From Herpetosiphonaceae bacterium (GTDB lineage: Bacteria; Chloroflexota; Chloroflexia; Chloroflexales; Kallotenuaceae), in assembly GCA_036374795.1 (NCBI GenBank), contig DASUTC010000159.1, positions 1-49,151 of the forward strand: a stretch of DNA of 49,151 bases. The letters run 5' to 3'. The position numbers and the translations under genes are program-made. Of this stretch, positions 1-49,151 are shown piece after piece. Numbering within the stretch: position 1 is the first letter of the stretch; the number at the start of each line of letters is the position of its first letter. A model generated the notes under the pieces. That model did no database searches, was not told the DNA's origin, and saw only the letters and a list, made by a program, of their open reading frames with translations.

Positions 1-630
1 CCCTCGGTACCGACCTCGCGGGCGACGCGGGTGACTTCCGAGGCGAACGAGCTGAGCTGATCGACCATCGTGTTGATCGTGTTCTTGAGTTCGAGGATCT
101 CGCCGCGCACGTCCACGGTGATCTTCTTGCCCAGGTCGCCATTCGCCACGGCGGTGGTCACGTCGGCGATGTTACGCACCTGGGCGGTCAAGTTGCCCGC
201 CATGTAGTTGACGTTGTCGGTCAGGTCTTTCCACGTGCCGCTGACGCCCTTGACATCGGCCTGGCCGCCGAGCTTGCCCTCGGTACCGACCTCGCGGGCG
301 ACGCGGGTGACTTCCGAGGCGAACGAGCTGAGCTGATCGACCATCGTGTTGATCGTGTTCTTGAGTTCGAGGATCTCGCCGCGCACGTCCACGGTGATCT
401 TCTTGCTCAGGTCGCCATTCGCCACGGCGGTGGTCACGTCGGCGATGTTACGCACCTGGGCGGTCAAGTTGCCCGCCATCATGTTGACGCTATCGGTCAG
501 ATCTTTCCAGGTGCCGCTGACGCCCTTGACATCGGCCTGGCCGCCGAGCTTGCCCTCGGTACCGACCTCGCGGGCGACGCGGGTGACTTCCGAGGCGAAC
601 GAGCTGAGCTGGTCGACCATCGTGTTGACG
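1..630 (-). repeat. 276-bp tandem repeats encoding 92-residue HAMP units
   Basis: The motif CCCTCGGTACCGACC begins at 1, 277 and 553, a period of exactly 276 bp (92 codons). Units 1-276 and 277-552 differ at only about eight bases by eye. The third copy matches for about 75 bases and then diverges. The repeat continues beyond the window start. Confidence 0.9.
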
Positions 631-1067
631 ATCTTGGCGGTACGCAGGAACTCGCCGTCCAGTGGTCGCCCGTCGATCTCAAGCGGCACGCTCTGGCTCA
701 GATCGCCACGCGCGACCGAGCCGATCACGCGCGCGACTTCGGTCGTCGGCTGGACCAGATCGGTGGTCAGCGTGTTCACGGCGTCGACGCAGCGTGCCCA
801 CGAGCCGCTCGGCGAGCCGAGACTGGCGCGCTGGCTGATCTTGCCTTCTTTGCCGACGACGGTGCTAATGCGCTCGAACTCGTTGGTCATCTTCTGGTTG
901 AGCTCGATGATGTCGTTGAGCGTGTCGGCGATTTTACCAGCAGTGCCCGTCAGGTCATCTGGCATGCGCACCGAAAAGTCGCCTTTTTTGACAGCCATCA
1001 GGACGCGCAAAAGGTGTTTGGCGTCGAGCGAATCTGTACCTGTTGCGGTAGGTTGTTCCGTAGGCAC
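1..1067 (-). CDS. Poly-HAMP sensor kinase, N-terminal part (cut by window edge)
   Basis: The minus strand is open from a GTG at 1067 to the window edge with no stop, so about 355 N-terminal residues are visible and the C-terminus lies outside. The GTG is chosen because GGAGGAG sits six bases before it and a usual HAMP-type start ([13 protein letters not shown], about residue 24) follows. The protein is a chain of HAMP units of 92 residues, each with the phrases [25 protein letters not shown], here read as two pieces, and [23 protein letters not shown]. This is the layout of group III-type hybrid histidine kinases, in which a HAMP stack relays signals to a kinase core. There is no transmembrane segment or signal peptide in the visible part, so a cytoplasmic sensor is likely. 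The kinase and receiver domains expected after the stack cannot be seen here. Confidence 0.85.
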
Positions 1068-1333
1068 TACGATCTCCTCCGTACACGCTGTGATGGCCGC
1101 CATTGGCAATCACAGGATCTCTATCGTTACTCGGTGCATTCGATGTCAGGATCAGCTCATGATGCTTTTGCATATGTATGGAGCTGTGCCATAATCGCCG
1201 CCGCTCTGCTGCCATCGTGCGATCGATGCAGGCATCGGTATCATCTCATATCAGCCAGCGCTGTATTATACCAATTCATCGCCAACATCCGATCATGACG
1301 GTGAGCAATGCAGCTTGGATTCGGCGCTTCGAT
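1068..1333. other. Intergenic region upstream of the poly-HAMP kinase
   Basis: This stretch separates the proA stop from the kinase GTG. It must hold the 5' leader of the kinase if that gene has its own promoter. I see the GGAGGAG ribosome site at its edge but no convincing -35/-10 pair and no plausible small gene. Confidence 0.4.
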
Positions 1334-2599
1334 CTACGCTCGGACATGTCCGTCGCCCTCGATCACCCATTTGTAGGTTGTTAGCTCACGCAGCGCCATC
1401 GGGCCACGCGCGTGGAGCTTCTGCGTGCTCACGGCTACCTCCGCGCCGAGGCCAAGCTGCCCGCCGTCGTTGAAGCGCGTCGAGGCGTTGACTAGCACCG
1501 CCGCCGAGTCGACCTCGTCCACGAAGCGCGCGGCGGCTGCCGGATCTTCGGTCAGGATCGCGTCGGAGTGCCCGGTGCTGTAGCGCCAGATATGCTCCAA
1601 TGCCTCGTCCAGACCCGCGACGACCTTGACCGACAGCACCAGTGCCAGAAACTCAGTGCCCCAGTCCTGATCGGTCGCCGGTAGCGCCCGCTGGCCCGCC
1701 GTCGCCAGCAGCGGCAGCGCCTCAGCATCGGCGTGTAGCTCGACGCCCGCCGCAGCCAGATTTTCGCCGAGCAGCGGCAGCACACGCGGCGCGATCTCGC
1801 GCTGGACCAGCAGGGTATCCAGCGCATTGCAGACGCTCGGACGCTGGACTTTGGCATTGCGGATCACCGGAATCGCCCGCTCGATATTCGCGCTGCCGTC
1901 GACGTACATATGGCAGACGCCGATGCCGCCGGTGATCACCGGGATCGTGGCGTGCTCGCGGCAGAGCCGGTGCAGGCCCGCGCCGCCGCGTGGAATGATC
2001 ATGTCGACGTACTGGTCGAGCCGCAGCAGCTCCAGCACTCGCTCGCGGCTGGGATCGGCGATCACCTGCACGGCGTCGTCGGGCAGACCAGTGGCGGCCA
2101 GCGCGCGGCGGATCGTCGTCACCAGCGCCGCATTCGAGCGAACGGTTTCTTTGCCGCCGCGCAGGATCACCGCGTTGCCGGTCTTCAGGCAGAGCGAGGC
2201 GACATCGACGGTGACGTTGGGCCGCGACTCGTAGATCACGCCCACGACGCCCAGCGGGACGCGCCGCCGATGAATCCGCAGGCCATTCGGCAGCGTCCGC
2301 TCGTCGAAGCGCTCGCCGACGGGATCGGAAAGCTCGGTGACATGCTCGACATCGGCGGCGATAGCGCTCAATCGCTCAGGCGTCAGCCTCAGCCGGTCGA
2401 TCAGCGCGTCCGATAGGCCGCTGGCACGCGCATCGGCCACATCCTGCTCGTTGGCGGCCAGGATCGTCGCCTGGTCGGCGCGCAGCTCCGCCGCAATCGC
2501 CAGCAGCGCCCGGTCTTTGGTGGCGGTCGGCAGCGTCGCCAGCCGCCGCGCGGCAGCTCTGGCCCGCTGCCCGATGATCTGTAGGTTTGGCGTGTCCAT
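1334..2599 (-). CDS. proA: Gamma-glutamyl phosphate reductase
   Basis: 421 residues, the usual ProA length. The enzyme reduces gamma-glutamyl phosphate with NADPH to glutamate semialdehyde, the second step of proline synthesis in the cytoplasm. Visible signatures are [22 protein letters not shown] (two overlapping parts, about 120-141), the loop LRGGKE (147-152) and the catalytic cysteine in [13 protein letters not shown] (Cys257). It lies 175 bp downstream of proB on the same strand, the expected partner that supplies its unstable substrate. The gap between them carries a heptamer-repeat element. The ATG start gives the normal MDTPN...[11 protein letters not shown] beginning. Identification is secure. 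Confidence 0.97.
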
Positions 2600-2685
2600 A
2601 AGAAATTCCCTTCGCGAGAACCAGGGCCGTCAGGCCGGGGGTGTGGGAGCGTCCCCCACCATCTTTTCTTCCCTCTCCGTGCATC

Positions 2686-2777
2686 GTGAACAAAGGAACA
2701 AAAGAGAAACACGGAGATCCCTGACCCCTGATCCCTTAACTTTGACCTCGAAACGTTGACCTTTGACCTCGAAACTA
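2686..2777 (-). repeat. Heptamer-repeat element after proB
   Basis: Between proB and proA the plus strand reads GAACAAAGGAACAAAAGAG and then two copies of TTTGACCTCGAAAC. This is the two-part intergenic element of this genome in inverted orientation (TTTCGAG-type units at the proB side). The element begins at the proB stop codon. Confidence 0.7.
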
Positions 2778-3893
2778 GCTCAACATCACCAGATCGTCGC
2801 GGTGGACGGCCTCCGGCCCGTAGGTGTAGCCCAGGATCTCCTCGATCTGCGTGGAGCGCTTGCCGCCGATCAGCGCCAGGTCGGAGGCGCGATATTGGGT
2901 CAGGCCGCGCGCCAGCTCAAGGCCGCTCTCGGTGAAGATCCGCACGGTCTGGCCGCGATCGAACGCGCCCTCAATGCGCACGATGCCCGCCGGAAGCAGG
3001 CTGCGGCCTTGCTCGCGCAGCGCCCGCGCGGCGCCCGCGTCGACCACCACACGGCTCTGGCGGGCGGTTTCGGCCAGAATCCAGCGCTTGCGCGCCTCAA
3101 GCCGGGTTGCGCGGGCATGCAGCCGCGTGCCGATCGCCGCTCCCTGCGCCGCCTGCACGATCACGTTAGGCGCTTCACCCGCCGCGATCAGCACATCGAT
3201 TCCGGCGCGCGTGGCGAGATCGGCAGCCTGAATTTTGGTGCGCATCCCGCCGGTCCCGCGATGGCTGCCTGCGTCTCCGGCCAGCGCCCAGATCGTCTCG
3301 TCGATCGTCGGCACGTCGGGGATGAGCTGCGCGTTCGCGTCAACGCGCGGGTCGGCGCTGAACAGGCCAGGGCGGTCGGTGCAGATCAGCAGCAGGTCGG
3401 CGTCCACCAGATTGGCGACCAGCGCCGAGAGCGTGTCGTTATCGCCGACCTTGATCTCGTCCACGGCGACGGCGTCGTTCTCGTTGACGATCGGCAGCAC
3501 ACCGCGCGTCAGGCAGCCGAGCAAGGTGTTGCGGGCGTTGAGGTAGCGGCGGCGGTCGCGCAGGTCGTCGCGCGTCAGCAGCGTCTGCGCGACTGGAATG
3601 CCGTAGATGTCGGCAAGCTGTGCGTAGAGGCTCATCAGGCGGCTCTGGCCGATCGCGGCGAAGAGCTGTTTTTCGGGCAGGTTGCGCTTGCGCGGCGGAA
3701 AGCCAAGCTGCTCCCAGCCTGCGAGCACGGCTCCTGATGTCACAAGGATTGCCTCTGCGCCCAGGTCACGCAGCGCTGCGATCTGGCGGATCAGCTCGAC
3801 CATCCGTGGCCGGTGCAGGCGATCGGTGCCTGCCGTCAGCACGCTCGTTCCGAGCTTGACCACCACGCGCCGGTAGCGGATGGGTTCGGTCAT
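2775..3893 (-). CDS. proB: Glutamate 5-kinase with C-terminal PUA domain
   Basis: 372 residues from the ATG at 3893. It phosphorylates the gamma-carboxyl of glutamate with ATP, the first and usually proline-inhibited step of proline synthesis. The amino acid kinase domain opens with VVVKLGTSVL and contains VTSGAV, NENDAV, DNDTLSALVANL and RGTGGMRTKI. A PUA domain occupies roughly the last 90 residues (from SRVVVDAGAA). An upstream GTG at 3935 would add 14 residues (MVHLPAQKTTLDNR), but the kinase fold begins directly after the inner ATG, so I prefer that start. The neighbours are proA downstream and a GHMP kinase upstream, 81 bp away. Confidence 0.95.
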   Translation of the reverse strand: MTEPIRYRRVVVKLGTSVLTAGTDRLHRPRMVELIRQIAALRDLGAEAILVTSGAVLAGWEQLGFPPRKRNLPEKQLFAAIGQSRLMSLYAQLADIYGIPVAQTLLTRDDLRDRRRYLNARNTLLGCLTRGVLPIVNENDAVAVDEIKVGDNDTLSALVANLVDADLLLICTDRPGLFSADPRVDANAQLIPDVPTIDETIWALAGDAGSHRGTGGMRTKIQAADLATRAGIDVLIAAGEAPNVIVQAAQGAAIGTRLHARATRLEARKRWILAETARQSRVVVDAGAARALREQGRSLLPAGIVRIEGAFDRGQTVRIFTESGLELARGLTQYRASDLALIGGKRSTQIEEILGYTYGPEAVHRDDLVMLS

Positions 3894-3974
3894 ACGGTTG
3901 TCCAGGGTAGTTTTTTGTGCAGGCAAGTGTACCACGTGGCGGCAGCTTGAAGGCTCCTGTTGTTCGAGAACGTT

Positions 3975-5429
3975 TTACCCCCGCACTACCCGGCCCGTCC
4001 CGCACGCCACCGCGCCGGACGACGACCCGCCCAGAAGGAGCGCTCGCCGTCCGCTCTCGCGCTCGTACTGCGCCGCGATGCGCCGAATAGCCTCGATCGC
4101 GCCGCGCCGCGCCAGCACCGCCACCGTGCCGCCGCTGCCGCCCCCGGTGATCTTCGCCCCGTACAGCCCGTGGTCCGCGCCCGCCTCACGCACCAGCGCC
4201 ACCAGCCGATCCGTTCCCTCCGAGCCAAGCCCACACGCGCCGTAGCTCGCGTGCGACTGGTACATCAGCTCGCCGAGCAGATGCAGCGTTTCGGTGGTGG
4301 GCTGGCATTCGAGCAGCGACCGAAAGAGCCGCACGCGCTGATGCTCGTAGATCGGGTGGGCCGTGGGCTGGCGCACGGCGTAGCTGCGCTGCGGATCGAT
4401 CCGTGTGACCGGATCGGTCGAGCCGCCGTAGCGCGCCAGGAACGCCGCGCCGTCGAGCGTCTCCGGCACGTGGTCGCGGTAGAGCGTCTCCCACTCCGAG
4501 GGCGTGATATTGGCGAGGTAGCCGTGCCAGCGCCGATCGTCGACCGCCACGCGCCCATCATCCAGCGGCGCGACCGTCAGCCCGGCGAGATCGGCGATGA
4601 TGCGATAGCCCATGAACGCGCCCACGCGCACGGAGCCGTAATCGCTGCCGCTGACCGTGTGACGAATCCCCGAATCGATGCCCCAGACCTCGACCTCCGG
4701 CGGCAGCACGACCGAGGGCAGAAGCTCGGCGGGCTGGCACAGCAGCGCCAGCAGGCGATCCTGCTCGCCACACGCCGCCGTCATCTGATCCATCACGCCG
4801 CACGGCGCGCCGACGACCAGATTCTCCGCCTTTTGACATAAGATCGCCATCTCGCGTCCATTGAGCGGTAGATCGAAGCTGCCGCAGAGCGCTTGCATCG
4901 CCGCGACCTCAAGCGCCGCCGACGAGCTGACACCTTTGCCCGGCGGCACGTCCGAGTGGATCAGCACGCGCAGGCCGCAATCGATGCGCAGGCCGCGCTC
5001 CCGCTGCAAGACCAGCAGCACGCCCGCGACATAGGCGGCCCAACTGCGGCGCGGATCGGCGCTGAGCAGCGCGTGGGCTGCGGCATAGCTCAACGGCTGA
5101 TCGGCGCGCGCCAGCGCATCGAGCGGCAGCAGCGCCAGCGGCTCTGCGTCCAGCTCACGGGCATTCGTGCTGAAGATCGTCAACATCGGCTGGGGATCGG
5201 GCTGGACCGCGACCAGGGCGGCGACATCCAGCGGCAGTTGGAGCACGAGCGCGCCCGAATAATCAGCGATGCCGCCCATCAGATCGAGCCTGCCGGGAGC
5301 GCGCCCGACCACGATCGGCGTGTTGGGCTGCCAGAAGTCGGCGTGCCTGTTGAGCAGCGCCAGAAAGCGATCGACGGCGGGCGGTGTGTAGGTGAGCGGC
5401 TGCTCGAAGTTCCAGCGCGGCTGCTGCAT
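3975..5429 (-). CDS. L-arabinokinase-type GHMP kinase
   Basis: 484 residues, GHMP kinase superfamily. Expected reaction: ATP-dependent phosphorylation of the anomeric hydroxyl of a sugar such as L-arabinose. The N-terminal motif GRAPGRLDLMGGIADYSG (42-59) is the variant I know from plant L-arabinokinase rather than the GEHTDY motif of galactokinases. Other matches to that family are VWGIDSGIRHTVSG, YGSVRVGAFMGYRI, DPQRSYAVRQPTAHPIYEH and LYGAKITGGGSGGTVAV. The ATP-binding motif is PPGKGVSSSAAL (162-173). A ribosome site AGGAAC precedes the ATG. Unlike plant enzymes it lacks the N-terminal glycosyltransferase-like half. No nucleotidyl-sugar gene is adjacent, so the substrate is inferred; galactose or another pentose remains possible. 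Confidence 0.8.
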   Translation of the reverse strand: MQQPRWNFEQPLTYTPPAVDRFLALLNRHADFWQPNTPIVVGRAPGRLDLMGGIADYSGALVLQLPLDVAALVAVQPDPQPMLTIFSTNARELDAEPLALLPLDALARADQPLSYAAAHALLSADPRRSWAAYVAGVLLVLQRERGLRIDCGLRVLIHSDVPPGKGVSSSAALEVAAMQALCGSFDLPLNGREMAILCQKAENLVVGAPCGVMDQMTAACGEQDRLLALLCQPAELLPSVVLPPEVEVWGIDSGIRHTVSGSDYGSVRVGAFMGYRIIADLAGLTVAPLDDGRVAVDDRRWHGYLANITPSEWETLYRDHVPETLDGAAFLARYGGSTDPVTRIDPQRSYAVRQPTAHPIYEHQRVRLFRSLLECQPTTETLHLLGELMYQSHASYGACGLGSEGTDRLVALVREAGADHGLYGAKITGGGSGGTVAVLARRGAIEAIRRIAAQYERESGRRALLLGGSSSGAVACGTGRVVRG

Positions 5430-5565
5430 GATTGTCGTTCCTGTGCGCGGTGATTCTGGATCCCCGGCGCTCAGTGTAGCAGGAGTGTTACATGCTTGTC
5501 ACGCGCCAGGCACGACGACGCGCCCCGGATCGCTCCGAGACGCGCATCGCCTCTCTGCTTGAACC

Positions 5566-6279
5566 TTAGCTCTGGCGGCGCACTCGGCGCGTCACCAGCA
5601 GGCCGCCTATCATCCCAAGACCAGACAGCAACAGCAGCGGCAGTAGCGGCCACTCACTGCCGGTATCTGGCAGTTGCGCCGGGCGACCGCCACCTGGCGC
5701 AGGCGTCGGCTGAGGTGGGCGCGCGGTCGGCGAGGCCGCGGGCGTGTCGCGCTGAGCTGCCGGGATCACGGCGCAGGCGATCCGCGCGCCGCTGTTGCCA
5801 GAGGGATCGGTCTTGTAGTCGTCCGCGCCCGCATGGATCACGATCGAGCTGCCGTCGGCATCGTAGAGCGTGGCGGGACCCTCACGCAGCGTCACCATCG
5901 AGTTCTTGTGATCGTAACTGCCGGTGCCGTCGGCGTTGACCTGAAGGTTGGGCATGTCACCTGCGTGCGCGCCCTCTGGATTTTCCAGGCCGTGCTTCTT
6001 GCTCGTGGGGTTGTAGTGCCCACCGGCGGCGTTGAAATCAGGCGTGCATGCGCCGACAGCATGAATATGAATCCCGTGCGTGCCGGGCGGTAGGCGCTGG
6101 ACGCTGCCCAGCAGATGGACGGTATCGCCCTCCTGCACCAGCGTTATCGTACCGACGGCTTGACCGCTGGCGTCTTTGAGTTCGGCGCTGGCGCGTAGCT
6201 CTCCGGTTTGGGCTGCGACGTTTGCGCTGCTGACGGCGGCCAGGATTGTCATGAGAAGGAAGCCAACCAGTGTCCGCAT
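5566..6279 (-). CDS. Exported Cu/Zn superoxide dismutase with LPDTG wall-sorting tail
   Basis: 237 residues. It dismutates superoxide outside the membrane. Residues 1-23 are a signal peptide ending in NVAAQ. The SOD_Cu domain has the copper/zinc ligands in GIHIHAVGAC, GGHYNPTSKKHG, EGAHAGDMPNL and VIHAGADDYKTDPSGNSG, plus the terminal GARIACAVI with the disulfide cysteine. A Pro/Thr-rich linker (about 175-200) leads to LPDTG (203-207), a hydrophobic helix and a basic tail RRVRRQS, the three-part sortase signal. A good ribosome site (AAAGGAA) precedes the ATG. Family enzymes are usually lipoproteins or free periplasmic proteins, so wall or surface anchoring by a sortase is the notable inference. 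No sortase gene is in the window. Confidence 0.92.
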   Translation of the reverse strand: MRTLVGFLLMTILAAVSSANVAAQTGELRASAELKDASGQAVGTITLVQEGDTVHLLGSVQRLPPGTHGIHIHAVGACTPDFNAAGGHYNPTSKKHGLENPEGAHAGDMPNLQVNADGTGSYDHKNSMVTLREGPATLYDADGSSIVIHAGADDYKTDPSGNSGARIACAVIPAAQRDTPAASPTARPPQPTPAPGGGRPAQLPDTGSEWPLLPLLLLSGLGMIGGLLVTRRVRRQS

Positions 6280-6361
6280 GTGTATTCCTTTCTTGATCGA
6301 AGCGAAACCTTTGCTCTGCCAGCAGATTACGTGCCGGGAGTCGCCGGATCTAAAGCGATCG

Positions 6362-7447
6362 TCACGCGCTCAGCACCCGCCCCAGCCCACCGGCCTCGCC
6401 CACCGCGAAGAGCGCCGTGGTGTATGGCGCGGCCAGACCGCCGATCAGCAGCCGCGCGCCGTGCTGCTCCAATGGCTGCAACTCCCGCTCGGCGTAGCGC
6501 AGCAGCGCCGCTGCCCTCCGTTGATCGTCCAGCTCGACCGCCAGCAGATACGCGAAGCCGGTGTTGACCGCCGTATCGCAGCCCTCCATGCGCGTCCAGA
6601 TCTTGGCCGAGGGCAGACAGGCCATGTCGGGCTGCGACCAGCGTAATCGTGCCCACAGCCGATCGGCGTTGCGGCGCGTCCACTCCGGCGCGATCGGTGC
6701 CAGCAGCGCCAGCGACCACGCATCCATGAAGTTGAGGCCAAGCGGCGCGGCAACGTTGAGCTTCGTCAGGTAGATCGCGCTGACCGCGCCGCGCCCCACG
6801 ATGCGCGGCCCGCGAAAGGTCAGGCGGCGTTCGAGAAAATCGAGCCACTGCACGTTGATCGCGGCAAAGCTCGTGCCGTGCAGCCGATCGTGCAGCACAT
6901 TCGACCACAGCGCGTGGTCTGTACACGAGACATAGGTGTTGCCCGGCTCGCAATCCACGCCATGATAGCGATTGCGGCGCATCTGCTCGTAGAGCGCGCT
7001 CGCCAGCGTGGTGTGGGTGTGCTCGACGGTCTGGCCGTTGTGGGTGAAGTGGAACGGCTGATCGAAGCGCTGGCCGCCGAGCAGCCGGTACAGGCCGATC
7101 ATATGGCTGAGATGGCCGCTGTACTGGATATTGGCCCAGCCCACCGGATCGCCGCTGCCGGTCGCGCGGCTCCAGTAGTGCCACACACGCGGATCGAGCA
7201 TGCGGTCGATCAGAGCCGCCATGATCCGCAGGCTGCGCTCACGAGTCGCGGGCAGCGCATGGGTGATCGCGGCGACGGCGTAGCAGGGAAAGGCCAGTTG
7301 AAAGCGCAGCCCGAAGTTCATCGACTCGCTGCGCGGCGTGAAAAAGCCGCGCCATTGGTCGCGCGGCTGAAGGGCCAGTCGCTCAAAGGTCTGGAGGTAC
7401 GCCTGCAACCGTTCGGCTGATGCGGCGATCGATCGTGTGGCGCTCAT
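6362..7447 (-). CDS. Linalool dehydratase/isomerase-domain protein
   Basis: 361 residues from the ATG at 7447, which shares ATGA with the stop of the CcdA-like gene. A longer reading frame exists upstream but its extra part lies over the CcdA gene in another frame and looks like a shadow. The sequence resembles the alpha/alpha-barrel family of linalool dehydratase/isomerase. It has the aromatic-rich YWSRATGSGDPVGWANIQYSGHL and CEPGNTYVSC with two cysteines nine residues apart (166 and 175), matching the spacing of the catalytic cysteines I recall for the Castellaniella enzyme (CEPNWIYTPC). No signal peptide is visible. The substrate is unknown; most domain members are uncharacterised. Translational coupling to the thiol transporter suggests a redox link. 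Confidence 0.7.
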   Translation of the reverse strand: MSATRSIAASAERLQAYLQTFERLALQPRDQWRGFFTPRSESMNFGLRFQLAFPCYAVAAITHALPATRERSLRIMAALIDRMLDPRVWHYWSRATGSGDPVGWANIQYSGHLSHMIGLYRLLGGQRFDQPFHFTHNGQTVEHTHTTLASALYEQMRRNRYHGVDCEPGNTYVSCTDHALWSNVLHDRLHGTSFAAINVQWLDFLERRLTFRGPRIVGRGAVSAIYLTKLNVAAPLGLNFMDAWSLALLAPIAPEWTRRNADRLWARLRWSQPDMACLPSAKIWTRMEGCDTAVNTGFAYLLAVELDDQRRAAALLRYAERELQPLEQHGARLLIGGLAAPYTTALFAVGEAGGLGRVLSA

Positions 7448-8370
7448 TGTCCCACGCCGAAGACGCGGCTGATCCATGTCTCGATGTCGAGCGCCCACTG
7501 GCCCGCGCTGGTCGCCGTGGCCCACTCCGAGAAGCGGTACAACTGCCCGCTCGCCAGGAAATAGCCGATCACGATCAGCAGGAGGCCGCTCAAGATGCTG
7601 GTGGTGTGCAGATGCAGCGTGTAGCCAAAGACCTGCACCGAAAAGCCGCGCCCGCGCAGCAGCCTCCAGGCGCGGCTGCTCGTGCCCATCTGCCGGAAGA
7701 AGGTCGCCACCACGAAGAGCGGCAGCGCCAGACCGAGCGCGTAGATCTGCGCCAGCACCGCGCCCGCCAGCACCGAGGCTCCCTGCGCCACCAGCAGGGT
7801 CAGCAGCGTGCCCAGGATCGGCCCGACGCACGCGCTCCAGCCGAGCGCAAAGGTCATGCCGAACAGATAGGTGCCTGCGAACGTCGCGCTCGGTCGCTGC
7901 TGCATCTGGATGCCGCTAAAGCCTTTGCCGAGCATGTTGGCGATGCCCAGCCCGATGATCAGGATACCGCCCCAGAAGGTAAGCGTCTGGCGCACGTTGC
8001 TGGTCGTCAGCGCGCTTCCCAGCAGCGAGGCCGTCGCGCCGAAGAGCGTCATCGTCGTGGCGAGGCCCAGGAAGAATGCCAGAGTCATCAGCGCGATCTG
8101 CTGGCGTCTGGCCTCGAAGGTGAAGGCGAAGTAGGCCGGTAGGATCGGCAGGGTGCAGGGCGAGAGAAACGAAAAGATGCCCGCCAGAAAGGTCGGCAGA
8201 GCTGCGGACAGCACCAGGCCCATTGCGCTCTGCCCGCTCTCCACGGTGCCGAGCCGCTCGCCTCCGGCTGGCAGCAACAGCCCCACAATGATCGCTCCGG
8301 CGATCACGACAAAGCCCAGTGCCACCAGCAACCGCTGAGATGGTCGTCGTCGCTCTCCTGCAACGCGCAT
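7444..8370 (-). CDS. CcdA/DsbD-like thiol-disulfide membrane transporter
   Basis: 308 residues, integral membrane protein. CcdA-family proteins carry reducing equivalents from cytoplasmic thioredoxin across the membrane. The paired cysteines are visible in SPCTLPILPAY and GWSACVGPILGTLL, the two hallmark half-sites. About seven hydrophobic segments are seen: one N-terminal (LLVALGFVVIAGAIIVGLLL), which is extra to the usual six, and six in the core. A long loop with FSVQVFGYTLHLHT lies before the last helix. GGAG six bases before the ATG supports the start. The stop overlaps the start of the LDI-domain gene by ATGA. No cytochrome c assembly gene is adjacent, so its target could be that neighbour or an exported thioredoxin-like protein elsewhere. 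Confidence 0.85.
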   Translation of the reverse strand: MRVAGERRRPSQRLLVALGFVVIAGAIIVGLLLPAGGERLGTVESGQSAMGLVLSAALPTFLAGIFSFLSPCTLPILPAYFAFTFEARRQQIALMTLAFFLGLATTMTLFGATASLLGSALTTSNVRQTLTFWGGILIIGLGIANMLGKGFSGIQMQQRPSATFAGTYLFGMTFALGWSACVGPILGTLLTLLVAQGASVLAGAVLAQIYALGLALPLFVVATFFRQMGTSSRAWRLLRGRGFSVQVFGYTLHLHTTSILSGLLLIVIGYFLASGQLYRFSEWATATSAGQWALDIETWISRVFGVGQ

Positions 8371-8472
8371 AGCATGCTCCCGATATATATCAGCGGCGCA
8401 GCGATGATGGTTGGACCAGCGCTGCGCGCAACGATCTTCCCTGTATTGTACCCGATCAGGCGTATGGCATGC

Positions 8473-10974
8473 TTACGAAGTTGCTTCGTCCTCGGCATCC
8501 GCCGCCTCAGGCGCTACGGCATCTTCCGGCGCGGGCGCGCGCTCGTCGTTCGACGGCGGATCGTCCAACGAAGGATCTGCCACGCGCCGCCGCCAGGACC
8601 AGACCAGCAGCATGACGACTGAGCTGAGCGCCAGCAGCGGCGGCAGTATTCTGTTCCAGTTGATGCGCTGTGCGGCCCGGCCTGCGGTGAGGCTTGCAGG
8701 GTTGCCTGCGCGCTTGGCCGATCCATCCGCAAGCGGCGTTGGCCTTAGCGTGGGCGTAGCGCTCACTGGTGCCGCCCGATTGAAGTCGCCCGGCGTTGGC
8801 GGCGTGTTCGATTGCCAGCCGCCGCCATGCACCGGGTAGCGGCTGCGGGTCGTTCCCGCCGCGATCTCGTCGTACACTATCGTGTCGGCGAGGCTGCCGT
8901 CTGGCCGCAGCAGCCGCAAGGTCTGCCCCTGGAGCGCTCCAAGCTGTGCGCTTTCGACGACCAAAAACCCGTGCGGGCTGATCGTCGTGGCGGGCGCGAG
9001 CGCGATCGGCGGCGTCGCGGGATCGCCGTCGTCGACCTTCCAGCCGTCGATGGCCTGGGGCCTGGATTGGGTGTTGTACAGCTCGATCCAGGCACGCTCA
9101 GGCGCGATCTCGCTAAAGATCAGTCGTCCGGCTGCGGTTCCGGTCGGTTGCGCCGACGTATCGCCGCTGCTGGCTGGCGCGGGGGTGGCGGTAACACGCT
9201 GCGCCGTGCCGCTCCCACTCCGATCGCTCACGCTGGGACCGCTCGTGCTGCCACCCGCCTGCTCAGGCTGCCAATCGGCGGCGGTATCCGTGTCGTGCGG
9301 CAGGCGGCGCTTCAACGTCTGCCCCTTCGCCGCAAGCTTGACCGGCGGATTCAGGATGCTGGTGTTGCTGCCCCAGGATAGCCCGTCGATCACCTGACCG
9401 GCGCTGTCGAGCAGTACCAGCTCGTCGCCGCTGTTGCCCAGACCATTGCCGATCCGGCCATCGAGTAGAATCCACGCGCCGTCAAAGCTTGGCACCTGCT
9501 GGCGTACCTCATCCGAGGCTGCGATCAGCGCACGACCCTGCGCCGGTAGCTCGAAGCGCGGCAGCCTGGTGCTCTCTTTGCTGTCGCGGAGCGCCCATCC
9601 CGCGAGCGTGATCGTGCGATCGGTCGCGTTGTAGAGGCTGACCCACTCGCCGCTGGATTCGGCTCTGGCCTGCGCGGGATCGTAGAGCACCTCCGCGATC
9701 AGCACATCGTGGGGCGCTGCGGTCGTGCCCGGATCGGTGGTCGTCGGTCCGGCAGCGGCATCCGTCGGCGTGGCTCGAACGCTCGCCGCCGTTCTCGTGG
9801 GCGTTGGGGTGCGCGTGGGCGTTGAGGTGCGAGTCGGTGATGGCGTACGGGTCGCCGTGGGCTCGCGCGTCTCGGTCGGCTCGCGCGTCTCGGTTGGCTC
9901 GTGCGTCGGGGATGGCGTACGGGTTGCCGTGGGCGTATGGGTGGGCGTTGGGGTGCGGGTGGGTGTGGGCGTGCGGGTGGGTGTGGGCGTGCGGGTGGGT
10001 GTGGCCGTGGATGTTGGCGTATCCGTCGGCGTCGCAGTGGGCGTCGGCGTATTCGTCGGCGTTGGTGTCGGCGTTGGGGGGAGCATATTGGGCATGCCGC
10101 GCGAAGGCAGCAAATCGTCGCGCCAATCCTGGCCGTCGGGATAGCGTCCAAACGCCTGATCGGGCTGCGCCTGATCGTACAAGAAATCGTCGAGCACCTC
10201 ACGATCCGGCTGTAGCAGCCGCAGCGCGTCGCTGTCATCGAGCAGATCCGGCGGCAGGTCGAAGGCCGCGAATGCCTGCGGATCAGGAGCCAGCACGATC
10301 GACTCGGCGATGACCAGATGGATCTCGTCGTCTGCTCCATCGTCGACGATCAAGCCCTCAAGATCGATCGGCGTTGGCCCAAGGTTACGCAGCTCGATCC
10401 AGGCTGTGCCTGCTTCGGGCAGCGGCACGAACTCGTTGATCAGGAGCGCTGGCTGCGGTGGAGCGCCATTCGCTGCGCCGGGCGTCGGCGCGGATACGCT
10501 GTACCACAGCCCCGCGCCGTTGGGCATGCGGCTCCAGGCCGAGCCTTTGGCGCTTGAGCTGTACGCCTTGCATGCGATCTGCGCGTCGCTGTGATCGAGC
10601 AGCCGCGCCGCGTCGGTATCATTATTCAGCATGAATCCGCTAATGTTGTAGACATAAAATCCATGCGCCTGGATCGTCGTGCCTGTGGGGATGACCTTTG
10701 GGCTAGTACTGTTGCCGGGAACGTCGTCGATCTTCCAGCCGCCGATCGCGATCGGCGTGTCATGCGGATTATAGATCTCGACCCACTCAGTGCCGTTGCT
10801 GGGGTCCGGCATGAACTCGCTGATCAGCGGCACGAGCTGCACCGGCGATGTGTTGGCGGCGCAGGTGGTCGCCGTCGCTCCGACGGACGACGGCTGGGCC
10901 TGGGTGTGAGAAGGCATCCAGAGTAAGGCATGAGCGAGCAACGCACAGCACGAAACCAGGCGACGTAGATTCAT
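8473..10974 (-). CDS. Multi-domain lamin-tail surface protein with Thr-Pro linker and membrane anchor
   Basis: 833 residues. A signal peptide (1-27, ending SHTQAQ) is followed by two lamin-tail-like domains (about 48-165 and 175-297; motifs [18 protein letters not shown] and [20 protein letters not shown]). [14 protein letters not shown]-type linker of about 105 residues comes next. Two more such domains follow (about 425-545, [11 protein letters not shown]; about 615-740, [16 protein letters not shown]). A transmembrane helix near 770-792 is followed by RRR and an acidic tail. Lamin-tail domains in bacteria are extracellular beta-sandwiches found with nucleases, CotH and adhesins; here no catalytic domain is seen, so a structural or binding role at the surface is inferred. 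AAGGAG precedes the ATG. The 3' partial gene at the window end has the same domain type. Confidence 0.85.
9785..10085 (-). repeat. Low-complexity Thr-Pro coding repeat
   Basis: Six-base and twelve-base units of the kind GTGGGCGTGCGGGTG on the plus strand encode repeated TPTP, TRTP and TATP on the minus strand inside the lamin-tail gene. Such Thr/Pro linkers space exported domains and can change in length by slippage. Confidence 0.9.
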
Positions 10975-11302
10975 CGACGCTCCTTATGGGCAGCACGCAA
11001 CGCCGACGACGGCAGGCGGAGTGTGACCCGCGCAGCCCGCGACGATGAAGAGCGCTGCTATGAACTTATTGATTGGTTGAAGCTAACGAAGTACTACTTG
11101 TGGGAGGCTAAAGTACTATAGCACAGTTGTGTACCACTCAACGTAGTACTTTTGGTGCGTTCGAGTACTGAGTAGTGCCGCGATTGATGGAGAACAAGAG
11201 CTGCATCGATCAGGAAAGGAACTCACAGCCGCGCAACGGTGGAGATGGGAGCCGCCCGACCGGATAATCGAGCCGAGCGGCTGTGGTCGTCTGCCTGACC
11301 GA
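10975..11302. other. 328-bp intergenic region before the lamin-tail gene
   Basis: Holds the AAGGAG ribosome site of the lamin-tail gene and, at 11090-11169, four AGTACT hexamers. I see no small gene and no clear -35/-10 pair. The AT content is higher than in the surrounding coding sequence. Confidence 0.5.
11090..11169. promoter_or_regulatory. Cluster of four AGTACT palindromes
   Basis: AGTACT occurs at 11090, 11112, 11145 and 11164. Start-to-start spacings are 22, 33 and 19 bases, close to two, three and two helical turns. The cluster lies about 115-195 bases upstream of the lamin-tail ATG. Inference: binding sites of a regulator of that gene. Confidence 0.35.
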
Positions 11303-11893
11303 CTACTTGACAACGCGAAAGCCGATGTGGGTAACATCCGTGCCTTCGACGACATGCAAGCGCTCAAGCGCGATCGGCTCAGTGTCAAGGTGATCGAAGA
11401 GACGCTTGCCGTCGCCGAGCAGCATCGATGCCAGATCAATGTGGATCTCGTCCAGCAGCCCCACCTTCAGGCATTGCCGGACGATCGTTGTGCCGCCGAC
11501 GACGACGTGCTTATCCCCTGCGACTCGCCTGGCCTGCTCGATGGCGCTCAAGACGCCGTCCGTGATAAAGGTGAACGGCGAGCCTTCTTTGACCCATGCT
11601 TGCGGCGGGGTATGGGTCACGATAAACGAGGGCCAGCCGTACGGAGGCTTGCCGCCCCACGCGCCGGACACATCGAAATCATGCCGCCCTGTCACCATCG
11701 CGCCGATCGATCCCCAAAGCTCACCAATGAATGCGGCGCTGGCGCTTGAGATCTGAAACACCATGTCCGTGCCTGGGACCGGAAACGGGGTGTCGCCGCT
11801 GGAGAACCACTTAAAGAGCTGTCGTATGTCATCGTTCGGCCCGGCGATAAAGCCATCCAGCGACATCGTGAAGCCTGTGATGACCTTGCCCAT
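11303..11893 (-). CDS. DHFR-family (RibD C-terminal-like) reductase
   Basis: 196 residues. The sequence starts GKVITGFTMSLDGFIAGPNDD, typical of the YwjB/YyaP group of the dihydrofolate reductase fold related to the RibD reductase domain. NADPH-binding features are the VTGRHDFD segment and VVGGTTIVRQCLKVGLLDEIHI. These proteins are presumed NADPH-dependent reductases with unknown substrates; trimethoprim-type DHFR activity is not implied. AGGAGG stands five bases before the ATG. A perfect 8+2+8 palindrome lies 24-41 bases upstream of the start, suggesting control by a dimeric regulator. The gene stands alone between a lamin-tail gene and an alpha/beta hydrolase. Confidence 0.85.
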   Translation of the reverse strand: MGKVITGFTMSLDGFIAGPNDDIRQLFKWFSSGDTPFPVPGTDMVFQISSASAAFIGELWGSIGAMVTGRHDFDVSGAWGGKPPYGWPSFIVTHTPPQAWVKEGSPFTFITDGVLSAIEQARRVAGDKHVVVGGTTIVRQCLKVGLLDEIHIDLASMLLGDGKRLFDHLDTEPIALERLHVVEGTDVTHIGFRVVK

Positions 11894-11916
11894 ACCATCC
11901 TCCTGGGTATTTGCCT

Positions 11917-11934
11917 GTGCTATACCTATAGCAC
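11917..11934. promoter_or_regulatory. Perfect palindrome GTGCTATA-CC-TATAGCAC
   Basis: An 18-bp dyad with 8-bp perfect arms sits just upstream of the DHFR-family start (11893). One half-site, TATAGCAC, also occurs at 11117-11124 beyond the other end of the same gene. Inference: operator, possibly overlapping the -10 region. Confidence 0.5.
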
Positions 11935-12062
11935 CCAGGTGCGACAGCTAGCGTCACAGAGGTATCGTGGAATGATGGTACGGGCTGCCGCACAATAACT
12001 GATGATCCAGAATCACACAGATAACGCGGTTGTCGTAGGAACATGCGGAAAACGGCGTGCGG

Positions 12063-12977
12063 TTAGCGCCGCAGCACGAAGCGCTGGAGCCAGGCCCACT
12101 GGTTGCGGTGGCCCGGCAGCAGATGATCGCGGAGGAAGGCGCTGACCGTCTTATTGAAGCGCTCGGCCTGCTCGGTATGCGGTAGATGCCCCGTGCCAGG
12201 CCAGATCTCCAGCTTCGCGCCGGGGATCGTCTGGGCAAGCCGGTGACAGTGCTCGGTCGGCACCAGCCGGTCGCTATCGCCGCTCACGATCAGTGTGGGC
12301 ACGCCGATCTCGCGGTAGCGCTCGGCCAGATTCCACGGCTTGTGGAACTGCATATGTCGCCCATAGCGCAGGTAGCTCTGCGCCAGGCGGCGCTTCTGCT
12401 CAAGACCCGATACCATGTTCCAGTACACGTCTTCTTCAGTGATCGCTACGTTGGGATGCATACATGCCCGCAGCGCGCGCCGCACCAGATATTCGGGCCG
12501 TCCGCTGAAGAGCAGTTGCGTGTAGAGCTCGCCGACACCCGGCAGCACCAGGAAGCTCACGGCGCGTCCGCCGGTCTGCGGATAGCACGACGGGCTGACC
12601 AGCATCAGAGATTGTACACGGGATGGATGGGCGATCGTCGTGTTGAGCGCGATGCGCGCGCCCATCGAGTGCCCGACCAGCGCGGCGCGGCTGACGCCGA
12701 GATGATCGAGCAGGCCGACCAGTTGCTCGGTACACGCGACGGTGTTGTACGCGCCTCTGGCCTTGTCGGACTTGCCGCAGCCTTTGAGGTCGAAGGCGAC
12801 GACGCGAAAATGTTGGGCCAGTGCCGGGAGGTTGCGCCACCAGTTCCAGAAGCACGCTGAGAGGCCGTGGATCAGCACAACGGTTGGGCCTTGACCGCAC
12901 TCGACGTAGTGGGTACGAACACCACCCACGGCAGCATACCGAGGGGTGAGTGCACGACAAAATTCGTTGGCGTTCAT
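12063..12977 (-). CDS. Alpha/beta hydrolase
   Basis: 304 residues with the full catalytic set of the family: HG of the oxyanion loop in VLIHGLSACFWNW, nucleophile in LVGHSMGARIAL, acid in VSGDSDRLVP and histidine in PGTGHLPHTEQ. The cap region (about 150-215) is rich in Arg and aromatic residues. There is no signal peptide, so it is cytoplasmic. The start MNANEFCRALTPRYAAV is acceptable, but no strong Shine-Dalgarno is seen. The substrate cannot be told from the sequence; the closest types by eye are meta-cleavage-product-like and proline-iminopeptidase-like hydrolases. The gene has its own promoter candidate at 13109-13137 and is divergent from recJ. Confidence 0.88.
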   Translation of the reverse strand: MNANEFCRALTPRYAAVGGVRTHYVECGQGPTVVLIHGLSACFWNWWRNLPALAQHFRVVAFDLKGCGKSDKARGAYNTVACTEQLVGLLDHLGVSRAALVGHSMGARIALNTTIAHPSRVQSLMLVSPSCYPQTGGRAVSFLVLPGVGELYTQLLFSGRPEYLVRRALRACMHPNVAITEEDVYWNMVSGLEQKRRLAQSYLRYGRHMQFHKPWNLAERYREIGVPTLIVSGDSDRLVPTEHCHRLAQTIPGAKLEIWPGTGHLPHTEQAERFNKTVSAFLRDHLLPGHRNQWAWLQRFVLRR

Positions 12978-13108
12978 GACGGTATCGCTTGCTAGTGCGT
13001 CCGCAGGCCGGGGTGTGGTGGAGATCCCAGAGATTCTTCCACTCTGGGCCGACCGGAACGCGGATTCCCGAAACGATGGATCTATGCCAGATCGAACGAG
13101 GTATATTA

Positions 13109-13137
13109 ACTATACGCCGCATTTGGAGTAATGTCTA
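13109..13137 (-). promoter_or_regulatory. Promoter candidate for the alpha/beta hydrolase
   Basis: On the minus strand TAGACA (13137-13132), a 17-base spacer and TATAGT (13114-13109). Each hexamer is one mismatch from consensus. It predicts a leader of about 125 bases. GTATA/TATAC arms (13101-13115) overlap the -10. Confidence 0.55.
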
Positions 13138-13275
13138 TAGGCACGTAAGGTATGATAGCTTCAGGCTATGCATCTCGCGGCGTGGCGATCACGATTCGTC
13201 GGGCGGCGCTGTGGCGTGTTGCGCAGGCTCCTGCGGGGAAGCGTGTGATACTTGAGACAAGGATGCTTCTGGGCG

Positions 13276-13303
13276 TTGAAAATCTCAAAGCCTTTGGTAA
13301 GAT
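13276..13303 (+). promoter_or_regulatory. Weak promoter candidate for recJ
   Basis: TTGAAA (13276-13281), a 16-base spacer, then TAAGAT (13298-13303). The -10 is poor; the position, about 135 bases before recJ, is plausible. Confidence 0.3.
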
Positions 13304-13438
13304 AAAAGCAGTAAAAGAATCGTTTATCACACGGCAAGCTGCATCGACACCTGTCTCCCACCGTTCGACGCTGATCGGGAGCGCAGCGCGTGATGCTGTC
13401 ATTGCCTTTGATCCTGCTACTATGCCTCTGAGGAAAAG

Positions 13439-15136
13439 ATGCCGTTACGCTCTCGCTGGGTGCCGCGTCCTACCGCGCCCGCAACATTTTTGAATGAGCT
13501 GCCCGCCTCGATCTCACCGCTGATCGGGCAGTTGCTCTGGAGTCGTCAGATCACCGACCCCAGCGCGGTTGAGGCGTTTCTTGCCGCCGACTACGGCGCG
13601 CTCAACGACCCGTTTGCGCTGCGCGATATGGATCGCGCGGTAGCCCGTATCCGCCGGGCGATCGACGAGCAGCAGACCGTGGCGGTCTATGGCGATTTCG
13701 ACACCGACGGCGTTACCGGCGTCGCGCTGCTGAAGCAGGCGCTCTCGGCGCTGGGGCTGAACGTGATGCCCTATATTCCACGTCGGCTTGAGGAAGGCTA
13801 CGGCCTGAATATCCCGGCGGTCGAGCAGCTTGCCGAGCGCGCGCACCTGTTGATCACCGTCGACTGTGGCATCTCGAACGTCGATGAGATCGCGCGCGCG
13901 CAGGCGCTGGGCCTCGATGTGATCGTGCTCGATCACCACACGCCGCCCGCCGTGATCCCGCAGGGCTACGCGGTGATCAATCCCAAGCGCAGCGATTGCA
14001 GCTACCCCTACGATATGCTGGCGGGCGTCGGCGTGGCCTACAAGCTCACGCAGGCGCTCTACCGGGCAGGGCTGCGCACCGGCCTCAGAGGCCGCGATCT
14101 GCTCGATGTGGTAGCCCTGGGCACCGTCACCGACATGGCACCGCTGACCGGCGAGAATCGGATTCTGGTCAAGCATGGCCTGCACGCGATCAACGAGAGC
14201 GAGCGACCCGGCATCAAGGCGCTGATCGAAGCGTCGGCGTCGCGGCGTCCGATCGATACGCGCACGATCGGCTATGTCCTAGGTCCGCGTCTCAACGCCG
14301 CCGGTCGGCTGGACGACGCGATCCGGGCATACAATCTGCTGCTTGCAACCACGGACGAAGAGGCCCAGGCGCTGGCCGAGGAGCTGAACACGATCAATGT
14401 GCAGCGCCAGACGCTGACCAAGGAAGTGCAGCAGCTCGCGCACGAGCTGGCGGTCGCCAGCGGTAAGAACCAGCGGCGGATCGTGATCCTCGACGATACA
14501 GAGTTTCCGTCGGGCATCGTCGGCCTGGTAGCCGCGCGGCTGGTCGAAACCTGGGGCCGTCCAGTGCTGCTGCTGGAGCGCGGCGCGACGACCAGCCGTG
14601 GCTCGGCGCGGTCGGTGGAGGGCTTTTCGATCATCGGCGCGCTGACGGAGGTCGGAGAGCTGTTTGAAAAATTCGGCGGCCATACCATGGCGGCGGGCTT
14701 TACAATCAGCAACACGCGGCTGCCCGATCTGGAAACTCGGCTGCAAGCGATTGCCGACCGCGACCTGCCCGACGATCTGCTGACACCCCGGCTCTACTAC
14801 GACGCCGAGCTGTCGCTCGATCGGCTGAGCCTGGATCTGGTCGAGCAGCTGGCGCTGCTGGAGCCGTACGGCCACGGCAATCCTGAGCCGCTGTGGATCA
14901 CGCGCGGCGTCAAAGTGGTCGACGCCTACGCGATGGGCAAGGAGCGCCAGCATCTCAAGCTGCGGCTCTTCGACGGTCGTGTGACGATCGATGCGCTCTG
15001 GTGGCGCAACGCCGAGCATGTTCATGCATTCAAGAGCTGTCCGCGCGTCGATGTCGCCTACACGCTGGCGATCAACGAGTACATGGGGCGGCGGCGCGTG
15101 CAACTGATCGTCAAGGAGCTGGTGCCGAGCGTCTAA
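13439..15136 (+). CDS. recJ: Single-stranded-DNA-specific 5'-3' exonuclease RecJ
   Basis: 565 residues, close to the 577 of E. coli RecJ. It degrades single-stranded DNA 5' to 3' in recombination and mismatch repair. DHH phosphoesterase motifs are complete: VYGDFDTDGVTG (Asp86, Asp88, Asp90), TVDCGI (142-144) and VLDHHTPP (165-167). The DHHA1 region includes GPRLNAAGRLDDA, FPSGIVGLVAARL and FEKFGGHTMAAGF. The C-terminal OB-type domain ends with RRRVQLIVKELVPS. The ATG has GAGGAAAAG directly upstream. It is the first gene of a plus-strand pair with pfkA, which starts 169 bp downstream. Confidence 0.96.
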   Translation: MPLRSRWVPRPTAPATFLNELPASISPLIGQLLWSRQITDPSAVEAFLAADYGALNDPFALRDMDRAVARIRRAIDEQQTVAVYGDFDTDGVTGVALLKQALSALGLNVMPYIPRRLEEGYGLNIPAVEQLAERAHLLITVDCGISNVDEIARAQALGLDVIVLDHHTPPAVIPQGYAVINPKRSDCSYPYDMLAGVGVAYKLTQALYRAGLRTGLRGRDLLDVVALGTVTDMAPLTGENRILVKHGLHAINESERPGIKALIEASASRRPIDTRTIGYVLGPRLNAAGRLDDAIRAYNLLLATTDEEAQALAEELNTINVQRQTLTKEVQQLAHELAVASGKNQRRIVILDDTEFPSGIVGLVAARLVETWGRPVLLLERGATTSRGSARSVEGFSIIGALTEVGELFEKFGGHTMAAGFTISNTRLPDLETRLQAIADRDLPDDLLTPRLYYDAELSLDRLSLDLVEQLALLEPYGHGNPEPLWITRGVKVVDAYAMGKERQHLKLRLFDGRVTIDALWWRNAEHVHAFKSCPRVDVAYTLAINEYMGRRRVQLIVKELVPSV

Positions 15137-15305
15137 CAGTGGAGGTCGAACGCCGGGCGGGCGTACCTGCCTGCGTCGACGTTTGATTGGTGATCATCCG
15201 GCATGGCGGAGCACATCGTTCGTGCGCTGCTGGCAACGTCGCCTCCGTGCCGTACACGCCCGTCGAAGAGGACGAGCGCTGTTCCTGTCACAGTGAGGAG
15301 AAATC

Positions 15306-16463
15306 ATGAAAATCGGTATTCTGACCGGCGGCGGCGACGTGCCGGGGCTCAATCCATGTATCAAGGCGGTAGTCAATCGGGCGGCGGATGCAGGCATCGA
15401 GGTCGTCGGTATTCGGCGCGGCTGGGGCGGCCTGCTCAACTACAATCTCGACGACGAAACCGGCAGCGCCGAGTGTATTCAGCCGCTCACGCGCGCCGAT
15501 GTCCGCACGATCGATCGCTACGGCGGCACGCATCTGCATACCTCGCGGACCAATCCGGGCCGGGTGCGGCCTACGATGATGCCCGCGTTTCTCAAAGACA
15601 CATTTCCGATCCCTGAAGGCAAGCACCACGCCGACTGTACGCCGCATGTGCTGCGAGTGCTGGAGCGCCTGGGCATCGACACGCTGATCCCGATCGGCGG
15701 CGACGACACGCTGAGCTACGCCGTCCGCATGCACCAGGAGGGCGTGCGTGTGGTAGCGATTCCCAAGACGATGGACAACGATGTCTTCGGCACCGACTAC
15801 TGCATCGGCTTCTCGACGGCGGTGACGCGCTCGGTCGAGTTCATCAACGCGCTGCGCACGCCCACGGGGTCGCACGAGCGCATCGCGGTGATCGAGCTGT
15901 TTGGCCGCAACTCAGGCGAAACCGCGCTGATCTCGGCGTATCTCGCGGATGTCGACCGCGCGATCATCAGCGAAGTGCCCTTCGACATCGAGCGGCTGGG
16001 AGCCTTTTTGGTGCAAGATCAGCGGCGCAATCCCTCTAACTACGCGATCTGCGTGATCTCCGAGGGCGCGTCGATGATCGGCGGGCAGGTGGTGGAGTAC
16101 GGCCAGGAGGATGCCTACGGCCACAAAAAGCTCGGCGGCATCGGCATGATCACCGGCGAGGCGCTGAAGAAGATCACGGGCGTAGAGATCGTTCACCAGC
16201 AGCTCGCCTACCTGATGCGCGCCGGAGCGCCCGACTCGCTCGATCGGATGGTGGCGATCTCGTACGCGAATCTGGCGGTCGATCAGGTGCTCCAGGGCCA
16301 CAGCGGGCGAATGGTCGCGCTGCAAAACGGCATGTACACCACCGTGCCGGTCGATACGATGGCGCAGGGCACCAAGCGCGTGGATGTGGCCGAGCTGTAC
16401 GACGCGGCGACGTATCGCCCGCGCGTGACGCATATTCTGGGCAAGCCGATGTTTTTGTATTGA
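15306..16463 (+). CDS. 6-phosphofructokinase, pyrophosphate-dependent type
   Basis: 385 residues. It phosphorylates fructose 6-phosphate in glycolysis. The N-terminal loop [13 protein letters not shown] and the catalytic TMDND (Asp157) are intact. Two positions decide the phosphate donor in this family: the residue after GGD (Gly104 in E. coli, ATP type) and the residue before T(I/M)DND (Gly124 in E. coli). Here they are Asp134 (GGDDT) and Lys154 (PKTMDND), the pattern of PPi-dependent enzymes. So a reversible PPi-PFK is inferred, cytoplasmic. GAGGAGA stands six bases before the ATG. No other glycolytic gene is adjacent; recJ is upstream and a convergent operon ends downstream. Confidence 0.9.
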
Positions 16464-16554
16464 TCGGTGCAAATAACGTCGGAGGAGCGTGGCGCAAGAC
16501 GCCCCGACGGTGTATCCGCAACCATCATCGCGGCCAGGCGGTGATCGACTGATC

Positions 16555-16580
16555 AAAAAGGGCACGGCAGCGCCGTGCCC
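16555..16580 (-). terminator. Intrinsic terminator of the miaB-CPBP-TPR operon
   Basis: Perfect 9-bp stem GGGCACGGC (16560-16568) and GCCGTGCCC (16572-16580) with a 3-base loop. On the minus strand it is followed by five T (16559-16555). It lies 31 bases past the TPR gene stop. On the plus strand there is no T-run, so pfkA is not clearly served. The GGGGCACGG...CCGTGCCCC core resembles a widely repeated bacterial intergenic palindrome. Confidence 0.8.
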
Positions 16581-16610
16581 CTACGATTATGAATCGATCG
16601 ACCAGCGAAT

Positions 16611-17483
16611 CTAGGACTCTTCTTCCTCGTCCTCGTCGGGCGAAAGATCGGCCTCGATCTCCTCCAGGCCAACCTCCTCCTCGTCCTGCGTGTCGCCACG
16701 GAAGAAATCTTCGTCGGCCTCGTCGCCAACCTCGTCCTCGGTCAGGTCGTCGTCCTCTTGCAGGTCGTCGGTATCAAGCTCGTAGCGCAGCGGCGTGTCG
16801 CGGACGTAGGTGCGGAAGTGCGCGATGTCGCCGCCGAGCTTGCCGGGAAACGATACCCGCATGCGCTGGTAGGGCGCCTGGTAGATTTCGCGGATCAGCG
16901 CCTTGACCAGGCCAGCCTCGACGTTGGCGACGACCGCGACGTACCTGTTGCCGCCCTCGATCATCTGGATCAAGCGCTGCGCGAGCTGCGGCTCAAGCGA
17001 GCCGATCAGCCGTCCCTCGCCGTCGAACAGCCGCACGTTCTTGCCGTCGTGCTCGATCTTCAGGTCCTCGCCGATCGTCAGGCTGGCGATCACATCGCTC
17101 GACGCGATACCGGTCAGCGTCGTCAGCGCGGTCTTGCCCGTCTCGACGATGAAGATCTGCGGATCGGCATGCTTGCGCTCGGTCCTCAGATCGACGCCGC
17201 CCTCGATGTTCTGCAACTGCTCCAGCCGCGACACGTTCTTGCGCGCGATGACGTTTGAGGGATAGTGCTGGAGCGTCTCGCGGTAGTACTCAAGCGCTTT
17301 ATCGTACTTGCCCAGCTCGAAGTACGCCTTGCCCAGACGGTTGAGCGTCTCGGCGTCTTTGCCCAGATCGAATAGCCGCAGATTATCGTTGATCGCGTCT
17401 TCCCACTGATTATTCGCCGCGTGCTCGATCGCCCGCTCGACCAGGCGTTTGCGCAGGCGCATTCGTTCATCTTGCTTCGTCAA
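16611..17483 (-). CDS. TPR protein with acidic C-terminal tail
   Basis: 290 residues of unknown function. About 35-100 holds tetratricopeptide helices (DAETLNRLGKAYFELGKYDKALEYY, here a composite of two adjoining parts, then LQHYPSNVIARKNVSRLEQL). The middle (about 125-245) is a compact alpha/beta segment with KTALTTLTGI and GNRYVAVVANVEAGLVKALI. The last 50 residues are mostly Asp and Glu. The start is TTG at 17483: GGGAG stands seven bases before it, while the later ATG (17462) has no such site. No membrane segment is seen. It follows a CPBP protease and miaB in one operon ending at a terminator. A scaffold or chaperone-like role is possible but not shown. Confidence 0.75.
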   Translation of the reverse strand: MTKQDERMRLRKRLVERAIEHAANNQWEDAINDNLRLFDLGKDAETLNRLGKAYFELGKYDKALEYYRETLQHYPSNVIARKNVSRLEQLQNIEGGVDLRTERKHADPQIFIVETGKTALTTLTGIASSDVIASLTIGEDLKIEHDGKNVRLFDGEGRLIGSLEPQLAQRLIQMIEGGNRYVAVVANVEAGLVKALIREIYQAPYQRMRVSFPGKLGGDIAHFRTYVRDTPLRYELDTDDLQEDDDLTEDEVGDEADEDFFRGDTQDEEEVGLEEIEADLSPDEDEEEES

Positions 17484-17560
17484 CCCTGTTCTCCCTGTCT
17501 ATAGTTGTATCCATCATCGATCGGGAACGGGCCGCTGCCTTCCCCGACGATCGATCGTGC

Positions 17561-18553
17561 TTAGCCGCAGTTCTGGACCGAGCCGTACGTGTTGACGCAG
17601 TACAGCAGTTGCCCGAACGCGATGCTGTTGTTGATCCCGTGCGCGATGATGCTCGGCAGCAGCGATTGCGTCCGATCGAACGCGCCCGCCAGGCACAGGC
17701 CGCCGATAAAGGTCGCCGCCAGCAGCGCGACCGCGCCCTGCGTGATGCCGCCGAGATGGACCACCGCAAAGAGCGCCGAGCTGAGCAGATAGGCTCGTAC
17801 CCGCATCGAGGGCACCAGCGCCGAGACGACCAGCGCGACCGCCAGGCTGACGACCAGCAGCCCGACATCGCTCCAGGTGTAAAAGCCAAACCCGACGATC
17901 GCCAGGATCGGCAGGCCGAGCACCAGCAGCAGTTGGATCGCGATGATCCCGATCGTCCGACGCGCGCTATTTTCGCGCAGCGCCTTGAAGATGTAGCCCC
18001 GGAAGAAGAGCTCCTCGCCGATCGGCGCGGCGACGACAGCGCCGATGAACATCAGCGCCTGCCCGACGGTATCGCCCGGCTGAAGCTGGAAGAGATCGGC
18101 CTGATCGCTCTCGATGCCGAAGTAGGCGAAGATCCAGCCGACGATGAAGTTGAGCGTGACGAACAGCAGGCCGAAGAGCACGCCCCAGCCGATCAGCCGC
18201 AGCGGACGCGGCGCGGTCAGGCCGATCCAGTGGAGCGGCAGCTTGCGAAGCACCCGCGTGCGCAGCAGCACCACTCCCGCGAAGGCCAGATTTTGCGCCG
18301 CCAGCAGCCCGAACAGCAGGCTCATCGGGAGCGTCGTGCCGTTAGGACCGAAGAGCCCCTGAAGGTCGGCTCCACCGGCAACCTGAAAGCCAATCCAGGC
18401 GATGATCACCGCGAACGACAGGATGAACGTCACCAGCAGCGCAATAATGCCGTCGGGGATGATCCACGTGGCGAGCGGCCACCTGGGCCTGGCAGGCGCG
18501 GGCGGTAGCTGCTCCGCTGGCCCATCCGGCACGGTATAGGGTTCGGCTATCAC
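17561..18553 (-). CDS. CPBP-family intramembrane metalloprotease
   Basis: 330 residues from a GTG at 18553 that overlaps the miaB stop (GTGA). A longer frame runs into miaB but its N-terminus is a shadow of that gene. About eight membrane helices begin at residue 30. The CPBP (Abi/CAAX protease-like) motifs are present: APIGEELFFRGYIF (Glu180, Glu181, Arg185), FAVVHLGG and the final HGINNS. These glutamates and histidines are the expected metal and catalytic residues. Bacterial members act in the membrane; substrates are mostly unknown. Coupling to miaB suggests co-expression rather than shared function. The TPR gene starts 77 bp downstream. Confidence 0.88.
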   Translation of the reverse strand: MIAEPYTVPDGPAEQLPPAPARPRWPLATWIIPDGIIALLVTFILSFAVIIAWIGFQVAGGADLQGLFGPNGTTLPMSLLFGLLAAQNLAFAGVVLLRTRVLRKLPLHWIGLTAPRPLRLIGWGVLFGLLFVTLNFIVGWIFAYFGIESDQADLFQLQPGDTVGQALMFIGAVVAAPIGEELFFRGYIFKALRENSARRTIGIIAIQLLLVLGLPILAIVGFGFYTWSDVGLLVVSLAVALVVSALVPSMRVRAYLLSSALFAVVHLGGITQGAVALLAATFIGGLCLAGAFDRTQSLLPSIIAHGINNSIAFGQLLYCVNTYGSVQNCG

Positions 18554-19893
18554 TCGATCACCATCGCTACGTGCCGCCGGGGCTGCGCCTGCTCCAGCGC
18601 CGGGCCGTCGACAAGATCGCCGCTCATCGACCACGGGCCGGTGCGCGTGATCCGAACGCTCGCCAGCCGCCCGGTCCAGTCGGCGGCGTCCTCAAAGTAG
18701 ACCAGCTTGTTCTGTGGATTCCGTCCGCGCCACTTGCCCTTGGCGCGCTCCTCGACCAGCACCTCGACGGTCTGGCCCATGTAGCGCTCGTTCTGCGCGG
18801 TGGCAATCGCCGTCTGCGCGCGCTCCAGCTCGACACGCCGGAGCTGCTTCTTCCAGTACGGCACCGCCAGCGCCTCGTCGGCCTCCATCGCGGCGGCGGG
18901 CGTGCCCGGTCGGGCCGAGAAGGCGGCGATATGCACTTTGCCGAAGCCGATCTCGCTGACCAGATCGAGCGTTGCCTGGAAGTACTCGTCAGTCTCGCCC
19001 GGATGGCCGACGATGATGTCGGTGGTCATCGACACGTCGGGGATCGTCGCGCGAATCCGCCCGATCAGGTCTTTGTAGCGCTCGACGGTGTAGCCGCGCT
19101 TCATGATCTTGAGGATCGCGTTGTGACCGGCCTGCACCGGCAGGTTGATCTCCGGCATACACCTGGGCAGCCGCGCTACGGTATCGATCAGCTTCTGCGT
19201 CATCCAGGCCGGATGCGAGGTCAGGAAGCGCAGCCGCAGCAGGCCGGGCGTCTCGTGGACGACTTCCAGCAGATCGGCCAGGTCGGGGCGGCCCGGCAGA
19301 TCGTGGCCGTACGAGTCGACGATCTGGCCCAGCAGCGTGATCTCTTTCGCGCCACGGGCCACCACGCGCCGACATTCCTCGGCGATCTCCGCGATGGGCC
19401 GCGACCGCTCACGACCGCGCCGCAGCGGGATCACGCAGTAGGAGCAGCTCATGTTGCAGCCGTAGATGATCGGCACGTACACATGCACGGGCGGGTGCTT
19501 GTCGTCGGCGATCGGCAGCACCGGCTCGTCGAACGAGTAGACCGGGTTCGGCACCCGCGCGATCACCTCATCGACCGCGCTGGGCGACACGAAATGATCG
19601 ACCATCGGCAGCTTATTTTTGAAGATCGATTGGTTATCCGGGCCGACCATACAGCCCCACAAGACGATCGTGGTATCTGGTTTCTGCTCTTTGAGATGTG
19701 CCAGCGAGCCGAGCTTGCCCATGATCCGCTCTTCGGCGCTCTCGCGAACGCTGCACGAGTTCAACACAATAAAATCGGCGTCCTCGGCCTGCTCGGTAGG
19801 CGAGTAGCCGACGCCTTGCAGCGCTGCCTCAAGCCGCTCCGAGTCGGAGACGTTCATCTGGCAGCCGACGGTCCAGATATGATATTTTCCCAT
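18550..19893 (-). CDS. miaB: tRNA-2-methylthio-N6-dimethylallyladenosine synthase
   Basis: 447 residues. It adds a methylthio group to isopentenyl-adenosine at position 37 of tRNAs. The protein begins MGKYHIWTVGCQMN. The N-terminal cluster cysteines are Cys11, Cys47 and Cys81; the radical SAM cluster is GCNMSCSYC (Cys146, Cys150, Cys153), followed by the MiaB-type VIPLRRGRERSRP. A C-terminal TRAM-like domain is seen around GQTVEVLVEE and GDLVDG. A GTG eight codons upstream (19917) is possible, but the family start fits the inner ATG. An extended -10 promoter lies about 80 bases upstream. It is the first gene of the operon with CPBP and TPR genes. Confidence 0.95.
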   Translation of the reverse strand: MGKYHIWTVGCQMNVSDSERLEAALQGVGYSPTEQAEDADFIVLNSCSVRESAEERIMGKLGSLAHLKEQKPDTTIVLWGCMVGPDNQSIFKNKLPMVDHFVSPSAVDEVIARVPNPVYSFDEPVLPIADDKHPPVHVYVPIIYGCNMSCSYCVIPLRRGRERSRPIAEIAEECRRVVARGAKEITLLGQIVDSYGHDLPGRPDLADLLEVVHETPGLLRLRFLTSHPAWMTQKLIDTVARLPRCMPEINLPVQAGHNAILKIMKRGYTVERYKDLIGRIRATIPDVSMTTDIIVGHPGETDEYFQATLDLVSEIGFGKVHIAAFSARPGTPAAAMEADEALAVPYWKKQLRRVELERAQTAIATAQNERYMGQTVEVLVEERAKGKWRGRNPQNKLVYFEDAADWTGRLASVRITRTGPWSMSGDLVDGPALEQAQPRRHVAMVIE

Positions 19894-19975
19894 CGCAAAC
19901 ACCCATGCGGACAGCACGCCACGCTAGCCGCGCGGCCTTGCTCCCCGCTACACACACGCTTTTCTGTAAGCGAGC

Positions 19976-19981
19976 ATTATA
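19976..19981 (-). promoter_or_regulatory. Extended -10 promoter of miaB
   Basis: TATAAT preceded by TG one base before it (TGT-TATAAT) on the minus strand. No good -35 is present, as expected for an extended -10 promoter. Predicted leader about 75 bases. Confidence 0.6.
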
Positions 19982-20029
19982 ACATACGCCTAAACCGCTC
20001 GCCGGGCAGGGGAAGAAGGGGTCGGGGGA

Positions 20030-20146
20030 AGACGTTTCGAGTTCTGTGCTCAGGCCCTCATCCCCCAGCCCCTTCTCCAGGCCCAAAGGGCACCTCCTGC
20101 GGCATAGGAGAAGGGGAGCCACTGGTTCTCAGTTCTTGGTTTATCC
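20030..20146 (+). repeat. Composite intergenic element after the SGNH hydrolase
   Basis: Plus strand: GTTTCGAGTTCTG at one end and GGTTCTCAGTTCTTGG next to the SGNH gene stop. Between them is an inverted repeat, CCCCTTCTCC (20069-20078) and GGAGAAGGGG (20107-20116), perfect 10-bp arms flanking CCCAAAGGGCACC. The same CCCA(A/G)AGGGCACCCGCC core occurs in the elements at 25.5 and 38.5 kb. Confidence 0.75.
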
Positions 20147-20914
20147 GTCTCCTTCTCGATACTGTAGCGCCTGCAAAAAGCGCTCGGCGATCACAGCATG
20201 GCCGGCGGCGTTGGCATGTACGTCGCCTGCCGCGATGTAGGTGTAGCGGTAGACGCTGCCCCCGGCGAAGGCGCGATCCACATCGGCTACGGCCACGCCG
20301 CGCGCCGTGGCTGCCCGCGTGATCGCCCCGTTGAGCTGTGCGCTCCAGTACGCGGGCGTGGTCTGGTCCGCCGGGTCGCCCGGAAACGGATTGTAGTAGG
20401 TCATGATCGCGATGTCGGCGGTGCGACCGCCCAGGCGGGTGCTGGTCGCGGCGATCAGCTGGTCGAGCGTGGTGCCGATGTTCGCCTCGATCGTCGCGAT
20501 CATGCGGCGACGCGCCTCGTCCGAGGCGGATTGGACCGCCCGCGCATCGTTGCCGCCGATGTCGAGGGTGATCGGGCTGACGCGCTTCCCGGCGGCGCGC
20601 TGCTCACGGATAAACGCCAGCGCCTGCGGCAGCTGGCGGCGCAGCAGCGATGCGCTCGTCTCGCCGGGGATCGCCAAGTTGCGCACCTCGATCGGCTGCC
20701 GGGCCTGAAGCGCTGCGGCTATGCGCGCGACATAGGCCTCCTGGGGCTGCTCGACGATAAAGCCAGCCGCCAGCGAGTCGCCGAGCGCAAGATAGACCTC
20801 GCCGGGTCCTGTGGGCGTGTATGAGCGAGCAGCAGCCTGGGTCCGTGCCCAGTACCAGCCGCCGCTGAGCAATACAGTCAGCAGAATCAGAGAAGGGATC
20901 AAAAAGCGTCGCAT
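20141..20914 (-). CDS. SGNH/GDSL-type hydrolase, membrane-anchored or exported
   Basis: 257 residues from the ATG at 20914. An N-terminal hydrophobic segment (FLIPSLILLTVLLSGGWYW) is an uncleaved anchor or signal. The esterase blocks are YLALGDSLAAGF (nucleophile Ser), IPGETSA, LDIGGNDA and the terminal AAGDVHANAAGHAVIAE with Asp and His. It should cleave ester or acyl bonds outside the cytoplasm; the substrate is unknown. An earlier start at 20956 would add 14 residues, but TATAAT lies six bases before the inner ATG, so transcription probably begins at the ATG itself (leaderless). The gene is followed by a heptamer-repeat element. Confidence 0.85.
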   Translation of the reverse strand: MRRFLIPSLILLTVLLSGGWYWARTQAAARSYTPTGPGEVYLALGDSLAAGFIVEQPQEAYVARIAAALQARQPIEVRNLAIPGETSASLLRRQLPQALAFIREQRAAGKRVSPITLDIGGNDARAVQSASDEARRRMIATIEANIGTTLDQLIAATSTRLGGRTADIAIMTYYNPFPGDPADQTTPAYWSAQLNGAITRAATARGVAVADVDRAFAGGSVYRYTYIAAGDVHANAAGHAVIAERFLQALQYREGDG

Positions 20915-20920
20915 AGAGAC

Positions 20921-20926
20921 ATTATA
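20921..20926 (-). promoter_or_regulatory. -10 element placing transcription start at the SGNH ATG
   Basis: Perfect TATAAT with six bases to the ATG at 20914. There is no Shine-Dalgarno site and no clear -35. This geometry predicts a leaderless mRNA. Confidence 0.55.
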
Positions 20927-21091
20927 GCCCGAACCAATCGGCGGGCCGGGCTGCATCTGTTACCAAGTGTGAACGAGGCAGGCGTGATGGTACGCGGCGG
21001 TGATCAGCACGATCGAAGCCTTGACGGCTCGCAGGTCTGCGGCGCGCCCGGCTCAGGGCAGAGCGCGGGTTGTCGGTGGGATTGACGCCTG

Positions 21092-23518
21092 TCAGAGCGG
21101 CTGATCGTCGGGCGTGACAGTTGTGAGCGGCAGCCGAATCGTAAAGGTCGAGCCGCTGCCCTCGGCGCTCTGGACCGTGAGCGTGCCGCCGTGCTGCTCG
21201 ACGATCTGCTTGGCGCTGGTCAGGCCGATTCCTGTCCCGCGCACTCTCCCGACCACGTTATGCGCGCGATGGAATGGCTCGAAAATATGCGGCAGGTCGT
21301 TCGCGGGAATGCCCAGGCCATGATCCCGAACATTGATCAGCACATGGGCTTCGGGTGCTGCCACCTGCGTCACTTCGACCGTGATCTCGCCGCCGTCGGG
21401 GCTGTACTTAATCGCGTTGGACAGCAGATTCGCCAGCACCCGCTCCAGCCGCGACGTGTCGTACAGGCCGACTAAGGAGGGCACGTCGGCGACCACGCTG
21501 ATCTGGTGGTGATCGGTTGCCTGCTGATACTCTGCGACGGTCTGCCGGACAAGCGCGACCAGATCGGTCGGCAGCAGATCGAGATCGATCGTCTGGCCTT
21601 CCTGAAGCCGGGCAAAATCGAGCAGCTCGTTGAGCAGCCCGGTCATCTTCTTGGTCGTGGCGTCGATCTTCGACAGGCCATCTTCAAGCCAATCGACACC
21701 CGGCAGATCGCGCCCGCCGCGTCGCTGCAAGAAATTGGCGTAGCCTTTGATCGCGCTCAGGGGATTTTTGAGATCGTGGGAGACGATCAAGATTAATTCG
21801 TTGCGGGTGCGCACCGCCTGCTGTGCCTCGCGGTAGAGCCGCGCGTTGTCGACGGCGAGTGCACAGCGGCGCATCAGCTCCGCCGCCTGCGCCAGATCGT
21901 CATCGGTGTAGCAGTGGTTGGCCGAGACAAACGTGGCCGCGCCAAGCGTCCGCCCATGCGCGAGCAGCGGCACGATCATGTAGGACTTGAAGCCCAACCG
22001 CTGCAACGCCTGATAATGCTCCTCGTCGTAGCTGACGTAGCGTAGCTGATCGTCGGATACCTCCGACACCATCTGTGCGCGTCCGCTGTGCAGCACCTCC
22101 ATGATCGGACTTTCCGGGTCGTCGTCGATCGGGCGGCGACGCTGGATCTCGCGGATCAGCCCTTCGAGATCTGAGTTCACATGCGCGACCGCCGGACGCT
22201 GGAGCGTGCCGTCCTCTCCGAGCAGGTGAACGATACACCAGTCGGCCAGATGCGGGATCGCAAGGTGGACGACGCTGGCGATCGTCGACTCGTAATCGAG
22301 CGAGTCGGCCAGGATGCTGCCCGCCTGCGCCAGGAAGCGCTGATGCTCCTCGCCGCGTCTGCGCTCGGTGACATCGTAAAAGGTGCTGACGGCGGCGGTG
22401 ATGTTGCCGTGTCGATCGCGGATCGGCGTGGAGCTGACGCAGATCGTGCCCGTCGTTCCATCGCCGCGCAGCACGTCGATCTCCTCGTCGACGACAACCT
22501 CTCCCGTGAGGATCGAGCGCGCCAGGGGCCACTCCTCGGCCTGGTACGGGCGTCGGTCGTGGTGAAAGCCCCGGTAGCGATCGTACTCCGCGATGTTCGC
22601 TGCCGGGAAGAAGGGATAGCGCAGAATGCGCGCCAGTTGCTCGTTGCCGAGGACCAACTTTCCAGAGGGGGCTTCCGCGATAGCAACGCCTGCGGGCATC
22701 TGGCACAGCACCGCCTCGAAGCGTGCCCGCTCGCTCTCCAACTGCTGGTGCAGCCGCTCGCGCTCCGCGCGTGCGTGCTGCTGCTCGGTGATGTCACGAT
22801 TGACTGAGACATAGCCGATCACGCGACGGTCGGCATCGTAGATCGCGCGCATCGCCGTCTCGATCTGTAGCTCGTGGCCGTCGCGATGCCGCTGAACAAC
22901 GCGGCCACTCCAATGCGCTTGCTCTTTGAGCATGGCAAGCGCCTGCTCTCGGCTGCTGCCGTCGCCGTAGCGCAGGATCGGAATCACCTCGTCGATCGCC
23001 TTCCCTTGCACCTGGGCTGCTTGCCAGCCGTAGATCATCTCGCTCGCCGGATTCCAGATCTGGATCTGAAGGTCAATATCGGTGGCGATAATTGCATCGT
23101 TGACGCTTTGGAGCAGCAAGTTTTGGTAATCTTGCATACGGAGCGCCTCAGTATATTCGCGTTCCACGCGATTCTTGAACATTCCGACGAGCACAGCCAG
23201 ACCAGGCGCGGTGCCGACGACCACGGCGACGCGGATCATGCCGTTGAACGTATAGTGGAGCGGCTGACCCGGTATTGCAAAGATATAGAGCGCGTACAGC
23301 ACCGTGATCCCGGCGCTGATCAACCCTGCTTCACGTCCTTCTCGAAAGGCAGTGTATACAATCGGCAGGAACAACGGCGCGACCAATGGAATGTCGAGCA
23401 GCGTCCGCGACATAACCTCGCTGATCAGCGCGACGACGAGCGTGATGAGAGGGCCTTTTCGTGGCGGCCAGCGATGTATAGTGAGTCTTTTACGTTCGAC
23501 TGTCAAGGAGGTAGACAT
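21092..23518 (-). CDS. Membrane PAS-PAS-GAF sensor histidine kinase
   Basis: 808 residues. The N-terminal 115 residues hold about three or four membrane helices (MASE/DUF4118-like). PAS domain 1 spans about 130-245 with a PAC end (GYVSVNRDITE), PAS domain 2 about 260-385 (AAVSTFYDVTE), and GAF about 400-565 (SILADSLDYESTI to CALAVDNARLY). The HisKA box is VSHDLKNPLSAIKGY with His581 as phospho-acceptor. The ATPase has NLLSNAIKYSPDGG, RDHGLGIP and GTGIGLTSAKQIVEQHGG. It should autophosphorylate and pass phosphate to a response regulator not found here. AAGGAG precedes the ATG by seven bases. It is an orphan kinase; a 456-bp gene-free region lies upstream. Confidence 0.93.
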   Translation of the reverse strand: MSTSLTVERKRLTIHRWPPRKGPLITLVVALISEVMSRTLLDIPLVAPLFLPIVYTAFREGREAGLISAGITVLYALYIFAIPGQPLHYTFNGMIRVAVVVGTAPGLAVLVGMFKNRVEREYTEALRMQDYQNLLLQSVNDAIIATDIDLQIQIWNPASEMIYGWQAAQVQGKAIDEVIPILRYGDGSSREQALAMLKEQAHWSGRVVQRHRDGHELQIETAMRAIYDADRRVIGYVSVNRDITEQQHARAERERLHQQLESERARFEAVLCQMPAGVAIAEAPSGKLVLGNEQLARILRYPFFPAANIAEYDRYRGFHHDRRPYQAEEWPLARSILTGEVVVDEEIDVLRGDGTTGTICVSSTPIRDRHGNITAAVSTFYDVTERRRGEEHQRFLAQAGSILADSLDYESTIASVVHLAIPHLADWCIVHLLGEDGTLQRPAVAHVNSDLEGLIREIQRRRPIDDDPESPIMEVLHSGRAQMVSEVSDDQLRYVSYDEEHYQALQRLGFKSYMIVPLLAHGRTLGAATFVSANHCYTDDDLAQAAELMRRCALAVDNARLYREAQQAVRTRNELILIVSHDLKNPLSAIKGYANFLQRRGGRDLPGVDWLEDGLSKIDATTKKMTGLLNELLDFARLQEGQTIDLDLLPTDLVALVRQTVAEYQQATDHHQISVVADVPSLVGLYDTSRLERVLANLLSNAIKYSPDGGEITVEVTQVAAPEAHVLINVRDHGLGIPANDLPHIFEPFHRAHNVVGRVRGTGIGLTSAKQIVEQHGGTLTVQSAEGSGSTFTIRLPLTTVTPDDQPL

Positions 23519-23974
23519 GGCTCGGCTCCTTGCCCCGATCTATTCTGTTTTGCCCGTTGTAGCCCACGCCAAGCGTATCGAGATCTGTTCGAGCTGCTGT
23601 AGCATAGGCTGGTACAGACCGCTGGTACGACCTCATAAGCTCGGCACTTAAGTTTGGGGGGTGAGGGGATGCCGAGTTGTTCCCGTTGTCCTCAAGAAGC
23701 AAGCCCGATGGCCTGATAGCGACGAAAAGCCTCTTGCCTATGTGTTTGTGGGAAATGTCGATGCCTGGGCATATATTAAAGAGGATGGGGTGCCGGAGTC
23801 ACGCTCCTATCCAATGCCCGATACACTAGCTGTCGTATTGCCACCCATTGTAGCACAAATTTAACACAAGATATAGACGGCCAGTAGTCCGGCGCTCGAT
23901 TCTGGCCCTGCGCCGCCCCAGCGCTGGGACTGACAGGAGCACGAAACACATGGAGCCGCGCGCCGCTGCCGGGC
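23519..23974. other. 456-bp intergenic region between fdhE and the sensor kinase
   Basis: AT content rises around 23780-23880, and a TACAAT (23852-23847, minus) could be a -10 for the kinase with a long leader. Short frames on both strands show no family-like features. A GGGCTTA/TAAGCCC inverted repeat (23971-23977, 23991-23997) overlaps the fdhE stop. Confidence 0.4.
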
Positions 23975-24871
23975 TTAAGCGGGCGGCGCGTAAGCCCGCT
24001 CCAACGCCACGAGATCCAGATGCAGCGTTGCCAGATCCGCGACAAGAAGCTGCGGTGTCGTGAGCGGCGTGAGCGTGGCGATGGTTTTGTAGTAGCAATG
24101 GCAGCGCTCACAGGTAACGGCGCGCTGAGTCGCTTCCTGCGCCTCTTCATAGAGGTAGGCGATGTCAGCGTGGGCGCGCGAGCCGCAGAAGGGACAGCGC
24201 AGCCGCTCCAGCGGCCAGCCGCTCGCGCACAGGCCACAGCGCAGCACGCGGGCCTGCTCGATGCCGCGCTGCTCCGCCAGCAAGGGCCACGCGCCGCAGG
24301 TGGGACAGTAGCCCGGCTGCCAGTCGATCGGCTGCCGTAGCGGCTGAAGCCGGAGCGCTACCTGCTCCAGGGTCGGCAGCAGCGTCCAGCGCAGCAGCGT
24401 CGCGGCCAGCCCCGCATCCAGGTCCAGGCGCGCGGCATGATCGGCAACCGCGCCGGGATCTCCAGCCAGCACCTCGACGGCCAGGCCAGGTACATCGAGC
24501 GCGCCGCGCTGCGCGGCCTGGCTCAGCGCACGCGCGGCGGTGCTATCGGCGGCGGGCTGTTCGATAAGGGCGCCGCAGAGCTGCCGGAAGCGCTCGTGGA
24601 GCCAGGTGTGATCCAGCGCCAGCGACTCGCCGCGCAGCAGCGGCACGCCCGCCGCCAGCTTGGTTGCGGCGTGGGCCGGATCGAGCGTAAGCTGCGGCAA
24701 CGGCGGCGTGTCGCGAAACGCCACGCGCAGCAAGGCCGCGTGAGTCGTCGCCAGCGCTGCCAGGTCGGGGCGCTCCTCGGCGAGCCGCGCAAGCTGATGT
24801 AGCGCCTGCTCGGCGTCGGCCCGTAGCGGCTTGTGGCGATCGAGGAATTTACTGATCGGATTGCGGAGCAC
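23975..24871 (-). CDS. fdhE: FdhE-type formate dehydrogenase assembly protein
   Basis: 298 residues from a GTG at 24871. AGAGGAAAG precedes the GTG by five or six bases, whereas the more upstream in-frame start would lie deep in the previous gene. FdhE is a cytoplasmic factor needed to mature respiratory formate dehydrogenases. The metal-binding part has four CxxC pairs: YCPTCGAWP, LRCGLCASGW, CPFCGS and CERCHCYY, the rubredoxin-like iron site of the family. The N-terminal 150 residues are helical. It overlaps the preceding 133-residue gene by 23 bases and is the last gene of the fdh operon. Confidence 0.9.
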   Translation of the reverse strand: MLRNPISKFLDRHKPLRADAEQALHQLARLAEERPDLAALATTHAALLRVAFRDTPPLPQLTLDPAHAATKLAAGVPLLRGESLALDHTWLHERFRQLCGALIEQPAADSTAARALSQAAQRGALDVPGLAVEVLAGDPGAVADHAARLDLDAGLAATLLRWTLLPTLEQVALRLQPLRQPIDWQPGYCPTCGAWPLLAEQRGIEQARVLRCGLCASGWPLERLRCPFCGSRAHADIAYLYEEAQEATQRAVTCERCHCYYKTIATLTPLTTPQLLVADLATLHLDLVALERAYAPPA

Positions 24872-25250
24872 GTTTCTTTCCTCTGCGTTGGCCCTCGCCC
24901 GCGCGCACGGCCTCATCGATCAGCCAGGCGACGAACTGCGGCGAGGTGATGGCGGCTTCCCAGTCGTAGCGCACGTTGAGGCAAATCCCGCGAGTAGGGC
25001 CGTAGGGCGGGCCAATCTCGGCGATGATCCGCTCCAGCGCGGCGTCGAGCGCGTCCGGCTCGGGATCGAGCGCGACAAGCTGATGCAGCACCCGCCGCTT
25101 CAGCTCCATGCCCGCCAGATCCGCCTGCTGGTCGCGGGCGCGCTGACGCGGCAGCAGATCGCCGCCCGCCAGCAAGAGATAGGCCAGATCGGCGGGTCGG
25201 AGCGGCGCTGCCAGATCCTCGCGATCATCCGGTTGGCCCGGCCCGCTCAT
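24849..25250 (-). CDS. Unknown protein of the formate dehydrogenase operon
   Basis: 133 residues, no recognised domain. The start shares ATGA with the end of the small lipoprotein gene, and the stop lies within fdhE, so it is translationally coupled on both sides. Visible features are an amphipathic N-terminal part (RPADLAYLLLAGGDLLPRQRARDQQADLAGME), an acidic-helical middle (DALDAALERIIAEIGPP) and a C-terminal segment with GPTRGICLNVRYDWEAA. No signal peptide or membrane helix and only one cysteine. Its place between structural and assembly genes suggests a role in formate dehydrogenase maturation, by context only. Confidence 0.7.
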   Translation of the reverse strand: MSGPGQPDDREDLAAPLRPADLAYLLLAGGDLLPRQRARDQQADLAGMELKRRVLHQLVALDPEPDALDAALERIIAEIGPPYGPTRGICLNVRYDWEAAITSPQFVAWLIDEAVRAGEGQRRGKKRAPQSDQ

Positions 25251-25432
25251 GGCTGCGATTCTCCCACAAAGACCTTCGATCGCGGCCTGAAGTCCTCGGT
25301 GTAATTGCCGGGGTCCGCGCCCGGCCCGCCGCCGCGCGCGCGGCCCGCCTCCGGACCACAGCCTGCCAGCGCCGCCAGCAGCGCCAGCAGCAGCAGCACG
25401 CGCCGCGCGGTCTGAGTGGTGAGGTGTGGCAT
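25247..25432 (-). CDS. Small lipoprotein of the formate dehydrogenase operon
   Basis: 61 residues from the ATG at 25432 with GGAG five bases upstream. Residues 9-23 are a hydrophobic signal and LAGC (Cys25) is a lipobox, so the mature lipoprotein has only about 37 residues: a Gly/Ala-rich spacer and a C-terminal segment, NYTEDFRPRSKVFVGESQP. A longer frame to 25573 exists, but it translates the intergenic repeat and is rejected. The stop overlaps the next gene (ATGA). The Gly-rich spacer plus a polar end looks like a tethered peptide that could touch an extracytoplasmic subunit. Function unknown. Confidence 0.75.
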   Translation of the reverse strand: MPHLTTQTARRVLLLLALLAALAGCGPEAGRARGGGPGADPGNYTEDFRPRSKVFVGESQP

Positions 25433-25436
25433 GCGT

Positions 25437-25569
25437 CTCCTCTTTCGAGCTTCAAGTTTCAAGTTTCGAGTTTCGAGTTCAGGGTTCTCGCGCTTGTTCC
25501 TTCGCCCAAAGGGCACCCGCCCTGATCCCTTGTTCTCTCGGACCTGGTTCCTGGTTCTTGGTTCTTTCG
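25437..25569 (+). repeat. Heptamer-repeat element after nrfD
   Basis: Plus strand: TTTCGAGCTTCAAGTTTCAAG units at 25442-25480 (quoted in part), then GGTTCTCGCGCTTGTTCC, the core CCCAAAGGGCACCCGCC, and GGTTCCTGGTTCTTGGTTC ending at the nrfD stop. The element separates nrfD from the small lipoprotein gene. Confidence 0.8.
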
Positions 25570-26487
25570 TCATCGTCCGGCGATCGTCAGCTCTTGCCCG
25601 GCCATCAGGATGCTGTAGCGCAGGATAAACCCGCCGATCAGCACCAGGATCGCCGGTAGCACCATGTTCTGACCGCCGCGCAGACGCGGCATGAAGCGCA
25701 GCGCCAGCGGCAGCAGCAGCCCGAGCAGGCCGGTGCCGATCAGCAGCAGCAGCCCGAAGCGGCTGCGGATCAGCGGCATGGCGAGCGCGCCCAGCGAGAC
25801 AAAAAAGGCCCCGATCAGCAGCAGCTCCAGCCCGATCGCCAGCGAGTCGGCGGTTTCGAGGCGCTCCAGCGAGCCGCGCGAGGTTGAGCGCCGCCGTAGC
25901 AGCAGCATCGTCGCGATGCCCGTCGAGGCCGCCGATGCCAGGAACAGCGCGCCGATCAGCGGGCTATCGCTCCAGAACGGCTGGTTGGTCGCGGTCAGCA
26001 GCGCGCCGGTGTACGAGGCGATAAAAAAGCCCACGCCCGCCGCCAGCAGCTCGAAGCCCAGGCCGATCGGGCCGCGATGCAGCCAGCGCGCCAGATTGCT
26101 GAAGCGTCCCAGGCCGAAGCGCCGATCCTCGGCCAGCACGCCCAGGAAGGAGAGGAACGAGAGGCCGCCAAAGATGAAGAGCGCCCACGATCCGACCGAC
26201 ATCGGCGACCAGTATTTGAACATCGGCCAGAAGGTTTCCGACTGGATCAGCATGTGCCAGAAGCGCTCAGGCCGTCCCAGGTCCAGAATCAGCAGGATGC
26301 CGCAGATCGCGACCAGCGGAAAGGCCAGATAGTACGCGACCTTCGCCAGCTCGCGATCTTCCTCGGAGCCGATCAGCTCGATCAGCGCGGCCATGAAATA
26401 GGCTCCGGCGGCGATGCCGCCAAGATAAAAGTAGAAGACCAGCCACCATTCCCAGTGCGGCGAGGCGACGATTCGATCGACGGGCAT
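25570..26487 (-). CDS. NrfD/PsrC-like membrane subunit of formate dehydrogenase
   Basis: 305 residues from the ATG at 26487, which shares its first base with the fdhB stop (TAATG) and is preceded by GGAGGTG. Integral membrane protein with eight or more hydrophobic segments, beginning HWEWWLVFYFYLGGIAAGAYFMAAL and including LDLGRPERFWHML, the usual NrfD signature (longer stretches are described, not quoted). It anchors the ferredoxin-like subunit and passes electrons to menaquinone. Unlike E. coli FdnI it carries no evident heme b ligands, so this formate dehydrogenase uses the heme-free NrfD route. The frame upstream of the ATG lies over fdhB and is not used. Confidence 0.9.
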   Translation of the reverse strand: MPVDRIVASPHWEWWLVFYFYLGGIAAGAYFMAALIELIGSEEDRELAKVAYYLAFPLVAICGILLILDLGRPERFWHMLIQSETFWPMFKYWSPMSVGSWALFIFGGLSFLSFLGVLAEDRRFGLGRFSNLARWLHRGPIGLGFELLAAGVGFFIASYTGALLTATNQPFWSDSPLIGALFLASAASTGIATMLLLRRRSTSRGSLERLETADSLAIGLELLLIGAFFVSLGALAMPLIRSRFGLLLLIGTGLLGLLLPLALRFMPRLRGGQNMVLPAILVLIGGFILRYSILMAGQELTIAGR

Positions 26488-27374
26488 TAGCGCACCTCCT
26501 CCCGACGCTCCTCTGCGAAACGATCCATGCGCCGCTTGCGGAAGCTGACCAGCCCGATCACGGCCATTGCCAGCGCGCTGCCGATGCTCCACAGCGACGA
26601 GGGCAGCACGGTGCGGCTCGGCAGCTTGGGATTCGACGGCAGGCTATAGACTTCGGGCTCGTCCATCAGCAGATAGAAGGCGTTGAGGCCGCCCAGGATC
26701 TGCTCGTCGGCACCGTAGAGCCGCGCCTGGGTCAAGCCCTGATCGTGAAGCTGCTTGACGCGGGCGTCGGCGCGCTGCCTCAGCTCCTCGATCGGCCCGA
26801 ACTGGATCGATGCCGTGGGACAGGCTTGCGCGCAGGCCGGTGTCAGGCCGTGCTGCATCCGATCGTAGCACAGCGTGCATTTTTTGGCGGTGCCCTTGCC
26901 CTCGTTCTCCGATCCGCTCATGTGGATCACGCCGAAGGGACAGGCGGCCATACAGTCGCGGCAGCCGTTGCAGACCTGCTGCTGGATATAGACGCTGTCG
27001 AACTCGGTGCGCATGATCGCGCCCGTGGGGCAGACATCCAGGCAGGGCGCGTTGACGCAGTGCTTGCACACATCCGACATCATCAGCCATTGCAGGTTAT
27101 CGCGGCTGGCGTCGGTGGGCTCGTAGCTGGCCTGGCCGTTCAGCTCCGACTTTTCGATGAACCTGACATGTCGCCAGTTGACCGCCGACAGCGAGCCGGT
27201 GTTGTCGTAGCTCATGCCGGTCAGCGCTCGCGTCGCGCCGGGATTGCTGCCGTCCGCCGCTGGCTGCTCGGCAAGCTCGGCCTCCAGATCGTTCCACTGG
27301 TGGCAGGCGACCTGGCACGCCTTACAGCCGATGCAGACCGATGTATCCGTGTAAAAACCCATGGGCTGGCTCAT
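26487..27374 (-). CDS. fdhB: Formate dehydrogenase iron-sulfur subunit
   Basis: 295 residues from the ATG at 27374 (GAGGAG eight bases upstream; an alternative ATG at 27361 would drop four residues). Four [4Fe-4S] clusters are predicted from CIGCKACQVAC (Cys14-24), CKHCVNAPCLDVC, CNGCRDCMAAC and CTLCYDRMQHGLTPAC. Electrons from the catalytic subunit pass through these to the membrane subunit. Near the C-terminus a hydrophobic helix (SLWSIGSALAMAVIGLVSF) followed by RKRR resembles the membrane anchor of FdnH, which supports an outward-facing complex exported with the Tat-dependent catalytic subunit. Confidence 0.93.
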   Translation of the reverse strand: MSQPMGFYTDTSVCIGCKACQVACHQWNDLEAELAEQPAADGSNPGATRALTGMSYDNTGSLSAVNWRHVRFIEKSELNGQASYEPTDASRDNLQWLMMSDVCKHCVNAPCLDVCPTGAIMRTEFDSVYIQQQVCNGCRDCMAACPFGVIHMSGSENEGKGTAKKCTLCYDRMQHGLTPACAQACPTASIQFGPIEELRQRADARVKQLHDQGLTQARLYGADEQILGGLNAFYLLMDEPEVYSLPSNPKLPSRTVLPSSLWSIGSALAMAVIGLVSFRKRRMDRFAEERREEVR

Positions 27375-27389
27375 TGGGCTGCTCCTCGC

Positions 27390-27462
27390 GGAGAACAAGC
27401 CAACAAAGAACAAACAAAGAAGCTGCGTATGTTGTTCTTTGTTCTCTGTTCTTTGTTCTCCT
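27390..27462. repeat. Inverted heptamer element between fdhA and fdhB
   Basis: A left arm (27403-27421) built of ACAAAGAAC units faces a right arm (27435-27456) built of TTCTTTGTTC units. They pair over 9 and 10 bp with a 3-base bulge, around a 13-base loop. The stem would form in the fdhA-fdhB mRNA just after the fdhA stop. Confidence 0.75.
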
Positions 27463-30400
27463 ATTCCGGCTCCACATTACACACAAAGACCTTCGCCTCG
27501 TGGATCTGGACGTTGGGATCGCCGACCATCGCGGCCAGGTTGTTGACGACATCACCTCGCGCGATGCCTTTGTAGCCCCAGTGCCAGGGCATGCCCACCT
27601 GATGCACGATCTTGCCGCCGATGTTGAACGGACGCATCCGCTTGGTCACGAGCGCTTTGGCCCGAATCGTCGCGCGCGGCGTCGAGATTTTGACCATCTG
27701 CGTGTTACGGATGCCCTTCTCCTGCGCCAGCTCCGGGCTGATCTCGACAAACAGCTCAGGCTGAAGCTCGGCCAGCCACGGCACCCACCGGCTCATCGAG
27801 CCGCTCAGGTGATGCTCCGTCAGCCGATAGGTTGACAGAATGTGTGGGTAGGCCGGATCGCCCGTTTTCGCCAGGGCATTGCCCTCGACATCGTAGTGCT
27901 TGTAGACCGGGTTGTTCTGCTGCGTGTAGAGCATATTTTCCACCGGCGACTCGGCAGGCTCGTAGTGGGTCGGGAGCGGCCCGTCGGTCAGGCCCGACGG
28001 CGCGAACAGCCAGGCCTTGCCGTCGGCCTTCATGATGAACGGATCTGCGCCGCTGTGGAAGTCCAGGCCGACACCGTTGGGCTTGGGCTGCGCCGTGGGC
28101 GCTTTCGTCACCGGAAAATCGGGCACCTCGCCCTCGATGCCGGTCCACTTGCCTTTGATGATGTTGCCCTGCGCGTCCCTCGTCTCGCCGTCGGGGTCCC
28201 ACCAGATAAAGCCTTTGGCCGCGCCCGACGGATCGAACTCGCGCGCCAGCCGCGCCTCCTTGGGCCACGGATTGCCCGCCGGATCAGCCGAGGCGCGGTT
28301 GTACATCAGGTGACGGTTGGCAGGCCAGGCGAAGGCCCACTTGGGCGAGATCCAGCGGCCTTTCTCGCGCGACGCCGCGCGGTTAACGCCGTCGGGATTC
28401 GCGTCGTCGGGGGCGTAGATGCCGGAGTAGATCCACCCGCCGCAGGCGGTTGTGCCGTCGTCCTTGAGATCGCCGAAGCCCCTGACCGGCTTGCCCGTGT
28501 CGGTGAAGTAGCCGTTGATCTCTTTGACCACGCGCGTGGCCGATGGCTCGTCTTTGATCCGCCACGGCGCGTTCTCTTCCTCGTCGATGTAGTCCCAGGT
28601 CAGCGCCTTGATCCCGGCGTCGCGCGGATTAGCGCTATCCTGGTACAGCTCCTTGAGCCGCAGCCCCAGATGTACCGTAAACCACAGGTCGGAGCGCGCG
28701 TCCTCAGGCGGATCGACCGCCCGATCGTGCCACTGCACAAGCCGCTGCGTGTTGGTGAACGAGCCGTCCATCTCCGGCACGGCGGCGGCGGGGATGAAGA
28801 AGATCTCGGTCTGGATGCTGGTCGGATCGAGCTTACCCTCGTCGACTTCGGGCGAGTCCTTCCAGAAGCTCGCGGTTTCGGTTTCAAAGATGTCTTTGAC
28901 GACCAGCCACTTAAGCTGTGCCAGCGCCCGCCGCTGAAAGCCCGCGTTCTGCCCGCCGACCGCCGGGTTCTGGCCCATAGCGAAGAAGCCTTCCATCTTG
29001 CCCTCGGCCATGTGGACGAACATCGGCATGTGCGAGTGGTCGCCGACGATCTTGGGCTGCCAGGCATAGCCGTAGTCACTGTCGGCGGTCGCGGCGTCGC
29101 CGTACCAGGCCTTGAGCAGCGAAACCATAAACTTGGGCATGTTCGACCAGTAGGCGGTCGGTGTTACCTCAGTTTCAAGGTAGTCGCTCAGGGTATCGTG
29201 CTTTTTGAGCGCGCTGGGCGTGTTCAGGTAGCCCGGCAGCAGGTTGTAGAGCGTCGGAATATCGGTCGATCCCTGGATCGTGGCGTGGCCGCGCAGCGCG
29301 AGAATCCCGCCGCCGGGTCGCCCGATGTTGCCGAGCAGCGATTGCAGGATCGTTGCGGCGCGAATGATCTGCACGCCAACGGTATGCTGTGTCCAGCCCA
29401 CGGCATAGACCACCATGCCGGTACGATCCGGCCCTGAGTTCTGCGTGAGCGTCTCGGCAACCTTGAGAAACACCGCCTGGGGACAGCCCGTTGCCTGCTC
29501 GACCATCTCCGGCGTGTAGCGGGCGTAGTGCCGCTTCAAGATCTGAAAGACGCAGTTCTCGTCCTGAAGCGTCAGGTCTTGCCGGGGCCGCCCGCCGACG
29601 AGCTTGCCCACGCGCGCCGAGAACGACTGTGACTCATCCTGCGCGGGCGTAGGCTGATTCTGGCCCTCCGGCGCGTCGGTCTGATACTTCCAGGTAGCCG
29701 AGTCGTACCTGCGGCCTTCGGCGTTGTACCCGGAGAAGAGTCCGTCCAGCTCCTCGGCATCCTGGTAGGCCGGATCGATCAGCGTGGCCGCGTTGGTGTA
29801 GTTGACGACATAATCACGGAAATATGTGTCGCTGGTCAGGATATAGTTGATCAGGCCGCCCAGGAACACGATGTCCGATCCGGCGCGGATCGGCGCGTGA
29901 ATGTCGGCCATCGCCGAGGTGCGCGTAAAGCGCGGATCGACATGGATCATCTTGGCTCCGCGCGCCTTGCCTTTCATCGCCCAGCGAAAGCCCACCGGGT
30001 GGCACTCGGCGAAGTTGGAGCCCATGATCATGATGAAGTCGGAGTTTTGCAGATCTTGCTGAAACGTCGTAGCGCCGCCACGACCATAGCTTGAGCCCAG
30101 ACCGGGCACAGTGCTAGAGTGTCATATGCGCGCCTGATTTTCGATGAACACGATGCCCAGCGCACGCATCAGCTTGAGATGCACGTAGTTCCACTCGTTG
30201 TCCATCGTCGCGCCGCCCAGCGAGCCGATCGCCAGCGTGTGGTTGACCTGCTTCTGCACCTGATTGCCGTCTTTGTCGGTGGTGCTGAAGCTCTCGGCAA
30301 AGGTGCGGTCGCGCGTCTCTTTGACAAGCTGCGCGATGCGCTCCATCGCCCAGTCGAGCGGCTTCTCTTCCCAGTCGGTCGCTCCCGGCGCGCGATATTT

Positions 30401-30748
30401 GACCCTGGTCGAGCGCAGCGGGTTGACGGCCAGTTGCAGCGAAGCCGCGCCCTTGGGGCAGAGATTTCCCTCAGAGATCGGCGAGTCGGGGTTGCCCTCG
30501 ATGTTGATGATCGTATCCTGGCCGGTAGCCGCGTCTTTTTTGACGCTGATCAGTGTGCCGCAGCCGACCGCGCAGTAGGGGCAGATGCTCGGCACGTCGC
30601 GCGCGTCGGCGATCTTGAGCTTCTGGGCCAGGCTTTTGGCTGCGGTCAGATCTGCGCCGAACGCCAGAATGCCGCCGAGCGCGAAGCCGCCCGCTGCCGC
30701 ACCGCGCAAGAGATCGCGTCGGCTGACGGATTTGCTCAGAGGGTCCAT
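27461..30748 (-). CDS. fdhA: Selenocysteine-containing formate dehydrogenase catalytic subunit
   Basis: One gene of 1095 residues with UGA at 30124-30122 read as selenocysteine 209; automatic calling gives two frames (end of first at 30122, second from 30109). The frame joins as ENQARI-U-HSSTVPGLGSSYG and matches the FdnG/FdoG active-site region. Start ATG 30748: Tat signal SRRDLLRG at 9-16, hydrophobic stretch, then [4Fe-4S] ligands Cys56, Cys59, Cys63 (ICPYCAVGCG) and Cys97 (NLCPKGA). Molybdopterin-binding domains fill the remainder; the C-terminal domain includes NTQMVKISTPRATI. It oxidises formate to CO2 at a bis-MGD Mo/W centre, exported by Tat. SECIS follows the UGA. Promoter and palindrome lie about 95-130 bases upstream of the ATG. 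Confidence 0.95.
30087..30116 (-). promoter_or_regulatory. SECIS element of fdhA
   Basis: Counting U of UGA as 1: lower stem UAGC (9-12) with GCUA (35-38), U15-A33 and G16-C32, unpaired U17, upper stem GCCC (18-21) with GGGC (27-30), loop GGUCU (22-26; 30103-30099). The loop and U17 have the same numbering as in E. coli fdhF, where SelB contacts them. Confidence 0.9.
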
Positions 30749-30840
30749 ACGGGTATCCCTTTCTGTTCCTGAACGATGCAGGATGCCGATCGACTGAAGG
30801 AAAAGTGGGACGTGGTGCTGCAATAAATGTGCCGGGGACG

Positions 30841-30855
30841 CTACGATGATCGTAG
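30841..30855. promoter_or_regulatory. Palindrome CTACGAT-G-ATCGTAG over the fdhA -10
   Basis: Perfect 7-bp arms around one base. It covers the -10 hexamer of the fdhA promoter, so a protein bound here would block transcription. Inference: repressor operator. Confidence 0.55.
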
Positions 30856-30877
30856 TACGTTTGTGGGAGCGTGTCAA
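30849..30877 (-). promoter_or_regulatory. Promoter of the fdh operon
   Basis: TTGACA (30877-30872, perfect), a 17-base spacer, TACGAT (30854-30849). Predicted start near 30842 with a leader of about 95 bases to the fdhA ATG. Confidence 0.65.
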
Positions 30878-30906
30878 CTCGTCTGGTGCGTCGAATAGGC
30901 GAACGC

Positions 30907-32007
30907 TTAAACGTTCCCGACCCTGGCACGCAGGCTCGTATCTTCCGCGTGGCACTCAGGCACATGCACCAGCGGCACCTCCTCGCCGAGCGGGATGCTG
31001 ACGCGCACCTCGGTGCCCTCGCCGGGCGCGCTATCGATCTGGAGCGTGCCGCCGACCAGATTAGCGCGCTCCTGCATGCCGAAGATCCCGACGCCCTGGC
31101 CGTGCGGCGTTGGCCCGAGCACCGCCCGATCGAAGCCGCGCCCATCGTCCTCGATGCGCGCCGTCACCACGTCGGCGCGGCTCAAGTCCAGGTCGATCTC
31201 GACGTACGAGGCGGCGGCGTACTTCAAGATATTGGTGATCGTCTCCTGAATGATGCGATAGAGCGCCGTCTCGATCGGCGGCGGCAGGCGACGGCCCTCG
31301 CCGCGCATCTGGAGATCGACGCGCAGGCCCGCCGCTTCCAGACGATGCTGCGCCTGCCAGCGCAGCGCGGCGGCCAGTCCAAGGTCGTCCAGCAGCGAGG
31401 GCCGCAGATCGGCGATGATCGCGCGGACGCCGCCCAGCGTGCGATCGACGACCTCACGGACGCGGCCCAGCCCGCCTAGCAGCGAGGGCGTCATCTGATC
31501 GGCCTCCGTGCTCAGCACCGTGTCGATATAGATGCCGAGCGTCGCCAGCGATTGCGCCGTCTCGTCGTGCAGCTCGCGCGCGATCCGCCGACGCTCCTCC
31601 TCCTGCGCCGAGATCACCTGCTGGGTCAGTTGCTCGGTCAGACGGCGCGAGCGCTCAAGCGCCAGCTTGTCCTCCTGCAGGCGGTCGAGCATGGTGTTGA
31701 AGGTATGCGCCAGCCGTGCCAGATTCGGCTCGCCGTGCCTGATTTCTTCGGCGCGCACGCTCAGATCGCCACCGGCCACCAGCTCGGAGACGGTTTGCAG
31801 CACCAGCAGAGGCCGCAGCGCCAGCCGCAGCAGGACATAGTTGGCGGCGATGCTCAGCAGCAGCCCCAGGCTGGCGAAGCTCACGGTCAGCGCGATGCTC
31901 GACTGTTGCGCCAGCGTGCGGGTAATGGTGGTCCCGGCGGCAGCGCCCAGAAAGACGATCGCGCTGTTCACGGCTAGAATTTGATACAGCAGCGGCCATT
32001 TACGCAT
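30907..32007 (-). CDS. LiaS/NarX-like sensor histidine kinase
   Basis: 366 residues. Two N-terminal membrane helices (about 8-28 and 36-64) with a very short external loop, HAMP region (about 62-115), then a coiled HisKA_3 segment with ARELHDETAQSL (His147) and an ATPase domain with ETITNILKYA, EDDGRGFD and GIFGMQERANLVGG. This is the kinase class that pairs with NarL/LuxR-type response regulators; none is in the window. The short loop suggests sensing within the membrane or by another protein. The gene ends 30 bases before the -35 of the fdh operon on the same strand, so a part in formate dehydrogenase control is possible by context. No strong ribosome site was seen at the ATG. Confidence 0.9.
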   Translation of the reverse strand: MRKWPLLYQILAVNSAIVFLGAAAGTTITRTLAQQSSIALTVSFASLGLLLSIAANYVLLRLALRPLLVLQTVSELVAGGDLSVRAEEIRHGEPNLARLAHTFNTMLDRLQEDKLALERSRRLTEQLTQQVISAQEEERRRIARELHDETAQSLATLGIYIDTVLSTEADQMTPSLLGGLGRVREVVDRTLGGVRAIIADLRPSLLDDLGLAAALRWQAQHRLEAAGLRVDLQMRGEGRRLPPPIETALYRIIQETITNILKYAAASYVEIDLDLSRADVVTARIEDDGRGFDRAVLGPTPHGQGVGIFGMQERANLVGGTLQIDSAPGEGTEVRVSIPLGEEVPLVHVPECHAEDTSLRARVGNV

Positions 32008-32069
32008 ATGGTTTCCTGCACTGATTCACGATTATTCTGCGCTAAGTGTAGCACTGATGCTCAACTTAC

Positions 32070-32810
32070 TTATGCATGGCGGCTCCGCCACACCGCCAGC
32101 GGAAAGCGGACTACGGCGGTCCAGATCCGCTTCCAGCGCCAGGGCTGCCGCACCAGCCGAAAGAGCCACTCCAGGCCCAGCCGGCGCATCCAGCGCGGCG
32201 CGCGCACAACCCGACCTGAGATGTAGTCGAGCGTGCCGCCGACGCCGAGCGCCACGGGTATTTGGAGCGCTGGCTGATTGCGCGCGATCCAGAGATCCTG
32301 CGCCGGAGAGCCGTAGGCCACGAGCAAAATATCGGGCCGCGCCGCCCGAATCCGCGCGTGGATCTCCGGCTCGTCGCTCGGCTGCGGCGAGCCGGCGTAG
32401 CACCCGGCGATGACCACGCCTGGAAAGCGCTGCTTCAGCACGGCGGCGGCGGCCTCGGCGATCCCCGGCGCGGCTCCGAGCAGATACAGGCGCAGGCCGC
32501 TGCTGGCGCTTAGCGCCGCCAGTCGCTCGCACAGCTCGATGCCGGGCACGCGATTGCGGAGTGTCTGGCCGGTCCAGCGCGCGGCGAAGTTCAGGCCAAC
32601 GCCGTCGGGAACCGCCAGGTCGGCCTGTTGGAGCGTCTTGAGAAACGCCGGATGCCGCTGTGCCGCCATCACAAATTCGGGGTTGACCGTCACCACATGA
32701 TGGGCCTTGCCGTCGCGGGCCAGGGCTGCAATCCGCGCGACCGCCTGATCCATCGAGACATCATCGATGCGCACGTCGAGCAGGGTGATCGAAGCATACG
32801 TCTGTTGCAT
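32070..32810 (-). CDS. WecG/TagA/CpsF-family glycosyltransferase
   Basis: 246 residues from the ATG at 32810; a TTG six codons earlier is possible. Members transfer N-acetylmannosamine-type sugars to lipid-linked precursors in cell envelope polysaccharide synthesis. Family blocks seen: VVTVNPEFVMAAQ, LAVPDGVGLNFAARW, ILLVAYGSPAQDLWIARN and GVGGTLDYISGRVVRAPRW, followed by the basic LEWLFRLVRQPWRWKR tail. It is a membrane-associated cytoplasmic enzyme. There is no polysaccharide cluster around it, so the product is not predictable. Confidence 0.92.
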   Translation of the reverse strand: MQQTYASITLLDVRIDDVSMDQAVARIAALARDGKAHHVVTVNPEFVMAAQRHPAFLKTLQQADLAVPDGVGLNFAARWTGQTLRNRVPGIELCERLAALSASSGLRLYLLGAAPGIAEAAAAVLKQRFPGVVIAGCYAGSPQPSDEPEIHARIRAARPDILLVAYGSPAQDLWIARNQPALQIPVALGVGGTLDYISGRVVRAPRWMRRLGLEWLFRLVRQPWRWKRIWTAVVRFPLAVWRSRHA

Positions 32811-32851
32811 GGCTGAACTATACCGCAACTTCTACCCGCTTAACGACGAAA

Positions 32852-32869
32852 CGGACCCGTTTGGGTCCG
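32852..32869 (-). terminator. Weak intrinsic terminator of the lipoprotein gene
   Basis: CGGACCC/GGGTCCG 7-bp stem with a 4-base loop, followed on the minus strand by TTTCGT. It lies about 60 bases after the lipoprotein stop at 32928, past a heptamer element. Confidence 0.45.
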
Positions 32870-32875
32870 CCTCTG

Positions 32876-32926
32876 TGTCGAGTTCCAGGTGCCAAGCTCC
32901 CGGTTCTTAGTTCTGCGCTTCCGTCC
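32876..32926 (+). repeat. Short heptamer-repeat element after the 164-residue lipoprotein
   Basis: Plus strand: GTGTCGAGTTCCAGGTGCC, then AAGCTCCCGGTTCTTAG and TTCTG. It is a degenerate copy of the two-part element and lies just after the stop codon. Confidence 0.55.
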
Positions 32927-32927
32927 C

Positions 32928-33422
32928 CTACGGCGCTGTCACCTCAAGTGGCACGGTCTGCTTGGTGCCGTCCGTGAAGGTCAGCTCAAGGTCGATCGTG
33001 TAGTCGCCGGCAACCGGAAAGTACTTCTCGTAATCGGCTGGCTCAAGCGTGAGCTTGCCGTTGGAGTTTTCGCGAATGACCTGGCCTTTGGCGCTCTCGG
33101 CACCTGCCGGAGCCTGGCTGACCGTCCACTTATAGTTAGTAACGCCCGCGACCTCTCTGGTGGTATCCAGCACTAGCGGCTGATCGCGCTGAAGTCTGAG
33201 GTCGGACGGCACGAGCCCTTCTAGCTCCGCGCCAGCCTGTTCGAGCAACGCCTGGGCGGTCGGATCGTTGAGCGCCGCAGCAGCGGTCTGCTCCGCGCCG
33301 GGCGGTATCGATGCCGAGCTGACGGCGGAAGCGGCCTCGTTGGCACCCTGCTCGACCTCGGCAGGCCCGCAGGCCGCCAGGACCAGCAGCATGCCGACGA
33401 ACAAAAGCTTGAGAATCTTCAT
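32928..33422 (-). CDS. Lipoprotein with PKD-like C-terminal domain
   Basis: 164 residues. Signal peptide with lipobox LAAC (Cys18). The next 50 residues are Ala/Ser-rich and disordered. From about 80 a beta-sandwich-like segment is seen (LVLDTTREVAGVTNYKWTVS, then GDYTIDLELTFTDGTKQTV), the pattern of PKD-type domains. It should sit on the outer face of the membrane. No partner gene is evident and the function is unknown. It is followed by a degenerate heptamer element and a weak terminator. Confidence 0.75.
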   Translation of the reverse strand: MKILKLLFVGMLLVLAACGPAEVEQGANEAASAVSSASIPPGAEQTAAAALNDPTAQALLEQAGAELEGLVPSDLRLQRDQPLVLDTTREVAGVTNYKWTVSQAPAGAESAKGQVIRENSNGKLTLEPADYEKYFPVAGDYTIDLELTFTDGTKQTVPLEVTAP

Positions 33423-33483
33423 ATGGCTCTCTCCTTGCTACTCTGCTTCGGATCAGCAGCGTGCAAGAAGTGGGCCAATATGT

Positions 33484-33861
33484 CTACAGTGCGAACGTTT
33501 GGAGAAACGGATACGGTAGTTCTTTGCGATAGGGCGCGTAGCGCTCCAGCTCACGCAGCAGCATGTGCAGCTCGTTGCGTTGCAGGGGTTGCTCGTACGT
33601 TTCGCGTAGCACGCCCAGCTGTGCGCGTCGCTCGGCACACGGCTCACAGCTATACCGTTTATCGCGGAGTGTGAGCATCCCATCTTCTACCAGCTCATTG
33701 AGCGCGGTTTCGACGCTCCAGATGTCGCGGCACACGCGAGCTGCCATCTCGCCTGGTGTGGCGCGAAGCGAGCTATGCTCCATGAAGGTGAGAACAATAG
33801 CCAGTTTGCAGGATGTGTTAACTGCGGTTTCAAGGAGTTGAGTAACTTGGGGGTCCAACAT
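33484..33861 (-). CDS. Winged-helix DNA-binding-like protein
   Basis: 125 residues. Residues about 15-75 fit a winged helix-turn-helix: CKLAIVLTFMEHSSLRATPGEM, read as helices 1-2, then ARVCRDIWSVETALNELVEDG as recognition helix and LTLRDKRYSCEP as wing (each quoted only in part by position). Two CxxC-spaced cysteines (CEPC) follow the wing and could bind metal. The C-terminal 45 residues are a charged helix. GGAGG stands six bases before the ATG. The gene is divergent from the MrfA-like helicase and the space between carries dyad sequences, so self-regulation and control of the helicase are inferred. Confidence 0.7.
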   Translation of the reverse strand: MLDPQVTQLLETAVNTSCKLAIVLTFMEHSSLRATPGEMAARVCRDIWSVETALNELVEDGMLTLRDKRYSCEPCAERRAQLGVLRETYEQPLQRNELHMLLRELERYAPYRKELPYPFLQTFAL

Positions 33862-33960
33862 CGTGGGCCTCCTTCTTCTTTTCTGATCTTCGTCGACCAG
33901 TCAAGACAGTAAACTTGCGAGCTAGGTGGCGTCGTCGTGGGCGCAGGGGGCGTGGGGGGT

Positions 33961-33985
33961 AGCAAGTGATATACTGTGACTTGCT
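33961..33985. promoter_or_regulatory. Operator-like dyad AGCAAGT-N11-ACTTGCT
   Basis: Perfect 7-bp arms centred at 33973 in the divergent region. A second dyad, TATACT (33970-33975) and AGTATA (33988-33993), interleaves; each arm reads as a -10-like hexamer in one direction. Inference: overlapping divergent promoters with an operator. Confidence 0.5.
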
Positions 33986-34038
33986 GTAGTATAGCATGCA
34001 GGGCAGCACTTTGGAAGAGGATTTTTGACGAAATTTTC

Positions 34039-36321
34039 ATGCATCTTTCAGAATTCTTACAGTTGTTACAGTCGCGTCCCGAATACCGGGAGCGCATCGT
34101 CCACCTTGAGCGGATCAATCCGCGCATGGCAGAGTGGGCCGAGTCCACGGCACCGTTAGCCGCGCCGTTGCAGGCGGCGCTCGATACGCAGGGCATTCGG
34201 CGGCTGTACAGCCATCAGGCGCAGGCGCTCGATCTGGGGCGCGCGAGGCGGCACTTCGGCGTTGTCACGGCGACCGCCTCCGGTAAGACGCTGTGCTACC
34301 ACCTGCCGACGCTGGAGGCGATCCACGCCGAGCCGCGTGCCCGCGCGCTGTATCTGTTTCCGACCAAGGCGCTGGCGCAGGATCAGCTGCGGGCGCTGCG
34401 CGAGCTGACCGGCACGCATCTGCCGCATATTCGCGCGGCGATCTATGACGGCGATACGCCTCAGTCGGAGCGCGCGACGATCCGCGCCAGCGCCAATATT
34501 TTGCTCTCCAATCCCGATATGCTGCATATGGGTATTCTGCCCAATCACGCGACCTGGAGCCGGTTCTTTAGTCGGCTTACGGTGGTGGTGATCGACGAGG
34601 CGCACGTGTATCGCGGGGTCTTCGGCTCGCACGTGGCGCTGCTGCTGCGTCGGCTGCGGCGCGTCTGCCGCATGTACGGCAGCGATCCCCAGTTTATCTT
34701 TGCCTCGGCGACGATCGGCAATCCGCACGAGCATCTACGCGCGCTGCTGGGCGATGATGTCGCGGTGATCGACGGCAACGGAGCACCGCAGGGCGCGCGC
34801 ACGGTAGTCTTCTGGAATCCGCCGCTGCAAGATGTGGCCTCCGGCCAGCGCGCCTCGACCAACGTGGAGACGACCGCGCTGTTTACCGAGCTGGTCGAGC
34901 GTGAGATCAAGACGATCACCTTTACGCGAGCGCGCAAGATCGCCGAGCTGCTGGTGCGCTATGCCCGCAGCAGGCTAGAGCCGCAGCATCCCGACATCGC
35001 CGCGCGGATCTCGTCGTATCGCGCGGGCTACCAGGCCCAGGATCGGCGGGCGATCGAGCGGGCGCTCTTCACCGGCGAGCTGATCGGGATCGTCTCGACC
35101 AATGCGATGGAGCTGGGCGTGGACATCGGCGGGCTGGACGCGGCGATCCTCAACGGCTATCCCGGCACCGTCGCCAGCACATGGCAGCAGTTCGGGCGAG
35201 CCGGGCGCGGGCAGGAGCCAAGCCTGGGCGTGCTGGTGGCGCTCGATGATCCGATGGACCAGTATTGGATGCGTCATCCCGCCGAGTTTTTCGCGCGGCC
35301 TCACGAGCAGGCGCGCATCGCGCTCGACAATCCCTATATCCTGTCCGATCATCTGCTGTGCGCGGCCTACGAGCGCCCTCTGGAGCCGGACGAAACCGCC
35401 GCCTGGTTTGGCGATGGTGGCGTGTCACTGGTCGCCGCGCTGATCGAAGACGAGCTACTGCGCGAGCGGTCGGGCCGGGCCTACATGCCGATCGGCACCT
35501 ATCCCGCCGAACATGTCTCGATTCGCGCCACGGGCGGCGAGACGGTAGAGCTGCGGCTTGAGAATGGGCATGTGCTTGAGCAGGTGCCGCTGAACCGCGC
35601 GCCGTTCGAGGTCCATTCCGGCGCGATCTATCTGCATCAGGGCGAGAGCTATCTGGTGCTCGATCTGGACCTGCTGACACGCTCGGCGACGGCGCGGCAG
35701 GCCGAGGTCAGCTACTACACGCAGCCGCGCGATGTCACCGATGTGCAGGTGGTCGAGGCGCGTGCCAGCCGTCCCGCAGGCATCACTACCGCCTCCTTCG
35801 GCGAGGTCGACGTGCGCCGCACGGTGGTCGGCTACCGGCGCAAGGCGCTCTACAAAGAGGACGTGCTGAGCGATCACGAGCTTGAGCTACCGCCGCAGCA
35901 GTTCGTCACGCACGCGATCTGGTTTACGCTGCCGCGTCCGCACGTCGAGCGGCTGCGCCAGGCGCAGCACGATCTGCGCGGAGGTCTGCACGCCGCCGAG
36001 CACGCGATGATCGCGCTGCTGCCGCTGCTGGCGATGTGCGACCGCTGGGATATTGGCGGTGTTTCCACGGCTTGGCATCCCGACACCGACGCCGCGACGA
36101 TCTTTATCTACGATGGCGTGCCCGGAGGCGTCGGCATCAGCGAGCTGGGCTACGGCGAGCTTGAAACGTGGTGGCGCATGACCCGCGATCTGATCCGCGA
36201 GTGTCCATGCGCCGATGGCTGCCCAGGCTGTATTCAAAGCCCCAAGTGCGGCAACGGCAACCAGCCGCTCGATAAGGCCGTCGCGCTCGATATTCTGAAT
36301 ACGCTGCTGGCCGAGGCGTGA
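34039..36321 (+). CDS. MrfA/Hrq1-type DEAD/DEAH-box DNA helicase
   Basis: 760 residues from the ATG at 34039; an upstream frame start (33976) would lie on the dyad region and is not favoured. Superfamily 2 helicase of the YprA (MrfA) group, 3'-5' DNA helicases in repair of interstrand crosslinks and mitomycin damage. Motifs: Walker A TATASGKT (77-84), VVIDEAHVYRG, SATIGNP, then STNAMELGVDIGG and QQFGRAGRG. The C-terminal DUF1998 (MZB) domain ends with CPCADGCPGCIQSPKC, cysteines at about 722, 724, 728, 731 and 737, the metal site of the family. B. subtilis MrfA has similar length. The MrfB exonuclease partner is not nearby. No strong Shine-Dalgarno site at the chosen start. Confidence 0.9.
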   Translation: MHLSEFLQLLQSRPEYRERIVHLERINPRMAEWAESTAPLAAPLQAALDTQGIRRLYSHQAQALDLGRARRHFGVVTATASGKTLCYHLPTLEAIHAEPRARALYLFPTKALAQDQLRALRELTGTHLPHIRAAIYDGDTPQSERATIRASANILLSNPDMLHMGILPNHATWSRFFSRLTVVVIDEAHVYRGVFGSHVALLLRRLRRVCRMYGSDPQFIFASATIGNPHEHLRALLGDDVAVIDGNGAPQGARTVVFWNPPLQDVASGQRASTNVETTALFTELVEREIKTITFTRARKIAELLVRYARSRLEPQHPDIAARISSYRAGYQAQDRRAIERALFTGELIGIVSTNAMELGVDIGGLDAAILNGYPGTVASTWQQFGRAGRGQEPSLGVLVALDDPMDQYWMRHPAEFFARPHEQARIALDNPYILSDHLLCAAYERPLEPDETAAWFGDGGVSLVAALIEDELLRERSGRAYMPIGTYPAEHVSIRATGGETVELRLENGHVLEQVPLNRAPFEVHSGAIYLHQGESYLVLDLDLLTRSATARQAEVSYYTQPRDVTDVQVVEARASRPAGITTASFGEVDVRRTVVGYRRKALYKEDVLSDHELELPPQQFVTHAIWFTLPRPHVERLRQAQHDLRGGLHAAEHAMIALLPLLAMCDRWDIGGVSTAWHPDTDAATIFIYDGVPGGVGISELGYGELETWWRMTRDLIRECPCADGCPGCIQSPKCGNGNQPLDKAVALDILNTLLAEA

Positions 36322-36424
36322 GCGCTGCGCCTGCGGCGCTCCGCTCTGCATCTGAACGCAATCTAAACGAGGCGCTACCCCACACGCCCTGATGCTTCCG
36401 GCGAACAACCAGCGCTGCGAGAAG

Positions 36425-36462
36425 GCAGCGGCCATGTTCCGGCGCGGACATGGCCTTGCTGC
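36425..36462. other. Long stem-loop after the helicase gene
   Basis: GCAGC (36425-36429) plus GGCCATGT (36430-36437) pair with ACATGGCC (36448-36455) and GCTGC (36458-36462), leaving two unpaired T and a short loop. There is no T-run, so it may be a processing or termination structure between helicase and lipoprotein genes. Confidence 0.5.
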
Positions 36463-36612
36463 GTGCGGCAGTATCAGCCGCCAGACAGAAGGTGAGAACA
36501 CGATCGAATTCTCTCAGCGACGCTACACACCCTTGTAGCCGCGATCTCATCGTATTTTTGCCGCCATCCGGCTACGCTATCTCCATACAACGCATCTCAC
36601 CAGGAGTCCCCC

Positions 36613-37911
36613 ATGCGACATATTCTTTGGAGCTATCTGATCGTGCTCAGCCTGCTCGTCGGCTGTGGCTCGCCCGAACCAAGACCTTCAACCGACAGCG
36701 CGGCAGCGCCGGAGCGCCCACAGGCCACCACCGGCGCTGCCACAGCGTCGGCCTCAACGCCATCGCCGGTAGCCTCGCCCACTCAGCCGAGCGTGCCCAC
36801 CGCGACGTTTGTCGCTACGCAGACCCCCGCGCCCGCGCCGACGTCGACGCCGACGGCAGCCGCACCCACACCAACGGTAGCCGCGCCGACGCCGACATTC
36901 CAGCCCGCTCCCAAAGCCGATGCGATCGTGCTCTCGCGCGGCGAGAAGCTCCTATCTGTCGCGTCCGATGGATCGACGAGCGAGATCCAGGTTGAGGGCC
37001 TGGAGACGCGAACCTTCGATATTGCGGTTTCGCCTGACGGCTCGTGGATTGCCGGACCGGTGATGCCAGATGCAGCATCGGGTCTGGCGCTGCATAACAC
37101 CGAAACCGGCGAGCAGCAGATCATCCCGCAAGACGGACATGTCGGACATATTCGCTTCGCGCATGATAGCAGCGCGCTGGTCTTCACCGTCGACAACGAT
37201 GCCGGGCAAGATTGGCGGATGTATCGGCTCGATCTAGCGAGCCGCGAGCAGCGCGTCTTGCAGCAGGGCAGTAATATGCCGATGTACGTGCCGCTGGCCT
37301 GGACACCGCAGGGCATCATCGCGGTCGGCGGCTTCGCCTACGGCACCGATGGCGGGCCGGAAGGAATCTATCTGATCGATCCTGCGACTGGCGACCTGCG
37401 CAGGATCCGCTCGGATAAGGATCCGTATGTCTACGCGGTGCCCTCGCCTGACGGCAAGCAGCTTGCGATCGTGGGCGGCATGGTTGGCCTAGGCATCGAA
37501 AATCCGACCTTCTCGCTCTCGATCCAGGATCTTGCATCGGGCGAAACCACGCTGATCGAGCCGGAGCAGCCCGGCGGCGTGAGCAGCCTGGCCTGGTCGC
37601 CCGATAGCAGCAAGCTGCTCTATAAGCCGCACCTGGCCGGTAGCGATCCCTACGCCGGGCCGCCTACGAGCTACACCATCGTCGGTCCCGCGATCACGGA
37701 GCCAATGCGGCTGGAGCTACCCTTTGCCTTCATGAAGCTGCGGACTCCGCTCTGGCGCAGCGACGACGCGCTGCTCCTGCTGGTCGAGGATGGTGCGCAG
37801 GAGCGGCTGTATGAGCTGCCGATCAACGACGCCGGAGCATTGCGCGAGGTAGCCTCGTTTGCCGCCGCATCGCCGCAGGGCAGCAGCGCGATCCTCTACG
37901 TCGATCGCTAA
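36613..37911 (+). CDS. Lipoprotein with Thr-Pro linker and beta-propeller-like domain
   Basis: 432 residues. Lipobox LVGC (Cys18) after a short signal. Residues 20-105 are Ala/Pro/Thr-rich (TPSPVASPTQPS and similar), a spacer. From about 105 a propeller of TolB/WD40-like blades is seen: AVSPDGSWIAGPV, IRFAHDSSALVFTV, PLAWTPQGIIAVGG, AVPSPDGKQLAIVGG and LAWSPDSSKLLYK. It is tethered to the outer membrane face or cell surface and may bind a ligand or protein. AGGAG precedes the ATG. No enzymatic motif. Its stop is followed by a GGCCTCA/TGAGGCC stem-loop (37935-37963). Confidence 0.85.
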   Translation: MRHILWSYLIVLSLLVGCGSPEPRPSTDSAAAPERPQATTGAATASASTPSPVASPTQPSVPTATFVATQTPAPAPTSTPTAAAPTPTVAAPTPTFQPAPKADAIVLSRGEKLLSVASDGSTSEIQVEGLETRTFDIAVSPDGSWIAGPVMPDAASGLALHNTETGEQQIIPQDGHVGHIRFAHDSSALVFTVDNDAGQDWRMYRLDLASREQRVLQQGSNMPMYVPLAWTPQGIIAVGGFAYGTDGGPEGIYLIDPATGDLRRIRSDKDPYVYAVPSPDGKQLAIVGGMVGLGIENPTFSLSIQDLASGETTLIEPEQPGGVSSLAWSPDSSKLLYKPHLAGSDPYAGPPTSYTIVGPAITEPMRLELPFAFMKLRTPLWRSDDALLLLVEDGAQERLYELPINDAGALREVASFAAASPQGSSAILYVDR

Positions 37912-37934
37912 AAACCAGGCATATCCTGAGTCCT

Positions 37935-37963
37935 GGCCTCATCCGTCGCGCGCGGGTGAGGCC
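37935..37963 (+). terminator. Stem-loop after the propeller lipoprotein
   Basis: GGCCTCA and TGAGGCC arms with two extra CC/GG pairs around a GC-rich loop. No T-run, so termination is only possible. Confidence 0.35.
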
Positions 37964-38000
37964 GCTTAGCTTGTACCATGATCATGAGCGGGCAATATGC

Positions 38001-38006
38001 TATAAA
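38001..38006 (+). promoter_or_regulatory. Extended -10 at the start of the small membrane protein gene
   Basis: TGC-TATAAA with seven bases to the ATG at 38014 and no Shine-Dalgarno site: leaderless geometry, as at hisC and the SGNH hydrolase. Confidence 0.5.
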
Positions 38007-38013
38007 CTATTCC

Positions 38014-38487
38014 ATGAGCTATCCCATCTTCCTGGCGCTGCATAATCTGAACCGCTGGCTGGTGCTCGCATTCGGCGCGTGGGCGCTCTACCGGCTGGCG
38101 CGTGGCTGGCGCGGCAATCGCGCATGGAGCGCCGCCGATCGCCGCAGTATGCGCTGGTTTGCGCTCATTTTCAGCGTGCAGTTCGTCCTCGGCGCGATCT
38201 TGTACCTGCTGCCGGGCGCGCTGGTCAGCAGCGTGCTCGACCGCAGCAGCATGCATGTGATCATGAGGGATCGTGTGCTGCGCTTCTTTACGCTTGAGCA
38301 TCCGCTCCAGATGACGATCGCGATCGGCCTGTCGCATACCGGGAACGCGATTGTCCGTCGTCTCACAAGCGACCGCAGGCGTTTCAAGGTCGGCACGATC
38401 CTGATGGTCGTCGTGCTGCTGCTGATCCTGATTGCGATCCCGTGGCCGTTTTTGAGCCAGGGCCGACCCCTGCTGCGGCTGCCCTAG
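38014..38487 (+). CDS. Small four-helix membrane protein, LHNLNRW family
   Basis: 157 residues from the ATG at 38014. About four membrane helices. The pattern LHNLNRWLVLAFGAWAL, ALIFSVQFVLGAILYLLPG, LRFFTLEHPLQMTIAIGLSH and a final LLLILIAIPWPF is one I recognise from small proteins common in Bacteroidota that are often labelled cytochrome b-like. Conserved His residues in helices 1 and 3 (LHN, EHP) and the SHTG could bind heme, but this is not established. An in-frame start at 37978 is possible; the TATAAA geometry favours the inner ATG. Followed at once by a heptamer-repeat element. Function unknown. Confidence 0.7.
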   Translation: MSYPIFLALHNLNRWLVLAFGAWALYRLARGWRGNRAWSAADRRSMRWFALIFSVQFVLGAILYLLPGALVSSVLDRSSMHVIMRDRVLRFFTLEHPLQMTIAIGLSHTGNAIVRRLTSDRRRFKVGTILMVVVLLLILIAIPWPFLSQGRPLLRLP

Positions 38488-38685
38488 CTTTGAGTTTCAA
38501 GTTTCAAGTTTCAAGTTCCGAGTTCCAAGTTCCAGGCCATCACCATGCCCAGAGGGCACCCGCCCCCGCTCCCGCTGCGCAGGCGAGGGGGAAGGTGGTT
38601 CTTGGTTCTCCGTCCCCTTTGTTCCGTTGTTCTCTTGTTCCGTTGTTCTCTTGTTCTCTTGTTCCCTTGTTCTTCACTGCACATC
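38487..38685 (+). repeat. Largest heptamer-repeat element
   Basis: Starts at the stop of the small membrane protein gene. TTTCAAG is repeated three times in tandem (38495-38515), then degenerate CGAGTTCCAAGTTCCAGG, the core CAGAGGGCACCCGCC, a partial CCCCCGCTC/GAGGGGG inverted repeat, and about 70 bases of 8-base units such as TTGTTCTC and TTGTTCCG up to 38685. Confidence 0.85.
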
Positions 38686-38766
38686 TCAGGGCACGCGCGC
38701 TGCGTATTGATGATCGAGGCTACGGCCTGTTCAAGGGTACGACAAACGAAGGCAAAGGTAAGAGCT

Positions 38767-39339
38767 ATGACGCAAGGATCAGATCGATCGGCTCGTTCGG
38801 GCGATAATCTGGAGGTGGCGACGCTGGCCGGTGGCTGCTTCTGGTGCTTGGAGGCGGTGTACGATCAGCTCAGGGGCGTGACGCAGGTCGAGTCGGGGTA
38901 TGCGGGCGGCAGGGTGATCAATCCCTCGTACGAGCAGGTCTGCTCCGGCACCACCGGCCACGCCGAAGTGGTCCAGATTACATTCAACCCGCAGGTTGTC
39001 TCGTTCAAGGAGCTGCTGGAGATCTTCTTCACGATTCACGATCCGACGACGCTCAACCGCCAGGGCGCGGATGTCGGGACGCAGTATCGATCCGCGATTT
39101 TCTACCACACGCCGGAGCAGAAGACGATCGCCGAGCAGACGATCAAGGAGTTGGATGCCGCCCGGCTGTGGAGCGCGCCGATCGTCACCGAGGTAGCGCC
39201 GTTGCAGACGTTCTATCCCGCCGAAGATTATCACCAGGAGTACTTCGAGCGCAATCCCCGGCAGCCCTACTGCACGGCGGTCGTCGCGCCCAAGGTTGCC
39301 AAGTTTCGCCAGCAGCATCTCGAAAAGCTGAAGAAGTAG
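38767..39339 (+). CDS. msrA: Peptide methionine sulfoxide reductase A
   Basis: 190 residues from the ATG at 38767. It reduces methionine S-sulfoxide in proteins. The catalytic motif GGCFWCLEAVYD and the downstream GYAGG, YEQVCSGTTGHAEVV and DYHQEYFERNP are all intact. The reading frame extends upstream to 38545, but that part runs through the repeat element and is rejected. AAAGGTAAGAGCT before the ATG supplies an acceptable ribosome site. There is no signal peptide, so it is cytoplasmic; MsrB is not adjacent. The resolving cysteine pattern at the C-terminus (PYCTAVV) has one Cys. Confidence 0.95.
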   Translation: MTQGSDRSARSGDNLEVATLAGGCFWCLEAVYDQLRGVTQVESGYAGGRVINPSYEQVCSGTTGHAEVVQITFNPQVVSFKELLEIFFTIHDPTTLNRQGADVGTQYRSAIFYHTPEQKTIAEQTIKELDAARLWSAPIVTEVAPLQTFYPAEDYHQEYFERNPRQPYCTAVVAPKVAKFRQQHLEKLKK

Positions 39340-39373
39340 GGCGGCATCACACGGCTCCGTGGTGCCGGCGCGC

Positions 39374-40423
39374 TCAGTGGGATGAGCAGGCGGCGCGTGC
39401 GGCGTCGAGCGCCTGGCGGATCGCGGCGTCTTCCTGGGCTACGCGCTCGGCCTCGGCGTCGATCGCGGCGGAGCGCCGTTGACGCAGCACCAGCGGCGCG
39501 ACGCGCGCAACATCGTCGGGCGTGGCGCCGGGCTGGCCGTGCAGCGCGGCATGAGCGCGGGCCGCTTCCAGCAGCACAATCTCGGCGCGATGCGAGGGGA
39601 TCTGAAGCGCGCCGACCAGCTCGACCGCCAGCAGCTCGGCATCTTCGCCGGGCTGTATCTCGGCAAGTGCGGCTCGCGCTCGATCGATCGTCTGTGCCAG
39701 CTCGTGCAGCTCGGCGTGAAACCGGGCGCGAAACGCCACGGGATCGGCGCGATAGGCTCGCGCGCGGCGGGTCGCTTCCAGCCGCTCCGCCCCGGCGACC
39801 AGCGGCGGCATCCACACACGCAGCCCAAAGCGGTCGAGGATCTGCGGGCGGAGGCGGCCCTCCTCCGGATTCATCGAGCCGATCAGCACGAAGCGCGACG
39901 GGAAGAGCCGGACCATCGCGCCGCGCCGGACAAACGTACGGCCCTGCGCCGCCGCGTCGAGGATCGCATCGACGACCGCCGGGTCGAGCAGGTTGACCTC
40001 GTCGATGTAGAGCACGTTGCCGTGAGCTACCGCCAGCACGCCTGGCTCCAGCAAGACCCGCCGCTGCTCCAGCGCTACCCGCTCGTTCACGCCGCCGACG
40101 ACATCTTCCAGCCGCGCGTTGAGCGGCAGCTCGATCAGCCGCATCGGCTCGGTGACGACCAGCGCCTCGCCTCGGGCCAGACGCTCGCGGCAGGCCGGAC
40201 AGATCGCCTCGTCGTCGGGCGTGCAGCCGTGGTGGCAGACGGAGCGTGTCACGGGCGGCAGCAGATCGAGCAGCGCGCGCACGGCGGTGGTCTTGCCTAC
40301 GCCGTACGGCCCTTCCAGCAGCACGCCGCCGATCGCCGGATTGACCAGCGCCAGCAGCAGCGCCAGCTTCAGCTCGGATTGGCCGACGAGCGCGGGAAAC
40401 GGATAAACGTTGATCGGGTCCAT
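39374..40423 (-). CDS. Magnesium-chelatase subunit I-like AAA+ ATPase
   Basis: 349 residues from the ATG at 40423 (a GTG six codons upstream is possible). Motifs: PFPALVGQSELKLALLLALV, Walker A GPYGVGKTT, Walker B VLYIDEVNLLD, and GSMNPEEGRLRPQILDRFGL (sensor 1 and arginine finger). A cysteine cluster CHHGCTPDDEAICPAC between Walker A and B could bind zinc. Related proteins are BchI/ChlI, which load Mg into protoporphyrin with D and H subunits, and stand-alone MoxR-like ATPases with VWA partners. Neither a subunit D nor H nor bacteriochlorophyll genes are present here, so the role is open. DUF503 is 34 bp upstream, the LON-domain gene further on. Confidence 0.85.
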   Translation of the reverse strand: MDPINVYPFPALVGQSELKLALLLALVNPAIGGVLLEGPYGVGKTTAVRALLDLLPPVTRSVCHHGCTPDDEAICPACRERLARGEALVVTEPMRLIELPLNARLEDVVGGVNERVALEQRRVLLEPGVLAVAHGNVLYIDEVNLLDPAVVDAILDAAAQGRTFVRRGAMVRLFPSRFVLIGSMNPEEGRLRPQILDRFGLRVWMPPLVAGAERLEATRRARAYRADPVAFRARFHAELHELAQTIDRARAALAEIQPGEDAELLAVELVGALQIPSHRAEIVLLEAARAHAALHGQPGATPDDVARVAPLVLRQRRSAAIDAEAERVAQEDAAIRQALDAARAACSSH

Positions 40424-40457
40424 CGTGTGATGCTGCTCCACCAGACGTCGCGTGAGC

Positions 40458-40742
40458 TTAGAGGATTTCGATGTCGGCGCGGCTGACTTCGAGATCGGGC
40501 CGATTGTTGTATACCCACTCGACTACGGCCTGCAACTGCTGGTGGGCATACTGTCGATCGGATGATACGCACGCAACGCCCAGCACCGCAACCTGCCATC
40601 GGTCCTGTTGATCGACCTCCGCAGTGGATACGTTAAACTCGTTCCGCAACCGTTGCAGGATCGATTTAACCACGCTTCTCTTGTCCTTCAAGCTGTGCGA
40701 GGTCGGGATGAAGAGTTCGAGCAGTAGGCTTCCGATAATCAT
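40458..40742 (-). CDS. DUF503 (YlxP-like) protein
   Basis: 94 residues. Family features are MIIGSLLLELFIPTSHSLKDKRSV, with the SLKDKR block, then SILQRLRNEFNVSTAEVD and LGVACVSSD. These small cytoplasmic ferredoxin-fold proteins often lie near rbfA and infB in other bacteria and are linked to ribosome work; here they sit in a his-cca-LON group instead. No ribosome site stands out. A TACAAT about 35 bases upstream (40787-40782, minus) after a CCCGCTT/AAGCGGG hairpin (40788-40809) may be its own promoter. Confidence 0.9.
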   Translation of the reverse strand: MIIGSLLLELFIPTSHSLKDKRSVVKSILQRLRNEFNVSTAEVDQQDRWQVAVLGVACVSSDRQYAHQQLQAVVEWVYNNRPDLEVSRADIEIL

Positions 40743-40833
40743 AGATTCTCAATCAGGTAGTGAAGAATACACGCACGAGGTATTGTACCCGCTTCAAGCC
40801 GAAAGCGGGCCGCACGCGCGCCGATGATCGTGG

Positions 40834-41481
40834 CTAGTTCAGCGTCCAGGGGCCGTCGCTGGTCCGGGCAGGCATCTGCGGCGGCTGCGGGAGGAAGCGC
40901 AGCTCACGATCGAACGCCTCGGCGATAGCACCCAGGCGCTCCTCAACATCGGCTTCGAGCAACTGCTGCTTGGAGTAGTTGACGACCCGAAACTGATCGG
41001 AGAGCAGGTACGACAGCGCAACCGGATCGTCGGGCAGCTCTTCCAGCGGCTGCGTCACGCCCGTCGCGTGAGTCACGGCATCGCGGTGCTTGAGGTAGAG
41101 CTCGCGCACCTGCGCGGCCAGCTCCGGCGCATCCGGCGGAATCTCGTCCTCCAGCATCTCGACCGATGCAACGAGGTAGGGATCGTCCTGGATGATCTGG
41201 AGGATGCGGAAGCGCCGCTCGCCCTGCGCCGAGAGCAGCATCCGACCATCGGGAAAGCGCAGCACATTCTGGATCGCCGCCGTTGTGCCCACGGTGTACG
41301 GCTCGGCCACAGGACCGCCGACCTCTTCGCCTTCACGGATCAGCACCACGCCGAACGGCTGCTTAAGCTGAATACAGCGGCTGATCATCTGCCGGTAGCG
41401 CGGCTCGAAGATGTGCAGCGGCAGGATCGCGCCGGGAAAAAGCACCACGTTCAGCGGAAACAGCGCCAGCAATTGTTCCAT
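40834..41481 (-). CDS. LON substrate-binding-domain protein
   Basis: 215 residues from the ATG at 41481 (AAAGG eight to nine bases upstream; the GTG three codons earlier lacks spacing). Contains only the N-terminal LON domain: LLALFPLNVVLFPGAILPLHIFEPRYRQM and the continuing LIREGEEVG, GTTAAIQNVLRFPDGRMLLSA and RRFRILQIIQDDPYLVASVE. The AAA+ and protease parts of Lon are absent, so it is a stand-alone substrate-binding protein, not a truncated Lon; such genes are common. Its job may be protein quality control; not known. It has cca upstream, 177 bp away. Confidence 0.9.
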   Translation of the reverse strand: MEQLLALFPLNVVLFPGAILPLHIFEPRYRQMISRCIQLKQPFGVVLIREGEEVGGPVAEPYTVGTTAAIQNVLRFPDGRMLLSAQGERRFRILQIIQDDPYLVASVEMLEDEIPPDAPELAAQVRELYLKHRDAVTHATGVTQPLEELPDDPVALSYLLSDQFRVVNYSKQQLLEADVEERLGAIAEAFDRELRFLPQPPQMPARTSDGPWTLN

Positions 41482-41602
41482 GATTGGCACCTTTCTTTAC
41501 TACCATCGTAGCACGACTACGGCTTAAGCGTTAGTGCAGAATCAACGAGCCTGTTCGGGCAAGGACTCATGCGTTTCTGCATCAGCACGGGGAATCTTTG
41601 GG

Positions 41603-41653
41603 CGACACCCCGGGCCGGGTGCCCTCTGGGCACGGCACCTGCCCGGCCTGTCG
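41603..41653. repeat. Nested palindrome after cca
   Basis: Outer arms CGACA (41603-41607) with TGTCG (41649-41653) and GGCCGGG (41613-41619) with CCCGGCC (41642-41648); an inner hairpin GTGCCC (41619-41624) with GGGCAC (41628-41633). It lies six bases after the cca stop. The GTGCCCTCTGGGCAC core resembles the CCCAGAGGGCACC core of the 38.5 kb element. Confidence 0.6.
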
Positions 41654-41658
41654 GCGCG

Positions 41659-42918
41659 TCAGGCCCATCGTCGGGCCAGCCAGCCGAGCGCCTCGTCGCG
41701 GGTGGTGATGGTGCCGCCAAGCTGCGCCTGACGTAGCTCATGGAGCAGATCGCGATAGATCGGCCCCGGCGCGATACCGCGCGCCCGCAGATCGTCGCCG
41801 GAGAGCAGGGCAGGGAGCGGGCGGATCGTGGTGAGGTAGCGCATAATCTGTGCCGCCATCGCGGGCGGCGCGACAAGCTGAAGCACGCGCAGCACGACGG
41901 CGCTGTATGGATGCAAGATCTGCTCAAGCATGGTCGCCGGAAGATCCGGCTGTGAGAGCGCCGCTGGCAGCGCGGGCGGCAGGTCATGCAGCAGCTTGCG
42001 CTCGGCGTGCGGCAGGTTGTAGCGCGTGGCGAAGATCGCGCGTCGCGTCGCGTCCATCGGCCAGAGCAGCAGCCCGACGTAGATCAGGGGCAGCGGCGCG
42101 TCGGGCGGGTGGAGGGCACGTGCCGCCGGAAATTGATGGAGCCACGCGGTGCTCCAGACCAGCTCAAGCTGCGGAAACGTGCCCCACGCATGCAGCAGCG
42201 TCAGCGCGGCCTCCGGCTCCGGCTCGCTCAGCAGCAGCCATAGCTCGTGCAAGATGCGCTGCGCCGAGGTCCGCGCGATCATCGCGACATCCAGCGCCTG
42301 GCCGATCAGCGCGGTCGTGTGCGGCTCGACGGCGAAATGCAGGCGCGTGGCGATGCGCGCGCCGCGCAGGATGCGCGTCGGATCGTCGTTGAACGAATCA
42401 TCATGCAGCACGCGCATGAGGCCATGACGAATGTCGCGCAGGCCGTCGTACGGGTCGAGCAGCTTCACATCGGGTATGTCCAGGCGCAGCGCCAGCGTGT
42501 TGATCGTAAAATCGCGGCGATGCAGATCGTCTTTGATGTGCGATGGCGTGATCACCGGCAGCGCGGCGGGCGCGGGATAGACCTCGCGGCGGGCGGTGAC
42601 AAAATCGATCGCGAAGGGCGCGCCGTCGACCTCGATCTCAACCGCCGCCGTCCGAAACGCGGCGTGCTCGGTCAGCCTGCCGCCGACATGCGCGTGAAAC
42701 GCCTCGGCAACCGGCCAGGCATCGCCCTCGATCACCAGATCGATGTCGGTGATCGGCTGCTCAAGAACCAGATCGCGAACGGGGCCGCCCACCAGATAGA
42801 TTGGCACGCGCTGCTGCTGGCCGATCAGCGCTGCTGTTTGCAGCAGGCGATAGACCTCAGGCGTGAGCGACCGCGCCAGCCGTCCCGCCAGCTCGGACTC
42901 TGACGGCGGGCTGCTCAC
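41659..42918 (-). CDS. CCA tRNA nucleotidyltransferase / poly(A) polymerase family protein
   Basis: 419 residues. Class II nucleotidyltransferase that adds CCA or part of it to tRNA ends. Head domain: [29 protein letters not shown] with the GG and DxD pair, and [12 protein letters not shown]. Neck: [14 protein letters not shown] and a following helical tail with no HD domain. Its ATG shares four bases (ATGA) with the hisB stop, so it is translationally coupled to the histidine genes. Sequence alone does not separate full CCA-adding from CC- or A-adding enzymes. Confidence 0.92.
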
Positions 42919-43505
42919 AGCACGCCCTTGGTGCTCGGCACCTGGCCCTGAATCCGCTCGTCGATGCGCGTTGCGGCGTCGAGGGCGCGGGCAAAGGCTT
43001 TGAACAGGCCCTCTGCCTTGTGGTGATCATTGCGACCGTAGTGGACGCGCAGATGCGCCGTGATGCGCGCGTGGATCGCGATCGTCTCGAAGATGTGCCA
43101 GATCAGATCGGTGCTCAGGCCGCCCAGGCGGTCGGTGTGAAACTCGGCATCGACGACGGCGTAGGGTCGTCCGCTGATGTCGATCGCGGCAAAGCAGAGC
43201 GCCTCGTCCATCGGCACGAACGCATGCGCCGCGCGCACGATTCCGGCCTTGTCGCCGAGCGCCTGGCTGATCGCCTGGCCCAGGCAGATCGATACGTCCT
43301 CTGCGGTGTGATGCTCGTCGATGTGCAGATCCCCGACACACTGGACCGTGAGATCGAACTGGCCGTGCCTGGCAATATGCTCCAGCATGTGGTCGAAAAA
43401 GCCCACGCCGGTGCTGATCGTCGATTGGCCGCTGCCGTCGAGATTCAGCGTGAGCGTGATCTCCGTCTCTTTGGTCGTGCGCTCGATGGTCGCCGTCCGT
43501 GGCAT
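42915..43505 (-). CDS. hisB: Imidazoleglycerol-phosphate dehydratase
   Basis: 196 residues, the normal length of single-domain HisB. It dehydrates imidazoleglycerol phosphate in histidine synthesis. The metal-binding repeats are [16 protein letters not shown] and [17 protein letters not shown]; the start segment [24 protein letters not shown] and the [12 protein letters not shown] site are also intact. GGAG is six bases before the ATG. It lies 27 bp after hisN and overlaps cca. Confidence 0.96.
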
Positions 43506-43511
43506 GGAAGC

Positions 43512-43590
43512 TCCTCGGTTTTGAGTTCAAAGTCAAAGTTCAAGGTTATTCTCTGTTCTTTGTTCTTTGATCTTTGTTTTCTCGATAATC
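43512..43590 (+). repeat. Heptamer-repeat element overlapping the hisN 3' end
   Basis: Plus strand: TTTTGAGTTCAAAGTCAAAG, then TTCAAGG, then TTCTCTGTTCTTTGTTCTTTG, quoted here in pieces. The GTTCTTTG end runs into the hisN coding sequence and supplies its last codons. Confidence 0.75.
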
Positions 43591-44348
43591 TCCATCACCT
43601 CATCGAAGAGCAGCCCGTTGGTAGAGAGCGCGCTGCCGCCGTGGATCGTGGAGACGCCGCGCCAGTCGGTGAAGGTGCCGCCCGCCTCCTGAACGATCGG
43701 CAGGAGCGCGGCACAGTCCCACGAGTTCATGATCGGATCGAGCATCATCTCGGCGCGGCCCGTCGCCACCAGGATATGGCCGTAGCAATCGCCCCAGGTG
43801 CGCCCGAACTTGGTCCGCCGCTCGAGCTCGCGATAGGCCGCGCCGCGCCCGTGCTCGTCGAACGAGCGCGTATCCGACGCCAGCATCACCGCGTCGGCAA
43901 GCTGCGCAACGTTGCTGACCTGCGCCCGCCGCCCGTTGAGCGTACAGCCCTCGCCGCGCGCCGCCGCGATCATCTCGCCCAGCGCCGGGAGGAAGCACAC
44001 GCCGACGATCGGCTCGCCGTCGCGCTCCAGCCCCACGAGCACGCCGTAGAGCGGCACGCCCTGCACGAAAGACTTGGTGCCGTCGATCGGATCGAGAATC
44101 CAGCGGTAGCGCCCGCCCGGATTGGCCTCGCCGTACTCCTCGCCTAGGATGCCGTGATCGGGAAAGCGCGCCTCGATCATCGCCCGCAGCCGCTGCTCGG
44201 CCTGCCGGTCGGCGATCGTCACGGGCGTGAGATCGACCTTCGTCTCTGGCACAACCCCGGTGCCGAAGTAGGCCAGCGTGATCTTGCCGGCCTGCCAGGC
44301 CAACTCCTGGGCAAAATCCAGTAGTTGCCGGATCGGTTCGTCGCGCAT
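43533..44348 (-). CDS. hisN: Inositol-monophosphatase-family histidinol-phosphatase
   Basis: 271 residues from the ATG at 44348 (GAGG five bases upstream). The IMPase fold is clear: GEEYGEANPGGRYRWILDPIDGTKSFVQG (metal site, in two quoted parts), then FGRTWGDCYGHI and MNSWDCAALLPIVQEAGG. HisN removes phosphate from histidinol phosphate. The position between hisC and hisB supports that substrate over inositol phosphates. The last 15 residues, KTKIKEQRTENNLEL, come from a heptamer-repeat element and do not look like family sequence. Confidence 0.9.
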   Translation of the reverse strand: MRDEPIRQLLDFAQELAWQAGKITLAYFGTGVVPETKVDLTPVTIADRQAEQRLRAMIEARFPDHGILGEEYGEANPGGRYRWILDPIDGTKSFVQGVPLYGVLVGLERDGEPIVGVCFLPALGEMIAAARGEGCTLNGRRAQVSNVAQLADAVMLASDTRSFDEHGRGAAYRELERRTKFGRTWGDCYGHILVATGRAEMMLDPIMNSWDCAALLPIVQEAGGTFTDWRGVSTIHGGSALSTNGLLFDEVMEIIEKTKIKEQRTENNLEL

Positions 44349-44351
44349 GAT

Positions 44352-44484
44352 AACCTCGGAACACAACAAAGAACAACAGAACAAAGAACAAAGAGCAAAC
44401 GGAGCACAGAGAACTAAGAACCAAGCACCGAGAACCGAGAATCAAGAGCAGGAGACTCGAAACTTGAAACCTGGAACTCGAGAC
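44352..44484 (-). repeat. Heptamer-repeat element between hisC and hisN
   Basis: Starts at the hisC stop. Plus strand: AACAAAGAACAACAGAAC at the hisN side, AGAACTAAGAACCAAG in the middle, and ACTCGAAACTTGAAACC at the hisC side, i.e. inverted orientation. In mRNA sense the TTTCAAG units come first, then TTCTTTG units leading into the hisN ribosome site. Confidence 0.85.
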
Positions 44485-44485
44485 G

Positions 44486-45568
44486 CTACTGCCCACGCAG
44501 CGCCGCCAGCAGCCGATCGTTCTGGGCTGGCGTGCCGATGCTGACGCGCACACAGTCGCTCAGGCCGGGCTTGTTGTAGTGGCGGATCAGGATGCCGCGC
44601 TGCTCCAGCGCCGCCTTCAGCTCTTTGCCGCGTCCGTCGTGGAGGCGGATCAGGATGAAGTTGGCCTGCGATGGGTAGGGCCGCAGCCCGGCGATCATCT
44701 GAAGCTCGCCAAAGACGCGCTCCCGCTCGGCGACGATACGCCGCACGTTGTCCATCAGGTAGGGCAGATCGTCGAGCGAGGCGATGGCGGCGGCGTTGGC
44801 AGCCATGTTGATGTTGTAGGGCGGCTTGATCTTCCATAGGTGCTGGATGATCGGCTCCGGGATCAGCCCGTAGCCGATGCGCAGGCCAGCCAGCCCGGCC
44901 CACTTCGAGAAGGTGCGCAGCACGATCAGGTTGGGCACGGTGCCGACCAGATCCGCGACGCTCGCGCCGCTAAATTCGGCGTATGCCTCGTCGATCACGA
45001 TCACGGCGGGCAGCTCCAGCAGCCGCTCGACAGCGGCGCGCGGCAAGATGCTGCCGTCGGGGTTGTTGGGCGAGGGCAAAAAGACCAGCTTGGCGCGCTC
45101 AGCCTGCACGGCCTCTGCAATGCGCTCTACATCGACGTTCCAGTGCCCGTCGCGCGGCACCTGCACGATGCGCCCTCCGACGACGCCGGTATTGAAGCTG
45201 TACATGCCGAAGGTCGGCGGCGCTTCGACGACGGCATCGCCCGGCGCGAGGAACAGGCGCATCAGCAGATCGATGATCTCATCGGAGCCGTTGCCGCACA
45301 GAATGCGCGACTCGGGCTGTCCCGTGTAGCGCGCCAGGGCGCGGCGCAGCGGCAGTTGATCGGGATCGGGGTAGATGGCATAGTACGGGTAGGCGGCGAT
45401 AGCTTCCACGGCGCGCGGCGACGGGCCGTAGGGGTTTTCGTTGGCGTCGAGCTTGACGATCTGGTCTGCGGGTAAGCCCAGGCGCTCGCTGAGCGCTTCA
45501 AACGGCACGATCGGCGTGTACGGCTCCAGCGCGGCCAGATCCGGGCGGATAAGCGATGCAATGTCCAT
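44486..45568 (-). CDS. hisC: Histidinol-phosphate aminotransferase
   Basis: 360 residues. PLP enzyme that transfers the amino group from glutamate to imidazole acetol phosphate. Seen: [45 protein letters not shown] and [15 protein letters not shown] with the PLP lysine. Transcription probably begins at the ATG because a perfect extended -10 lies seven bases upstream and no Shine-Dalgarno site exists. It is the first gene of a minus-strand group hisC-hisN-hisB-cca. Confidence 0.96.
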
Positions 45569-45575
45569 GCGCTCG

Positions 45576-45581
45576 ATTATA
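45576..45581 (-). promoter_or_regulatory. Extended -10 promoter of hisC, leaderless geometry
   Basis: TGC-TATAAT on the minus strand, seven bases before the ATG at 45568. Its -35 zone falls in the GGTTCTTTGTTCTC of a heptamer element (TTTGTT at spacing 16). Confidence 0.65.
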
Positions 45582-45591
45582 GCATGGGGAG

Positions 45592-45640
45592 CGAGAGAAC
45601 AAAGAACCGAGCACTGCCCGCGCCGTGCCCGGTTCTTTAG
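45592..45640. repeat. Short heptamer-repeat element upstream of hisC
   Basis: Plus strand: GAGAACAAAGAACCGAGCAC, then GGTTCTTTAG. It is the only copy not directly after a stop codon and overlaps the hisC -35 region. Confidence 0.55.
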
Positions 45641-45697
45641 TCGCCGCGCTCGTCCGATCGGATGGGTCCGGCTGTGTCGATCGGGCTGATCCGCCCT

Positions 45698-46279
45698 CTA
45701 TGTCGGCCGCCTGTACAGCCGCATGCCCAGTAGCGTCAGCGCGCCCAGCACGACGAGCACGCCCGCTGCGATGGCACCAAGAACGAACCGCTGGCTCGGC
45801 GCTGCCTCAGCGCTCGGCGGCGCTGCGCCCTCTGGCTCGCCCGCCGGGGGCGTGCCCTGGCCGAGCGCGGCCAGATCGTCTTGCGCGTCTGCCAGCAGGC
45901 TGGTGCGGCTGCACAGGCTAACCGATAGCTGCCCGTCGATGGTTTGGGCATAGACCAGATACTCGCCGCCGTTCTGGAACGTGAAGCCGCAGCTTGCGCT
46001 ATCCCGCGCTGTCTGCACGATCACGCTGCGGGGCACCTGGCCTTTCCAGACCTGATCGACCTGAAAGGCGACGTTGACCGGATCTGCGCTGCTGACGGCT
46101 GGGCCTTGCGGTGCCGTCTGCTGCGCCACCGTTCCCGTAAAGACGGCGCTGGCAAGGCCCAGCTCTTGCTGCGGCGGTCCAGGCATCATGCAGGAGCAGG
46201 CAAAGACGCACGGCGCGTCGATCAGCGCTACGCCGAGCGCAATTACCATGACGAGTCCAATGATCCAATTTCGAGACAT
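45698..46279 (-). CDS. Netrin/TIMP-like exported membrane protein
   Basis: 193 residues from the ATG at 46279; GGAGG stands nine bases before it, and it would directly abut the earlier ATG at 46288. Signal peptide to about residue 27, then ACSCMMPGPPQQE. The cysteines after the signal and SCGFTFQNGGEYLVYA, LCSRTSLL are the netrin (NTR)/TIMP-like pattern of beta-barrel proteins. A Pro/Ala/Glu spacer leads to a C-terminal helix (VLGAIAAGVLVVLGALTLLG) and RLYRR, so the domain is held outside the membrane. Function in bacteria is unknown; protease inhibition is only an analogy. Confidence 0.75.
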   Translation of the reverse strand: MSRNWIIGLVMVIALGVALIDAPCVFACSCMMPGPPQQELGLASAVFTGTVAQQTAPQGPAVSSADPVNVAFQVDQVWKGQVPRSVIVQTARDSASCGFTFQNGGEYLVYAQTIDGQLSVSLCSRTSLLADAQDDLAALGQGTPPAGEPEGAAPPSAEAAPSQRFVLGAIAAGVLVVLGALTLLGMRLYRRPT

Positions 46280-46289
46280 GCTGTGCATC

Positions 46290-46430
46290 CTCCGAGTGCC
46301 AAGTTCAAAGTTTCGAGTTCAAAGTTGAATCACGTCCCTTTGTTCTTTGTTCTTTGTTCGTTGCTTGTTGACGTGTTCCCTTGTTCCTTTGTTCCTTTGT
46401 TCACTTGTTCTCTCGCCCTTTGTTCTTTAC
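46290..46430 (+). repeat. Heptamer-repeat element after the UlaG-like gene
   Basis: Plus strand: CAAAGTTTCGAGTTCAAAG at 46307-46325, then GTTCTTTGTTCTTTGTTCG, GTTCCCTTGTTCC, two TTTGTTCC units and a final TTTGTTCTTTAC that contains the stop codon of the minus-strand gene. Confidence 0.85.
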
Positions 46431-47260
46431 TTCACATACAGATACAGCTCGCCGGGCTGTAAGAGATGGCAGCGCTGCCACGGAAAGCGGCGATCGAGAT
46501 CGTCCCACAGCTCAGCCGGATTGAGCCGGTTGGTGGCAAAGAGATCGTTGTGCATGCCGATCAGCACCTCGGCCCCGATGTCGTGCGCAAACTGAGTCGC
46601 CTCGCGTGGCAGGACGTTGCCGAGGATGTCCTGCCGCTCCCTGAGATAGTCGCGCCCATTGATCGGCAGCAGCGCCACATCGACCGACAGGCCATCGAGC
46701 GCCTGATACAGCGCCGGTACGAGCAGCGTATCGCCGGTGTGCAGCAGCGTGATGTCGCCCCAGGCGAGCAGAAAGCCCATCCAGCGCGAATAACCCTCGT
46801 CGTCGATCGTCAGATCGTAGTGGGCGGCGGGCAGCGCGCGATACCGCAGATCCTTGATCGTATAGTCCGCGCCAAGCTGCGGCACGTGAATGCGCTCACC
46901 GGCAATGCCCGCGTCGGCGAGCAGCGTCTTGCTCTGCGGCGAGACAACCACCTGAGCAGCGGGCGACGCGGCCAGCAGCGGCTTGAGCGTCTCCACATCG
47001 GTATGATCGGGATGCTCGTGGGTACACAGCACCAGATCGACGCCGCGCAGCATGTCGGACTCCAGCGGCGGCGGGAATCGCCGCTCAGGCCCGCCCATCG
47101 CGCGGATCGCGTCCGAGAGGTAGGGATCGATCACCGCCAGCGTCGTGCCGCTCTTGACCACAAAGCCGGATTGTCCAAGCGCCCACAGCGCGACCATGCC
47201 CTGCGGCACCGCCAACTGCTCGATCTGCGCCGCCAGCGCCGCGCCCGTGCGGATCGTCAT
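46427..47260 (-). CDS. UlaG-like metallo-beta-lactamase-fold hydrolase
   Basis: 277 residues from the ATG at 47260 with GGAGGGAG upstream; the longer frame to 47323 has no family sequence. MBL fold of the L-ascorbate-6-phosphate lactonase group: GQSGFVVKSGTTLAVIDPYLSD, VLCTHEHPDHTDVE (metal ligands), LPAAHYD, LLHTGDTLLVPAL and GAEVLIGMHNDLF. The substrate is not shown; no ula transport genes are near, so a lactone or phosphodiester hydrolase of unknown role is the safe call. Cytoplasmic. Confidence 0.88.
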   Translation of the reverse strand: MTIRTGAALAAQIEQLAVPQGMVALWALGQSGFVVKSGTTLAVIDPYLSDAIRAMGGPERRFPPPLESDMLRGVDLVLCTHEHPDHTDVETLKPLLAASPAAQVVVSPQSKTLLADAGIAGERIHVPQLGADYTIKDLRYRALPAAHYDLTIDDEGYSRWMGFLLAWGDITLLHTGDTLLVPALYQALDGLSVDVALLPINGRDYLRERQDILGNVLPREATQFAHDIGAEVLIGMHNDLFATNRLNPAELWDDLDRRFPWQRCHLLQPGELYLYVK

Positions 47261-47430
47261 AGCTGCTCCCTCCTTGTGCCTCGTGTGGAGTATAGCCGCA
47301 CGCTGCGGCAGCGGCAAGCGCACGCCGATCGTGGGTTGAGTCGGGGGAGGGAGCAGACAGCGGAGAGGCGGAGCCGCCGCCTCCGCTCACCGGATGAGGT
47401 TGGTAAACGGAGGCCGCTGGATAGGCATCG
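47261..47430. other. Intergenic region between the CotH and UlaG-like genes
   Basis: 170 bases with the GGAGGGAG ribosome site of the UlaG-like gene. I see no clear promoter and no terminator with a T-run. Confidence 0.4.
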
Positions 47431-49151
47431 TTATTTGGCGATGATCGGAATCAGCGCCCGACGCGGCAGGTTGATCGGCAGATGGCCGTTGGCCGCGCCC
47501 GGTGTGCCGCCGCTGCCGATCGAGGCTCGCCAGCTCGTCGCCGCGCTGTTGTCGGCGTTGGGATTGAGCAGGCTGAGCGACTTGCCGCTGCCGTTCGGCT
47601 CTGTCGGCCAGGGAGCCGTGATCTGATAGTCGACGAAGTCGATCGGCGTGCCGAGCGCGTCGATCAGCTCAAGCGCCTCGCCCTCGTTCGACAAATTGCC
47701 CCGGTAGTCGCCAAAGGGCGCAGCGCTATAGCGCGCCTGGAAGCTGCCGCGCTCGCTCGCCAGCACAAGGTATTGCCCCGGCGCGATCGTCGTGCTCGGC
47801 GGGAAGTGAAAGCTGATGCCGCGCGAGAACGAGACATTATCCAGCCGCAGCGGAATGCCGCCTTTGTTGTGCAGCTCGATAAACTCGTAGTCGTCGGGGT
47901 CCAGGCCAGCGGGCGACGACGGCGCGACCGGGCTGTAGTGGATCTCGTTGATCACCAGATTCTCAAAGGGCTGTGGCGGGTAGAACGTATACGCTGCGAG
48001 AGGACTCCACGCGCTGCCGTTGAGCACGCGCGCGCGCACCGTCATCACGCGGCTGATCGCCACGTTGACCGAGTCGGCACCGTTGAGCGCGCCCGGCGCG
48101 ACCGCCCCAAACTCTGCCCGTGGATCGCTGCCGTCGATGGTGTAGTAGATCGTGCCAGCGCCGCCGTTAGGCCCGTTCGAGAGATTGAGCGTCGTGTTGG
48201 CGGGCACCGCGCCGCCGGTCTGCGAGAACGCGGGCGGCTTGAGCGTGGTCTGATACCAGCCGTTGGCGACGTACTGGCCTACCAGGGTATTGCTGCGATT
48301 GGGACAGTAGCTTGCGATCTTCTGGCTGCGCACGTCGACCCAGGTCTTTTGCTCGCCGTCGACGACCGCATTCGCCGGATCGGTGTAGCTGTTGGGCAGG
48401 TCGCGGCTGTGGAGATAGGCCGGAAAGCCCTTGGGCGCTTCGTTGGTCGGCGGGTACTTATCGCGCATGTAGTCGCCCCAGCGCGCGGACTCGCCGATCA
48501 CGGCTTGGTCGACGATACTGGCGAGCTGGATATAGAGCGCTGTGCAGTTGGCGGGCGTGAGCTTGCCCGTGGGATCGACAACGTGCTTGAAAAGCCGGTC
48601 GGCCAGCAGTTGCCGAAACTCGGCGTTGGTCGTCAGGCGCAGGAAGACATGCACGGGCGCATCGGGCGGACCCTTGAGGTCTTGCATCAGCGTCGTGTTC
48701 TCCTCGACCTTGTTCAGGCCGCTATCGTTGTCCCAGGGCATGAACTTCAAGCGGGTGTCCGGCCCGGTGCGCTGCCGGTAGGCGTTCCAGTTATGATGCG
48801 GCCAGTCGGTCTTGGCGATATAGTGGACGTGGACGAAATAATCCGCGAGATTCGCCAGATCGACCTTCGTTTTAAGCGTCTGATACTGCGCGTTGCTGAT
48901 CGGAGCGCTGCCTGAGACGAGCGACAGCACCTCGTTCCAGGCGTCGACGGTGCCCGCGTCGGCGACGGGAATATCATCCAGGTCCTCGTCGGCCTCGATC
49001 ACATCGTAGTCCGTCTCCCTCAGGCCGAGATACGCCTGGAGAAACTTCTCGTCGATGCGCTCGGTGACATTGTACAGGCCCCAGTAGAGGCCATTGAGAT
49101 AGACATGTACGTAGGTGCCGTGCGGCGCGAGATGGCCCATCTGGAGCCAGA
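47431..49151 (-). CDS. CotH-kinase / lamin-tail surface protein, 3' part
   Basis: About 572 C-terminal residues; the frame stays open to the window edge (codons before the first Met read W-L-Q), so the gene starts outside. CotH domain: THVHVYLNG-like segment read here as TYVHVYLNGLYWGLYNVTER, then MPWDNDSGLNKVEEN with the Asp pair of CotH kinases. A chitobiase-C-like domain follows (GTIYYTIDGSDPR), then a lamin-tail domain (NLVINEIHYSPVAPSS, YEFIELHNKGG, GQYLVLASERGSF). CotH-type proteins phosphorylate proteins outside the cell in spore coats; many occur in non-spore-formers. The end LPRRALIPIIAK has no anchor. It shares lamin-tail design with the 8.5-11 kb gene. Confidence 0.88.
   Translation of the reverse strand, partial: WLQMGHLAPHGTYVHVYLNGLYWGLYNVTERIDEKFLQAYLGLRETDYDVIEADEDLDDIPVADAGTVDAWNEVLSLVSGSAPISNAQYQTLKTKVDLANLADYFVHVHYIAKTDWPHHNWNAYRQRTGPDTRLKFMPWDNDSGLNKVEENTTLMQDLKGPPDAPVHVFLRLTTNAEFRQLLADRLFKHVVDPTGKLTPANCTALYIQLASIVDQAVIGESARWGDYMRDKYPPTNEAPKGFPAYLHSRDLPNSYTDPANAVVDGEQKTWVDVRSQKIASYCPNRSNTLVGQYVANGWYQTTLKPPAFSQTGGAVPANTTLNLSNGPNGGAGTIYYTIDGSDPRAEFGAVAPGALNGADSVNVAISRVMTVRARVLNGSAWSPLAAYTFYPPQPFENLVINEIHYSPVAPSSPAGLDPDDYEFIELHNKGGIPLRLDNVSFSRGISFHFPPSTTIAPGQYLVLASERGSFQARYSAAPFGDYRGNLSNEGEALELIDALGTPIDFVDYQITAPWPTEPNGSGKSLSLLNPNADNSAATSWRASIGSGGTPGAANGHLPINLPRRALIPIIAK

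Follow-up and report, generated by a model that had tools for sequence, protein, structure and literature searches.

A UGA-interrupted formate dehydrogenase gene of a Chloroflexota bacterium is probably a functional selenoprotein gene

Two open reading frames are listed on the minus strand (30122–30955 and 27461–30109) of a 49,151-nt stretch of contig DASUTC010000159.1 from a Herpetosiphonaceae bacterium, the whole of which is called the window below, and the question is whether they are separate genes, pieces of a damaged gene, or one gene with an in-frame UGA read as selenocysteine (Sec). Taken together, the two frames constitute one formate dehydrogenase (FDH) alpha-subunit gene. Counted from the ATG at 30748, it spans 1,096 codons. 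Besides the terminal TAG (codon 1096), the frame is broken only once, by TGA at codon 209, around which the read-through translation is ENQARI-U-HSSTVPGLG. The features considered here are as follows.

27461–30748, minus strand: FDH alpha subunit (FDH-N/FdnG type), 1,095 aa, with predicted Sec at 209, assigned by TIGR01553, NF041513, Pfam and PDB alignments.
30122–30124, minus strand: UGA codon 209, predicted to be read as selenocysteine; the sole internal stop, opposite the modified X in 1h0h and kept in relatives.
30079–30124, minus strand: bSECIS element, comprised of the UGA and a hairpin with stem 18–21/27–30, loop GGUCU and U17 beside the stem, based on pairing and covariation.
26487–27375, minus strand: FdhB-type iron-sulphur subunit with 4Fe-4S ferredoxin domains (Pfam Fer4_11 and others) and a C-terminal hydrophobic segment.
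25570–26487, minus strand: NrfD-type membrane quinone subunit (Pfam NrfD, 116.6 bits).
30907–32007, minus strand: sensor histidine kinase (HAMP, HisKA_3 and HATPase_c, by Pfam), just upstream of the FDH alpha gene.

The read-through product matches TIGR01553 with 1056.6 bits (cut-off 814.2), residues 8–1093 of 1095 being covered, and NF041513 with 1433.8 bits (cut-off 1400). It contains the Pfam domains Molybdop_Fe4S4, Molybdopterin and Molydop_binding (dinucleotide-binding), the Tat motif SRRDLL and the 4Fe-4S cysteine motif CPYCAVGC...CPKG, and is alignable with the solved FDH structures 1h0h and 1kqf. In the 1h0h alignment, codon 209 faces the modified residue X of EHQARI-X-HSATV, which is selenocysteine in that enzyme. 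The original prediction had joined the two frames, placed UGA 209 at the active-site position (ENQARI-U-H) and described the gene as otherwise complete, and our results agree with it on all three points, given the intact frame with a single internal stop, the alignment with X, and the presence of both motifs within a full-length TIGR01553 match. Judging from sequence, we regard it as nearly certain that 27461–30748 is a single, functional gene of a respiratory, Tat-exported, Sec-containing alpha subunit of the FDH-N type.

Reading UGA as Sec requires the corresponding machinery, and the original prediction had held that the organism must possess it, naming a genome without selB and tRNA-Sec as evidence to the contrary. 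The host genome is a draft of 7.75 Mb in 373 contigs, with estimated completeness of 100% and contamination of 4.9%. No tRNA gene was found within the window, in line with the earlier remark that it lacks tRNA-Sec, and the sel genes are located on other contigs. Both tRNA-Sec (67.7 bits, above the Rfam cut-off, anticodon UCA) and SelB with its winged-helix domains are encoded on the same contig, C279, while SelA is encoded on C270, and SelD, above the cut-off, on C18 (L018, G000:C18:27476–28402), so that tRNA-Sec, selB, selA and selD are all present. The selD gene has one in-frame UGA at CAG-U-ASK, the catalytic position, and SelD of this host is itself a probable selenoprotein. A second FDH (L169, G000:C345:13329–16355), 59% identical to the window gene, has its own UGA and the same SECIS; counting SelD and both FDHs, the probable selenoproteins of the host number at least three. 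Weaker tRNA-Sec matches (about 50 bits) were considered as additional tRNA-Sec genes; the six read with ARAGORN proved to be tRNA-Ser.

Mis-binned contamination was considered as the origin of the sel genes. It is unlikely, because the host tRNA-Sec is identical to the copy in a separate congeneric genome, and SelB matches reach 84, 75 and 75% identity elsewhere in the genus (three genomes) and 70 and 61% in the family (two genomes). In one family member assembled in four contigs (G005), FDH, tRNA-Sec, SelB and SelA are all encoded on a single contig, C2.

The genus and family are represented by five further genomes, and each of these has an orthologue of the window gene, with 74–87% identity and exactly one TGA, at the same codon. 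Close relatives had been proposed as the place to look for a sequence error at 30122–30124, and all of them retain the UGA, with no sign of an error. The active-site codon is TGA in nearly all relatives read, and TGC or TGT at seven loci (six distinct sequences); such exchange of Sec and Cys is expected in the FDH family (PMC1794560).

Two genomes deviate from the general pattern. One of them (G055; L117 and L185 at G055:C245:15600–15930) has a cysteine FDH and no SelA or SelB matches, with tRNA-Sec present according to ARAGORN (Rfam 55 bits), as if Sec decoding had been lost recently and the tRNA left behind. The other (G080, 98% complete, 7% contamination) has an FDH with UGA (L116, G080:C1074) and no SelA, SelB or tRNA-Sec matches; its FDH contig may be mis-binned.

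Immediately after UGA 209 we observe the SECIS hairpin. When U of the UGA is numbered 1, GGUCU occupies positions 22–26, and U17 immediately precedes the stem 18–21/27–30. Our count confirms the positions given in the original prediction, and they agree with the numbering of E. coli fdhF. Single-sequence folding is not informative here, as the fold energy is unremarkable (z about –1), with 15% of synonymous shuffles folding equally well; loop and stem are jointly present in approximately 1% of such shuffles. Therefore, comparative covariation was used, and it provides the strong evidence. Among 34 distinct homologues, pairing in the apical stem holds for 98.5% of cells, both sides have changed in 18 cells, and the covariation score is 0.380 compared to 0.080 in shuffles; none of 500 shuffles equals the observed paired fraction or covariation score. 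As a control, the partner strand was shifted by one base, which reduces pairing to about 60%. The pair 18–30 is GC in 17 homologues, CG in 12, GU in two, and AU and UA in one each; the pair 21–27 is CG in 29, GC in three, and UA in one. The stem changes fall on the third bases of Val, Pro, Leu and Gly codons and are synonymous, and hence protein-level constraint cannot explain them.

The GGUCU loop is retained. In 40 of 43 homologues with UGA, GGT is the codon for its Gly, while GGT encodes just 6 of 98 Gly residues in the window gene overall, and it is found at this place in none of the six distinct Cys homologues. The hairpin is degraded in relatives with cysteine codons. Rfam at the gathering threshold gave no match within the window. 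Besides the window site and that of the second FDH, a search of the genome with the SECIS pattern retrieved an unrelated one on C37; the control pattern gave one match.

In a draft genome of 373 contigs, one might suspect that the UGA is an error of sequencing or assembly, or that it arose by nonsense mutation as the gene decays. Against this stand the identical UGA codon in dozens of independent genomes, the intact frame beyond it, and the conserved, covarying SECIS. As UGA is conserved, SECIS covaries, and the genome encodes both the Sec machinery and a second Sec-FDH, we consider sequencing error and pseudogene excluded, with a negligible probability attached to either. Taken literally, mechanical ORF calling, which does yield two frames, would imply that an N-terminal Fe-S fragment and a protein of 882 aa, initiated from GTG at 30109, are made separately. 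This GTG, however, lies inside the SECIS and corresponds to the conserved Val of STVPGLG in the fused enzyme, the break coincides with the catalytic residue, and the cysteine homologues (L119–L121) are single, uninterrupted proteins, making separate products extremely improbable. Reassignment or readthrough of UGA as Trp or Cys in this host, in favour of which we found nothing, deserves hardly any credence, given the full Sec machinery in the genome, the SECIS directly after the UGA, and the placement of UGA at known Sec positions in both FDH and SelD. The window gene is, therefore, regarded as genuine and complete, and as probably encoding a functional selenoprotein.

If codon 209 is read as Sec, SelB carrying Sec-tRNA-Sec would bind the hairpin right after the UGA, so that Sec is inserted instead of termination. 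The Sec residue would then ligate Mo or W of the bis-MGD cofactor, with formate oxidized to CO2, and electrons would pass from the 4Fe-4S cluster of the alpha subunit via the ferredoxin-like beta subunit to the NrfD-type membrane subunit and further to quinone. The sequence shows directly that there is one gene, that its UGA occupies the catalytic position, that the hairpin is conserved and that the Sec machinery is complete, while Sec insertion itself, the identity of the metal, the direction of the reaction and the electron acceptor are inferred.

Directly downstream of the alpha-subunit gene, on the same strand, are genes of the partner Fe-S and membrane subunits. The listed fdhB frame starts with TTG at 27413, the likely start being ATG at 27375, and the likely ATG of the NrfD-type gene at 26487 overlaps the fdhB stop. 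The sensor histidine kinase encoded upstream is a possible candidate for an FDH regulator.

Compared to known systems, a close counterpart is E. coli FdnG/FdoG, of formate dehydrogenases N and O (1kqf), likewise a Tat-exported Mo-bisMGD alpha subunit with Sec and one 4Fe-4S cluster, a TIGR01553 equivalog, in which UGA is immediately followed by SECIS, as in the window gene; the window protein is approximately 80 residues longer. The membrane subunits differ: that of E. coli FDH-N, FdnI, is a di-haem cytochrome b, whereas the window operon encodes an NrfD-type protein. Tentatively, and with somewhat more doubt than confidence, we suggest that electrons of this Sec-FDH exit via the NrfD-type subunit rather than cytochrome b, which would constitute a respiratory variant with different energy coupling, maybe common in Chloroflexia. 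The best match among solved structures is the W-dependent FDH of Desulfovibrio gigas (1h0h), with EHQARI-Sec-HSATV corresponding to ENQARI-Sec-HSSTV in the window gene; the latter, unlike the D. gigas enzyme, has a membrane subunit encoded alongside.

The original prediction had assumed that selenoproteins are not usual in this lineage, and this is contradicted by the phylum-wide data. SelB is present in 322 of 399 sampled Chloroflexota genomes (E <= 1e-65), that is about 80%, and 319 of these matches exceed the curated cut-off. Among 100 nearer relatives, 75 have SelB and 76 have tRNA-Sec matches; as the best matches in two of the latter (G016 and G031) are tRNA-Ser, no more than 74 of them can be genuine. 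Sec-FDH is carried by single-cell genomes of Anaerolineales, and Dehalococcoidales are said to have many such annotations (PMC4959059); these and the orthologues described here represent the same enzyme with the same UGA, only the host order or family being different. FdhA is the most widespread selenoprotein of bacteria: a 2006 survey reported it for 67 of 75 species that decode Sec (PMC1794560), and in 2016 FDH alpha and SelD once more had the widest distribution (PMC5029168).

The window gene is thus a further case of a very well-known selenoprotein, Sec-FDH, which is already published for Chloroflexi, and its correct annotation is one selenoprotein, not two fragments. Most of the sampled Chloroflexota decode Sec, in keeping with the established association of FdhA and SelD with this trait.
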